From Candidatus Steffania adelgidicola (lineage in GTDB: Bacteria; Pseudomonadota; Gammaproteobacteria; Enterobacterales; Enterobacteriaceae): a stretch of 64,000 bases of DNA. The notes beneath the pieces were generated by a model. It was not told where the DNA came from and ran no database searches. It saw only the letters and a list, made by a program, of their open reading frames with translations. The position numbers and the translations under genes are program-made. Positions 1 to 64,000 of the stretch are shown here, piece after piece; position 1 is the first letter of the stretch; every line of letters starts with the position of its first letter. The stretch lies in NCBI RefSeq assembly GCF_020541225.1, contig NZ_CP045889.1, forward strand, positions 124,001-188,000. Reading direction: 5' to 3'.

Positions 1-91
1 AAAACTGTTTTAATCGATCCCGAGGGTAAGAATAAATTTTGTAACATTTGCCAAGCCCAGTAACTTGAATTGCAATTTCTTTAGAGGACAT
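1..91 (-). CDS. O-antigen/polysaccharide ABC exporter ATPase (Wzt-like), 5' fragment
   Basis: Only the first 30 codons lie in the window; the gene continues beyond position 1. Read on the minus strand from ATG at 91, it begins MSSKEIAIQVTGLGKCYKIY and continues SYPRDRLKQF. This is the typical N-terminus of Wzt/KpsT/TagH-type ATPases that power export of lipid-linked O-antigen or teichoic acid: a short lead-in, the first strand (IQVTGLGKCYKIY) and a PRDRLKQF segment. A good ribosome-binding site, AAAGGAG, sits 8 bases before the ATG (revcomp of about 99-105). The Walker motifs would lie outside the window. The Wzm permease normally found next to it is not recognisable in 92-1874. Together with wecA, rffG/rffH and a glycosyltransferase in this window it hints at a retained ABC-exported O-polysaccharide. 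The family call is fairly safe; the exact substrate is unknown. Confidence 0.7.
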   Translation of the reverse strand, partial: MSSKEIAIQVTGLGKCYKIYSYPRDRLKQF

Positions 92-480
92 TAGTAAACT
101 CCTTTCGTCTTTTAAAGATATCCAAGTAAAAACATGCTTTATCTATCTAGAAGATAGTGTTGATATCATAAAATACAGTTTTAATTCTCTATACCAATAG
201 AGGTCATTTTAATATAGTTCTAAATATATCGATGTTGTGTGATCCGAAGATTTGTTCTCTGAATAGATATGAATAAATGTTAAATATATTTTTACATGAT
301 CATTATATTAAATGGAGTATACCATTTGTTTTTTAATCGTGGTTAGTACCTGATTAATTAGATATTCTAGTTTGATTATTTAAACAGTTTTAATGTGTGA
401 TGTAGTTGAGGGTAAAACATTACCATGATTTATCTTTATTTCTGGGAAATATGTCTCTGTATCTATTTGGTTAAGTTTAA

Positions 481-500
481 TGCTCTCTCTAGAGAGAGCA
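481..500. repeat. Perfect 20-bp palindrome
   Basis: The sequence TGCTCTCTCTAGAGAGAGCA is its own reverse complement. It lies in otherwise featureless AT-rich DNA, with no gene boundary or T-run next to it, so it is not an obvious terminator. Possible explanations are a protein-binding site or chance in low-complexity DNA. Confidence 0.6.
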
Positions 501-1655
501 TGTATTAATGGTAAAATCTGATAGTGCAAGCATGAAATTTCAGTTCTCTCATCACTTATTATAGGATACCATCCTACTCTGTAGGAGTCTTGAATGACTC
601 TCGGAAAACACAATACTTTTTCTCCGGTTTAAACAAGGTGTGTGATCTTGTATATGTTTCTATATAGCGCCTGATCTTGAACAGATATAGAGCGTTATTG
701 ATGTAGATATAAAATCGAGGATTTTTATGAAATAAAAAAAGCATATAAAAGCTTAGCAGTATTCACTATTGAATATGCAACTAGTTTTATTGTTTTTATG
801 TAGAGATAACGGGTTTTTTAAAAAAATCGACATGTAACATGACTCATGCCAATTTGTTACTGGCGAAACGTTTTAAATGCGATGGATAGTAATTGATCTC
901 TATCAATATTAAAGACGATGATCTATGTACTATGTTTTTTTGATGCGATGTGTTTGAAACATCGCTCGATTTTTATTCTTAATAGTTTAGACACAGGTAA
1001 TAGTTAAGAATAAAAAAACTATTGTCTCACCTAAGAAAGCATGTAAAAAAGTCATATTTACATTCGACTAATCTTGTATATATATCGATATAAAAACGTA
1101 TTAATTAACTATCGATTTCTTTATAATAGAATATTACACAATCGCTTAGGCACATATTAGAAACTCCTATTTTTAAGTTATTTTTCCTCTTTCTAAGAAA
1201 GAGGTTGAGAGAATACTGTAGCGATATTTGTGTATGGTACCATAACTAGGCGTCTACTTACATTAGTAGACAGTAAGATAATGCCATTGAATTTCATGAA
1301 GGATTGTTAAAAAATTAAAACTTATTTTTTTGAAAAAAACCATATTCCCCCCTGGGAAGGGATATCTAGTGTAAGAAATGAAAGTATTTCAGATATAGTG
1401 TTTAACCCTATAATTTTTTATTAGAATAAGGTAATAAATACTGAGATTTTTTATGAAATGAATGACTTAAATCTTTACTTGTCTTACCTGTGCAGACAGG
1501 TGTAATTATCATTGCCCCTAATCCCATGGTAGGGGGGTGAGATTGTATATAGAGTAAAATACTCGCTACTTTCTACGTAAGATAGAAGTATAAAAAGGCA
1601 CAAGTAAAAGCACAATAAAGCAATATATATAAAAACAACTCCATTGCAGTTTGTT

Positions 1656-1664
1656 TGGTATAAT
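1656..1664 (+). promoter_or_regulatory. Candidate extended -10 promoter upstream of mnmA
   Basis: TGGTATAAT matches a sigma-70 extended -10 element (TGnTATAAT). It is about 210 bases before the mnmA start on the same strand. No convincing -35 box lies 17 bases upstream. A matching extended -10 element occurs upstream of trxA. Confidence 0.3.
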
Positions 1665-1874
1665 TTGCATATATTTATTCACGCTCTGCGTTATGGTTGA
1701 TAAACTTTCTCTAGACGTGCTTCCTGAGCAGGCTCAGTTCCTGGTCTTAGCCTAGTAGTGTGGAATACATGTGTTTTTTGCTCCTGTAAGGATTGGTTTT
1801 TAATTGTAATATAACATGTTTTTTGATTTAAGGTGCTTATCCCCCGAGTTAAATATTTTATTCGTGAGGAACCT

Positions 1875-2984
1875 ATGTCAGGTAATAGTCAAAAGAAAGT
1901 AATTATAGGGATGTCCGGCGGTGTCGACTCTTCTGTATCGGCTTGGCTCCTGCAGCAGCAGGGGTATCAAGTAGAAGGGGTTTTTATGAAAAATTGGGAA
2001 GAAGAAGATAACGAGAAATATTGCATGGCGGCAATTGATCTTATCGATGCTCAGTCGGTCTGCCATACTCTCGGAATCAAGTTGCATACTATTAATTTTT
2101 CTGCTGAATATTGGGATAACGTTTTTATATATTTTCTCGCTGAATATCAGGCAGGTCGTACGCCTAATCCTGATATTCAGTGTAATAAAGAAATCAAATT
2201 TAAAGCGTTTTTAGAGTTTGCAGCTGAAGAACTGGGAGCTGATTTCTTTGCTACCGGTCACTATGTTCGCTGTACTAATATGGGGGGTAAAAGCCGCTTA
2301 CTGCGTGGTCTGGACCATAACAAGGATCAAAGCTATTTTCTATATACACTAGGCCAAGCACAGCTTTCGAATTGGATATTTCCGATTGGAGAACTAGTTA
2401 AAGCAGAAGTAAGGCGCATTGCTGCTACACTGGGTCTATCGACTGCTGCTAAAAAAGATTCCACGGGTATCTGTTTTATTGGTGAGCGGAAATTTCGTGA
2501 TTTTCTCAGGCGCTATCTACCTATGCAGGTAGGTGATATCGTATCAGTTGAGGGTCGGAAGATGGGGCGACATGAGGGGTTAATGTACTATACCTTAGGG
2601 CAGAGAAAAGGACTAAGGATCGGCGGTACTCGCGATGGTACTAAAGAGCCTTGGTATGTAGTGGATAAAGATGTTAATAAAAACTGTTTAGTGGTCGCCC
2701 AAGGCCAGCAGCATCCACTGTTAATGTCGAGCGGTCTTATAGTTAATCAAGTGCACTGGGTGGATCGTGAAATGATAACAAAAACCATGAGATGTACGGT
2801 AAAAATACGTTATCGGCAGCCTGATATGCCTTGCTTAGTAACGCCGCAGTCTAATGGATATTTACAGGTAAAATTTGACCACCCTTTGACCGCTGTGACA
2901 CCTGGACAATCGGCAGTATTTTATTTGGAAGAACGTTGCCTAGGCGGGGGAATTATTACAATGCGTCATCCATTAACTCACTGA
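1875..2984 (+). CDS. mnmA: tRNA-specific 2-thiouridylase MnmA
   Basis: MnmA makes the 2-thio group of 5-substituted 2-thiouridine at the wobble position of tRNA-Lys, -Glu and -Gln, using ATP and sulfur relayed from IscS through the Tus proteins. The protein has 369 residues, close to the enterobacterial length. It has the PP-loop ATP pyrophosphatase motif GMSGGVDSS (residues 12-20), Cys103 in [10 protein letters not shown] and Cys200 in [10 protein letters not shown], the pair of catalytic cysteines of the family. I chose the ATG at 1875 because family homology starts there and TGAGGA lies just upstream; an in-frame GTG at 1833 would add 14 non-conserved residues. The neighbours usual in enterobacteria (nudJ, hflD, purB) are missing, so the gene stands alone. 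It appears intact. Confidence 0.97.
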
Positions 2985-4049
2985 ACAACCATAGCTTGAG
3001 AGAAATACATTCGCGTTATCACCCCCGCCTGCACTTGGTACTCCTGAATAAAGAAACCTCTATGATGAAGATGCTTTATTGAGATATTGTAAATCATTGA
3101 TTAGTAAAATCAATCAAATTTTTTTAGGCATTCATTAGATCTCTGACTGAATTATATTAATGCAGTATTTTTTTATGAAGCATGGTTTTTATCGCTCTGA
3201 GTGATTAGTTGTAGATGTTTTTTTTCTGGAATCCTTTTGTATCTTAATTAGACGGAGATCGATTTTATGCAGGCGTGGTATTGGAAATTTATCTACATTA
3301 ATCATAAAACAAGAATTTTTTAGAACAAATAGAACATATATTCTAACTGATACAGTTAAACATTTTGAAGGAATCTCATGCCCAGCTGATAAGTAGAATG
3401 AAAAAGACTGGCTTTGCTTCCTATCTTCGGTTCTTTCTTATAAAAGGGCTGAATCATACCTTTCGTGTTTATAATGTAAAACTCGTTTAACTTTATATTT
3501 TATATGAAACTTTTACAAAATTTTAAGATTGATATTTACCATGGTAATATGTTTTTATGCCGTAACAGATAGAGCTATTAATCTTTTTTTGTAAAATATT
3601 ATAAAAATAGTTATGCAACAAAGATTGCGAAGAATGTATTATATTTTAGTGGTGCACTTTATTTTATAAAACTATGTCAAATTTATAAAAACAGTCTTAA
3701 GAAAATTGATTAAGTTTAAAAAAGATTTTTTATTAATAATATCGAAATAACTGAGTATTGAGAATGTAAATTCTATGGCTATGGTTACTTCTGTTTTCTT
3801 CCAAATCAAGTAATGCCGTAAAATATAGTGGAGTTTAGCAATGTATATGCGACAGATCGATAAGGGAAAAATAATTCTTGTATAGAATTAATCAGGATGT
3901 TCTGAAAAAATAAAGTATTGTTATCCTGGTTTCTTTTTAAGAAAAAAATAGTTAAAATTCTGAGAGTGCATCAATAAAATAAATGACTTGCCTAAAATAT
4001 ATTTTTACATATCTAAAAGTAAGGTATGTACAATCTAATGTTTTACCTG
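2985..4049. other. AT-rich desert between mnmA and dsbA
   Basis: About 1.07 kb with no recognisable gene. The usual downstream neighbours of mnmA (hflD, purB) are not detectable even as fragments. I see no clear terminator for either flanking gene, both of which end in this segment. Confidence 0.6.
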
Positions 4050-4676
4050 CTATTGTTGACTGAGCAGAAATTTTACTAGATTACTAAATTGTTTGACATA
4101 ATCGTCATCTACCCACAATAGATCCAGTCCGTCATTTTTAACCATATATTTACCGTTAACAAGCATGGCAGGCACGCTGCGAAGGTGAAGGTTATCGGCC
4201 GCTTTTTCCTGTTTTATGACTAGTAATTTTACCATAAAGCTATTCCAGGCAGAATCATATTCTTTTATACGGACACCGGCTTTTATAAAGATTGCGCGAA
4301 TATCATCTGATGTTTGGATAATATGTTGTTTTTGTAGGTTATCAAACAGCAAGGGACCGACTTTATCTTCGATGCCAAGAATCATGGCTACTGCCCATGC
4401 CTGAGTGAGCTGTTTACCAAGTGGCCCTAGAAAGCTGACATGATATTTTGTTATTGTAGTATTAATCGGGAGCACTTTTTTTACTGCGTTGAAAATATGA
4501 TAAACCTCATCGAATTCATAACAGTGTTTGCAATAAAACGAGAAAAACTCCACTACCTGGGGTTCTCGAGTTATCGAATTTTCAAGCTTGATGTATTGGT
4601 GACCTTCAGTAAATTCAGCACCTAAAGCAGTAAATGTAAATATGATACCAATCAAAGAAATCCATATTTTTTTCAT
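4050..4676 (-). CDS. dsbA: Periplasmic thiol:disulfide oxidoreductase DsbA (CKHC active site)
   Basis: DsbA introduces disulfide bonds into secreted proteins in the periplasm and is re-oxidised by DsbB. The protein has 208 residues, as in E. coli. The signal peptide is MKKIWISLIGIIFTFTALGA with likely cleavage before Glu21. The thioredoxin-fold catalytic helix follows (FFSFYCKHCYEF), and the cis-proline loop SVPAM is intact. The active site is Cys49-Lys-His-Cys52, whereas the E. coli enzyme has CPHC. The residues between the cysteines tune redox potential in this family, so the Pro-to-Lys change may matter. I chose ATG 4676 because homology begins at MKKIW; nine upstream codons are open but not conserved. 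No dsbB is visible in this window. Confidence 0.95.
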   Translation of the reverse strand: MKKIWISLIGIIFTFTALGAEFTEGHQYIKLENSITREPQVVEFFSFYCKHCYEFDEVYHIFNAVKKVLPINTTITKYHVSFLGPLGKQLTQAWAVAMILGIEDKVGPLLFDNLQKQHIIQTSDDIRAIFIKAGVRIKEYDSAWNSFMVKLLVIKQEKAADNLHLRSVPAMLVNGKYMVKNDGLDLLWVDDDYVKQFSNLVKFLLSQQ

Positions 4677-8394
<3,718 letters not shown>

Positions 8395-9861
8395 TTAACG
8401 CATTAAATTTAGATCTAATCTGGGGATTATACATAGGTTAGTATGCTACTTTGTTTTAAATGGAGTAATATTAGTAGATGATTGCAGTGTTAGCTTATGT
8501 GTTTATGCGTTTAATTAGATTAAATAAGAGAATCATTGTAGATAAAAAAGTTTGTATTGGAGTAGAACTATTTCTTTTTAATTATGAAAAAATTTTAATC
8601 GAAATAGCTTGTTTTCTAACTTGGTAAGGTTGTTTTCACTCTCACGTTAAAATTATATTTTTGATCTTATATCAGTTCCCGTAATTGCTGTTAGCAAGAT
8701 TGTAATTATAGAAAATTTAATCTTATTATTTTTTTTTGAAGTATGTACTGTTTATGGATTATTCTAAACTTATAGAAAATACTGAACATTATATAAGTTT
8801 ATATATAGGTTGTTTAGTGTTTTATAAAATAGAAACTCTTTCTAGTCTAAATGGTACTATAAAAATATAGTGGTTTAACTATATAAATTCTTTTATAAAT
8901 TTAATTTCTTATCGAAAATTAATCAATGGAGTATTTGACGTAATATACTAAAGAATAAATAATAGTTTGCGATATAGCGTCTTTTCAGGGTTGTGAGAAA
9001 ATCTATAAAGTATCGGAAAAAATAAAAATAAAAGAATTTCTCTATATTAAATACTATTTTTATAAAAATTGGGCAAAGAGATCCGAAGTATACAATATTT
9101 TTTCATGGGGTCAATCAGTTAAAATTTGTAATTTAGTATTTAGTGGTTTTGTGATGATGAATGTCTCACATAACTGTTAAATTTCGTTCTGGTTCTGTTA
9201 GAACCACTGCATAGAAATTATAGACTAGTTTAATCATTTATTTGTGTATAATAGTTGTATTGAGTTTATTCTATCAAGTGATGCCTGGTCTAATTATTAT
9301 CTATACCTGGAGTTAACAGTGGCGTTTTAGCAACATGCTCTACGTCTTCTCTTTTCTTTTGTTACGAAAATATATTAATAGTATTTCCTTCGATTGCCTT
9401 TAGGAGTGTGCTGTTCTCTACTATCAGGTTTAATGTGCTTATATACTAGTATTTTGTTGGATCATTTTAAATGACTCAAATTTTTTCTTTCGATCGATAT
9501 GGCATCGTTTGTATACTGTATAAAAGTTAGTGCAGTCTTATTAGACTTCGAGTAATTAATATTAAACATTTTTAATGTGCCAACGCTGTAAATTTTTAAA
9601 ATTCAGTAATATCGGTGTTGGCGATAAGACAAGTAAAAAAATAAAAAGTTAAACTGTTTAAGTGTTCTTGTACGTTGCATCGGATAAGAGGAGGAATACG
9701 CATTATGATAATGTGTACATTACACCAATTAAATAATTAAGTGGTGTAATGCTTTTTTTGCATTGGGTGTCTATTTTAAAATGTTAAAAATAATAGATAC
9801 GTTTATAGTATGCTTTCCTGCGTTTAGGAAAGGCTTTATAAGCCAGTAAACTTATAGTAAT

Positions 9862-9987
9862 ATTGAACCTATTTGAACTATTTGAACTATTTGAACTATT
9901 TGAACTATTTGAACTATTTGAACTATTTGAACTATTTGAACTATTTGAACTATTTGAACTATTTGAACTATTTGAACTATTTGAACC
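9862..9987. repeat. 9-bp tandem repeat, 13 perfect or near-perfect units
   Basis: The unit ATTTGAACT is repeated head to tail from 9871 to 9987 (13 units; the last ends in C), preceded by a variant unit at 9862-9870. The array is bounded on both sides by TTGAACCTATT. The period is a multiple of three, so the minus strand reads Ser-Asn-Ser repeats, but no gene is supported. It probably grew by replication slippage in unconstrained DNA. Copy number may vary within a population, and short-read assemblies may have collapsed it. Confidence 0.9.
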
Positions 9988-10422
9988 TATTGATGTGTAA
10001 AAATTACAAGTTCGAGAATCTATTGCACATGAAGCATGGTGCTTGATATAGTTGGTTAACAATAATGTCTCGAATATATTAGTGAGATCTTGAACAGATA
10101 TTTATACTGTTTAGATTCTAAGTGTTTCACTATATTTTATGCGATCATTTCTCTTATATTTTAATTTACCAAATAAGGCTTAAAGAGAATATTTTCAAAA
10201 CGAAATTATGCTTTTTTATAATAAACATGTTAAATTATCCTGCTTTTTTACAGGGATAAAACTATGTCCCGGCGTGTGGAGATAAAAGTATTCTATTGAA
10301 AGATTTAAGATACAACTTTTACACATTGACAAAAAATAAATTAATTATTTTTTTTCTTATGGTTTGTTTTAAAATTAAATATATCAGGTTAAAGCAAATC
10401 ATTTTCTATGGTTAGGCTTGTT

Positions 10423-10461
10423 TGTATAGATATAGCTGGTAAAACAAGCTATATCTATACA
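10423..10461. repeat. Perfect 15-bp inverted repeat (hairpin, 9-nt loop)
   Basis: Left arm TGTATAGATATAGCT (10423-10437), loop GGTAAAACA, right arm AGCTATATCTATACA (10447-10461). The arms pair without mismatch. Neither strand has a T-run directly after the stem and no gene ends nearby, so a terminator role is doubtful. This is the longest short-loop hairpin I noticed in the non-coding DNA. Confidence 0.75.
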
Positions 10462-10903
10462 TTTCGGCTTGCTACAGTATACAGGATGGAGTGTTTAGCC
10501 TATTGTATATTGAAATTATTTGGTATCGTTTGTTTTAAAACACCGTAAATAGGTAAAGAAATGTTATTTCTAATTAGATCATAACTAAAATTTATCGATA
10601 ATAATACTAGATTGTATTTTGTGTATAGAATTGCATTCTGCGTGTCTACATTGAAGTTATTTCGTTTTTTTCTTTTTATATATGATTAATTCAGTGTAAT
10701 TTTAATTAATCTGGAGGAAAGTGTATACTTTCCATCATGGTTGAATCCTTTGCTGATACTCGTATTGTCAGATTTAGTGATAAATTAATATAATGTTTCA
10801 ATATTTACATATATTGAGGTTTTTTATATATATGAAGTGTCACTTTGATGCATTGAAATAATAAAATATTTAAATTTTAAATCAGTGATAATTAACTATA
10901 AGT

Positions 10904-10949
10904 ATAGAATATAGAATATAGAATATAGAATATAGAATATAGAATATAG
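10904..10949. repeat. 7-bp tandem repeat (ATAGAAT, about 6.6 copies)
   Basis: Six perfect ATAGAAT units (10904-10945) plus a partial ATAG, ending at a TAGATCTA palindrome. It sits in non-coding DNA. It is one of three short tandem arrays with different periods (7, 8 and 9 bp) in the window, which suggests slippage rather than a dispersed repeat family. Confidence 0.9.
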
Positions 10950-11451
10950 ATCTATAAGGGAATCTAAGATTTCGTCAAGCACATATCATTGAAAAGCAAC
11001 ACGTGATTCTAGCGTTGAATCAACTAAACTAACTCACCACTCCTAATTTTTTTGTATTGATACTGAAAATAAATGCAATATTTGTTTCTAGAAAAAAATA
11101 TTAATAAATAAAATGGCTAGGATTATTTATAATGAAGTCATTATAAAATGAAATCATATGAGTTAATGTACAAATTGATTACATTTTATTTCTTCTGTCT
11201 TTATGAAGAAAATTAGAAGAATGACATATTATTAGTAGTCATGTTCTTAGTGTATTTTCTGTCCTTATGGATTCTTTTTATATAGGTATTTGACCTTCGT
11301 AAGAATGATCGTTAGTTTGTAAGGTTGTCGTGAGAACTCTTGAGAAGATAAGTACTGATCATATTTATGTATTTATTAAACACGGCTTCTGAATACTAGT
11401 TGTTTATTAGTCTCAGGTTACCACGAGAGATATTTAGTAAGAGCTAAAAAG

Positions 11452-11554
11452 CAGAGCGCGGCAATGGGTGCATCCTGCTATAGGCTGCCGTTCCATACTG
11501 ATTTTCTTCCTCTCACCAGGGTGAGACAGTTAGAAGTCTAGAGACGTTTATCGT
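11452..11554 (+). promoter_or_regulatory. Probable remnant of the gltB 5' leader
   Basis: This stretch is clearly richer in G+C than the desert before it and leads directly into the gltB pseudogene. It contains the perfect hairpin CTCACC-AG-GGTGAG at 11512-11525. The composition contrast suggests it was under constraint until recently, as expected for a transcribed leader. I cannot identify a specific regulatory site. Confidence 0.35.
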
Positions 11555-14500
11555 ATAGTATACGATACTACGCACAAGAAAGATAACTGTGGCTTCGGGT
11601 TAATTGCTCATATAGAGGGTGTCAGCCTACCCGTAAAATAGTACACATCGTTATTCGTGCGCTAGCCTGAATGCAACATCGTAGTGCGATCTTGGGCGAT
11701 AGGTAGACTGGTGACGGTTGTGGTCTGCTATTGAAAAAAAACGTATCGATTTTATCGTATGCTAGCGAAGGAGAAAGGCTGGTTATTGGCGAAACACTAT
11801 AGCTGTTGGCATGATCTTCCTAAGTCAAGATAAAGAAGCTCACTTTAATCGCTGTATCGTCGAAAAAGAGATTAAAAACGAGATCTTGTCCATTGTAAGT
11901 TGGCGTTTAGTTCCAATTAACACCGACGTTCTTGGTGATATCATTCGATCTTCGTTGCCACGAATTCAACAGGTTTGTGTTAATGCCATTCTTGATTGGG
12001 AACTGCAAGCGATAGAACGTCGTTTATATATGGCGTGCCGTCGTATTAAAAATCTCGGTGATGATAATGTTTTGTATATTTGCAGTTTGTCCAGCTTAGT
12101 CACTGTCTATAAAAATTTGTGCATACCGGAAGATTTGTCGTATTTTTGTCTTGATCTTTCTGATATACGTCTAAAATCATCTATCTGCCTATTTCAGTAG
12201 CGTTTCTCAACAAACACAGTTCCTCGTTGGGCGCTGTGTAATCTTTGCGCTATCTCGCGTATAACGGTGAATTTAATACCATTATACTGGTGGTAACCGG
12301 AAGTGTGTCAAATGCGCGCGCCTACAAGTGAAAAGCATCTCTCATTCCCGATTTGTAGGACGCTTGCCCCTTCCTTAATCAATCTGGTTTAGATTCGAGC
12401 TCTCTGGATAATATGCTAGAGTTGTTTTTAAATGGAGGAATAGATTTTATCCGTGCTATACGCCTACTTATACTACCCGGCTGGCCGCATAATCTAAATA
12501 TGGATCTAGATCTTTGGGTCTTTTTCGCACTAAATTCTATGCATATATAGCTATAGGAAGACCCTGTTAGCCTGGTGATATTCGATGGCCGATTTACTGC
12601 TTTTACTCTAGATCGACACGGTCTGCGTCCGGCACGTTATGTCATCACTACGGATAAGCTGATCACTTGTGCTTCTGAGATTGGCATATGGGATTACCAA
12701 CTACATGAAGTAGCGGAAAAAGGCCGCGTATACCCTGGTGAACTAATGATTATTGACACGACTACTGGACGTATTATGCACTCTGAGGAAACTGACTCCG
12801 ATCTGATAAGCTGTTACCCCTATAAAAATGGATGGAGCAAAATGTCTGCCGTTTAACACCATGTGCACTGCTGTCTATTCAATCATGGATTATTTACGAT
12901 TATTTTCGTCAACGGTGCGCGCAGGTAGTAACTAACCCGCCTATCGACTCACTGCGTGAAGTGCATGTGATGTCATTAATTACATATGTTGGTCGTGAGA
13001 TGAATATTTTCTGTGAAGTAGAAATCCAGGCATCTCGATTGGCAATTAAATCGCCTAGAGTCCTATGTACTGAATTTACTCATCTTACGTTACAAGAGTC
13101 TGATCATTACCGTTCTAATAAATTAGAGATTATCTTTGATGCGGCAAAAGTAAGTCTGCATAACACAATATTAAACTTATGTATTCAAGTGGAAGAAATG
13201 GTGTATCAAGGAACAGTGATTTTAGTTCTAAGTGATCGCACTATCGCCCCCGGATGGTATCCTGGTGCTAGCCATGATGGCAGTAGGCGCTATTTGTACT
13301 CGTTTAGTCGAAAAAACTTGCGATGTGATGCTTACGTAATTATTGAAACAGCGAGTGCGCGTTATCCGTATCATTTTTCGGTACTGTTAGGTTTTAGCAC
13401 TACTGCGATCTATCCATTTTTAGCCTACGAAAGTCTAGCTAGTATGGTGGATAACAAGATCATTTATAATTACTATCGTACAGTAATATTAAATTTTCGT
13501 CATGGTATTAATAATAAGCTGTACAAAATTATGTCTAAAATGGGTATTGTGACCGTTTCCTCTTATCAATAATCAAAGTTGTGTAAAGCGGTTAGTTTGC
13601 ACAATGACCTAACGGAACTATGTTTGCATAGGGTAGTGAGCCGTATCAGCGGTGCTAGCTTCAGAGATATTTTAAGTTAGATTTACTCAATCTCGCTAGA
13701 CGTGCCTTGCTGAAACATAAAGTGATCAAACAAGGTGATTTACTGAAATATATCTACGGTGGAGAAGATAGTATCACGCGTATAATCACGATGTCGTACG
13801 TACCCTGCAGCACGCGGTGCTGAGCGGTAATCGAAAGGACTATCGTGAGTATGCAGATCTGGTTAATCAGCGTCCGATTGTGACGCTGCGGTATTTACTA
13901 TAATTAGAATTTAACGGCCCGATGATCGCGTTGGATCAGGTGGAGAAGGCTGGAATGTGTTTTAAAACGATTTGATACTGCCGCGATGTCTATCGGGGCG
14001 CTCAGTTCGGAAGCGTGTGAGTCGCTAGCTCAAGCAATGAGCGGACTAGGGGGTTTTTCTAATTCCGGCGAGGGCAGAGAGAATCCTTCTTGTTAGAGAA
14101 GCGATAAGGTTTCACGCATTAAACAGGTAACTTCTAGTCGCTTTAGCGTTACAGATCGCTGATCTAGTTAATGTGGCGGACGTTATTCAAATTAAGATAG
14201 CCCAGTGAAGGTAGCCAACTGTCTGGAGATAAGGTTACATCATATATTGCACGTCTACGCTATTCGGTACTTGGTATGACGCTCATTTCACCACCTCCTC
14301 ACCATGATATCTATTCGATAGACGACCTGGAACAAGCTTATTTTAAATTTAAAGCAGGTAAATGAAAAAGCATTAATTTTAGTTAAGCTAGTATCGGTAC
14401 CCCGTGTAGGTACCATTGCCATTGGTATCGCTAAAGCTTATGCGGATTTGATCACCATCGCTGGCTACTACGGTGGTACCGGAGCTAGCTCGATTTTCTT

Positions 14501-15856
14501 ATTAAGACATGCTGGCTTACCCTGGAAATTAAGATTAGCGGAAACTCAGCAAGCACTGGTGGCTTTAATGGACTCCGTTATAAAGTCCACCTCTAGGTAT
14601 ACGGTAGGCTCAAAACGGATAAAGACATTATCAAGGCAACTATCCTTGGTGCAGAAAGTTTGGCTTTTAAAACTGCGCCAATGGTAGCGCTAGGATGTAA
14701 ATATTCGCGGATCTATCACCTCAATAACTGCGCTACTGTCTTTGTAACACAGAACGAAGATCTGCGTCGAAATCATTATCATTATCTACCGGAATGTGTA
14801 AGAAATTATTTTCTATTTATCGCACAGAAATGTCGTGAGATTATGGTACAGCTCGGCGTGACTCAGCTTGTAGACCTCATAGGCTGTACTGATTTTTTGC
14901 GTAAGAGTGAGGGAATGACTACTCAACAGAATAAACTAGATCTTTCGCTATTCCTCGTTACTGCTCACCCCTATTTGGGGCAATCTCTTTATTGTACTGA
15001 GAACAGAAACTCGCCTCTTGTTCGGGGTTTCATGAATAACCGCTTGAATAAACAGGTAATTCCTTACGTGGATACGAAATAGAGTAAGAGTTTTAATTTT
15101 AATATCCAAAATACCGATCGTTCAGTAGAGGCGTCATTATTAGGCGTGATCGCCGATATTTACGGTGATACAGGTTTATCTTTAAATCCACTTACAACCT
15201 ACTTTACCGGTAGGGCTGGACAAAGCTTTGGGATGTAGAACGCTAAAAGTCTATAGCTAACCTTGACTGGTAATTCTAACGATGATGTTTGTAAGGGAAT
15301 GGTCGGGGGTAGTATTGTAATTAAAGCGCTACTGTGTTCAGCTTTTTTAAGTTATCAAACCACTATTATTAGCAATACTTGTTTGTATGGTGGGACCACG
15401 GCGGCAGCTGTTTACTGCCGGGAGGGCCAGGGAACGTTTCTCAGTACGTAATTTTGGTGCTACGACGGTAGTATAAGGAATAGGTGATAACGCTTGTGAA
15501 TATATGACTGGCGGGATTGTCTGTGTGTTAAGCCGTACTGGTATTAACTTTGGTGCTGGCATGACTGGCGGTTTTGCTTATGTGCTCAATGAGCATAATG
15601 ACTTTAGAAACTTTGTGAATCTAGAATTAGTGAAGGTTTTAACTTCAGTTGATTTGCCTATGTATGAAAAACATTTGCATGGATTACTTAGCAAGCACGT
15701 TGACCTAACTGTTTTGCACCGAGGAAAAGAACTATTGACTTATTAGTCTCCGTGGTTGGGCCGTTTAGCGCTAGGAAATGCTAAATCAAGCGTTCTGAAA
15801 GTATTATTAGGAAATAATAACCCCAGTGTATGGTAGAATTGCATCTGAAAGGGTAG
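11555..15856 (+). pseudogene. gltB: Glutamate synthase large subunit GltB, broken
   Basis: In life this enzyme transfers glutamine amide nitrogen to 2-oxoglutarate. Homology to enterobacterial GltB runs almost from end to end in all three forward frames. It starts VYDTTHKKDNCGFGLIAHIEG (the Cys of DNCGFG is the glutaminase nucleophile), and later blocks include [31 protein letters not shown] and NFGAGMTGGFAYVLNE. The position of the start codon reads ATA instead of ATG (11555). The first in-frame stop is at 11639. Further stops and frameshifts occur throughout, and about 60 codons are missing near 12860 (between NVCRL and SWIIYDYFRQ). The longest surviving open segment is 12832-13572. The gene is followed by gltD in the native order. 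It is clearly non-functional but decayed recently enough to be readable. Confidence 0.95.
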
Positions 15857-15869
15857 GCAGAGGTTTATA

Positions 15870-17211
<1,342 letters not shown>

Positions 17212-17249
17212 TACAAGCTCCATCGGTTACATAGAGTGTGTATATACGC

Positions 17250-17756
17250 TTACTTCACTAGGTGTAATGCCCTTCGTTGGCTATTGCTATTTATCTTGGT
17301 GTTTTTCTCTTTATCTTTAATGGTATTTATTTTGGTATTACTTGATTGATTAGTATCAATCACCGAGAGGATGCTTGTTATGTCTAAATGTTTGGTATTG
17401 CCTATGAGTGGTGGCTGCTTCTTATAAGCCGGTTCTGATTCAAACATCGTACCAGCGCCATTTTCGCGTGCATAGATAGCTAGTACGGCTGCCATGGGTA
17501 TTATAACCTGTTGTGGTACATGATTAAATCGGGCATTAAACTGCAAGTTGTCATTGCAGATTATCAGGTTTATTATGGCACGAGGCGCAATATTTAGTAC
17601 AATTTGACCATTAGAAGCAAACTCTGTTGGTACTATTACACCCTCTAAATTGATATCAACCACCAGATATGGTGTTAATTCATTATCAATTAACCATTTG
17701 TAAAATGCTTCTAATAAGTAAGGACGGCGCGGTGACATCTGAGTTACTTGTTGCAT
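17250..17756 (-). CDS. sspB: ClpXP protease specificity-enhancing factor SspB
   Basis: SspB binds ssrA-tagged proteins made on stalled ribosomes and hands them to ClpXP. The 168-residue protein has the full substrate-binding domain (TPRRPYLLEAFYKWL is matched by SPRRPYLLEAFYKWL; also GQIVLNIAPRAI and AAVLAIYARENGAGTMFE). It ends in LHLVK, corresponding to the ClpX-binding tail LRVVK of E. coli. The linker between these is lysine/asparagine-rich and contains two NTKIN copies, whereas the E. coli linker is acidic. The gene begins 4 bases after the sspA stop, the usual sspA-sspB operon. It ends tail to tail with the gltD pseudogene; in E. coli gltBD and ssp are also chromosomal neighbours, so the intervening genes were deleted. 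Confidence 0.95.
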   Translation of the reverse strand: MQQVTQMSPRRPYLLEAFYKWLIDNELTPYLVVDINLEGVIVPTEFASNGQIVLNIAPRAIINLIICNDNLQFNARFNHVPQQVIIPMAAVLAIYARENGAGTMFESEPAYKKQPPLIGNTKHLDITSILSVIDTNQSSNTKINTIKDKEKNTKINSNSQRRALHLVK

Positions 17757-17760
17757 ATCT

Positions 17761-18402
17761 TCATCCTCGGGTCTGCAGGCGAATGTTGCGTTCCAATTCA
17801 GTCAGAGAGGTAAGAAAGGCATCTCGTTCAAATACCCGGTTCATATACCCCTTTAACTCCTTGGCGCCTACACCGGCTAATTCAATACCTAGTTTCGGCA
17901 AACGCCAGAATAATGGCGTTAAGTAGCAATCCACTAGACTGAACTCTTCACTCATGAAGAATGGTGCCTCATGAAATAATGGTGCCACTCCAAGTAGCTC
18001 TTCATGTAGGCGATGACGAGCGATTTCTGCCTCGTTGGAATTGCTTGTTTCTATTTTTCGCATCAGTGTATACCAATCATTCTCGATGCGGTGCATCATG
18101 AGGCGGCTGGTTCCCCGTGCTACTGGATAAACTGGCATCAGGGGTGGATGAGGAAACCGCTCATCTAAGTATTCCATAATAATACGAGATTCGTACAGTG
18201 TAAGTTCACGATCGACTAGTGTTGGCACAGTACAGTATGGGTTTAGGTCAATTAAGTCTTGTGGTAGATTATCCATGTCAACCTGCTCAATTGCAACACT
18301 CACTCCTTTTTCCGCCAGAACGATGTGTACTTGATGGCTGAAGATGTCAGTTTTTCCGGAAAACAGTGTCATCACCGAACGTTTGTTGGCCGCGACAGCC
18401 AT
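17761..18402 (-). CDS. sspA: Stringent starvation protein A, RNA polymerase-associated
   Basis: SspA is a GST-fold protein that binds RNA polymerase with sigma-70 and affects stationary-phase and acid-stress transcription. The 213-residue product aligns end to end with E. coli SspA: MAVAANKRSVMTLFSG at the N-terminus, VPTLVDRELTLYESRIIMEY in the thioredoxin-like domain, PHPPLMPVYPVARG, and EFSLVDCYLTPLFWRLPKLG in the helical domain. I chose ATG 18402 because homology starts at MAVAANK and GGAGGT lies just upstream; eight earlier codons are open but not conserved. It leads the sspA-sspB operon. The rpsI-rplM genes that precede sspA in E. coli are not in the following 4.7 kb. Confidence 0.97.
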   Translation of the reverse strand: MAVAANKRSVMTLFSGKTDIFSHQVHIVLAEKGVSVAIEQVDMDNLPQDLIDLNPYCTVPTLVDRELTLYESRIIMEYLDERFPHPPLMPVYPVARGTSRLMMHRIENDWYTLMRKIETSNSNEAEIARHRLHEELLGVAPLFHEAPFFMSEEFSLVDCYLTPLFWRLPKLGIELAGVGAKELKGYMNRVFERDAFLTSLTELERNIRLQTRG

Positions 18403-21400
18403 GTAAACCTCCAAGTTTCTTAACAAAAGTACGCATAGCTTTAATTTGGAATTGTTTTTCTAATTAATCTGCACTTATTCGTTGAACCTTACCTGATACA
18501 ACCAAGGAGCAAATATTTATATCAGTGGATAACCGCTAGCGAAGTAAACTGATATATAATATCAGTGTCAGCTATTTTATCAGATTTTGTCTGTTGTGCG
18601 AGGCATTATACAAGAAATTAGCAGGAATTTACTAAGGTGTTTGATGGTGATGATAAATATATCTAAAAGCAATTAGGAGGAATGGATTTTTCTTAAGCGT
18701 TTAAGAAGAAATTATTTTTTTAGAATCTTAAGAAAATCTAAACGGAAGAAAATAATCTTAGGATTCAAAATTTTTCTATTTTTATAGAAATGTAATTATA
18801 TTAAGTGTACCTGTAGTAGGTATAGATCTTTGTTATATTTAAAAGCATCTGCATGCTTTAATTTTACTATGAATAGCATGCATTTGACAAACTCAACATG
18901 TTCTTTTATTTGACTAAAAGTAGTGAATAGAATTAAAAAGATTTTCAAGTAGTTCTTTAATGTTTATATTATATCTTTCGATCACATCTTCAGTATTCCG
19001 CATGAAGCTTATTACTCAGATATTCATTTATATTGAGTGTTATACATGAGTCTCTGTATTGATTTTCCTGGATTGAGAAAATTTAGAAATCTAAAAGAAG
19101 AGAATGTATACATTTCCATCCTTTCTTCTGGTAGGACTGACCTGATAAGAAGAGCCATAATGGGTATAATAAAAATTATATCATAAGCATCTTTATCAAT
19201 TATTATTTTAGTTTTAAGAATCGGATAAACCTCTAGTGTGTTTTACGATTTGTATACTGATTTCCTGATGAAATTTATTCTCTTATAGAATAGATCTCAC
19301 CGAGATTTAAGTAATGAGGCTTTTAAAAATCAGTTTTTCTTATCGTTTTTAGCTGAATTTTGTAAAAATTCACTCTCAACTTGAGAAAACTGCGACTCCA
19401 ATTTTGAGTGTCTACAGGCAAGTTTTAGAAAGTACGCGAAATTACTAGGATATCCTCAACAAGAAGGAAATAGTTTTTCCAGAAAAACCATCCTAGCCTT
19501 TTATTAAGGCATACATATAGAATATACGCTTTAATAAATTTCCATGTATAAAAATTTTGGGTTCAACTTATCTAGTCTGTTTATTAGATGAAAACTTTAA
19601 GAATAACATAAAGAACATGATATACAGTAATAGGTTACCCTAGCGTTTTATCTAGAAATAAATGGTAATAGTGGAGTGATTTTTAAAGTGGATAGAAGAT
19701 CTGATCTCAAGTGGCTGTTACCACTTCCCGTAAAGTTCTTGGATAACACTGGTTATTATATTTAGCGCCATAATCAAGTTATGGGTGTAAAAAATTTTAG
19801 GAAGAAAAACGTTATTTTGGGTGATAAGAGATTAATAACATGTCACTTTTAAAAATATGTTATATATCGCCTAAAGCAAAAAAACGTCGGTGCCATTAAG
19901 TATATTAATAATGTTTTTTGTGAAATTCATAAAAAAGCATTATTAGCCTTCATAATCAACAAATGAATATTAAAGATTAATATCTATCACATCGATATTG
20001 GTGTCGTTTTTATCAAATGTATTTTTCTAAACGTAGGTTTGATAATAATTTCTAATTATGTCTGTCGTTATAATAAAAAATATATATTTACCTGATTAGT
20101 CTTGCTTGGATTTTATCCAAAAAATTATGTTTTGCGTTTCGATATAGAGTTTATTAAGAGTCTTATCGCGTTTTATTATCTATGTCTTCAGATTCATTCT
20201 GTGTGTTAAAAGAATGCCTCTTTATTTTCTTTATTCAACTGATTTATTTATGTTTTTCCTACAAATAGAGTATGTTTCGCACATCTAGCAGAGTGCGGAT
20301 GTTGTATTTTAAAAAATGGATTCAATATTCTACTCCATTATTATACTAATTAATTTTTCAGAGTCAATATCATTCTTGGTAAATATTGTTTTTGTATTTT
20401 TGTCATCGTTGATATTATAGCTTCAATGAAACCTTCATGCTATAATTTTTCCATGTTGAAAATTTTTCTAGGATGGATTTCCTTACAATCGCAATCAAAT
20501 ATTATTTGATGGAATTGTTTGTTTTTTATAACTCTCCTTTCTCAGTCCTCTTCATCGGAAGAGAATGGAGTGTTGATAAATCAAATCAAGGGTGAGATGA
20601 TTATAATCATTCAGTTCAGCGCTCAACATCGATTACCGTAATTATAAAAATAACGTTTAGGAATATGATGAATCTACTCTGCGTTCTATAAAAATTATAC
20701 GGTTTTCACATCAATTCTTTCTATAAATGAAATGTTTATCAAGAATTATGTGATGGATATTCTATAAAAACACTTCTCCTTTCTTTGCACTATTTCTTGG
20801 TTCTTATAAGTTATATCAAGCAACAACTAATATCTTTTAGATATAGATCTATAGATCGGTGTAAACCTAGAAAATTTTCAAATAATCTATATGTATTATA
20901 TGGTGTTAAAAGTCTACAAGATCATTGATTTAATAAACAAGACACCATTTAAAAAAAACCAAATAAATATTATAATTCTATTTATTCTCATTATGAATTA
21001 CAAATATCATAAGTTTTTTATCCCTGTACAATAACGATCTTGACCAATATTTGATGTTTTTGATGATGTGAATTAATGATCTCTTTGAGATGGTCAATAA
21101 TAGTCAGCTAGATAGGTTGTATTATTTTTTACTCTGAAACGTCTGAATACATAGCGATATGTTTTGAATGATCGGTCTTTATAACTCGATATGTATTAAT
21201 ATTTCAGGTTGCTTCAATATTCGAATGATAAAATACATAGTAGCATCGATTAATTAAATTTGTATACAGTGTATATAGTCAAGCTGATATTTCCCTTTTT
21301 TTGCATCTCTTATAGATATTTAAATGACCTGGAGATATTAAAAATCAATGGTAATATATAGAATATTAGTGATTAGATATATCAAAGATTTTAAAAGAGC

Positions 21401-23103
21401 ATATCCCATTTTGGGGTGTAAGATTTTTTAAAAGTGTCGTGAATAGAAAATATCATGCTATGTTCCAGCATCGTGTTGATGATATAGTTCGTCAATTTAT
21501 AATAAATAGGCATGATTTCATGATGTGGTTTATGATTTGAAAGGAGATGATATTTTGGGAAGGTGTTGACTAAGAAGTGAAAATAGCAGCGCTATCGCTA
21601 AATCCGTTTAGCAAGTAGTACTTTGTACGCTTAGCTTCCCTCATGTAACCCAGCATAGTTCCATGAATTATTTACGATTAACTAAATATTGTAGAGTTAA
21701 GAATGGCTATCGTATTTTTAAAATTTTTGTTCCAAAAACATAATTCGATGACATGTTTAATGTAATAAGAATGAGTTATGGATTAATAAGAGTCATCTTT
21801 ATGACTAGCATATCGCTAGCGAGGTGGATATGAGTTAAATTAAGTGTGTTTTTTAATAATAGATCGAAATTACATTTAAGGTTAATAGATATGACGTGGA
21901 TGGCTTCCTATTTAGACAGACTCGTGCATATCTGTTTTAATAAGAGTTTTAGATATATATGGTTAAGCTTTTTCTATCTGTAATATAACTCAATATTTTC
22001 AGGTATGACTTAAAGGTAGCGTATATGTAAGTGACCGGTGTTTAATGAGTATAATGATATTAAATTTAATTCACCTTAGTATAAGGAGTGAGTCTATATC
22101 TAGACTATTAGAGTTGCATTAATCTATCTAAATTAAAAAATGCTAATATATCGCAAGGGGTATTTTTTCTATGTCAATTTGAGAGATAACTGAAATTTGT
22201 AAAGTAGGTAGTATTCATCTACATGAATTATTTTTTCTTGTTATATGTTTGGATTTAATTATCCAACGATATAATTTAGATTGATAGATAGGTTTATACT
22301 TTAGCCTAATTTGGCTCATATTTTATTTATGGAGTTAAGAATATCATGGTAGTACGATTAGAAGGTTTACGTCTAGAATAGAAGTTCTAGCTCTTCTGGC
22401 ATATTTTTATACGGTTAAAAACCGTTTTAGTATATTTATCTCTGGATAAAATAATAGGATCAAACTGTATTCTCTGCTCATACTAACTTTTAAGAATTCC
22501 TATTTATATTATTCCACGAATACTGTATATGAATTTGGGATAGAAATATTTTATAATTTTTTAATATTGTTTGTTGATATTGAATCAATGCTCATGAGTG
22601 GTAATTCAATTACGATGATATCAAAAGTGTTGTATATTAGCTATGTTCTATGAGAATTATCAGGATACGTAGTATGTAGAAATTCGGGGCTGCTCCTAGC
22701 AAATCTCTCAAGAGAGAGAAAATATTTTAGGGAAACCATCGGAATCTCTCTTGAATAGGCGATACTATCAATTGTAAACAATTGAGATATATTGTCGTAT
22801 TTAACTTTATTATCTTGAACGATTGATTTCTAGTAAATTTAGAGATATTTAGACCTTTTAGATGAAGTAGGTAGAAATATGTAACATATCCATAATTAAA
22901 GCTTTGATGTTTAAATTTAGATAATTATCTACAATAATATTGCGTCTCAAGTTTAATCGTTAGTACTTGCTAAACAATAATTAAGTTAGAATAGAGAATG
23001 TTTGGTGATGTCTTATACAAACATTATATAGAAAATATTCTATGGACGATTATTAATCTAGTATTAACGTTTTCGTAAAAAGTCTAGCAGAATCTGCGCG
23101 CTT
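18403..23103. other. 4.7-kb AT-rich desert, the longest in the window
   Basis: No open frame or remnant is recognisable on either strand. It contains only short inverted repeats, for example ACTGATAT/ATATCAGT at 18548-18566, just upstream of sspA. Base composition is uniformly AT-rich, unlike the gltBD pseudogenes, so any former genes here decayed much earlier. Confidence 0.6.
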
Positions 23104-23679
23104 TTAATAGTAAGAGTGTTTGCCATGTTGATGTGCTGTCAAGTCTCGTACCCCCTTCAATTCAGGGAAGGTTGCTAAAACTTCTTTTTCGATCCCTTCT
23201 TTCAGGGTGAAATCTGCCATTGCACATCCATTACATCCCCCGCCAAACTGTAAGATCGCTAGCATATCATCGGTAATATCTATTAAAGTTACTTGACCTC
23301 CGTGACTCAGAAGCTTCGGATTGATCTGGAGTTGAAGCATATGTGACACGCGTTCAATAAGCGGTGCGTCTTCACTTATTTGCTGCATTTTAGCGTTAGG
23401 AGCTTTCAGCGTTAGCTGGGAGGCAAGCTGATATGTAACGACATCAATTTCTGCATCCCTTAAATAAGGAATGGAAAGTGCATTTACATAAAGAGAAAAT
23501 TTATCGAATTTCAGCTCGGTGTCAGTGCTCTCTACTGTATTTGATGGGCAGTATGACACGCCACATTCTGCATCGGGTGTACCAGGATTAATAACAAAGA
23601 TGCGGATTTGGGTTCCAACCTCTTGATTGATTAGTAATTTAGCAAAATGCTCCTGGGCAGAATCTGTAATATGGATCAT
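23104..23679 (-). CDS. nfuA: Fe-S cluster carrier NfuA
   Basis: NfuA carries [4Fe-4S] clusters to target enzymes, especially under iron or oxidative stress. The protein has 191 residues, exactly the E. coli length. The degenerate A-type N-terminal domain ([20 protein letters not shown]) is followed by the Nfu domain with the cluster-binding Cys149-Asn-Gly-Cys152 in [13 protein letters not shown]. The C-terminal [19 protein letters not shown] matches the family. The flanking enterobacterial genes (gntX, gntT) are not recognisable. It appears intact. Its retention suggests Fe-S enzymes still depend on it. Confidence 0.97.
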
Positions 23680-25164
23680 AATCTTGACTCAATAGTTTAT
23701 TAAGGTAATGAAATACATATTATGCGCCTTCTTCTACGAAGACCACAAGGTATGTAAATAGTTCAGAGTCATTTGAGGGTAACAGAGTATTTTTATTAGA
23801 ATAAACAACAGTATCCTCTACGCATATTTTGGTGATCTTTCATGGAAAGATGATTTTTTGGTTCTAAGAATATCGCTTCACTTTAGTTAATTTTGTGGAT
23901 TTCATGTTTTTTCTTGAGGTGTGATGAGAGATCTAAACTGATTATTGATGAATATTAAAAATCTGATTGTATTTAAAATGAGCATTTTATACCTATTAAG
24001 TATAGATAATACTCTTGATACGTGCGGAAACTGGTTGAGTTTCTTAACTATATAAAAATAATTTAATAGGGTTAGATCTAAAGTACTGTACTTTACGTCA
24101 TCTTAACAGTTGACATAGCATGTAATATAAGCAAGAAGTCAAGCATCTGTACAAAAGAAGATATACAAACTAAGTCTAAGACTTCGAAGAAGTAGAAGTG
24201 CAATAAACTTTCTATAAAAGGAAAGTGGTTTCCTAAGAATGCTGAATTTTTTATAACGCCAGCGTATTGTGGCTATAGATCCTGCGAGTGAAGAGGTTTG
24301 AATGAATCTCTGTAAAACAGAGGTATGGTTCATGCGCCACATTTATTTAAAGCAGATATGGTAAAATTCACAGAGTAGATTTGTAATCTATGAGAGATTC
24401 GTTGTTAGCCATCATTGTAACTATGATTCTTGATTTCCTATAAGTTAATTTAGAGCACTGTCAAAATATGTTTTGTACCCTTAGATGTTAAGTATTACTC
24501 AAGAATTTTATTCTTTTTATATAATTAATCTAAGAAAAATATCTATATTTAAAGGGTGACAATTTGGAATTGATTGATGATATATATGGTTATGTAGTCT
24601 ACAATAATCTTATTATGCAATACGTTTACTATTGGATGGAAAGAAATGGATTGATTTAATTCAATCCACTTAAGTAAGATACTTTATTCATAAAACTTAA
24701 GTTTTGTAAAGATGTGGATATGATGGATAATAAGATTATTGCATCGCCTTCATCCTCTAGTAAGGATGACCTCCCTAACCTATAATCTCTAAAAAGAGAT
24801 TGTCGAGTAATTTTATTGCTATATATGAAATATAATGATAAAGTTAGTATTTTAATTTTTATAAACTCATTCTGTAATGTATCTCTTTATTTTGATTTAT
24901 AATTTTGTATTTTTATTATTAATTTTAGGCTATCATGCATATTCGCGATCTATGAAAGCATCGTGTATGGTATAATACAAACGATATAAAAAACGTCATG
25001 TATTCTCTATCTCATAGAGATAGAAAACTAAATATGTATCATAGTGTAATCTATCGGAGATAGTGTATCTATGGACGCGATCTATCTGTTTTGCATTTCA
25101 TGCAAAAATGTATAGCACATATCCAATCAACCGATTTAAGTAAAAAAGATGTTGTGGGGTTAAT
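23680..25164. other. 1.5-kb AT-rich desert between divergent nfuA and trxA
   Basis: No recognisable gene; a 67-codon open frame at 24139-24342 (minus) has no family resemblance I can name. The right end holds a candidate trxA promoter (24968-24976) and the small hairpins TCTATCTC/GAGATAGA (25006-25024) and CTATC-GGA-GATAG (about 25050-25062), which would lie in the trxA leader. Confidence 0.55.
24968..24976 (+). promoter_or_regulatory. Candidate extended -10 promoter of trxA
   Basis: TGGTATAAT is a good extended -10 element 188 bases before the trxA start on the same strand. No strong -35 is visible. Two small hairpins between it and trxA would lie in the leader transcript. Confidence 0.35.
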
Positions 25165-25491
25165 ATGAGCGATACCGTTATTCAAGTAAGTGATAGTAGT
25201 TTTAAGAAAGAGATATTACAGGCTAAAGGATTATTTTTAGTCGATTTCTGGGCGGAGTGGTGTGGTCCTTGTAAAAGTATTTCACCTATTCTAACAGAAT
25301 TAGCGAATGAATTTGCCGGGAAATTAACTATTACTAAATTGAATATTGATGAAAATCCAACTACTACATCGCAGTATGGTATTCGAAGTATTCCTACTCT
25401 GTTATTATTCCGCGATGGGAAAGTAATAGGTAGCAAGATTGGTGCGTTATCTAGAGGACAGATAAAGGAATTTCTAAACTTAAATCCATAA
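25165..25491 (+). CDS. trxA: Thioredoxin 1
   Basis: Thioredoxin is a cytoplasmic disulfide reductant for ribonucleotide reductase and other enzymes, recycled by thioredoxin reductase. The 108-residue protein has the classic active site Trp32-Cys-Gly-Pro-Cys36, the buried aspartate in LVDFWAEW, and the cis-proline in [10 protein letters not shown]. Length and start agree with E. coli TrxA, and GGGG stands just before the ATG. trxA followed by rho and wecA is the conserved enterobacterial order. Confidence 0.97.
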
Positions 25492-25887
25492 AAAGTATTG
25501 CTAATCTTCTTCGGTAGGAAATCCCCTATTAAGGATTTCTTAGCTTGATCGCTAGACGACTATCAAGAAGCGTGTTAAGTTTACTGATACTGCATTGTGA
25601 TCTTACCTCCGGTTTAGATCTGGGTCTGACTCTTTGCCCCTACCCCGTTGTAGGCAAGCACCAAACATGACGCATGAAAGCGTCAGACTAGGTGTGTTTT
25701 ATTTAATCCGTTATAATGGGCATTATTAATCTCAGTCTTTATTGTTATATGTATTGTATGAGATCGCTATTAATCAGTCAAAGCGGGATTTACCGGGATT
25801 AAATGCTATAGACAGGTATGGTTTTATGCTGCCATACCATCCACAAAATCAGTTCGAGATATACCCCGAGTTTAAGAACCCACCATT
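25492..25887 (+). promoter_or_regulatory. rho leader region
   Basis: The 396-base gap between trxA and rho is less AT-rich than the deserts. It holds the hairpin TGACGC/GCGTCA (25667-25684) and a TATAAT at 25712. Immediately before the rho ATG it keeps the sequence ATACCCCGAGTTTAAGAAC, which I recall from the same position in E. coli. In E. coli this region carries the rho promoter, the rhoL leader ORF and Rho-dependent autoregulation. I see no clear rhoL peptide here; a short frame MTHESVRLGVF from 25669 does not match it. Confidence 0.45.
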
Positions 25888-27147
25888 ATGAACCTTACCG
25901 AACTAAAAAATACGCCGGTTTCAGAGTTAGTAATTCTTGGCGAGAATATTGGGCTGGAAAGCTTAGCCCGCATGCGTAAACAAGATATCATCTTCGCTAT
26001 CCTTAAACAGCATGCTAAAAGTGGCGAGGATATCTTCGGCGATGGTGTATTGGAAATTTTGCAGGACGGATTCGGTTTTCTCCGCTCCAGTGATAGTTCC
26101 TACCTTGCTGGTCCTGATGATATCTACGTTTCTCCCAGCCAAATTCGTCGTTTCAATTTACGTACTGGCGATACTATTTCTGGCAAGATTCGTCCGCCGA
26201 AAGAAGGCGAGCGTTACTTTGCTTTGCTGAAGGTAAATGAAGTTAATTATGACAAGCCAGAAAACGCCAGGAACAAAATTTTATTTGAAAATCTTACTCC
26301 GTTATATGCTAATTCGCGTTTACACATGGAGCGTGGTAATGGCTCTACCGAAGATTTAACTGCACGCGTTTTGGATCTGGCCTCTCCGATTGGTCGTGGG
26401 CAGCGGGGGTTAATTGTGGCACCGCCGAAAGCCGGTAAAACTATGCTTCTGCAAAATATTGCTCAAAGTATTGCGTATAATCATCCGGATTGTGTGCTGA
26501 TGGTACTACTGATTGATGAGCGTCCTGAGGAAGTGACTGAAATGCATCGTTTAGTAAAAGGTGAAGTTATTGCTTCAACTTTTGATGAGCCAGCGTCTCG
26601 TCACGTTCAGGTTGCAGAAATGGTAATAGAAAAAGCTAAGCGGCTAGTAGAACATAAGAAGGACGTGATTATTTTGCTTGATTCTATTACTCGTTTAGCA
26701 CGCGCCTACAATACTGTTGTTCCGGCTTCTGGTAAGGTATTGACTGGTGGTGTAGATGCTAATGCGCTGCATCGGCCGAAGCGTTTCTTCGGTGCCGCCC
26801 GTAATATGGAGGAAGGTGGTAGCTTGACCATCATTGCTACTGCATTAATTGATACTGGCTCAAAGATGGATGAAGTAATTTACGAAGAGTTTAAAGGTAC
26901 AGGCAATATGGAATTGCACTTATCACGAAAAATTGCCGAGAAACGTGTTTTTCCGGCAATTGATTATAACCGCTCGGGTACCCGTAAAGAAGAATTACTA
27001 ACTACTCAAGAAGAGCTGCAAAAAATGTGGATTTTGCGTAAAATTATTCACCCGATGGGTGAAATTGATGCAATGGAATTTTTGATAAATAAGTTGGCCA
27101 TGACCAAAACCAACGATGATTTTTTTGATATGATGAAACGTTCGTAA
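25888..27147 (+). CDS. rho: Transcription termination factor Rho
   Basis: Rho is a hexameric RNA-dependent ATPase/helicase that ends transcription of untranslated RNA. The product has 419 residues, the same length as E. coli Rho, and is highly conserved throughout. The N-terminal RNA-binding domain contains DGFGFLRS. The Walker A loop is [14 protein letters not shown], Walker B lies around [16 protein letters not shown], the Q-loop region is [22 protein letters not shown], and the R-loop region is FKGTGNMEL. In a genome this rich in untranslated DNA, an intact Rho would be expected to silence run-on transcription of the deserts; that is inference. It is followed by a strong intrinsic terminator. 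Confidence 0.98.
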
Positions 27148-27162
27148 TATATATAAATATAT

Positions 27163-27187
27163 CGCCACATGATATCGTGGCGTTTTT
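27163..27187 (+). terminator. Rho-independent terminator after rho
   Basis: Stem CGCCAC (27163-27168) and GTGGCG (27177-27182) with an 8-base loop, followed directly by TTTTT. It lies 16 bases after the rho stop codon and would separate rho from wecA. Confidence 0.85.
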
Positions 27188-27383
27188 CGTTTTTGATTCC
27201 TCTTAGATAGTCCTCTTTTTAGTTAATTTGATTTCACATGTTTTTAATTTCCTTGGTGTATGTGGATACTCTTTATTTTCCACCTAACAAAGAGTTAGAT
27301 AGATGACGAGTAAGATAATAGAAACGTGATTGGTTTTTATAAAATTTAGTGATTGTAAAGGCATTAGAGTTGAATCCTCAAAC

Positions 27384-28460
27384 ATGGTGACGCATTGTGT
27401 TACTATTTTTCTGTTTTCTTTGGTTTGTTTATTTTTAGCGCGCAAGGTTGCCAAAAAAACAGGACTTCTTGATAAACCAAACCACCGTAAACGGCACCAA
27501 GGGCAAATACCTCTTGTCGGTGGTATTTCTATTTACGCCGGTATTTGTTTTACCTGTCTCTATATAAACCATTATATTCCCCATGTAGATCTGTATCTTA
27601 TTTGTGCCGGTATCCTGGTTGTGACTGGCGTACTTGATGATCGGTTTGATATTAGCGTACTGGTACGTACCATTATTCAAGCGCTAGTCTCGGTGGTTAT
27701 GATGGTGTATAGCGGTCAGTATATTAATAGCCTAGGATATATCTTTGGACCATATGAGGTCATTCTTGGACCTGGGGGATATTTGGTGACGCTCTTTGCT
27801 GTATGGGCAGCAATTAATGCTTTTAATATGGTGGATGGTATTGATGGCCTTTTAGGCGGACTGTCCTGCGTGTCTTTAAGTGCGATAGGTATCTTTTTCA
27901 TACTGGAAAATCATGCTCGATTAGCACTATTGTGCTTTGGCATGATTGCTTCCGTGTTGCCTTATATTTTTTTTAATCTTGGTTTTTTCGGACAGCACTA
28001 TAAAGTGTTTATGGGGGATTCTGGTAGCACTATGATCGGGTTTACTATTATCTGGCTTTTGCTTTACAGCACTCAAGGGTGGGGGCATCCAATGAATCCG
28101 GTAACTGGGTTATGGATTATTGCCATACCCCTAATGGATATGATAGCTATTATTTACCGCCGTCTTCGAAAAGGAATGAGTCCGTTTACGCCTGACCGGC
28201 AGCACATTCACCACTTAATCATGCGTGCAGGGTTTAGTGAACGGCAGGCCTTTATCATCATTACATTTACCGCCGCTCAGCTAGCATTTTTTGGTATGGC
28301 TGGAGAACGTTGGCTGCATTTACCCGAGTCGGTCATGTTGTTACTCTGGCTCGGGGTATTATTAGTATACGGCTACGTGTTGAAGTGTCCGATTCGCTTG
28401 ATTCAATTTGTTAAGCGAAGCAAGCGACGATTTATGCGGTATAGGAAAATTCTACTTTAG
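27384..28460 (+). CDS. wecA: Undecaprenyl-phosphate GlcNAc-1-phosphate transferase WecA
   Basis: WecA moves GlcNAc-1-phosphate from UDP-GlcNAc to undecaprenyl phosphate, the first step of ECA and of many O-antigens. It is a polytopic inner-membrane enzyme. Conserved sites include KRHQGQIPLVGGISIYAG, the aspartates in GVLDDRFD, AFNMVDGIDGLLGG, KVFMGDSGST and the RQHIHHL loop. The 358-residue product is slightly shorter than E. coli WecA at the N-terminus. I took ATG 27384; a TTG at 27330 would add 18 poorly conserved residues, so the start is uncertain. It occupies its native place after rho, but wzzE, wecB and wecC, which should follow, are gone. This suggests it now serves O-polysaccharide rather than ECA. 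Confidence 0.93.
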   Translation: MVTHCVTIFLFSLVCLFLARKVAKKTGLLDKPNHRKRHQGQIPLVGGISIYAGICFTCLYINHYIPHVDLYLICAGILVVTGVLDDRFDISVLVRTIIQALVSVVMMVYSGQYINSLGYIFGPYEVILGPGGYLVTLFAVWAAINAFNMVDGIDGLLGGLSCVSLSAIGIFFILENHARLALLCFGMIASVLPYIFFNLGFFGQHYKVFMGDSGSTMIGFTIIWLLLYSTQGWGHPMNPVTGLWIIAIPLMDMIAIIYRRLRKGMSPFTPDRQHIHHLIMRAGFSERQAFIIITFTAAQLAFFGMAGERWLHLPESVMLLLWLGVLLVYGYVLKCPIRLIQFVKRSKRRFMRYRKILL

Positions 28461-31186
28461 GAATTGAAGTGAAAAAGACTAGAAATCTTAAGTTCTTCTT
28501 TGCCTCCTGCGAAGACCTTCGAATTTATCATAATATAGAGAGCGTATATAGTCTTTGTGTTCCTTACAATATTGTAAGATTAATCGATATGTTACTGTAG
28601 AAGTAAAGAAGTGAGTTTCATGTAGCCAGGGATGATTTATTATTGTTATTAGCGATAAACTGAAATTCAATATACTACTTACATTGTTTCGTTAGAAACG
28701 ATTTCTATTGAATCTATATTCTGAAATATCAGTTTTTTAAAATGTTTAGTTATTCTCAATTGCTAATTCAATAGGTGAAGAATTTTGGTGACTTTATTTA
28801 TAAGAGAAATGCCAAAAATGGCACCTTGCCAATATTTACTTCCCGTTATATAAGAAAATATTTATTATTCCGATAAGTGCTCATTAGATAATGGAATACG
28901 TATTTATAGGCTCTGGGATAGGATAAGGGAGATTAAATATTTGTCGCCTACCTTTACCTTTTTTATTGTTCCGACCGGCGTTTTTTTAGATATGCTACTG
29001 ATTTTGGGATGGTATCTATTGTATTTTAAGTTTCCGCTTATTTTTAGAATTTTGGCAGAATCTTTAAAGTTTTTTTATTTTTGATAAATGCCTAAACGCC
29101 ATTTGTATAACTGTTTCTAGTTCTGAATAATTGTCAGGATTTTAAGATCTTTCTGTGTGAGATATCTGAGAGATTATTATATTATTCCCCTTTTAGGGCT
29201 GTTTGTAATCGTTCGCTATGAAAGTATATATATAATATCCTCTCCAAGAGTCTTGGCAAAATTGTAGCTCTATATTCATTGGTAGAAACCAATGCTTGTG
29301 GACGTTTGGATAGATTTTTAAATTATATTTTTCTAGTTGGTATTACCATTACCAGCTTTAGAAGTATATTATTATATTTTATTATATTACATTACATTGA
29401 TCCTATTTTCCTTGAATTAGACTTTATTTAAAAATGGGAATTTAAATTTACTACTGGTATCCTAAATCAATATTGTTTTGATGTCTGTTGATAACGTGTG
29501 TAATATTTTTCGAGAAGAGTTTATTAATATTTTAACTTATGGTAATTACTAATAAACAATAGGTATACGGTTATTTATAATAGGTCGCAAGGAGACGGCA
29601 TGTTAGTCTACAAAAGAGGGTGATATTTTCTTCAATTTTCCATAAAATATTTTTAGATACTGAATACAGACTTCAAGGTTGTATTAATAATTAAATGGCA
29701 TGTATATCGTCCCGGCGTATATTAAGTAAAATTCTTCAACTATCGAAATTATTACCAATGCATCGTTGTTCTTAACGGCAACGATTCTAGAAGTTTTATG
29801 ATTTCCGATATTTCTAATGCGCGATTTATAGATGCATGAAATTATTATTTGTTTAATCTAATCGGTTATGTAATAGTCATTATTACAGATCCTAGCAGGA
29901 TCTAGAAATAGTTAGATTATCGGAATCATAATAACTATTAAACATAATAAGATACTCTGATCAGAGTATAGAGAGCACTGTAAGGTTAATGGAGATGCAT
30001 AAGCAAGTAAATTAGAAATGGTATCGTATTTTCTGTATTATTTAGTCTGTGACTATTATATGGCATTCTTTAATAATTAACCTTAATTACTTAGTACTAT
30101 TGATGATGTAAAGACTCCTGAGAGAGAGGATCAAGAAGAACATATGGTAGGAATTAAATTCCATACTTAAAGAAGTATCTTCTTTAGAAGAATAGAAGAA
30201 TAGAAGAATAGAAGAATAGAAGAATTTTTAGTGAAGTTTTATTGTATCTTTGCAGTGATTATTTTCCAATATCAAAAGTAATCTTAATTAAAAATTATAA
30301 CTATAATTGTTTATGGTTGAGTGATGCAGATCTATCTTTTGATAAAACAGCGGATAAATTACTTCGTAAATATTTTCTTTCTTAAGAAAGAAAATAGGGA
30401 ATATTTTTATTTCCAAACCGTTCTGTATCTTAGTTAATGTTCTTTTTACGTAGATAAGAAATAATATTTTGTATAAAAGAAAACAGAAACCATTAAAATT
30501 ACGCTAAAAAAGACTTTAAAAATTACGGATTGATTTTTTAAAAATATAAAAAATCTTCTAGAAATGTTATATAAATAATTAAGATGTAATGTTTATAAGT
30601 ATGTATTATTGGATAGGATGGAGTGTCATATTTTCCTGTAAAGTTCAGTTGGAGAATGCTACGGTTTCTCTTTTGTAAATTTTTCACGAAGTATTGATAT
30701 GATTGTATATCAGATACATTCAAGCTATATTGAAAGGCATTAACAGTTAATTGTATGTTTTATAAAAACACATCTCTATAGAAATACAGGTATTCGGTGG
30801 CTTTTAGGTAAAGCGTGATATAAAGTACAGTCTTAACTCACCATTACATTCGAAGAGAAATACTATAATTAAGTAATTGCATATAGGGTTATAGAGAATC
30901 TAGTAGGGCTATACTACTATAGTTCTTTTCTGAAAAGAAAAATCTATACTATATCGATATATTTAATTCAATAATAAAGATTGTCGTAATTGTTTTTTTG
31001 CAATAAATTCCATTGGAGTTTATGAAATATTGCCACAAGTTTATACTTGAATTTTTTAAAAAAAACAACACACACTTTTTGGTATATGCGATGATTACTA
31101 TTACTACAAATCATCGTCAGTGCCTTATCTTTACGTTATATGCGATTTATCAGCGCTGTATGGCGGATGCGCGGGAGGGTGTGGTT
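28461..31186. other. 2.7-kb desert where wzzE-wecB-wecC should lie
   Basis: In enterobacteria wzzE, wecB and wecC lie between wecA and rffG. Here the interval has no recognisable coding sequence, only AT-rich DNA and an 8-bp tandem array at 30185-30222. By gene order this is the scar of those three genes, eroded beyond recognition. The open frame that extends upstream of rffG (31013-31186) is not conserved. Confidence 0.65.
30185..30222. repeat. 8-bp tandem repeat (AATAGAAG, about 4.75 copies)
   Basis: A partial TAGAAG is followed by four perfect AATAGAAG units. It lies in non-coding DNA. It resembles the 7-bp ATAGAAT array at 10904 in composition but not in period. Confidence 0.9.
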
Positions 31187-32260
31187 ATGAAGCGGTTATT
31201 AATTACCGGAGGTGCCGGATTTGTTGGTTCGGCGTTGGTGCGATATATCCTCGGGACGACCGAGGATAGAGTACTGGTTGTAGATAAATTGACCTATGCT
31301 GGTAACCTTGACTCATTAGCGGCGGTCGCGTCTCACCCTCATTACTATTTCACTCGTACTGATATTGGTGATGGTAAGGCAATAGCATTATTACTTTTAG
31401 ACTTTCAGCCCGATGCCATCATGCATCTAGCGGCGGAAAGTCATGTTGATCGATCTATTGACGGTCCTTCGGCTTTTATTGATACGAACATTACGGGTAC
31501 TGCTATTCTTTTAGAAGCGGCTCTTAGATACTGGGAGTCCTTGCCTAAGGCTAAGCGTGCTTCCTTTCGTTTCCATCATATATCAACCGATGAAGTCTAC
31601 GGTGATCTGCCCGATAACGGTACCCGCTTTCATGAATGTTCGCCTTATATGCCTAGCAACCCGTATTCTGCTACAAAAGCTGCCAGCGATCATCTGGTTC
31701 GCGCCTGGATGCGAACTTATGGTTTACCAGTCCTAGTGACTAATTGCTCCAATAATTATGGTCCGTATCATTTTCCAGAAAAGTTAATTCCACTGATTAT
31801 TATTAACGCGATTTCAGATAAGCCAGTACCAGTTTATGGCGATGGTAGACAAATTCGGGACTGGCTGTATGTGGAGGATCATGCCCGCGCTCTTTATCAG
31901 GTGGTAACCCGCGCGCTTCCCGGGGAAAGCTATACGATTGGTGGTCATAATGAGCGTCGTAACATAGAGGTAGTAGAAACACTATGTGCGTTACTGGAAC
32001 AGGCTGGCGCGCCTCATCCTCCCGGTGTCACGACATTTAGACAACTTATTACGTTAGTAGAAGATCGCCCGGGGCACGATCGGCGTTATGCAGTTGATGC
32101 TGAAAAAATTTTTCGTGAGTTAGGTTGGCAGCCTAAAGAAACGTTCGAAAGTGGTTTAGCTAAGACCGTGCAGTGGTATTTAACCCATCGTGCGTGGTGG
32201 CAGCGGGTTTTAGACGGTAGTTATCACGGTGAACGTCTTGGTCTTGGCCCCCGCCAGTAA
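31187..32260 (+). CDS. rffG: dTDP-glucose 4,6-dehydratase
   Basis: This enzyme converts dTDP-glucose to dTDP-4-keto-6-deoxyglucose, the branch point to dTDP-rhamnose and dTDP-Fuc4NAc. The 357-residue protein is an extended short-chain dehydrogenase. It has an N-terminal NAD-binding motif ([15 protein letters not shown]), [12 protein letters not shown], the catalytic [11 protein letters not shown] and [10 protein letters not shown] (Tyr and Lys of YxxxK), and [16 protein letters not shown] chose ATG 31187 because homology starts there and GGAGGG stands 8 bases upstream; the longer open frame before it is not conserved. It is the ECA-locus paralogue (rffG rather than rfbB) by its position after wecA and before rffH, whose start is 14 bases downstream. 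Confidence 0.95.
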
Positions 32261-32273
32261 GGTTAGGAGAAAG

Positions 32274-33155
32274 ATGAAAGGTATTGTTTTAGCAGGTGGC
32301 ATAGGTAGTCGTCTTTATCCAATCACTCGCAGCATTTCCAAACAGCTATTGCCTATATATGATAAGCCAATGATTTATTATCCCTTGTCGGTATTGATGC
32401 TAGCAGGGATTCAAGACATTCTAATTATTACTACCCCGGAAGAGATGTCGTTGTTTAAACGGTTACTCGGGATTGGTGAAGCATTTGGGATTCGTCTAAC
32501 ATATGCCCCTCAGGCAAATCCAGATGGTATTGTTCAGGCGTTTTTAATTGGTGCAAGTTTTATTGGAGATGATTGCTGCTGTCTAGTGTTAGGCGACAAT
32601 ATCCATTTTGGTAAGGGGTTTACTCCTATGCTACGGCAGGTGGCGACTCGCGAGCAGGGTGCAACACTCTTCGCGTATCAGGTAATGGATCCTGAACGAT
32701 TCGGTGTGGTAGAATTTAATGACGATTTTCATGCTATTTCCCTTAAGGAAAAACCGATTCGCCCCTGCTCATGTTGGGCGGTAACGGGTCTTTATTTCTA
32801 TGATCGTCAAGTAGTTGATTTTGCTAGACGGGTTAGGCCATCAGTACGTGGTGAATTAGAGATCACTTCTCTTAATCAAATGTATCTAGAGCAGAATAGA
32901 CTGAAGGTCGAGCTACTCGGAGTCGATTTTTCTTGGCTAGATACGGGTACCCATGACAGCCTGATAGAGGCTAGTACCTGCGTGCAGATGGTTGAGAAGC
33001 GGCAAGGATTTAAAATCGCTTGTTTGGAAGAAATTGCTTGGAAAAACGGATGGCTTGATGATGAAGAGGTAAGACGTGCGGCTCAGGAGCTGGCAAACAC
33101 AAGTTATGGTCAATATCTGAAAAATTTAATCTATATCCATTCGTGTCAGTATTAA
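32274..33155 (+). CDS. rffH: Glucose-1-phosphate thymidylyltransferase
   Basis: RffH makes dTDP-glucose from dTTP and glucose-1-phosphate, the substrate of the preceding dehydratase. The 293-residue protein has the nucleotidyltransferase signature [46 protein letters not shown] and [11 protein letters not shown]. The start at 32274 has TAGGAGA just before it. rffG and rffH form a two-gene unit. The downstream ECA genes (wecD, wecE, wzxE, wecF, wzyE, wecG) are gone. The pair therefore probably feeds dTDP-rhamnose or another deoxysugar for O-polysaccharide, which would need rfbC/rfbD homologues outside this window. Confidence 0.95.
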
Positions 33156-36139
33156 TCATTTAGGGAGTTGGGAATGTTTTTTGCTGCTGTTTTTTCTGTA
33201 TCGCATTTTATTATGTAATGAAGTTTATAGATATTTCTAGTACTAATAGGATTTATTTTGTATAAATAAATATTGTAGTAACAATCGAGATATTCTTTAT
33301 CGTTATCTGTTCTATTTCGATATGATCATGAAAGTATTTTTATAACTAAGTGTATATATAGTTTCTAATTAATATATAATTTTATCGCTTAGTCTTGTTC
33401 ATGGTATTGGATAACATGGTATTTAGTCCAGGATAAATGTTGTGATGATGTCTCTATATTGTGAGAGAACAACAAATCTAAAGATTTAATTATTTTTTGA
33501 GAAAATCATTTTATTGTATTTGTTTTGGGTTAGTGCCGGATAATATCCTGAATAAATAGAGGTTTTTCTAAAAACGTGATGGTGTGTGGGGGTCAGGCCT
33601 ATATTTTCAATAGAACTATATATAATGCTATCGACTCTTTATAAAAAGAGTGTGGTTTTCCCTCATGTAAAACACTTTTTTTCTTGAGTAGAATTCTCTC
33701 TGAGACAGATGATATCTGGTTGAAGGGGGGGGAATTTGTTATTTTTATATGCTAGGAGTGGGGGATATTAGTCAAACGCGGCAGACAACATTAAAATTGC
33801 GCGATTAAGTGTTCAACAGGAATTCGTTTATTTTTCTTGCCAGAATCAAGATGGGTAACCTTTTCTAAAATACTTCATTTACACTCATATATCCAATTGT
33901 TGCGATATAGATCGCACTAATGAGTTCTACGTATCGCAATAAGATTAAAAATCATAGCTGAAGTGACACTTCTTATATGATAGAGAATAAATTGTTCTCC
34001 TCCGTATTTATCAATTGCTAATAAACAATGGAAAGGAATTGTTAGATTATCTTTGTGGTCAGAGGAGACATGGCACTATAAAAATATAATGAGCTGATTG
34101 TATCAAGAGATTGGTGATCTTTTATCGTACGAGCGTATCTGCGCGTGCATACTCTTGTTAAGAGATGTAAAACTAGCGCGGAACTATTGACCATTTAGGT
34201 AAAGATGTTGAGATTGTACTACAGCGATAAATTTGGCTCTCAAAATAAGAAATGGATTTTATTATTCGTTATATAATAATAAACAAGCTGTTTCAACCTA
34301 CAGGAAGTTAATACACAGTTAACGTTAATATATGAAAGATACTGTATATCCTATTTTAGGATATGTAATAAAAAGTGACTCATGATTTTAACGCTAAACT
34401 ATTCTTTATTACTGTGAGAAGTCCACTTTCTACTTATAGAATAGATGGTGTATGTAAAAGAGTGATTTATGTTCGTAAGGCGAAGAGCGGAAAAATGTCT
34501 GACCTTAAAGCCGAAGCATTAGTAAAAAAATATTCGGCATATTGATTTCTGAATATCATCTATACAGATAATAAAGCACCAAAGAAGTATTATATCACGT
34601 GGTATCACCCATATCATCATAATAATGATATTACGCGATGATAAGTCCTATGTTTTTTATTTTTCTGAGTACTGAGAGTGATCCTTGCATTATATCTCAT
34701 CGTGAGGTTAAGGATGTGAAATAACAGTATTAGGATTGTTTTTAGTAGCGATGTAGTCAAAGGAAGATTTATATTTTAAAAAATCCATTTTTAATTCAGC
34801 ACTATAAGAATAGTGTATATCTTCATCACTTAATATCTTTGCTTTCGGTATCAAAATAGGTAAATGTGTAAGATTTTTAATATATGGGGTTTAGTTTAAA
34901 ATAATAAATACTAGCAGAAATCGGATATATCGGTCTAGTTTCGTATTATCTTTTAAAGATACTGTATGTATGCGGAATTAGATTCAAGTAGTATAGTGCA
35001 TATTTGAGAAGAGTTCGATATCACTGGTGTCTCTTGTGAGAGAGGATGTTCTTGTTCTTTTGTTTATCTTCTAAGATAAAATATTAGAGAGTTCATGCTG
35101 TTTCCTTAAAGTTCGGTCGGTGTTGAATTAGCAGAAATACTAAAAACCTTTATCAGTTAGTTTTGTTTGCGTAGTAAATAGATGCGTTATTTTTCAGAGG
35201 AGAGTTTACTGGATATCACGTTGACTGAGAATACCTTGCTGGCAGTGTTGCAAGTGAAAAATAGATAGGAGAATTTACATGCAAACGAAATCCCGAGGTA
35301 ATTATATATATTATTTTACACTTGTTCACACTAATTCTGCGATGGGGTGAGTAAACAAGTTATCGCAAGACTCAAGAGTCCATCAGATTTTCAACGCCCT
35401 GTTAGAGGTAAAGGTGCTCGATCGAATAGAATATTTATATATTTACTAGATATGATTGGAGAGAAGACTATCGCTTTCTTTCTCCATCTTTAAAGGTAAT
35501 GAGTCTATCTCTATAAAACGTTATCGATATAATATTAAAAGTGTTAATGCAGTTCATGAGTATGCCGTTCTAAATTAAGTTTTTCGGCGTCGTTACGATA
35601 ATGTGTGATACGAAAAGAAAACTTCCTAATATGATTAGGATTGATGGTGGTCAATACCAGTTTAGGTATGTGTATCCAAAGCAGTGTGTAAATAGTAATT
35701 TAATGTTGTTTGGGATAAACATCCCATGATATTTGTTAGGGTAGAAACAAGAATAGATCGTAGGTTAATTTCGAAATAATTTTCTTTAAATTACAGGGGA
35801 TAGGGTATTTTTCTTGATGTATTGGTGTTACATATGATGTAATATATCCGGAATCATGCTTACAGTGATGCCATGAATCATCATTGAAAGAAACGTAAAA
35901 AACGCAAAAACTAGCGTTCTAGATTAATTGAGGATGGGTTAAAAATAAAGCGTAGACAGTTACTACTGAAATCTATGGGTATTTTCAGAATTAATATAAT
36001 ACTAGCACGGAGGAAATTGTTTAAGTATTAGGAATGATAGTTCTTTCTAGAAGAAAACTCTTTAATGCGTTGCATCGCTAGCAGTGATGTAGCAACATGT
36101 CTATAATTTCTGTTCTGCCTAAATACTTATCCAAGTACT
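33156..36139. other. 3.0-kb desert where the distal ECA genes should lie
   Basis: No recognisable gene. By comparison with E. coli gene order, wecD, wecE, wzxE, wecF, wzyE and wecG followed rffH; nothing of them is readable by eye. The right part leads into broken pgsA, which in E. coli follows uvrC in a different region, so at least one rearrangement or large deletion joins the two loci here. A small CTCTTT/AAAGAG hairpin lies near 33637. Confidence 0.6.
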
Positions 36140-36611
36140 ATGCAACTGAATATACCGACTTGGTTTACCCTATTACACCTTCTCATTATATCGTTTCTTG
36201 TTCTAACTTTCTATCTACCTTTTAAGTGGGCGGCGCCTTGTGCAGCGCTGATTTTTATTTTGGCGGCATGGACAGATGGGTTTGGCGGATTTTTAGCTCG
36301 CCGGTGGAAACAAACAACCCATTTTGGGGCGTTTCTAGATTCTGTTGCGGATAAAGTGATAGTTGCAATGGCGTTGCTTTTGCTTGCAGAGCATTATCCA
36401 CTCGTGATGGATAACGTGGCCATCGGCAACCATGATCGCCTGTGAAATTTTTATTTCAGCATTGCGTCAGTGGATGGCAGCGATTGGTAAACGTAATTCT
36501 ATAGCAGTTGCGTGGATTGGCAAACTGAAAACCGTTACACATTTGATAAAATCATCTATTATTATAATAATATTGCCGTATTTTACAGGTATATCACGGT
36601 TGGTCTTTTAA
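36140..36611 (+). pseudogene. pgsA: Phosphatidylglycerophosphate synthase PgsA, broken
   Basis: PgsA makes phosphatidylglycerophosphate, precursor of phosphatidylglycerol and cardiolipin. The first frame (36140-36445) gives [16 protein letters not shown] through [22 protein letters not shown]. The CDP-alcohol phosphatidyltransferase motif D-x2-DG-x2-AR-x8-G-x3-D-x3-D reads [11 protein letters not shown], so its second aspartate is Gly. Homology then switches frame near 36425 ([23 protein letters not shown]) and ends at TAA 36609-36611, about 35 residues short. A frameshift, a lost metal-ligand residue and a truncated C-terminus together make function very unlikely. The tRNA genes that follow pgsA in E. 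coli are not present. Confidence 0.92.
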
Positions 36612-37198
36612 AGTATACGTTTTATTATAAAAATACGTATTCCTATCCTAAATAAAACCAATATACGCATTACAATGTTAAACCAGCTCTTTATTATTAG
36701 ACCGTGTAAGTGGTAGATGCAAGTGTTGTGATTCTAATTTTTTACGATATCGTAATCAGATATATATAAATTATAGTTAATGAGGTAACGAATATCTATA
36801 CGTATATTTTTTTGATAATCAAATCAATATGCTGCGGATATGAAAACATTTATTGCGCAGTACCTCAATAATGATCGTATGTATGGAAGCGGTATGCCTC
36901 TTAGAAACGCTGCTAATTACAGCAGCGTATAAGCCTGAAATTATCTTGGAAGGTTAAAACAATATTCTTAATTAATTCTAAGATAATTAAACTTAATAAT
37001 ATCAAGTTAAATTATAAACTATTTTATAGCTAATATGCCATATAAGAATTAAAAAGATATGCTAGGGAAAAATGTATTATATTTTGTATGCACCTATTTA
37101 TAATATTCGGAATTAGTAATATAAAAGACAAAAATACTAAATAATGCGTGATGATTTATCAGTCATGGACTCAACCAGGAGTCTTCCCTTCTTGCTAA
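36612..37198. other. AT-rich gap between pgsA remnant and ansA
   Basis: About 590 bases with no gene. It contains a GC-rich perfect hairpin ACGCTGCT/AGCAGCGT (36907-36928, 6-base loop) without a T-run, and GACTC/GAGTC just after the ansA stop. The glyW-cysT-leuZ tRNA cluster expected after pgsA in E. coli was looked for and not found. Confidence 0.55.
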
Positions 37199-38206
37199 TT
37201 AATGTAACTCTCCACGCAGATCCTGCTGCATGAGACGGCGGATATCATGCCAGGATAATGATTGGTTAAGCAAAAAATGCAGTTTCGTTAGAGCGGCTTC
37301 AACTGTCATATTAAAACCACTGAGGACCCCGATTTGAGCCAGAGCATTCCCTGTGGCGTAGCCTCCCATATCGACTCGGCCAGAAAGGCATTGTGTGAGA
37401 TTCACGACTATAATTTCCTGATCGCCGGCTTGTTTGAGCTCGCGTAATAGCGCTGGATGCTGTGGTGCATTACCCACACCATAAGAACGCAGAATTAGTG
37501 CGCGAACCGGTTGATGAAGAAAATTTCGCACTAAGTGTGCTGAAAAACCCGGATAAAGGGTGATTACCCCTACAGGTTGTGGGCTCATAGGATAGACAAT
37601 AAGTGGACCTTGTGTCCCACGAGTTTGAGATGGTGTCAGGCGGTGGATATGGATTCCTGCCTCCAGGAGTGGAGGCAGATTAGGCGAAAGAAAGGCATCA
37701 AATCCGTCAGCATGGGCTTTTGTAGTACGAGTGCCTCGTAAAAGTTTATTATTAAAAAAAATACTTACCTCATGGATTGGGTAATGTGCCGCTAAGTAGA
37801 GGGCATTAAGCAGATTAGTTCGACCGTCGGAGCGTAGCTCTGATAATGGAATCTGAGAACCTGTAATAATAACTGGTTTATTAAGATTTTCCAACATGAA
37901 TGATAAGGCTGATGCAGTAAACGCCATGGTATCTGTTCCATGAAGGATAACAAATCCGTCATATTGATCATAGTTATCAGCGATGTCTCTGGCGATAGTC
38001 TCCCAGTCATCTGGGGTCATATCAGATGAATCTATCAGAGGTGCGTATTCATGTACGGTGAAGGCGGGCATTTCGGAACGGTAAAATTCTGGCATTCTTG
38101 CTAATTGTTCCTGAAGATATCCAGAAATCGGCACACAGCCATTGCGTAAGCGCTGCATTCCGATAGTACCACCCGTATAGGCGATATAAATAGATTTCTT
38201 TTGCAT
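37199..38206 (-). CDS. ansA: Cytoplasmic L-asparaginase I
   Basis: AnsA hydrolyses asparagine to aspartate and ammonia in the cytoplasm. The 335-residue product is close to the 338 of E. coli AnsA. It has the first catalytic threonine in IAYTGGTIGMQR, the second in FVILHGTDTMAFTA, and the conserved LRSDGRTNLLNALY and VVNLTQCLSGRVDMGGYATG. It follows sppA in the same direction, as in E. coli (sppA-ansA); pncA, which comes next in E. coli, is gone. With glutamate synthase dead, ammonia and aspartate from host asparagine could matter to nitrogen supply; this is inference. Confidence 0.96.
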   Translation of the reverse strand: MQKKSIYIAYTGGTIGMQRLRNGCVPISGYLQEQLARMPEFYRSEMPAFTVHEYAPLIDSSDMTPDDWETIARDIADNYDQYDGFVILHGTDTMAFTASALSFMLENLNKPVIITGSQIPLSELRSDGRTNLLNALYLAAHYPIHEVSIFFNNKLLRGTRTTKAHADGFDAFLSPNLPPLLEAGIHIHRLTPSQTRGTQGPLIVYPMSPQPVGVITLYPGFSAHLVRNFLHQPVRALILRSYGVGNAPQHPALLRELKQAGDQEIIVVNLTQCLSGRVDMGGYATGNALAQIGVLSGFNMTVEAALTKLHFLLNQSLSWHDIRRLMQQDLRGELH

Positions 38207-38293
38207 AAAGAGCGAAACGTTATGGAGAATATATTAATTATAAGGCGCATATCAAATAATACTAGTCGTGTGTAGTTTTAATCGGTGCACAAG

Positions 38294-38322
38294 AAAAAGA
38301 CGCCCGGTTTATAATGGGCGTC
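38294..38322 (-). terminator. Strong intrinsic terminator after sppA
   Basis: On the minus strand GACGCCC, a 10-base loop, GGGCGTC, then TTTTTC. The 7-bp stem is almost all G+C. It ends the sppA transcript about 107 bases after the stop codon and separates it from ansA. Confidence 0.88.
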
Positions 38323-38428
38323 GTCTACAGAAGTGGTAGGGGAGGCGTACGGAAGGCGGCGCACCACCACCGCCACCTTCCTCCCTGGCTTGGATGATAA
38401 TGACCTTATTTCCCTCTCGTAGAAGCGT
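38294..38428 (-). ncRNA. GC-rich structured 3' segment of sppA (candidate sRNA or repeat remnant)
   Basis: The 135 bases between the sppA stop and its terminator are far more G+C-rich than other intergenic DNA here. They hold an 11-bp stem, GGAAGGTGGCG pairing with CGCCGCCTTCC (38351-38381, one G-U pair, loop GTGGTGGTG), followed by the terminator hairpin. A structured element ending in an intrinsic terminator is what 3'-UTR-derived small RNAs look like. It could instead be the remains of a REP-like extragenic palindrome. I recognise no known RNA family, and no expression can be inferred from sequence. Confidence 0.35.
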
Positions 38429-40282
38429 CTAGTGTACCATGGGTGCACAATATAGACAGAAGGCGTAGCAGTTTTGCGGGTCATTCCACGTAAAGCCTAT
38501 AGCGGCATCCATTGTCACTTGATTCACCAATTGCGTAACGGATACAGGAAGCCAAGACGGATTGAGGCGAGGCATAAAGGCGTTTATAGATATGCCGGTT
38601 TGCATAAGTAGTAACTCAAAAAAACTAGGCTGATCTAAATACCAATGTAACTGATATTTCTTTAACTTCGCCAGTTCAGCAGCTTTGTTTACCGCATCGT
38701 CAAAATCTCCCAACTGGTTTATTAACCCATTTTTTTCAGCATCAGTGCCAATCCAAACGTGTCCTTGACCAATTTTATCGATCTCTTCAGGTGTTTTATG
38801 CAGGGACTGAGCCACCAAGGTGAGAAAGTGATTATAACCGTGCTGAACCTTAAGTTGCATCATCTGAGAGAACTCAGGTGATAGAGTTTTGGTTATCGAC
38901 ACATCCGCTAACGGTGATGTGGTGATCCCATCAGTATGTACACCGATCTTATCAAGCGACTCCTCTAGTGTATTAATGACTCCGAAGATTCCAATCGATC
39001 CAGTTAAAGTGCTGGGGCTGGCAATAATATAATTAGCAGGAGTGGATATCCAGTATCCCCCTGAAGCGGCCATTCCTCCCATAGAAACCACTATGGGTTT
39101 ACCTGCGCTTCGCGCAGCAGCAAGTTCTGATCGAATGATCTCAGAGGCTGTCACGCTACCACCTGGGCTGTTAATCCGGAATACAATAGCTTTAATAGTA
39201 GGATCTAACCGGGCATGATGTATTTGGTCAGCCGTCGTATCCCCCCCGACTAATCCTGGCGTTTCTGAGCCGTCGATAATAGCCCCATTAGCAAGAATCA
39301 CGGCTATTTTACCACCGTGTGGCGATGATGTCGTCGTGGGTTGATAATCATAAATACTAATGGCATTAAATGCTTTATTGTGTTTATTAATACCAAACGC
39401 TTTGATTAAAGCAGCGTCAATCATAGGGCGTGATATGATTTTATCAACCCATTTATATTTAAGTGCAAATTGCGCTGCATTACCCTGTACCGATCGTAGA
39501 TCTTCTAGCATCACTTGAGCGCTTGGGAAAAACCGCTCTACGCTGATTTTCCGATTAGCCGAAACAGTTTCTACATAATGTTGCCAAAGTTGATCTACCC
39601 AGCGACTATCGGCTTCACGAGCATCTTCTGACATATTGTCACGTAGAAAGGGTTCGACTGCTGATTTATAAGTACCAACACGAAAAATATGGCTATTGAT
39701 TTTGAGGTTATGTAGTAAAGTTTTATAGTACAGATGATGTGTTGCAATGCCATGTAAATCTACTGAACCTTGGGGTGTGAGATAGATTTTGTTAGCATAG
39801 CTGGCAAGAAAATATTGTGATTGGCTGTACTTATCGCCTACGGCATAGATGGGTTTACCAGTGTCATGAAATTCACGTAGCGCCTTGCCAATATATTGCA
39901 GCGAAGTCTGATCGGCACCGGAAAAATTTTTCAAAGAAAGCACAATTCCAGTGATATTAGAGTCTTTTTTCGCTTGGCGAATCGTATTGACTATATCGAA
40001 TAGCGAATTTTCTTGTCGGTGGTTGCTTGAAGCGCCTAGTAATTCACGGCCGAGGTGACCAAATTTATTATTAATTGCCGCTTTATCTACTATCGTACCT
40101 GTCAGATCTACGAGTAGAGCGCCCTTCACTACTGGTGAAGAGTGATGAATGTGTAAGCATATTCCAATCCCGAAAACAATAAGAACCACTAAAAATATAT
40201 TTAGGATAAATTCACGGATAAAAGTCAGTGAATACCAGACCCATTTAAATGGACCAGAAATAATTCGCCAAAATGTGCGCAT
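38429..40282 (-). CDS. sppA: Signal peptide peptidase A (protease IV)
   Basis: SppA is an inner-membrane serine protease that degrades cleaved signal peptides from the periplasmic side. The 617-residue protein has an N-terminal membrane anchor (about residues 24-44, ILNIFLVVLIVFGIGICL) and two tandem S49 domains. The catalytic dyad is present: Lys206 in RVGTYKSAVEPF and Ser407 in SMGGMAASGGYWIS; RINSPGGSVTASE is also conserved. I chose ATG 40282 because homology begins at MRTFWR, with GGAGA just upstream; the 12 earlier codons are not conserved. Length and order (sppA then ansA) match E. coli. It appears intact. Confidence 0.96.
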   Translation of the reverse strand: MRTFWRIISGPFKWVWYSLTFIREFILNIFLVVLIVFGIGICLHIHHSSPVVKGALLVDLTGTIVDKAAINNKFGHLGRELLGASSNHRQENSLFDIVNTIRQAKKDSNITGIVLSLKNFSGADQTSLQYIGKALREFHDTGKPIYAVGDKYSQSQYFLASYANKIYLTPQGSVDLHGIATHHLYYKTLLHNLKINSHIFRVGTYKSAVEPFLRDNMSEDAREADSRWVDQLWQHYVETVSANRKISVERFFPSAQVMLEDLRSVQGNAAQFALKYKWVDKIISRPMIDAALIKAFGINKHNKAFNAISIYDYQPTTTSSPHGGKIAVILANGAIIDGSETPGLVGGDTTADQIHHARLDPTIKAIVFRINSPGGSVTASEIIRSELAAARSAGKPIVVSMGGMAASGGYWISTPANYIIASPSTLTGSIGIFGVINTLEESLDKIGVHTDGITTSPLADVSITKTLSPEFSQMMQLKVQHGYNHFLTLVAQSLHKTPEEIDKIGQGHVWIGTDAEKNGLINQLGDFDDAVNKAAELAKLKKYQLHWYLDQPSFFELLLMQTGISINAFMPRLNPSWLPVSVTQLVNQVTMDAAIGFTWNDPQNCYAFCLYCAPMVH

Positions 40283-43124
40283 GAGATCTCCACATAAAAT
40301 ATCGAAGTCTAAAATCATAATATAAAATTTCGTTGACCGTGCTTAAAAAAACGATTCATGACTTAGATCTATTAATGATAGTAGATAGTTATAGATTATT
40401 AATAATTGTATTAGGTATCATTTCTTTTTTTAAAATGAAGAGAATTTATGAGCTAAGTAATTAACTTAGGTAGGTAAATTAAAACTATAGCATTCTATCC
40501 GTTGAGTATCGCTATCTCGCCAGATAGCGTGTATTTAAAATAATTCAGGTTAAACTGAATACTGATCTGTCGTAGATGGAAATTAAGTTGTACTACTTCA
40601 GCCTAATTAAGGCAATATTTAATTGTACCGTAGAGTACACTTTTACTATGTGTGCTCTGGTTTTTTTATCAGAATAAAGATAACCATCTTTGAGAATACC
40701 TTTTGTAAGTTCATGAAAATGTTTAAACATGCTTTCTTTTTCAAAAAGTAGCGTTCAATAAGAGAGCACTCTATATGAAACGCTGAACAGAATCCATGTC
40801 ACGAGGCATTAATGAGAGCTTAAAAAATGATTTATGAATTTTTTTATCATTATGTGTATGCGTCCGATAATTTTTATATAGCATTCTTGTATTGACATAT
40901 GGATGATCTCGATCATTTATATTAAATGTTTTATGGTGATGCGATTGGTTTGTTTTTCTGATGTTTATGTCAATTTTTATTTCCTATCTACATAAACAGC
41001 GCTTCAATCTTGGTTGATATAAGTTTCGTTTCTAGGAATTTATTTATAATTTCCAGGAATGTTCTAAAGTTAGAAAGGCGTTTTTTAAACAAAAAACTGT
41101 AACAATTAGCCTGTCGAGTAGTAGTTGTTCTATAAAAAATAGGGGATATAGCTTTAATTTTGAATAGGATGCAATCCTTGCTTTTATTCATCGGTTAGGA
41201 GATAAATTTGATAAAGGGTGACTAAGATGGATGAGAATGTATTAGTGGTTTGATTTCCATTCATAAATTTTAGCGATGAGTATTTATATACTCATTATGG
41301 ATCTAAAAAGTCTGATGATAAAGTGGAAACATAATGCTTGTATGTATGGCCTGAAATTGAATCGCATAAGTTTTTCTGTTTTTTTATGCTGATATTACAT
41401 AAGTAGTCTTTATTTTTGGTGTGTTAGCACATGAAAAAAGCTAAGTATTCGTTAATGTTATTATGTTAGTTAAAACTTTATGTAGGGGATATTGATTATT
41501 TTTGATTTAACATTAAATATTTGTAACAAAATATATCTAAATAATAGATATTTTCACTTTTCGCGTATATTTTTTGAATGTGCTCTCTGGGTAGCATGCC
41601 CGTTAGTCAGCATGTTTATAGTGAGTTTATTATATAATAATATTATTATATCAACATTTTGTATTTATCTAGTGTTGTATTGGTAAAGAAACTTTCTCTT
41701 TATTATTAAGAGTAAAAGTTAATTTATTTCACACTTAATAAGTGTGGTTATTTATAGATATTATCTATATGTCAGTAAATGTATCTGTATGCTCACTACA
41801 GATTCTGTAAATTATTATCTGAGATTTTATTTAATTTAAGATAAGATAGATGATTAAGTAATCTGTTTATATATCTAAAATAAATTTATCAAAAGTTATA
41901 CTAACAAGTAGATACCTACTTTGTAATAGGCAATATATTCCATATTCATTGGCTCATGATCAACATCAAGTTAATTAGTTATATCTTCATGTTGTTATGA
42001 TTCATAATTGGTTAATTATAATGAATGTTTTTAGATTGTATTCAAGATTATATCTTGCATTGTTGCCATTTGAAAAATAGACAGGTTGTCAAGACAAAGA
42101 TTAGATATGCTGATGTGATGGTTCCCTTCTATATTTTAGAGATGCTCCTTGTTAAGTCTTAATTCATAGTAAGATTGGTACTGCAAGATAAAGTGGATGA
42201 TATAATTTTATTATAATAATTACTCTCCATTGAAGAGTAATTACTTTAAGTAAGATAAATTTTTGTATGACGATGGTGGCGCTTTGTAAAAACTTGAAAA
42301 AAACTGCTAAACAATGGCAGAATATGCTGGGATAAAAGATCCAGCATACTTTTTCTCGTTAAGAAAATTTTATCTGACCTATTTCGGTAAGGCATGGTGG
42401 TTTTCCTATAAAATAAATCCACCTGTTAATGATTTTCTATCGATGCAGGCGAATGCTTGAACCTAATATACCCAAATTAGATTTCAATAAAGAAAGTTAA
42501 AGTACATCATAAAACATATAAAACCAACGATTTTAGTGTGTTACTAATACTGAGTATTTTTAGAAATGCTACATGAAATCTCGTAAAACGATCTTTTATA
42601 AATTGTCATAAACAAAGATGAGCGCTAATATAGGATGGCACTCGCATAATTTCAGTAACGATTTCTCATAGAGATGTTATCGAGTTTTTATAGGTAATCG
42701 TAAAAGATTCTGGATAGTTTTTATGTACAAAAATATTTTAGAAAAAGAGAATAAATGAAACCGTTTAGTATGTAGAGAGTGAAATAAAGCAGAATTTTGT
42801 TCTGTTTGATGAGCATAAAATTAAACATACCTTAAAACTATCATATCTTTTTTTGGTGAAAAAAATCAAATTAGATAATAATGAATATATTTAATTTCAG
42901 CATGGAGCATTGTTTTACTCGATCTTGCGTAGTAATAGCTATGGCAGTATATGAGCGATTATCATTAAGTGATAGCTGAATACTTCAAAAAAATAATTAT
43001 ATTTTTTCCGTGACATCACCTCTTATCTCTAAATTACAGTCAAGAATCTGCTAAACATAACGATACAGCACTCTTCAAGATAGTTCTAACCGCTATAAAA
43101 TAGAGGAGTTAATATAATTAATAT
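40283..43124. other. 2.8-kb AT-rich desert
   Basis: No recognisable gene. It contains the hairpin CGCTATCT-CGCC-AGATAGCG at 40510-40529. A 64-codon hydrophobic frame with a TTG start at 41492-41686 has a G-rich stretch in front but no resemblance to a known family, so I do not call it. GAGGAG at about 43102, before icd, is the only clear ribosome-site-like motif at the right end. Confidence 0.55.
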
Positions 43125-45377
43125 ATGACTATGATGTCTAAGATTATCTATACCCTTACTGATGAGGCACCGGCCCTGGCAACATATTCATTGTTACCAA
43201 TTATTCGTGTCTTTACACAATCTCTAGGAATTAGTGTCGCGATCCGTAACATTTCCTTAGCGGGCCGTATTCTTTCTAATTTCCCTGAATACTTGCGTTC
43301 GGATCAGCGCCTATTGGATCATCTAGGAGAACTAGGGCAGTTAGTGCTAACGCCGGAAGCTAATATCATCAAACTACCGAATATCAGTGCTTCCTTTCCT
43401 CAACTAAAAGCTGCTATTAAAGAACTGCAGACGCAAGGGTATGCAGTGCCAAATTATCCTAATGAACCAGATTCTAATCTGGAAAAAGAAATTAGGGCTC
43501 GTTACGATAAAATTAAAGGTAGTGCGGTTAATCCAATTTTACGGGAAGGTAACTCTGATCGCCGTGCGCCGATGTCAGTTAAAAACCATGTACGCAAGCA
43601 TCCACACCGATTAGCACAATGGAGTGCTTCGTCTCAATCTCACGTCGCCTATATGCAAGAGGGTGATTTCTATGGAAGTGAGCAATCCGCGCTTATTGAA
43701 AAAGACGGTGATGTCAGTATCACCCTGATTGGTCATGATGATACCAGAGAGATTTTAAAAGCTCACACTACAGTGCACGCCGGTGAAATCATTGACGCCT
43801 CTGTTATGAGCAAAAAAAAATTAAGTAGCTTTATTGTGGATCAAATCGCTGATGCTAAATGCCAGGGGGTTCTGTTTTCTCTCCATCTAAAAGCGACCAT
43901 GATGAAAGTATCTGATCCAATCATATTTGGTATTGTGGTATCTGAATTCTATAAGGAAGTATTGGCTTGTTATCAAGATACACTAAAAATGTTAGGTTTT
44001 TCAGCTAATAACGGGATCGGTGATTTATATGACAAACTAAATAAGTTGCCTATAGACATGAGGATAAAAATCACACAGGCTATTGATACGTTTTATAGAG
44101 AACGTCCACAATTGGCCATGGTGAATTCTCAGAAAGGTATAACTAATCTACATGTACCAAGCGATATTATCGTTGATGCCTCCATGCCAGCGATGATTCG
44201 TGATGCTGGAAAAATGTGGGGACCTGATGGTCAACTACATGATACTAAAGCAATCATTCCCGACCGGTGCTATGCCAGTATTTATCAAGTAGTAATTGAA
44301 AACTGCAAGCAGTATGGGGCGTTTGATCCGACTACCATGGGCAGTGTGTCTAACGTAGGTTTGATGGCACAGCAGGCTGAAGAATATGGCTCTCATGATA
44401 AGACTTTCCAAGTCCCGATGGATGGAATTGTGCAGGTGACAGATTCTCTAGGTAAAGTTTTACTAGAACATTGTGTGGAGATGGGAGATATTTGGCGGAT
44501 GTGTCAAACTAAAGATAGGCCAATACAAGCTTGGGTAAAATTGGCGATTAATCGTGCCCGTCAATCTAATACGCCAGCGGTATTTTGGTTAGATTCTGCT
44601 CGCTCACATGATTTGCACATGATTGAAAAAGTGCAGCGTTATTTGCAAGAGGACGACATTGAAGGTTTGGATATTAGAATCCTATCACCAGCAGCTGCTA
44701 CACGTTTTTCTATTGAACGTATCCGAGCGGGTAAGGATACCATTTCGGTCACTGGTAACGTATTGCGAGACTATTTAACAGATCTCTTTCCAATTTTAGC
44801 GTTAGGCACAAGTTCTAAAATGCTTTCTATTGTTCCGCTGATGGCTGGTGGAGTGCTATTTGAAACTGGAGCCGGTGGTTCTGCCCCCAAACATTTTCAG
44901 CAATTTTTGCAGGAAAACCATTTGCGCTGGGATTCTCTAGGAGAATTTTTAGCCCTAGGCGCTTCGTTAGAACATATCAATGTTATTGCTACTAATCGCA
45001 AAGCGCGAATCCTGGCGAAAACCCTGGATCAAGCAATTAATAAGTTTCTGGATACAAATAAATCACCCTCACGCATAGTTCATGAACTTGATAGCCGAGG
45101 TAGTCATTTCTTTCTAGGGTTATTCTGGGCACAGGCACTAGCAAGCCAAAATGGAGATCAGTGTCTAAAAGAGACATTTACAGAACTTGCGCACTATCTT
45201 ACTAATAATAAGAAAAAAATTCTCTTTGAGCTTAATTATAATCAAGGAAATCCGGTGGATATCGGTGGGTATTATCATCCAGATCCGGTACTCATTAGAA
45301 AAGTTATGTGCCCTAGTCCTACGTTTAACATTGTGCTTCAGTCACTAGAGAAGTTTCAGGAAGTCCACCCGAGTTGA
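43125..45377 (+). CDS. icd: NADP-dependent isocitrate dehydrogenase, monomeric type
   Basis: The enzyme decarboxylates isocitrate to 2-oxoglutarate and makes NADPH. At 750 residues it belongs to the large monomeric class (the Azotobacter vinelandii enzyme has about 741), not the roughly 416-residue dimeric class of E. coli. Conserved blocks cover the whole length: [34 protein letters not shown] (substrate-binding Ser/Asn/Arg), [81 protein letters not shown] and [15 protein letters not shown]. The first ATG was taken; two more Met codons follow at once, and the best upstream GAGGAG is about 17 bases away, so the start could be a few codons later. The gene is isolated between deserts and appears intact. 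Confidence 0.95.
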
Positions 45378-47591
45378 TATAAGTAAACCTAAAGTAAATT
45401 AGCAGGAATGCGGTGTGTTGCCTGTTGCCAGGCGTTAACATTACTCTAGAAAATATTTTATAAAAATCCTTGTATTAGACTGGTGATTAGCACTGTACGA
45501 GATAAGCTTTATCGGATTAAAGATGTTAATATGTACGCTCTTTTAAAGAGCACTTTTTTATAGATCGAAATGATATTGAATGATCTGACATATGGATCCA
45601 CTATAAGTGCTAGTTGTTTACTAGCATGGAAACAACGGTGTGAATAAAGATGATACGAGGGGAGAACTTGGATTCAGATCTCACTTGTCATTGCTCATAT
45701 CAGTTATTTATTTTTTTTTGCAGCAACGGATAAAAATCTCGAGAAGTGGCGTGATGAGGTGATATTTTTAAGTGTATATATGCATAAATAGGTTTATTGA
45801 AGTCGTGAAACATTTTATGGTTTAATTTTATTTTTAGTGCATGTTACATGCATTTTACCATATCCCTGTTGAGATAATATCTAAAGCCTAATCGAATAAG
45901 GATAGGATCTTCGAATTTGAATTCGCAAGAAAGCCAATGCTTAATAATGAGACAAACTTTATTTTCAGAGTGAAAACATGACTATCTAAACAGGTTAGTG
46001 AGTTATCTAACAACGGGAGATATAGTTACGATTTTTGATCGTATTATGTTTTGATATTATCAATAATGACTGTATGAAAACTAGGAGTCTGTATTAAAAG
46101 TATACTAATACACGTTAGTGTGTAATGCAGTGCTGCTTGGATCTGGAAAGTTTTTGTTACCTGATGATCAAGATGAATCAGGATGATATGATGGTTACGA
46201 TTAGACTGCGTAGTACTGATTTTTGGAATTGTACTTTAATGTTGTTTAAAGTTTCTTTTCCATGAAAGTTTGCCTAATAGAGTATGAACTTAAGACAGGG
46301 TATTGCTCTTATATTGGATATCGTGTTTGATATTTCTCATGATCCTAATGATTTTTAGATTGGCCGAATATATGGATCACTACTTTAGTAGATATTTAGA
46401 GTTCCTAATCACCTGTCCTGATAGGATGTTCAAAATGAACAAATTCTGTTTTTTACTCTTAATGACTATAGCCGAAGTGAGACAGGAGACAGTTGATTTG
46501 GCAACAATGCTAATTGGCCCTAAACAGAGTACTCTAGTCCTTTTATAAAAAGGAGATAGAATGAGTTATTTTTTAATATAGCAGCGGTATTCAATGAATG
46601 CGTAATTTTCAACAAGATGATTAAAAATAGCAGATATGAATCTACTAAATATTAGGTTTTCTGCTATTGGGTATAATACTTCTTTACATTTTAATTAAAT
46701 TAGATTTTTTTATAAATACGAAAAGTAAAAGAGATCATGCATATTATGTTGACGGTATTGCGTCCTATTTTTTTTAATGACATAACACTTGAAGTGCATG
46801 TGCGTTAGTAGGGCTATTTTTCTTGTTGATTTACATTGTATCAAGAAATTTTATATAGTTCCTATATTTGTTAAAATACTAAGGTAGTGTTTTTATATGA
46901 GCGAGAGGTGTTGTTGAATAGGAAGTTATTTTAGATCTCAGTATTGTATATATAACTAGTAATTGCTAGCAATGCTTAGCATTGCTACACCATGTATTAG
47001 AGTGTGATCAGCATCTAGCATGATTAGGGCATACATACTGAAATAGTTCTACCAATACAGTGTTTCTTATTAATGAAGAAACCCCCGAAATCACTGGAAG
47101 TGACAAAAGCAGTTGTAGGTATTAATTTAAGATTTAGGAGACGCTAGAAGGCATCATTTAAAAGTATCTAAAAAAAGCCTCCCTTTCTATTTGGAATTCG
47201 TGATTCTAGCAGAATGCAAAGGATATTTGAATAGATTGATATGCTCATTAGTTCGTTGGTATGAATTTCATAAGGTAACATCAGTGAGATATACATGAAA
47301 AGTAACGAGGATTGATTGCGTTAGTGTATAGATATTGCTTTAGTGAAGTGGAGTTTTTTTGTTAAATTAAGAAATAAGGTGTAAGGAAAATATTCATAAA
47401 TTTGTCTTAAGAGTGAATCAAACTAGTACTATCTATTGTTGGGAAAGTTCTATAGACGATTTTATAAAATAGATTTTGAATCTATCAATTCAAGAAATGT
47501 TTTTCCTAGTTTATAGTGGTTGCCAAAGAAAAATCATGTCCGTAGGTGAATGCTTATGCGACGTCCTAAGACCTCATGAGAGAGTAGATAC
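45378..47591. other. 2.2-kb AT-rich desert between icd and ilvC
   Basis: A small hairpin GCCTG-TTGC-CAGGC (45420-45433) follows icd without a T-run. No ilvY regulator, which is divergent from ilvC in E. coli, is recognisable. An 81-codon frame at 46303-46548 has no identifiable homology. Confidence 0.55.
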
Positions 47592-49070
47592 ATGGCTAAC
47601 TATTTTAATACGTTAAATTTTCGTAACAAGTTGGTGCAGTTAGGTAAATGCCGTTTAATGAGCCGAGATGAGTTTTCAAATGAAGCAGGTTATTTACATG
47701 GGAAAAAAGTGGTGATCATCGGCTGTGGTTCTCAAGGTTTAAACCAAGGGTTAAATATGCGTGACTCTGGATTGAACGTAGCGTATGCATTGCGTAAAGA
47801 AGCGCTTTCTGAAAAGCGTTTATCTTGGCGCCAGGCGACGGATAATGGTTTTTGTGTCGGTATCTATGAAGAGCTAATTCCGCAAGCGGATTTAGTAGTC
47901 AATTTGACCCCCGACAAGCAGCATTCAACAGTTGTGAAGACAGTACAGCCACTTATGAAACAAGGTGCTGCATTAGGTTATTCCCATGGTTTCAACATTG
48001 TTGAAGTGGGGGAGAAAATCCGCAATGATATCACTGTGATCATGGTAGCGCCGAAATGTCCGGGTACTGAAGTGCGTGAAGAATTTAAGCGTGGTTTTGG
48101 TGTGCCGACTCTGATTGCTGTCCATCCAGAGAATAATTTAAAAAATGATGGCATGTTGCTAGCTAAAGCTTGGGCGGTAGCAATCGGCGGTCATCGTGCT
48201 GGGGTACTAGAATCCTCTTTTATTGCTGAGGTTAAGTCTGATTTAATGGGTGAGCAGACTATTCTATGCGGTATGTTGCAGGCTGGCTCATTATTGTGTT
48301 TTGATAAAATGATCGAAGATGGGGTTCATCCAGCGTATGCTGGGAAACTTATTCAGTGTGGCTGGGAAGTGACTACTGAAGCACTAAAGCAAGGTGGCAT
48401 TACATTAATGATGGATCGACTCTCCAATAGTGCAAAATTGCGCGCTTTTGCTCTATCTGAGCAGTTGAAGAAATTAATGAAGCCGTTATTTGAAAAACAT
48501 ATGGACAATATTCTGAGTGGAGTTTTTTCTAGTGAAATGATGGCTGATTGGGTAAATAATGATAGCAAACTGCTTGCCTCACGCAGAGAAACTGGCTGTT
48601 CTGCATTTGAAAATGCACCTAATTACAATGACAAGATCAGTGAACAGACCTATTTTGATCATGGCGTGTTAATGATTTCTATGATAAAAGCTGGAGTAGA
48701 ACTAGCATTTGAAACTATGACGAATTCTGGTATTATGGCTGAGTCAGCTTATTATGAATCTTTACACGAATTGCCGCTTATTGCCAATACCATTGCTCGT
48801 AAACGTTTGTATGAGATGAATATAGTAATTTCAGATACTGCTGAATATGGAAATTATTTGTTTTCTAGTTCTGCGGTGGCTTTGCTCAAAGACAAATTTA
48901 TGAATACACTTCAACTCGGGGACCTGGGTAAGCCGTTAGCAGAGATTTCAATTGATAATGCATATCTTCGTGATGTTAACGAGCTCATTCGCCAGCATCC
49001 GATTGAAGTTGTTGGTACTCAACTACGCAGTTATATGAAAGATATGAAACGCATTGCAGTTGCCAATTGA
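47592..49070 (+). CDS. ilvC: Ketol-acid reductoisomerase (class II)
   Basis: IlvC isomerises and reduces acetolactate and acetohydroxybutyrate, with NADPH and Mg2+, in valine, leucine and isoleucine synthesis. The 492-residue protein is the long class II form typical of enterobacteria. It has the NADPH-binding [41 protein letters not shown], the metal ligands in [15 protein letters not shown] and the second pair in [10 protein letters not shown], and [12 protein letters not shown] near the end. It begins [14 protein letters not shown] like E. coli IlvC. The usual regulator gene ilvY is missing, so induction by acetolactate through IlvY is probably lost. A terminator follows. Retention fits a nutritional role, but the other ilv and leu genes are not in this window. 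Confidence 0.98.
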
Positions 49071-50440
49071 TAGGAACAATAGAGCATCATCAATCCTAGA
49101 GATATTGTTCGCTGCTATTTAGCGAGGGCTTTTTTTGTTGCAGATGGACAAATTCAGCCCTCTGTTTATGGTCTTATGTCAGATGATATTAACTCTCTTA
49201 ACTCTTATTGTGAGTTACATATCAAGGTGATTTTCTCGTTTTTACTATGAATTTTCCTAATGGGTTTGATTTTGGATGCTTCTGTATTTCATTGCCGAAT
49301 AATATCGGGTTATAGATATAGAAGTCCTCTTTCTATTTCTGCAATTATGCCCGAGTTTAGAATAAAAACATTAACCCAAGATTATATAAGAGATATGGTT
49401 TAGTGACATTGTTTTTTTGCTATTTTATAGCTTGAAAAGCGAATTAATATGTCCATTTTTAGCTATTTCATTGTATAACACCATTTAGATACAAACGTAT
49501 ATTTATGAATTAAATTTCAAAAAAAATCAGAAAGTTTATGTAAACAAACAATCATTCGGTGTTAGGTAAGGCATAAAGTATCGAGGAAACATAGAGAAAG
49601 TTTTAATGTCTCATTTTTTCTGGAGAGGTGAATTATATATACACTGGCTGATATAAAATAAATGTTGGTTATGAGTATATATATTGTTTGTTTTAAAAAA
49701 CGCTGTATATATGGTCGATAGGTTAGTTTTTTTATTATACTTGTAAAGTATACTAAAGTATCTTGTTTATCATATTTTTATTGGTGCCATCTTTCTTTAG
49801 AGAGAAATTCTGTTAAATTTCTCAAATCAATATAAGTTAATAGGGGTATTATATAGATAACTATCATTATCAATAAAAAGAAGTTGTTCTATTTTATTTG
49901 TGAGTAAATAATTAATTTTATAACGTTTAACTTTTCATCCTAGATGGTTACATAACGTCCTATTTCATTTCATCTTTTTAGATGAAATAATTATAAATAC
50001 ATATAGTTAAAGACAGGATACTGTAAAAATTTATTTTTGAGGAACGTATTGGCAGCTCATGCGTCTAACTTCAATATTCCTAAGTATTAGGACGTTATTA
50101 ATACTGATATTCAGAAATAAGAATGAATTTGATAATTACGTTGGCAGTTATGTGTGAATTTCCACATCTCTTTATTTTAAAATCTATATAATAGCTAAAC
50201 TAAGGATACAAAAAAATAAGTTTTTATTTTAGGGCTTACTGAGCATATTTATATAAATAAAATATGATGAAAAATCGATTGTGTTATACTTGTTGAAGGT
50301 TGAATTGTAGTCTGCATTGATCTGTTTTTCGTTATCATCTGAGATGACTTTAATTGGGATTCGAAAAAATAATATCATTGCACTTTATAAAACAAATTTC
50401 CTATTAAAAATAGCCCTATGGAGCTTAACGGAAAAAGGAC
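49071..50440. other. 1.4-kb AT-rich gap downstream of ilvC
   Basis: Apart from the ilvC terminator it holds no recognisable gene. A perfect hairpin ATTTCATCT-TTTT-AGATGAAAT lies at 49967-49988. The last bases before the next gene contain GGAAAAAGGA, a plausible ribosome site. Confidence 0.55.
49109..49136 (+). terminator. Rho-independent terminator after ilvC
   Basis: TCGCT (49109-49113), loop GCTATTT, AGCGA (49121-49125), then GGGC and seven T. It starts 38 bases after the ilvC stop. The stem is short, so efficiency is uncertain, but the position and T-run are good. Confidence 0.65.
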
Positions 50441-51586
50441 GTGAGGTATGACAAATATCGCTTAGCGATAGTGCGGCAAAGGTATCGGGTTGATGGTGGT
50501 GCCGAACGTTTTATTTCTCGCACTTTAGAAGCGCTGCATGACAGCAGATTAGAGTTAAACATCATCACCCGACAGTGGTCGGGTGAAACGCAGTCAGACT
50601 GGTGTGTACATATTTGCAATCCTGGCGGGAGAAGTCGGATTGCACGTTTGCAAGGTTTTAATATTGCCGCCCGGAAGTATTGGAAAAAGCAGAACTTCGA
50701 TCTAGTGCAGAGCCATGAACGCATTGTAGATTGTGATATATTCCGAGCTGGTGATGGTGTTCACCGGGCGTGGTTGGAACAACGAGCGCGGATTATTCCT
50801 TCTTATCAGCGCTACCTAACGAAAATTAATCGTTATCATCGCTACGTATTAGCAGCAGAAAAAGAAATGTTTCATTCATCAAAACTAAAGAAAATTATTT
50901 GTAATTCAGCGATGGTACAAAGCCAGATCATGTGTCATTATGGGGTAACTAAAGACAAATTCGCATTGATTTATAACGCTATTGATTCGCGGCATTTCCC
51001 CCCCCCTGTCGAAGGACAGAGGCGGGTTGCCAGAGAGATTTTATCGATTCCAGAGCAAGCCTGTACGCTAATTTTCGTTGGTTCCGGTTTTGCACGTAAA
51101 GGGCTGCGTCAGGCTATTTTTGCGGTAGCTCCTACTAATCGCTATCTAATCGTTGTCGGAAAAGATAAGCAACAAAGTCGTTATGAGGCTTTGACAAAGA
51201 CTTTAGATTGCCAGGATAGAGTCCGTTTTATAGGAGTCCAAGAAAATGTTCTACCTTTCTATCATGCGGCAGATGCACTAATTTTACCGACGTTATACGA
51301 TCCGTTTCCAAACGTGATACTGGAGAGTATGTCTTGCGGCTTACCGGTAATTACCAGTCAAACCTGTGGAGGGGCAGAGTTTATCAACCAGGGTCGAGAG
51401 GGTTTTGTGTGCGATGCTTTGGATATCGGTAGTTTACAAGCGTTTGCGGCCGAAATACCATGTAGAGATCGAGACCCCACCATGGGAACGGCAGCACGCC
51501 AACGTGTTAGCACTTATACCCCCGAAAATTTGTCACATCAGCTCATTGGGCTATATCAGCAACTCCTATCTTGTTCTATAAGATAG
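50441..51586 (+). CDS. GT4-family glycosyltransferase, probably LPS core
   Basis: The 381-residue protein is a GT-B fold retaining glycosyltransferase. It starts YRLAIVRQRYRVDGGAERFI (acceptor-side N-terminal domain with the GGAE motif), has FVGSGFARKGLRQAI at the domain junction, and VGKDKQQSRYEAL and PTLYDPFPNVILESMSCGLP (nucleotide-sugar site with the E-x7-E pattern) in the C-terminal domain. It resembles the WaaG/WabH group of core-oligosaccharide hexosyl- or GlcNAc-transferases found in Serratia- and Klebsiella-like bacteria. I cannot assign the sugar. The start is GTG 50441; an overlapping ATG at 50448 is out of frame. No other LPS-core gene is adjacent. Together with wecA, rffGH and the Wzt-like ATPase it supports continued LPS synthesis. 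Confidence 0.85.
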   Translation: MRYDKYRLAIVRQRYRVDGGAERFISRTLEALHDSRLELNIITRQWSGETQSDWCVHICNPGGRSRIARLQGFNIAARKYWKKQNFDLVQSHERIVDCDIFRAGDGVHRAWLEQRARIIPSYQRYLTKINRYHRYVLAAEKEMFHSSKLKKIICNSAMVQSQIMCHYGVTKDKFALIYNAIDSRHFPPPVEGQRRVAREILSIPEQACTLIFVGSGFARKGLRQAIFAVAPTNRYLIVVGKDKQQSRYEALTKTLDCQDRVRFIGVQENVLPFYHAADALILPTLYDPFPNVILESMSCGLPVITSQTCGGAEFINQGREGFVCDALDIGSLQAFAAEIPCRDRDPTMGTAARQRVSTYTPENLSHQLIGLYQQLLSCSIR

Positions 51587-52174
51587 TGTTTTATATCACG
51601 TTTAATAAAGAAGTGATAAAACATGTTATCCTTCGTTAGGTTTAATGTTTTCTAACGAAAAAGATAGTCCTCACACTCCATTCCTTTATTTGTCATTCAC
51701 TATTGGTCATTAATCGTCAGTGATAGAAATTCTTGATTGGAATTGTTAAAGTAGCATCATATATTTATCATAGCATAGATCACTTAGCTCTTTTCTTGTG
51801 TGTTTTTATGCAACAAATAGAGGGGGTTATTTCTTCAGTAATTACTGTTATACTTCTATATAAAGCTCCTTTACTGAATTCTTGTCTAAATAGTGAGTTG
51901 CATTCGAAATGGGGAGAAGGAAAAACTAAGTGTTTAGTTATCAGTGAAAACAAATTATTACAAGGGATATATGGTATCTTTCTTCATGAAGATAATCACA
52001 ACTAGTTTACATAGAGCTCCTCATCAAAGAGGAGATATGCTAAGAGTTTATAAGATAAACCTAAACCCTCATCAATAAATTTAAATCACAATCCCCTCTA
52101 AATTTTCTATCGATTTGCAATATCTAATTCTAATAGAGTCTATAAACGAGAAAAGCGCTAGATGAGAGGAATAT
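51587..52174. other. AT-rich gap before pth
   Basis: About 590 bases. It contains the inverted repeat TTCGTTAG/CTAACGAA (51632-51659) shortly after the glycosyltransferase stop, without a T-run. A 90-codon frame with a TTG start (51733-52005) has no recognised homology and does not match ychH, the gene before pth in E. coli. Confidence 0.5.
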
Positions 52175-52759
52175 GTGACAATTAAATTAATTGTAGGACT
52201 AGCTAATCCTAGTGGCGAATATTCCGCAACTCGGCATAATGCTGGTGCCTGGTATGTAGAGGTACTCGCAGCACGTTATGATCAAACGTTAAAAGAGGAG
52301 AGAAAATTTTACGGTTACACCGGTTGTTTTACCTTAGAGGATAAGGATATTCGTCTTCTCGTACCCACTACTTTTATGAACCTTAGTGGTAAGGCAGTGA
52401 CAGTAATGGCTAGGTTTTACCATATTGATCCAAAAGAAATTTTGTTGGCACATGATGAACTAGATTTGTTGCCGGGTTATGCCAGACTGAAGGGAGCGGG
52501 AAGTAAGAGCAGTCATAATGGTGTAAAGAATATTATTAGTTGTTTTAGCAAAAATACTTTCTTTCAGCGTTTATGTATTGGTATTGGGCATCCTGGAGAT
52601 AGAAACAAGGTCGCGGGTTTTGTACTCGGTAAACCATCGATAGTGGAACAACAGTTGATTAATGCCGCTATTGAGGAATCGGTAAATTGTACAGAGATTT
52701 TAATCACACAGAATTCCCTAAAGGCTATGAATCGCCTGCATACTTACCGTCCAATGTAA
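52175..52759 (+). CDS. pth: Peptidyl-tRNA hydrolase
   Basis: Pth frees tRNA from peptidyl-tRNA that drops off ribosomes; it is essential in E. coli. The 194-residue product starts with GTG, as in E. coli, after GAGAGGAAT. Catalytic His21 ([10 protein letters not shown]), Asn11 (GLANP), Asn69 (TFMNLSG), Asp94 (AHDELDL) and Asn115 are all present. The glycine-rich loop before Asn115, GGGHGGHNG in E. coli, reads [10 protein letters not shown] here (about residues 107-116), an unusual change in a strongly conserved segment that lies by the active site. ychF follows 115 bases downstream, the conserved pth-ychF pair. Confidence 0.96.
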
Positions 52760-52874
52760 AAGTTTGATCTCGCATCATACTCTGATTATGTGTATTACAA
52801 ACTTTGTAAATGATTTTATGTCGGCAACAGAAATGCACCGGCTGATAACAGCAAACTAATAAGGTGTAAGTAAC

Positions 52875-53966
52875 ATGGGTTTCAAATGTGGTATTGTAGG
52901 ATTGCCTAACGTGGGCAAATCCACCCTGTTTAATGCCTTAACTAAGGCGCGTATTGAAGCGGAAAATTTCCCATTTTGTACTGTAGAACCTAATACCGGT
53001 ATTGTTCCCATATCCGATCCCAGAATAGAACAGTTAGCAAAAATAGTTAAACCTAAGCGCACAGTCTCTACCAGTATGCGGTTTGTGGATATTGCTGGTC
53101 TAGTAAAAGGTGCATCAAAAGGAGAAGGTTTAGGTAATCAGTTTTTAAGCAATATTCGTGAAAGCGAAGCTCTTTGTCATGTGGTACGTTGTTTTGAAAA
53201 CGACCAGGTTATTCACGTGCATGGAAAAGTTAATCCATCAGAAGATATTGATATTATCAATACCGAGTTAGCCCTCTCTGATCTAGCCGTGTGTGAAGAC
53301 GCTATTTATCAGGTAAACAAGTGCGTTAAAAGTAGCAATAAGGATACTAAACTGCAATTGTTAACGCTGGAAAAATGTTTTCAGTATCTTAGTAATGCCA
53401 GAATGTTAAGAACGTTAGATCTCTCAAGTAATGAGAAAAAGGCTATCCGCTCTTTTAGTTTTCTGACACTTAAACCTAGTATGTATGTCGCAAACGTAAA
53501 TGAGGATGGTTTGAGTGACAATCATCATTTAGATAAGGTACGGTCTATTGCTGCAGGTGAGGGATCAGTGGTGGTTTCAGTTTGTGCCGCTATAGAATCT
53601 GATATTACTAAGTTTGAAAAAGAAGAACGTGATGCATTTATACGAGAGTTGGGTTTTGAAGAGTCAGGTCTGTATCGTGTTACCCGAGCAGGCTATAAGT
53701 TATTAAATTTGCAAACGTATTTTACTGTTGGTGTGAAAGAAGTACGAGCGTGGACTATCCCGGTTGGTACGACTGCTCCTCAAGCTGCAGGTAAAATTCA
53801 TAGCGATTTCGAAAAGGGATTTATTCGAGCTCAGACGATTTCCTTTAGTGATTTTATAACCTATAAAGGGGTTCAAGGAGCTAAAGAAGCTGGAAAGATG
53901 CGCTCTGAAGGGAAAGAATATATAGTTCATGATGGTGATGTAATGCATTTTCTATTTCACGTTTAG
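52875..53966 (+). CDS. ychF: Ribosome-binding ATPase YchF (OLA1 family)
   Basis: YchF is an Obg-family P-loop NTPase that prefers ATP, binds ribosomes and modulates translation and stress responses. The 363-residue protein has the E. coli length. It has G1 [17 protein letters not shown], the [11 protein letters not shown] switch region, the G3-like [28 protein letters not shown] at the G4 position, a central coiled coil, and the C-terminal TGS-like domain ([24 protein letters not shown] is represented near residues 325-350). An AAGGTG ribosome site precedes the ATG. It is retained next to pth as in most gammaproteobacteria. Confidence 0.97.
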
Positions 53967-54453
53967 TGTCTTTTGTGCTCTCATTTAAAGTGAAGCCAAG
54001 CTGGTATGCTATTTAATTGATCATGTGAATCGTAATACTCTTTTAAGAATGTTTTTAGATAACAATTAAATTATTTTAATAAATTTTATCCCGATTTTAG
54101 TATGTTATTTAAAATAAAACTTAGGGGATTTTTTCTATTAAAATATATATATTATTGCTTCTGAATTATAGTAAATACACTGAAATTTATCAAATTCATC
54201 TGTCATTAATGATCTCTAATTGAAGATTACACTTGTAATGAAAATAGATGATATAATCAAAGTTTATGGTTTTTATAGATATTAACATAAGAATAAATTT
54301 TATTTATTGTGAGAGAAAGAGAGATAAGAGATTTAGAAAAGCATTGGTTTCATATTATTTATGTCTGTTTTCATGAAATGAATAGGATGACTCTACAATC
54401 ATTAAAAAGATATCACGCGAGGTTCGACCTAGTGAAGTTAGTAAAAGGTATGA

Positions 54454-54480
54454 AAAAACCGTTAGGTAGCTCTACCTAAC
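54454..54480 (-). terminator. Orphan terminator-like hairpin
   Basis: On the minus strand GTTAGGTAG-AG-CTACCTAAC then GG and TTTTTT. The 9-bp stem with a 2-base centre is perfect, and the T-run follows after two bases. It lies about 820 bases after the ihfA stop with no gene directly upstream, so it may be the terminator of a lost gene or of a long ihfA read-through transcript. Confidence 0.5.
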
Positions 54481-55216
54481 AAACAGGAAAAACGTTTAAA
54501 TCTAACAGTAATCATTATTACAATATAAGTGTTAAGCTAAGAAATGTTATTTCAATAGAAATATTTTTAAGTGATATTTTATTCTTCATCAAAAATAATC
54601 TTTCCCTGATTTTTCCTTAAAAAGGATATGTTAAAAACATTTATCAAATTAGGATATTAGTAAAATGCTTATCTATATATTAGATGTGCTTGGACCCGAT
54701 GTAAGAGCGGTGTAATAAGAAAAGGTAAACAAAGAGATATCCATCCTAATAAATAGATTTTTAAAATTATATAGAGAGTGTATATACAGTAAACCAAAAA
54801 ATATAGATGTGGATCTATATTTATGTCTTTAGTATAGTAAAGATTGTTTTTTTATTTTTTCAAACGAAGTAAATTATATTTCTATCAAAATAGAAATTTC
54901 TGTTTTTGTTTTTTGAACATATCGATTTATCCTATTCTAGATATAGATATCTACCGGATATGCAACGAGTAGTGCACGAGATAATTGGATTAGATTAGAT
55001 CTATAGAATATTTAGTATTAGGTAAGAATGTACATGATTGATTTAAATTTTAAAATTTTATTTTTACATTCAATTTAAGATCACGGCTTCGTGTTAATTT
55101 ATATTAACAAACTGAAATTATTATCAATGCACTATACTTTGTTAAATTTGAATTGAATCTCCCCTACAGTTGTTTATTTAATATAAATGGATAATGGCAA
55201 AAAATACTGACTGTCT

Positions 55217-55279
55217 TTTGGGTCATGACTCGGATTGATTGATAATGACGGAGCAATATTAGCCATGTCATGACCCAAA
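55217..55279. repeat. 13-bp perfect inverted repeat after ihfA
   Basis: TTTGGGTCATGAC (55217-55229) and GTCATGACCCAAA (55267-55279) enclose 37 bases. The arms are G+C-richer than the surroundings and contain the palindrome GTCATGAC. There is no T-run after the stem on either strand, so an intrinsic terminator is unlikely. It could be a protein-binding site, a stabilising 3' structure on the thrS-ihfA operon mRNA, or a remnant of a small inverted-repeat element. Confidence 0.7.
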
Positions 55280-55303
55280 GGCTGATGCTGTAGTACACCT
55301 TTT

Positions 55304-55603
55304 TTAGATCTGCTTTCGTGAAGAATTTTCCACACGGATTTTTAATTTTTGACCTGGGCGAAATGTCACTACCCGGCGGGCTGTAATTGGAATATCCTCC
55401 CCAGTTTTTGGATTACGGCCTGGGCGCTGATTTTTTTTGCGCAAATCAAAATTACCAAAGCCTGATAATTTTACCTGCTCTCCATTTTCTAACGCCAGAC
55501 GTACTTCTTCAAAAAATCGTTCTACTATTTCTTTAGCATCCCGTTTGCTTAGTCCAAGCTTTTTAAACAGGTATTCTGACATTTCAGCTTTAGTAAGCGC
55601 CAT
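55304..55603 (-). CDS. ihfA: Integration host factor subunit alpha
   Basis: IHF-alpha pairs with IHF-beta to bend DNA at specific sites in replication, recombination and transcription. The 99-residue protein has the E. coli length and pattern: [53 protein letters not shown] with the intercalating proline in the beta arm (RPGRNP), and [16 protein letters not shown]. It starts 4 bases after the pheT stop and is the last gene of the thrS-to-ihfA operon. Its partner ihfB is not in this window. Confidence 0.98.
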
Positions 55604-55607
55604 AAGT

Positions 55608-58001
55608 TCAATCCCTCAAGGATGCTTGGAATCGTTGCTTTAATCCCGCTACGCATTTCGCAACGGTTGCAGCAATCTCCTCTTCTTCCAGTGTACGAGC
55701 GGTATCTTGTAAGATCAGGCTAATAGCCAAACTCTTAAAACCTTTCGCTACGTTACTGCCCCGGTATACGTCAAATAAATTTATATTAACCAATTGACCT
55801 TTAGCAATTTTCTTGCATTGTGCGATAATCTCTGCAGAAGGGATATCATCAGATACTACCACAGCGATATCGCGGCGGTTAGCTGGAAAACGAGAAATAT
55901 GACTTGTTTCCGTCACTTTATAATCGTTAATCTTCTCCCAGAGAAGTTCAAATACTACGGAACGGCCATTTAAATTGAGTTTAGCCCCAAGCTCTGGATG
56001 AATAACACCAATAAATCCAATAGCTTCATTCTTAAGATAAATTTCAGCGCTTTGGCCTGGATGTAACGCAGGATGTTGTTGTGCTCTAAACTCAATATCG
56101 TTTAATTTACCAGTAAGCTCAAGTATTGCCTCAAGATCACCTTTGGCATCGTAAAAATCTACTATTCGTCGCGTTTGACTCCAATGTTCATCGAACTGCA
56201 AACCAGCAATGACTCCACCTAGCATCAGATCCTGACGAATGCCTAGATTTACGGTTTTATCAGGGATAAAGCGGAATCCGCTTTCAAAGATCCGGATTCG
56301 CTGTTGCTGACGATTCTGATTATAGACTACCACTTTAAGAAGAGCAGTCCATAATGAGACACGCATAGTAGACATATCCTTAGAAATCGGACTGGATAAT
56401 TCCAATGCTCTCTGTTGAGGATGGAGGAGTATCTGACTTTTTGGATCAACAAAACTGTAAGTGATTACTTCCTGATATCCGCGATCTACCAGTAGTGTTT
56501 TTACACGAGATAGTGGCATTAATGTCTCAGGATGATGAGGCATTAGTAAATCGGTACGCACCGGCACATTCGGAATGGCAGTATAACCGTATATGCGTAA
56601 GACTTCTTCAATTAAATCTTCTTCAATAGCTATATCAAAACGCCAGCTTGGAGCGAGGGTTTTCCAGCCTACCTTTTCGATGCGATTAACCTGACAGCCA
56701 AGACGTGTTAGAATATTGTTTACATCTTCATCTGGAATAAAATGACCGATTATGCGATCTAGAGTTTTCCTGTATAGCATAATAGTAGCTGGTTTTCTAA
56801 TCGAAGTTTTAGACGTGACATCAATAATTGACCCTGGTTCCCCTCCACAAATGGTTATTAATAGTGAGGTCGCCCGCTCTATAGCACGAAGTTGAAGAGT
56901 CGGATCTACGCCGCGTTCGTAACGATTCCCTAGATCCGGATGTAATCCATACTGGCGTGCTCGACCAATAATGGCTAATGGACAGAAAAAAGCGGATTCT
57001 AAGACTACATCACGACTAATTGGAGTAATGTGAGAAGAAGCTCCACCAACAATCCCTGCTAGCGCTAACACTTTTTTGCGATCGGCAATCACAAGTGTAT
57101 CAGGTAAGAGTGTGATAGCGCTGCCGTCAATTAAGGTTAGACCTTCATTTGGTCTTGCATAACGTACGACAAGACCTCCCTCAATGCAATTGCGATCAAA
57201 AGTCTGTATAGGTTGTCCTAGTTCTAATAATACATAATTAGTAATATCCGTTATCACCACGTCTGTTGATTTCATGCCGCATCGTCGTAGTTTTTCTTTT
57301 ATCCATAACGGTGTTTTGGTACTAAAATCGATATTTTTTATCACGCGAGCTAAATAGCGTGGACAAGCTTCGGTTTCATCGATGCGAATCAGTATTGTGT
57401 CATTAATAATCGGCAATATTTTTTTAATGATAGGGAAACAGAGTGGTAGCTGATTATATACTGCTATCTCTCGAGCAATACCTAGTAGACTTAGGCAATC
57501 AGCGCGGTTCGGTGTGACACTAATATTGATACTATGATCTTCTAGCTTAAGATAATCTCGGATATTCTTACCAATAGGAGCATCTTTTGGTAGTTCAATA
57601 ACGCCATCTTTCTCACCAGAAATACCCAAGTTTGAAAACGAGCACAGCATGCCTTCCGATAGCTCACCATATAATTTTGTTGTTTTTATTATTAAATCTC
57701 CTGGTAGAAAAGCACCAGGAGTGGCTACTGCGACCCGTATATCGATGCGGTAGTCGGATAAATTGCAGATGATATCCAGTAGTCGAGTGCTACCGATGTT
57801 AACTTTGGTAATCTTTAATTTTTCATTTTTTGGGTGAGGGCGGCATTCCACCACCTGGCCTACTACTATACCGGTAAAATGACCGGAGACGGGCTCTACG
57901 CTCTCTACTTCTAGCCCAGCCATGGTTAATTGATCCGCTAGTACCTCGCTAGAAATAGGTGGATTTACCCATTCACGCAACCACAATTCACTGAATTTCA
58001 T
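55608..58001 (-). CDS. pheT: Phenylalanyl-tRNA synthetase beta subunit
   Basis: PheT pairs with PheS as an alpha2-beta2 enzyme that charges tRNA-Phe and edits mischarged Tyr-tRNA. At 797 residues it is essentially the E. coli length. Domains in order: N-terminal tRNA-binding (EMAP-like) domain around [20 protein letters not shown]5 and B3/4 editing modules ([46 protein letters not shown]), catalytic-like core ([32 protein letters not shown]), and the C-terminal FDX anticodon-binding domain ([19 protein letters not shown]). It begins 16 bases after pheS. It appears intact. Confidence 0.98.
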
Positions 58002-58017
58002 GCGGTTATCCTATTTT

Positions 58018-59001
58018 TTATTTAAATTGTTTTAGAAAACGTAGATCATTTTCGAAAAATGCGCGTAAATCCTTGATGCCGTAACGTAGCATTGTTAACC
58101 GTTCTATACCTATCCCAAAAGCGAAACCAGAATGAATCTTTGGGTCAATGTTGACATTGCAAAGCACATTCGGATGAACCATACCGCAGCCTATTACTTC
58201 TAGCCAGCGACCCTGTGTTCCCATGATATCCACTTCAGCGGAGGGCTCAGTAAATGGAAAATAGGATGGACGGAAACGAATCTGAAGATCTTCTTCAAAG
58301 AAATTTCGGAGAAAATCATATAGTGTTCCCTTGAGGTTTGTGAAAGTGATATGGCTATCGATAATCAGTCCTTCCATCTGATGAAACATGGGGGTATGAA
58401 GTTTATCATAATCGTTACGGTATACCCGTCCTGGCACAATAATACGAATCGGTGGTGTTTGTGTTTTCATAATACGAATCTGTACAGAAGAAGTTTGCGT
58501 GCGCAATAGGTGAGTGCCATCTAACCAGAATGTATCGTGATCCGTGCAAGCGGCATGATGAGTGGGAATATTAAGCGCGGTGAAATTATGATAAACATCC
58601 TCGATTTCAGGACCAGTGGCGACTGAAAACCCTAATGCACTGAAGAAGTTTTCAATACGTGCAATGGTCCTTGATACTGGGTGTAAACCGCCGTTTTCGA
58701 TACGTCGTCCAGGTAAGGAGACATCTAGAGTTTCCTCTACCAACTTTGCTTTTAGGGCTAGCTGTTCTAATAGGATTTTGCGTTTGGTAATGGCTTCTTG
58801 GCAGTCTCGCTTCACTTGGTTTATCAGAGCACCTGCTGCAGGTCGATTTTGGAGTTCCAAATTTTGGAGGGTGTCCATTACTTGGGAAAAATATCCTTTC
58901 TTACCTAAATATTGAATCCGTATTAACTCTAATGTGTTTAAGTCTTGAGACTGTTCGATGGCTACTTGAGCCTGTACAACTAACTCTGAGAGATGTTGCA
59001 T
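58018..59001 (-). CDS. pheS: Phenylalanyl-tRNA synthetase alpha subunit
   Basis: PheS is the class II catalytic subunit. The 327-residue protein has an N-terminal coiled coil (about residues 1-85), then motif 1 around [19 protein letters not shown], motif 2 in [22 protein letters not shown], phenylalanine-site residues in [17 protein letters not shown], and motif 3 in [20 protein letters not shown]. It ends [10 protein letters not shown] exactly as in E. coli. Upstream is the old pheM attenuator: the terminator hairpin remains, but the leader peptide is broken, so control by Phe-tRNA level is probably altered. Confidence 0.98.
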
Positions 59002-59092
59002 TACTTTCCTCTTCTGCCTGCTGTTGATGGCTTAAGCGTAAAATGAGGGAGCCTTGCTCTTTGGGTGTGCGCTATGCACCTTGACTCAGCAA

Positions 59093-59118
59093 TAAAAAAG
59101 CCTCCACGCTTGGAGGCT
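59093..59118 (-). terminator. pheST attenuator terminator
   Basis: On the minus strand AGCCTCCA, a 4-base loop (AGCG), TGGAGGCT, then TTTTTT. The perfect 8-bp stem matches the pheST attenuator of E. coli in position, between the leader peptide and pheS, and in the sequence AGCCTCC..GGAGGCT. An upstream GAGGCT (revcomp of about 59150-59156) could pair with its left arm to form the antiterminator. With a dead leader peptide, it would act as a constitutive partial terminator unless bypassed. Confidence 0.85.
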
Positions 59119-59161
59119 CAGTACTTTTTCGCTTCTTGACGTAGATGTAAGCCTCTAGGAA

Positions 59162-59206
59162 GCAGGTATAAAAGCAAAAAAAACAATAAAAAATAGCAAT
59201 ATTTAT
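59162..59206 (-). pseudogene. pheM: pheM leader peptide remnant (start and stop lost)
   Basis: Codon by codon this aligns with the E. coli 14-residue pheM leader [14 protein letters not shown]. Here the frame reads ATA-Asn-Ile-Ala-Ile-Phe-Tyr-Cys-Phe-Phe-Cys-Phe-Tyr-Thr, followed by TGC where E. coli has TGA. Ten of the fourteen positions match or keep their character, and four Phe codons survive. The start is ATA rather than ATG, and the stop is gone. A TTG in another frame would give a 14-codon Phe-rich peptide (MLFFIVFFAFIPAS) ending at TAG, which might substitute, but it has no ribosome site. Loss of translation would uncouple the attenuator from Phe-tRNA supply. Confidence 0.75.
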
Positions 59207-59312
59207 GTATGCATATATAATATTTGAATTATTTCATATTGTGCTAAAAATCACATCCTTTTATGTATGACAAGAAAGCCGGAGATAGGTTTCGCCTCTT
59301 TTTTACTAAATG

Positions 59313-59690
<378 letters not shown>

Positions 59691-59715
59691 TTATGCTAAG
59701 CCGTTAAAGTGATCC

Positions 59716-59913
59716 TTATATGTAAGGTAAGCAACGCACGATTGAACTGAGATCTCCTTTAGAAAGTGTTGACTTTGGTCGAAGTTGACGTTTACGTTTT
59801 GTGGATTTTTTAGTTAAAATGTGACGTAAATGAGCATGTTTATGTTTAAAATTACCTGACGCTATTTTTTTAAAGCGCTTTGCAGCGCCGCGTATTGTCT
59901 TAATTTTTGGCAT
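59716..59913 (-). CDS. rpmI: 50S ribosomal protein L35
   Basis: L35 is a small 23S rRNA-binding protein. The product is 65 residues, the E. coli length, beginning [16 protein letters not shown] and keeping [21 protein letters not shown] chose ATG 59913 because homology starts at MPKIK; an in-frame ATG at 59934 would add seven unconserved residues. The best GGAG is 13 bases upstream of the chosen start, longer than ideal. In E. coli this start is controlled by L20 through a long-range RNA pseudoknot; whether it survives cannot be judged by eye. Confidence 0.97.
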
Positions 59914-59990
59914 GAGTGGATTTCTACTCCGCATTGTTAATAAATATAAATCAACGAGAGGCAGGTAACGCCGAAGAGGCGTTTTATATG

Positions 59991-60539
59991 TCAGGCCTTA
60001 TTGCTTTTTTTAGGTGCGAGTACCATGATTATCTGTCGGCCTTCAATCTTGGAGGGGAAAGATTCCACCATCGCCCATTCGCTGAGATCGTTACGAACGC
60101 GGTTAAGTACTTCCATTCCAATCTGTTGGTGCGCCATCTCACGTCCACGAAAACGCAGGGTGATTTTGGTTTTATCACCGTCTTCCAGAAAACGAATTAG
60201 ATTTCGTAGTTTTACCTGATAGTCGCCTTCATCAGTTCCAGGTCGAAATTTTATTTCCTTAATTTGGATGACTTTTTGCTTCTTTTTCTGTTCTTTAGTA
60301 GATTTACTTTTCTCATAGAGAAACTTTCCGTAATCCATGATTCGGCACACTGGCGGCTCGGCATTGGGGCTAATTTCGACTAAATCAACGCCAGATTCTT
60401 CGGATTTTTCAAGCGCCTCATTTAGACTAACAATACCAATCTGCTCGCCGTCGATATCCGTCAGACGAACCTCGGAGACGCGGATTTCTCGATTAATACG
60501 ATGAGGCCGCGCCGATTGAACTCGTTTTCCGCCTTTAAT
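59991..60539 (-). CDS. infC: Translation initiation factor IF-3, with ATT start codon
   Basis: IF3 binds the 30S subunit, blocks 50S joining and rejects wrong start codons. Reading upstream of the first ATG, conserved IF3 sequence continues without a break ([20 protein letters not shown], then [19 protein letters not shown]) to an ATT at 60539. It lies three bases after the thrS stop and has GGAGGAATAA upstream. This is the rare AUU start of E. coli infC, by which IF3 limits its own synthesis. From ATT the protein has 182 residues (E. coli 180), with N- and C-domains joined by the lysine-rich linker. Starting at the internal ATG (60350) would lose the whole N-domain. Confidence 0.95.
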
Positions 60540-60542
60540 ACT

Positions 60543-62474
60543 TTATTCCTCCAGTTGATGAAGATTACGGCTGCTGATTTCATAATGCAGCTTTTCAATA
60601 ACTTCGCTAACGGCAAGACTGCCTAAGTTTTTACTAAAGCGCGTACGAACAGCGACTTTTCCTACTGCCATTTCTCGATCTCCACAGATCAACATGTATG
60701 GCACTCGATGTAAAGTATGTTCCCGGATTTTAAAGCCTATTTTTTCATTTCTCAAATCCATTTTCACCCGAAGACCAGCGGCTGACAATTTTTCCGTTAC
60801 TTTTATAACATAATTTGCTTGATTGTCAGTAATATTCATTACGATAACATGTGTCGGTGCTAGCCAGGTTGGGTAAAAACCGGCATATTCTTCTGTCAGA
60901 ATGCCAATAAAGCGTTCTATTGATCCTAAAATAGCGCGGTGAATCATGACCGGAACTATGCGTTCGTTATTTTCTCCAACGTAAGATGCGTTTAAACGAC
61001 CAGGTAGCGAAAAATCTAGCTGAACCGTACCACATTGCCAGGCACGATCCAGGCAATCAAGAAGGGTAAATTCAATTTTAGGACCATAAAAAGCTCCTTC
61101 GCCTGGTTGGTATTCAAATATCACACCACTTTGCTTTAAGGCGGCGGCTAAGTCTTCCTCTGCTTGATCCCAGACCTCATCGTTAGCGATACGTTTTTCT
61201 GGACGGGTAGAGAGTTTAACTATAATTTTTTTAAATCCAAAAGTAGCATAAACATCATACACCATTTTGATGCAATTGTTTACTTCATCTCGCACCTGAT
61301 CTTTAGTGCAAAAAATATGCCCATCATCCTGAGTAAAGGCTCGTACTCGCATTAGGCCATGTAGAGACCCAGACGGTTCATTTCTATGGCAGCTACCGAA
61401 TTCAGCCATACGCAATGGTAGATCTCGATAGGATTTTAATCCTTGATTAAAAATCTGTACGTGTCCCGGGCAATTCATGGGTTTAATGCAATACTCCCGA
61501 TTCTCTGATGATGTGGTGAACATATGTTCGGCGTAATTATCCCAGTGGGCTGTTTTTTCCCATAGTATACGGTCCATCATGAATGGCCCTTTCACTTCCT
61601 GATATTGGTAGGTTTGAAGTTTCATGCGAATAAAAGCTTCTAGCTCCCGAAAAAGAATCCATCCGTCGTTATGCCAAAAGACCATACCCGACGCTTCTTC
61701 CTGTATATGATAAAGATCAAGTTGTTTACCAATTTTACGATGATCGCGCTTTCCCACTTCTTCTAAATGCTTTAAATAGTCATGCAGTTGTTTTTGATCG
61801 CCCCAGGCGGTACCGTAAATACGTTGCAGCATTTTATTTTGACTATCACCACGCCAGTATGCCCCAGAGATTTTTTCCAGTTTAAAAAACTGACAGAAGC
61901 GTATATTGGGGACGTGTGGGCCCCGGCATATATCTATATATTCTTCATGATGATAAAGTGTTAGAGAAGTATCATGACTAATGTTCTCATCGAGAATAGC
62001 CACTTTGTAATCTTCACCTCGAGATAAAAAAGTATTTCTGGCATGCTTCCAGCTAACTTTTGTCTTAATAACGTCGTAGTGTTTTGCTGCGAGTTGGTGC
62101 ATCCGTTTTTCTATCAGACCTAGATCAGCTTGGGTTAAGGTATGACTAATATCGACATCATAATAAAAACCTTGATGATTTACTGGACCCATTGCCATTT
62201 TCGTATTTGGCCACAATTGTTTTATGGCATGGCCTAGCAAATGTGCACAGGAGTGGCGGATGATGTCCAATCCTGTCTTATCTTTAGAGGTAATGATAGT
62301 AAGCTGAGTATCGTAATCAATTGTATCACCAGCATCGATCAGGTCCTTTTTATTAATCAGGCCAGCAATGCAGGCCTTAGCTAATCGAGGAGAGATAGTT
62401 CGGGCAATATCAATAGGGGATACCGGCTCTGTAAACTGACGCTGAGTGGCGTCAGGGAGACTGATAACGGGCAT
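60543..62474 (-). CDS. thrS: Threonyl-tRNA synthetase
   Basis: ThrRS charges tRNA-Thr and hydrolyses mischarged Ser-tRNA-Thr. The 643-residue protein matches E. coli (642). Order: TGS domain (residues 1 to about 62), editing domain with [16 protein letters not shown] and CRGPHVPN, class II core with zinc ligands in IKPMNCPGH, the motif 2 region [31 protein letters not shown], and motif 3 [20 protein letters not shown], then the anticodon-binding domain. It is first in the operon thrS-infC-rpmI-rplT-pheS-pheT-ihfA. In E. coli ThrRS represses its own mRNA through tRNA-like leader hairpins; no clear equivalent is visible upstream here. Confidence 0.98.
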
Positions 62475-64000
62475 GTGGCTTTCCTTAAACTGCAGTGGTG
62501 ATGTATATACATAAGATCACGTAGAAAAAGTAAAAAAATAAATTTTAACAAATCAAAAATGCTATCCAGCTATACCTTTTGAAATATATATAGACTATTT
62601 TCCCTGTCTTATATTTTAACTTGTTGAATTTGAATATGCTTGGATTATAAAATCGGGTTGTTTTGGCAAAGATTTTTGATTGGTTCTCAAAGCTATCTTT
62701 ACCGCTATCTATTTTTCAACTATCGTTGATTTCAAATAAGTACCTCTAAGCTAGATGATGCTGTAATCAAGATAATTTTACTCTATAAAATTCACTCATT
62801 TATCAGTTTTATTAGCTAACTAGGAAGGCTCTTATGGCTTTAATTTTATAGAATTAAGTGGAGTATTTATATAACTCAGTGAGTTATTGACAATACTGTA
62901 ACTCGTTACGTTCATGAGTTTGATGTGTAACGACCATATCGTGTTATTTTGGATTTGCATAATCAAACCATGCAGCATTCTTTTCGTATGAGTTCAGTTT
63001 GTTATCATAGGGAGTTGTCATACATCATCTGATGATACATGTTTTATATCGTTTCTCATTTCAAAAAAAAGCAAAATACTTGTGCGATACGAGAAAGAAC
63101 TAGGATATAGAGATATGAATCTAAATGATGTTCATTTATCTATTAAGTGTTTTTTCTTACTACATAACCGGGAAAACATAACAAAACTGTATAACATCTA
63201 AAATAATAATTTCATCTTAAGTTTTATTCACATAAAGAATGTTTTTAGCCATTTATTTTTTAATTTAAACACGAGATGATGATTTATAATTAATTATGTG
63301 AAAATTATTTTTTATACATTTTTTACTTAGTTTGTTTCATATCAAAATAGTTCACAAAGGATATGTTTCGGCAACTTTGATTTTATTATAGATTTTATCT
63401 AAGAAGGAATGGTCTATCTCAAGATAGATATCTTCTTTAGTTTTTCCTGTTTTTTATAAAGTTTAAATCTGGTAAAAGATAGTTAGGAATGATACCTGAT
63501 AACGGTTTATAGAATATGTACCATATCTAAAGATAAAGGTTATTTACCATAGTAGTTTTATTTTATATTTGTAATAAATTTAATTAATTATCTAAATTAT
63601 TTGATCTTGATTGAGCGGCTTAATGATATTGGAAAATAGTGAGATAGTTAAATGAGAATAATGTAAAAAATAGAAATATTATGGCTGGATGTAAAATTAA
63701 ATTTTTTAAGTATCACTTCTAATACGGAAAAGCATCGGACTTATTTTATAAGTACCTAACTAGGTTAGCAATGGGTTTATATATAGCAAGATACTTTTCT
63801 ATAGTGTCACGGTTATTTAGAAGATACGTTATTGCTGTTATATCTGCGATTGTTGAGAGTGTCTCCTTCTTGATGCTGTCTATATCAAAGGGAGTAGAGA
63901 AGATTATGGTTTGTTTTTACTTCTATAGCGATAGATTCAGGGCTTGTCGATACCATTAATATCTGTATTTTTTTGAAAATGAGTCACTTTATATAAATAG
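62475..64000. other. 1.5-kb AT-rich desert upstream of thrS
   Basis: No recognisable gene. It should contain the thrS operon promoter, but no strong sigma-70 site or ribosome-like leader hairpin stands out. A 62-codon open frame at 63771-63959 (plus) shows no family resemblance. Confidence 0.55.

What the first reader, a model, noticed from the sequence alone, without database searches (positions are those of the whole stretch)
27384..33155. ECA locus reduced to wecA, rffG and rffH
In E. coli the order is rho-wecA-wzzE-wecB-wecC-rffG-rffH followed by six more genes. Here only wecA, rffG and rffH remain intact, in register, between deserts of 2.7 and 3.0 kb. The survivors are exactly the steps shared with O-antigen synthesis (lipid-linked GlcNAc and dTDP-deoxyglucose), which suggests selection for LPS rather than ECA.
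Basis: partly seen in the sequence, partly recalled or inferred. Interest (0 to 1): 0.55.

Follow-up and report, generated by a model that had tools for sequence, protein, structure and literature searches.

The report
ECA remnant feeding scattered O-antigen genes
In this shrunken insect-symbiont-like genome, the three surviving genes of a lost surface-sugar locus fit the first steps of another surface sugar (an O-antigen) whose other synthesis genes survive scattered over the chromosome, but the membrane channel that should export it could not be found.

Summary
Between rho and pgsA only wecA (27384-28460), rffG (31187-32260) and rffH (32274-33155) are intact. Of the other nine wec-locus genes only a 48-residue wzzE ghost is detectable.

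Elsewhere in the 1.37 Mb chromosome, in four places, rmlC, rmlD, a WbbL-like rhamnosyltransferase, a 1199-residue WbbB (GT99 Kdo terminator plus polymerising modules), a full-length Wzt with sugar-binding domain and a WaaL-type ligase are intact. With WecA, RffG (=RmlB) and RffH (=RmlA) they form a synthesis route for a Klebsiella O12-type rhamnose/GlcNAc O-antigen. Wzt begins inside this window (1-91, minus strand). No second RmlA or RmlB was seen, though neither had its own genome-wide search.

The twist: Wzm, the membrane half of the exporter, rings nowhere, neither by Pfam profile nor with a Wzm that is 75-91% identical to those of three related clusters. No Wzx-family flippase rings either. 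Synthesis looks complete; export is unexplained (recent loss, unseen replicon, or unrecognised partner).

Three published Sodalis genomes were described the other way round (O-antigen enzymes lacking, ECA possibly made). New variant of a known kind.

The parts
27384..28460 (+). wecA: UDP-GlcNAc:undecaprenyl-phosphate GlcNAc-1-phosphate transferase, intact (358 aa from ATG)
   Evidence: TIGR02380 477 bits over cut-off 326; 79-80% identity to the nearest Sodalis WecA; pN 0.113-0.115 vs pS 0.69-0.72 against L024, L023, G004
28461..31186 (.). eroded stretch where wzzE, wecB, wecC stand in relatives; GC 0.28
28642..28785 (+). wzzE remnant (48 residues)
   Evidence: E 0.006-0.007 with two relatives; 28.5 bits vs maximum 26.2 of 200 resampled controls
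31187..32260 (+). rffG (RmlB): dTDP-glucose 4,6-dehydratase, intact (357 aa)
   Evidence: TIGR01181 486 bits over cut-off 365; 84% to Sodalis endolongispinus RffG
32274..33155 (+). rffH (RmlA): glucose-1-phosphate thymidylyltransferase, intact (293 aa)
   Evidence: TIGR01207 464 bits over cut-off 361; 82% to Sodalis endolongispinus RffH
33156..36139 (.). eroded stretch where rffC, wecE, wzxE, wecF, wzyE, wecG stand in relatives; GC 0.32; no remnant recognised
1..91 (-). 5' end of wzt (442 aa; continues to contig base 122763 outside the window): ATPase of the O-antigen exporter with Wzt_C sugar-binding domain
92..1832 (.). eroded stretch upstream of wzt, where wzm lies in three related clusters; GC 0.30 (120-1832); no significant Wzm similarity, at most a 10-residue C-terminal stub overlapping the wzt start

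Best explanation
A Sodalis-type symbiont lost ECA but kept wecA, rffG and rffH because they are the first steps of an O12-type, ABC-transporter-class O-antigen. Proposed route: WecA makes Und-PP-GlcNAc; RffH, RffG, RmlC and RmlD make dTDP-L-rhamnose; the WbbL-like enzyme adds the first rhamnose; WbbB polymerises a rhamnose/GlcNAc chain and caps it with beta-Kdo; the Wzt sugar-binding domain reads the cap; WaaL joins the chain to lipid A-core. Shown here: the nine genes, their open frames, their scatter over five places (85.5, 119-124, 151-157, 887-889 and 1127 kb), and constraint on the three ECA survivors. Inferred: enzyme activities, repeat unit, and that the pathway runs today. The membrane subunit Wzm is missing from the held sequence, so export is either recently lost, supplied from a replicon not in the assembly, or done by something unrecognised (the first two rivals below are versions of this export question).
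For: rmlC open at contig 85501-86052. rmlD followed by a WbbL-like gene at 888.7-887.0 kb (60% and 63% to the same neighbours in unnamed G277, same order rmlD-wbbL). WbbB 1199 aa at 122760-119161: GT99 domain E 4e-52, PDB chains 8cse and 5fa0 E about 7e-86; full-length 55-57% to homologues beside wzm-wzt in G393 and an E. coli plasmid. Wzt 442 aa without stops, C-terminal domain E 1.4e-60 to 5hno. WaaL-type ligase 401 aa. Of 4 RmlD_sub_bind matches, one is RffG; the others are RmlD, an epimerase-like protein below the RmlB cut-off, and a weak 311-aa match that I did not identify. G277's cluster carries rmlC-rmlD-wbbL-wzm-wzt-GT99 protein without rmlA/rmlB in the 16 kb fetched. PMC11231755 (passages): Klebsiella O7 has rmlD and rmlC among seven genes, all K. 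pneumoniae O-polysaccharides start with WecA from the ECA locus, and O12 WbbL adds Rha to Und-PP-GlcNAc. Constraint: pS 0.69-0.79 vs pN 0.09-0.12 against L024, L023 and G004 in three of three survivors.
Against: Wzm absent: PF01061 0 matches in the whole genome though it rings in 14 of 14 control genomes, 13 over the cut-off; G277 Wzm, 75% and 79% identical to Wzm of G393 and L143 and 91% to G296's, 0 matches at E<=10 (the tool warns that an empty answer without a positive genome shows nothing by itself). A three-sequence Wzm HMM gives best E 1.6 on frames of 228 kb of held own sequence, and 2.0 bits (E 0.04 in a six-sequence set) on the stretch upstream of wzt, which I take as chance. L030 keeps wecA without rffG/rffH, WbbB or Wzx. 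The WbbL assignment is by homology and neighbourhood only (Pfam E 3.4e-4, no PDB match). For rmlC, rmlD, wbbL, wzt and wbbB only distant homologues were at hand, with saturated synonymous sites, so present constraint on them rests on open frames. In E. coli the absence of all Wzx flippases is lethal unless ECA synthesis is stopped earlier (PMC7439462 passages), so keeping synthesis without export should be costly.
Confidence: 0.75

Rival explanations
1. The O-antigen route was used until recently and is now dead because wzm was deleted; wecA, rffG, rffH and the scattered genes are intact only because there has not been time to decay.
For: No Wzm match anywhere; a possible 10-residue Wzm C-terminus still overlaps the wzt start; broken genes of recent date exist in this genome (gltB/gltD pieces still recognisable at GC 0.40).
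Against: The stretch upstream of wzt is as AT-rich (GC 0.30) as the old ECA deserts (0.28, 0.32) rather than like gltBD (0.40) and shows no significant Wzm similarity; nine genes in five places, one of 3.6 kb, have open frames. A single deletion could still be recent.
Confidence: 0.35
2. wzm sits on a plasmid or other replicon that is not in the held one-contig assembly, and the O-antigen is exported normally.
For: The held genome is one contig of 1,369,541 bp; related clusters with Wzm at about 80% identity to G277's are carried on enterobacterial plasmids; the other parts of the pathway have open frames.
Against: No plasmid of this organism was seen; wzm is next to wzt in G277, G393 and L143, so a split would itself be unusual; completeness is listed as 99.98%.
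Confidence: 0.25
3. wecA is kept in Sodalis symbionts for some other use of Und-PP-GlcNAc, and rffG/rffH only for another use of dTDP-deoxysugars unrelated to an O-antigen.
For: L030 (Sodalis sp. Ffu) keeps wecA open and constrained (pN 0.078 vs pS 0.687 against L024) while rffG/rffH and the rest of ECA are decayed, and has no WbbB or Wzx match.
Against: In the present genome the fitting consumers of both products are intact. In L030 many ECA remnants are still recognisable, so wecA there may simply not have decayed yet; other O-antigen genes of L030's genome were not searched.
Confidence: 0.12
4. Chance survival: no selection on the three genes at all.
For: Any reduced genome may keep some genes by chance (inference).
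Against: Synonymous sites near saturation with pN 0.09-0.12 in all three; longest chance frame 186 aa in 500 simulations.
Confidence: 0.03

Closest known systems
Klebsiella pneumoniae O12 / Raoultella terrigena O-antigen (WecA, RmlABCD, WbbL, WbbB, Wzm-Wzt, WaaL; gene list partly recalled)
   Same: WbbB with GT99 Kdo-transferase terminator; the two catalytic residues named in PMC9587256 (Asp232, Glu158; one-residue offset inferred from Arg12/Trp20) align to D and E. Wzt with a C-terminal domain matching 5hno (that 5hno is the O12 Wzt domain is recalled). WecA, RmlABCD and a ligase present.
   Different: Genes scattered over five places; RmlA/RmlB are the ECA copies RffH/RffG; Wzm not found; the spacer between GT99 and the polymerase differs (17-19% identity to L143 and G393); repeat unit inferred, not measured. 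The full-length R. terrigena WbbB was not compared, only its solved GT99 part.
Plasmid-borne cluster rfbB-rfbA-rfbD-rfbC-GT2-permease-ATPase-glycosyltransferase (E. coli p503-IncFIB, NZ_CP090307.1, L143)
   Same: WbbB 57%, Wzt 70%, GT2 57% identical
   Different: Compact, has its own rmlA/rmlB and wzm
Enterobacterial common antigen locus
   Same: Position after rho, order wecA...rffG-rffH
   Different: Nine of twelve genes gone; no Wzx-family match in the genome
Other Sodalis genomes (SOPE, S. glossinidius, strain HS; PMC3914690 passages)
   Same: Sodalis lineage by WecA identity
   Different: These three are described as lacking O-antigen enzymes but possibly able to make ECA: the reverse of this genome
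Reduced Pantoea stink-bug symbionts (PMC8032781 passages)
   Same: Loss of ECA in reduced genomes
   Different: There rfbBCD is absent from all genomes under 2 Mb and rffG is lost with the ECA genes; here at 1.37 Mb the rhamnose route has all four genes

Membership tests
O12-type ABC-transporter-dependent O-antigen pathway | WecA initiates with GlcNAc-1-P | tested here: met
   intact wecA, TIGR02380; gene present, activity not tested
O12-type ABC-transporter-dependent O-antigen pathway | dTDP-L-rhamnose supply (RmlA, RmlB, RmlC, RmlD) | tested here: met
   rffH, rffG, rmlC, rmlD
O12-type ABC-transporter-dependent O-antigen pathway | WbbL-type rhamnosyltransferase on Und-PP-GlcNAc | tested here: inconclusive
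   277-aa homologue, 62-63% to the gene in the same place in G277, 57% to L143; weak Pfam match, no PDB match; activity unknown
O12-type ABC-transporter-dependent O-antigen pathway | WbbB: GT99 terminator plus two polymerising GT modules in one chain | tested here: met
   PF21912 and PF00535, PDB 8cse/5fa0; the third module has no Pfam match but aligns at 54-57% to G393 and L143
O12-type ABC-transporter-dependent O-antigen pathway | Wzt ATPase with C-terminal carbohydrate-binding module | tested here: met
   442 aa, ABC_tran and Wzt_C, 5hno E 1.4e-60, no stops
O12-type ABC-transporter-dependent O-antigen pathway | Wzm membrane subunit | tested here: not met
   PF01061 0 of 1 genome, Wzm protein 0 of 1 at E<=10, HMM on 228 kb best E 1.6
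O12-type ABC-transporter-dependent O-antigen pathway | WaaL ligase | tested here: met
   Wzy_C 69 bits over cut-off 31.7, 401 aa
O12-type ABC-transporter-dependent O-antigen pathway | O-polysaccharide on the cell surface | not testable with these tools
   needs LPS chemistry
ECA pathway | WecB, WecC, WecD(RffC), WecE, WecF, WecG, WzyE, WzzE at the wec locus | tested here: not met
   0 of 8 at E<=1e-3 in the window; only a wzzE ghost
ECA pathway | WzxE flippase anywhere in the genome | tested here: not met
   PF01943 0 matches in G000; matches in 4 of the 5 other genomes searched, not in G046 (L030's genome). Caveat: WzxE of G043, G004 and G041 match only at E 1e-4, 1e-8 and 4e-9
ECA pathway | wecB/C/E/F/G elsewhere in the genome | tested here: inconclusive
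   228 of 1370 kb examined: only ArnB as a distant WecE relative

The most novel reading that the evidence does not exclude
The symbiont runs a working O-antigen exporter in which Wzt no longer pairs with Wzm: either a membrane partner outside the ABC2_membrane family has taken over, or the Kdo-capped rhamnan stays on the inner face as an undecaprenyl-linked glycolipid read by Wzt. Wzt and WbbB would then have been maintained without the classical channel since about the time the ECA locus eroded.
Probability: 0.1. Interest if true: 0.8.

Novelty: new variant of a known kind. Interest (0 to 1): 0.52.

Why it matters
It shows which parts of two interlocked surface-sugar pathways can be kept when a symbiont genome shrinks: ECA goes, O-antigen synthesis stays, with the shared enzymes surviving in place inside an eroded locus. 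That is the reverse of what is described for three other Sodalis genomes (PMC3914690) and contrary to the loss of rfbBCD below 2 Mb in Pantoea symbionts (PMC8032781). The missing Wzm gives a clean test of whether a Wzt can serve without it, or of how long a blocked undecaprenyl-linked pathway can persist.

Tried and rejected
Rejected: chance frames; a still usable ECA route; an rffC remnant at 32974-33114 (E 7e-8): this is rffH DNA read in another frame, because the relative's rffC frame was taken stop to stop. Rejected: a second RmlB at contig 977 kb (335 aa): TIGR01181 144 bits, cut-off 365, similar score to GalE. Rejected as an ECA gene: ArnB, which matches WecE at 32%.

Led nowhere: Wzm search on the desert upstream of wzt (best 2.0 bits, E 0.04 in a six-sequence set, not at the expected place next to wzt); the possible 10-residue Wzm stub is weak because it overlaps the wzt start and its ribosome-binding region. 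Papers PMC4850311 and PMC5321029 (O12 Wzt, WbbB) are not held, so what I say of them comes from citing passages in PMC9587256 and PMC11231755 or from recall. Of the five papers that I opened (PMC9587256, PMC7439462, PMC3914690, PMC11231755, PMC8032781) I saw passages only. Paper searches for Sodalis or endosymbiont with O-antigen, Wzt, rhamnose or wecA listed no title or abstract describing this arrangement; PMC12212991, PMC7305143, PMC6156193 and others were seen only in listings.

Limits: dS is saturated or not computable for many pairs (NG86 with Jukes-Cantor), so I give pN and pS. The organism is called Sodalis-type from WecA identity (80% to two named Sodalis), not from a species tree. 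RmlA was looked for only in 228 kb, RmlB only through the RmlD_sub_bind profile. Names such as galE and gnd for neighbours in G277, and WbbL for the GT2 genes, are mine, by eye and homology.


Full report
What the sequence shows. The window is contig bases 124001-188000 of a single-contig genome of 1,369,541 bp listed as 99.98% complete. Its WecA is 80% identical to that of Candidatus Sodalis sp. SoCistrobi and Candidatus Sodalis endolongispinus, the first two of the 80 loci kept. The E. coli wec locus was projected onto the window by tblastn: trxA, rho, wecA, rffG and rffH match over nearly their whole length; the other nine locus proteins do not match at E<=1e-3. With the proteins of five relatives (L023, L024, L027, L028, G004) and a threshold of E<=1, the only trace below E 0.1 inside the two deserts is 48 residues of wzzE at 28642-28785, which scores 28.5 bits where the best of 200 resampled deserts scores 26.2. 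The deserts are 2726 and 2984 bp, GC 0.28 and 0.32.

Constraint. Against L024, L023 and G004 the three survivors have pN 0.088-0.115 and pS 0.694-0.793 (rffH without L023); rho has pN 0.010-0.014 and trxA 0.132-0.136 at pS 0.69-0.74. Against the more distant L027 and L030 both measures are higher (pN 0.15-0.21, pS 0.79-0.87). dS is saturated, so I do not lean on omega values, but the excess of synonymous change is clear in all three. Simulated deserts never gave a frame above 186 aa (500 runs).

What the survivors feed. Own-genome searches found rmlC without an open neighbour for more than a kilobase on either side at contig 85501-86052; rmlD at 888.7-887.9 kb with a 277-aa GT2-like gene directly after it on the same strand; a 1199-aa protein at 122760-119161 and directly upstream of it a Wzt; and a Wzy_C-type ligase at 1127.9-1126.7 kb. 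The 1199-aa protein has an N-terminal GT99 domain and a GT2 domain; its first 380 residues match the solved GT99 domain of WbbB at E about 7e-86, and the residues aligned with Asp232 and Glu158 are D and E (offset of one inferred). PMC9587256 (passages) describes WbbB of R. terrigena and K. pneumoniae O12: two C-terminal modules make the Rha-GlcNAc repeat, the GT99 module adds beta-Kdo, and the cap is read by the exporter's sugar-binding module. The Wzt here is 442 aa without a stop, begins at window base 91 on the minus strand, and its C-terminal part matches chain 5hno_A at E 1.4e-60. In 392 genomes drawn from the family, six hold a match at E<=1e-100: this genome, one other full-length (G393, 55%), and four with the GT99 part only (G277, G296, G193, G415). 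Of 12 chosen genomes, seven of them reached through the loci nearest in WecA (L023, L024, L025, L027-L030) and one Serratia symbiotica, none but this one holds WbbB; one (G044) has a marginal match (E 8e-4) to a glycosyltransferase stretch.

Why rffG and rffH. In G277 the cluster reads galE-rmlC-rmlD-GT2-wzm-wzt-GT99 protein-gnd with no rmlA or rmlB among the frames of the 16 kb fetched (names by eye and). In the plasmid cluster L143 it reads rfbB-rfbA-rfbD-rfbC-GT2-permease-ATPase-glycosyltransferase. The present genome keeps rmlD next to the GT2 gene as in G277, and its rmlD, rmlC and GT2 are nearer to G277 (60, 66, 62%) than to L143 (42, 53, 57%); its WbbB, however, is like those of L143 and G393 (57, 55%) and only in the GT99 part like G277's. 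I infer an ancestral G277-like arrangement that leaned on RffG/RffH for rmlB/rmlA. K. pneumoniae O7 is described with rmlD and rmlC as its rhamnose genes among seven (PMC11231755 passages). Partial redundancy of the ECA copies with RmlA/RmlB, and use of wecA for O-antigens beginning with GlcNAc, are stated in PMC7439462 (passages).

The missing exporter. Wzm is next to wzt in G277, G393 and L143, and these and G296's are 70-91% identical. The ABC2_membrane profile, which matches G277 and G393 Wzm at E 1e-25 or better, has no match in this genome, while it rings in 14 of 14 control genomes. The G277 Wzm protein has none at E<=10. The Wzx profile has none either (matches in 4 of the 5 other genomes, but weak ones for WzxE itself). 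The 1.7 kb upstream of wzt is eroded (GC 0.30); at most ten residues of a Wzm C-terminus overlap the wzt start. A blocked Und-PP pathway is expected to be costly: in E. coli, lack of all Wzx flippases is lethal unless ECA synthesis is stopped earlier (PMC7439462 passages). Intact synthesis without export is thus the real puzzle. Recent deletion, an unseen replicon, or an unknown partner are all open. The Wzt ATPase domain is 74-77% identical to its three homologues, which are 76-83% identical to each other: slightly more diverged, which does not suggest long disuse.

A caution. Sodalis sp. Ffu (L030) has an open wecA with its other ECA genes decayed, many still recognisable, no WbbB and no Wzx match. 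So wecA can outlast ECA without this O-antigen. The argument for O-antigen use rests on the whole set, above all on rffG/rffH plus rmlC/rmlD/GT2/WbbB/Wzt/WaaL, not on wecA.

Comparison with what is known. SOPE, S. glossinidius and strain HS are said to lack O-antigen enzymes and perhaps to make ECA (PMC3914690 passages). In stink-bug Pantoea symbionts rfbBCD is absent from all genomes under 2 Mb (PMC8032781 passages). Here both are reversed. The parts are all known; the arrangement (dispersed, ECA-supplied RmlAB, Wzm-less) is not described in any title or abstract that my searches listed.

Verdict. Observation confirmed; interpretation partly supported, with the synthesis half strongly so. Because a defining part of the O12-type pathway (Wzm) was tested and not met, I say that it works like, and descends from, an O12-type O-antigen pathway, not that it is a complete member.

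Noticed in passing
window 11811-17349: gltB and gltD (glutamate synthase) are broken into several recognisable pieces at GC 0.40, so probably much younger pseudogenes than the ECA deserts.
   Followed up: partly
window 36140-36445 and just downstream: pgsA (phosphatidylglycerophosphate synthase) is cut: the first 86 of 182 profile positions match in one frame, and by eye the following part reads on in another frame.
   Followed up: partly
L123:8410-15781 (contig 803.4-810.8 kb): Open arnB, arnC, arnA, arnD, arnT and two small genes after them (lipid A aminoarabinose modification) in a 1.37 Mb genome: a further hint that LPS structure is under selection.
   Followed up: partly
L030:10007-11077: Sodalis sp. 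Ffu (1.375 Mb) keeps wecA open while the rest of its ECA locus is in ruins, many recognisable. What uses its Und-PP-GlcNAc is unknown.
   Followed up: partly
L094: Serratia symbiotica PERIS-14S keeps wecA and a nearly full-length wecC match while wecB gives none and others are fragmentary.
   Followed up: no
L143 (NZ_CP090307.1) and plasmid hits: O12-like O-antigen clusters lie on plasmids: one read in full in E. coli; Wzm and full-length WbbB matches also in Klebsiella and Citrobacter plasmids.
   Followed up: no
window 9784-10062: A stretch that reads SNSSNSSNS... in one frame, that is a nine-base repeat, in an otherwise non-coding region.
   Followed up: no
window 50441-51586: Lone GT4 glycosyltransferase (381 aa) of unknown acceptor upstream of pth and ychF; could belong to the LPS core.
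   Followed up: no
L110:15811-16773: 320-aa gene between a GT4 and the O-antigen ligase with no match in NCBIfam at 1e-10 or Pfam at 1e-3.
   Followed up: no
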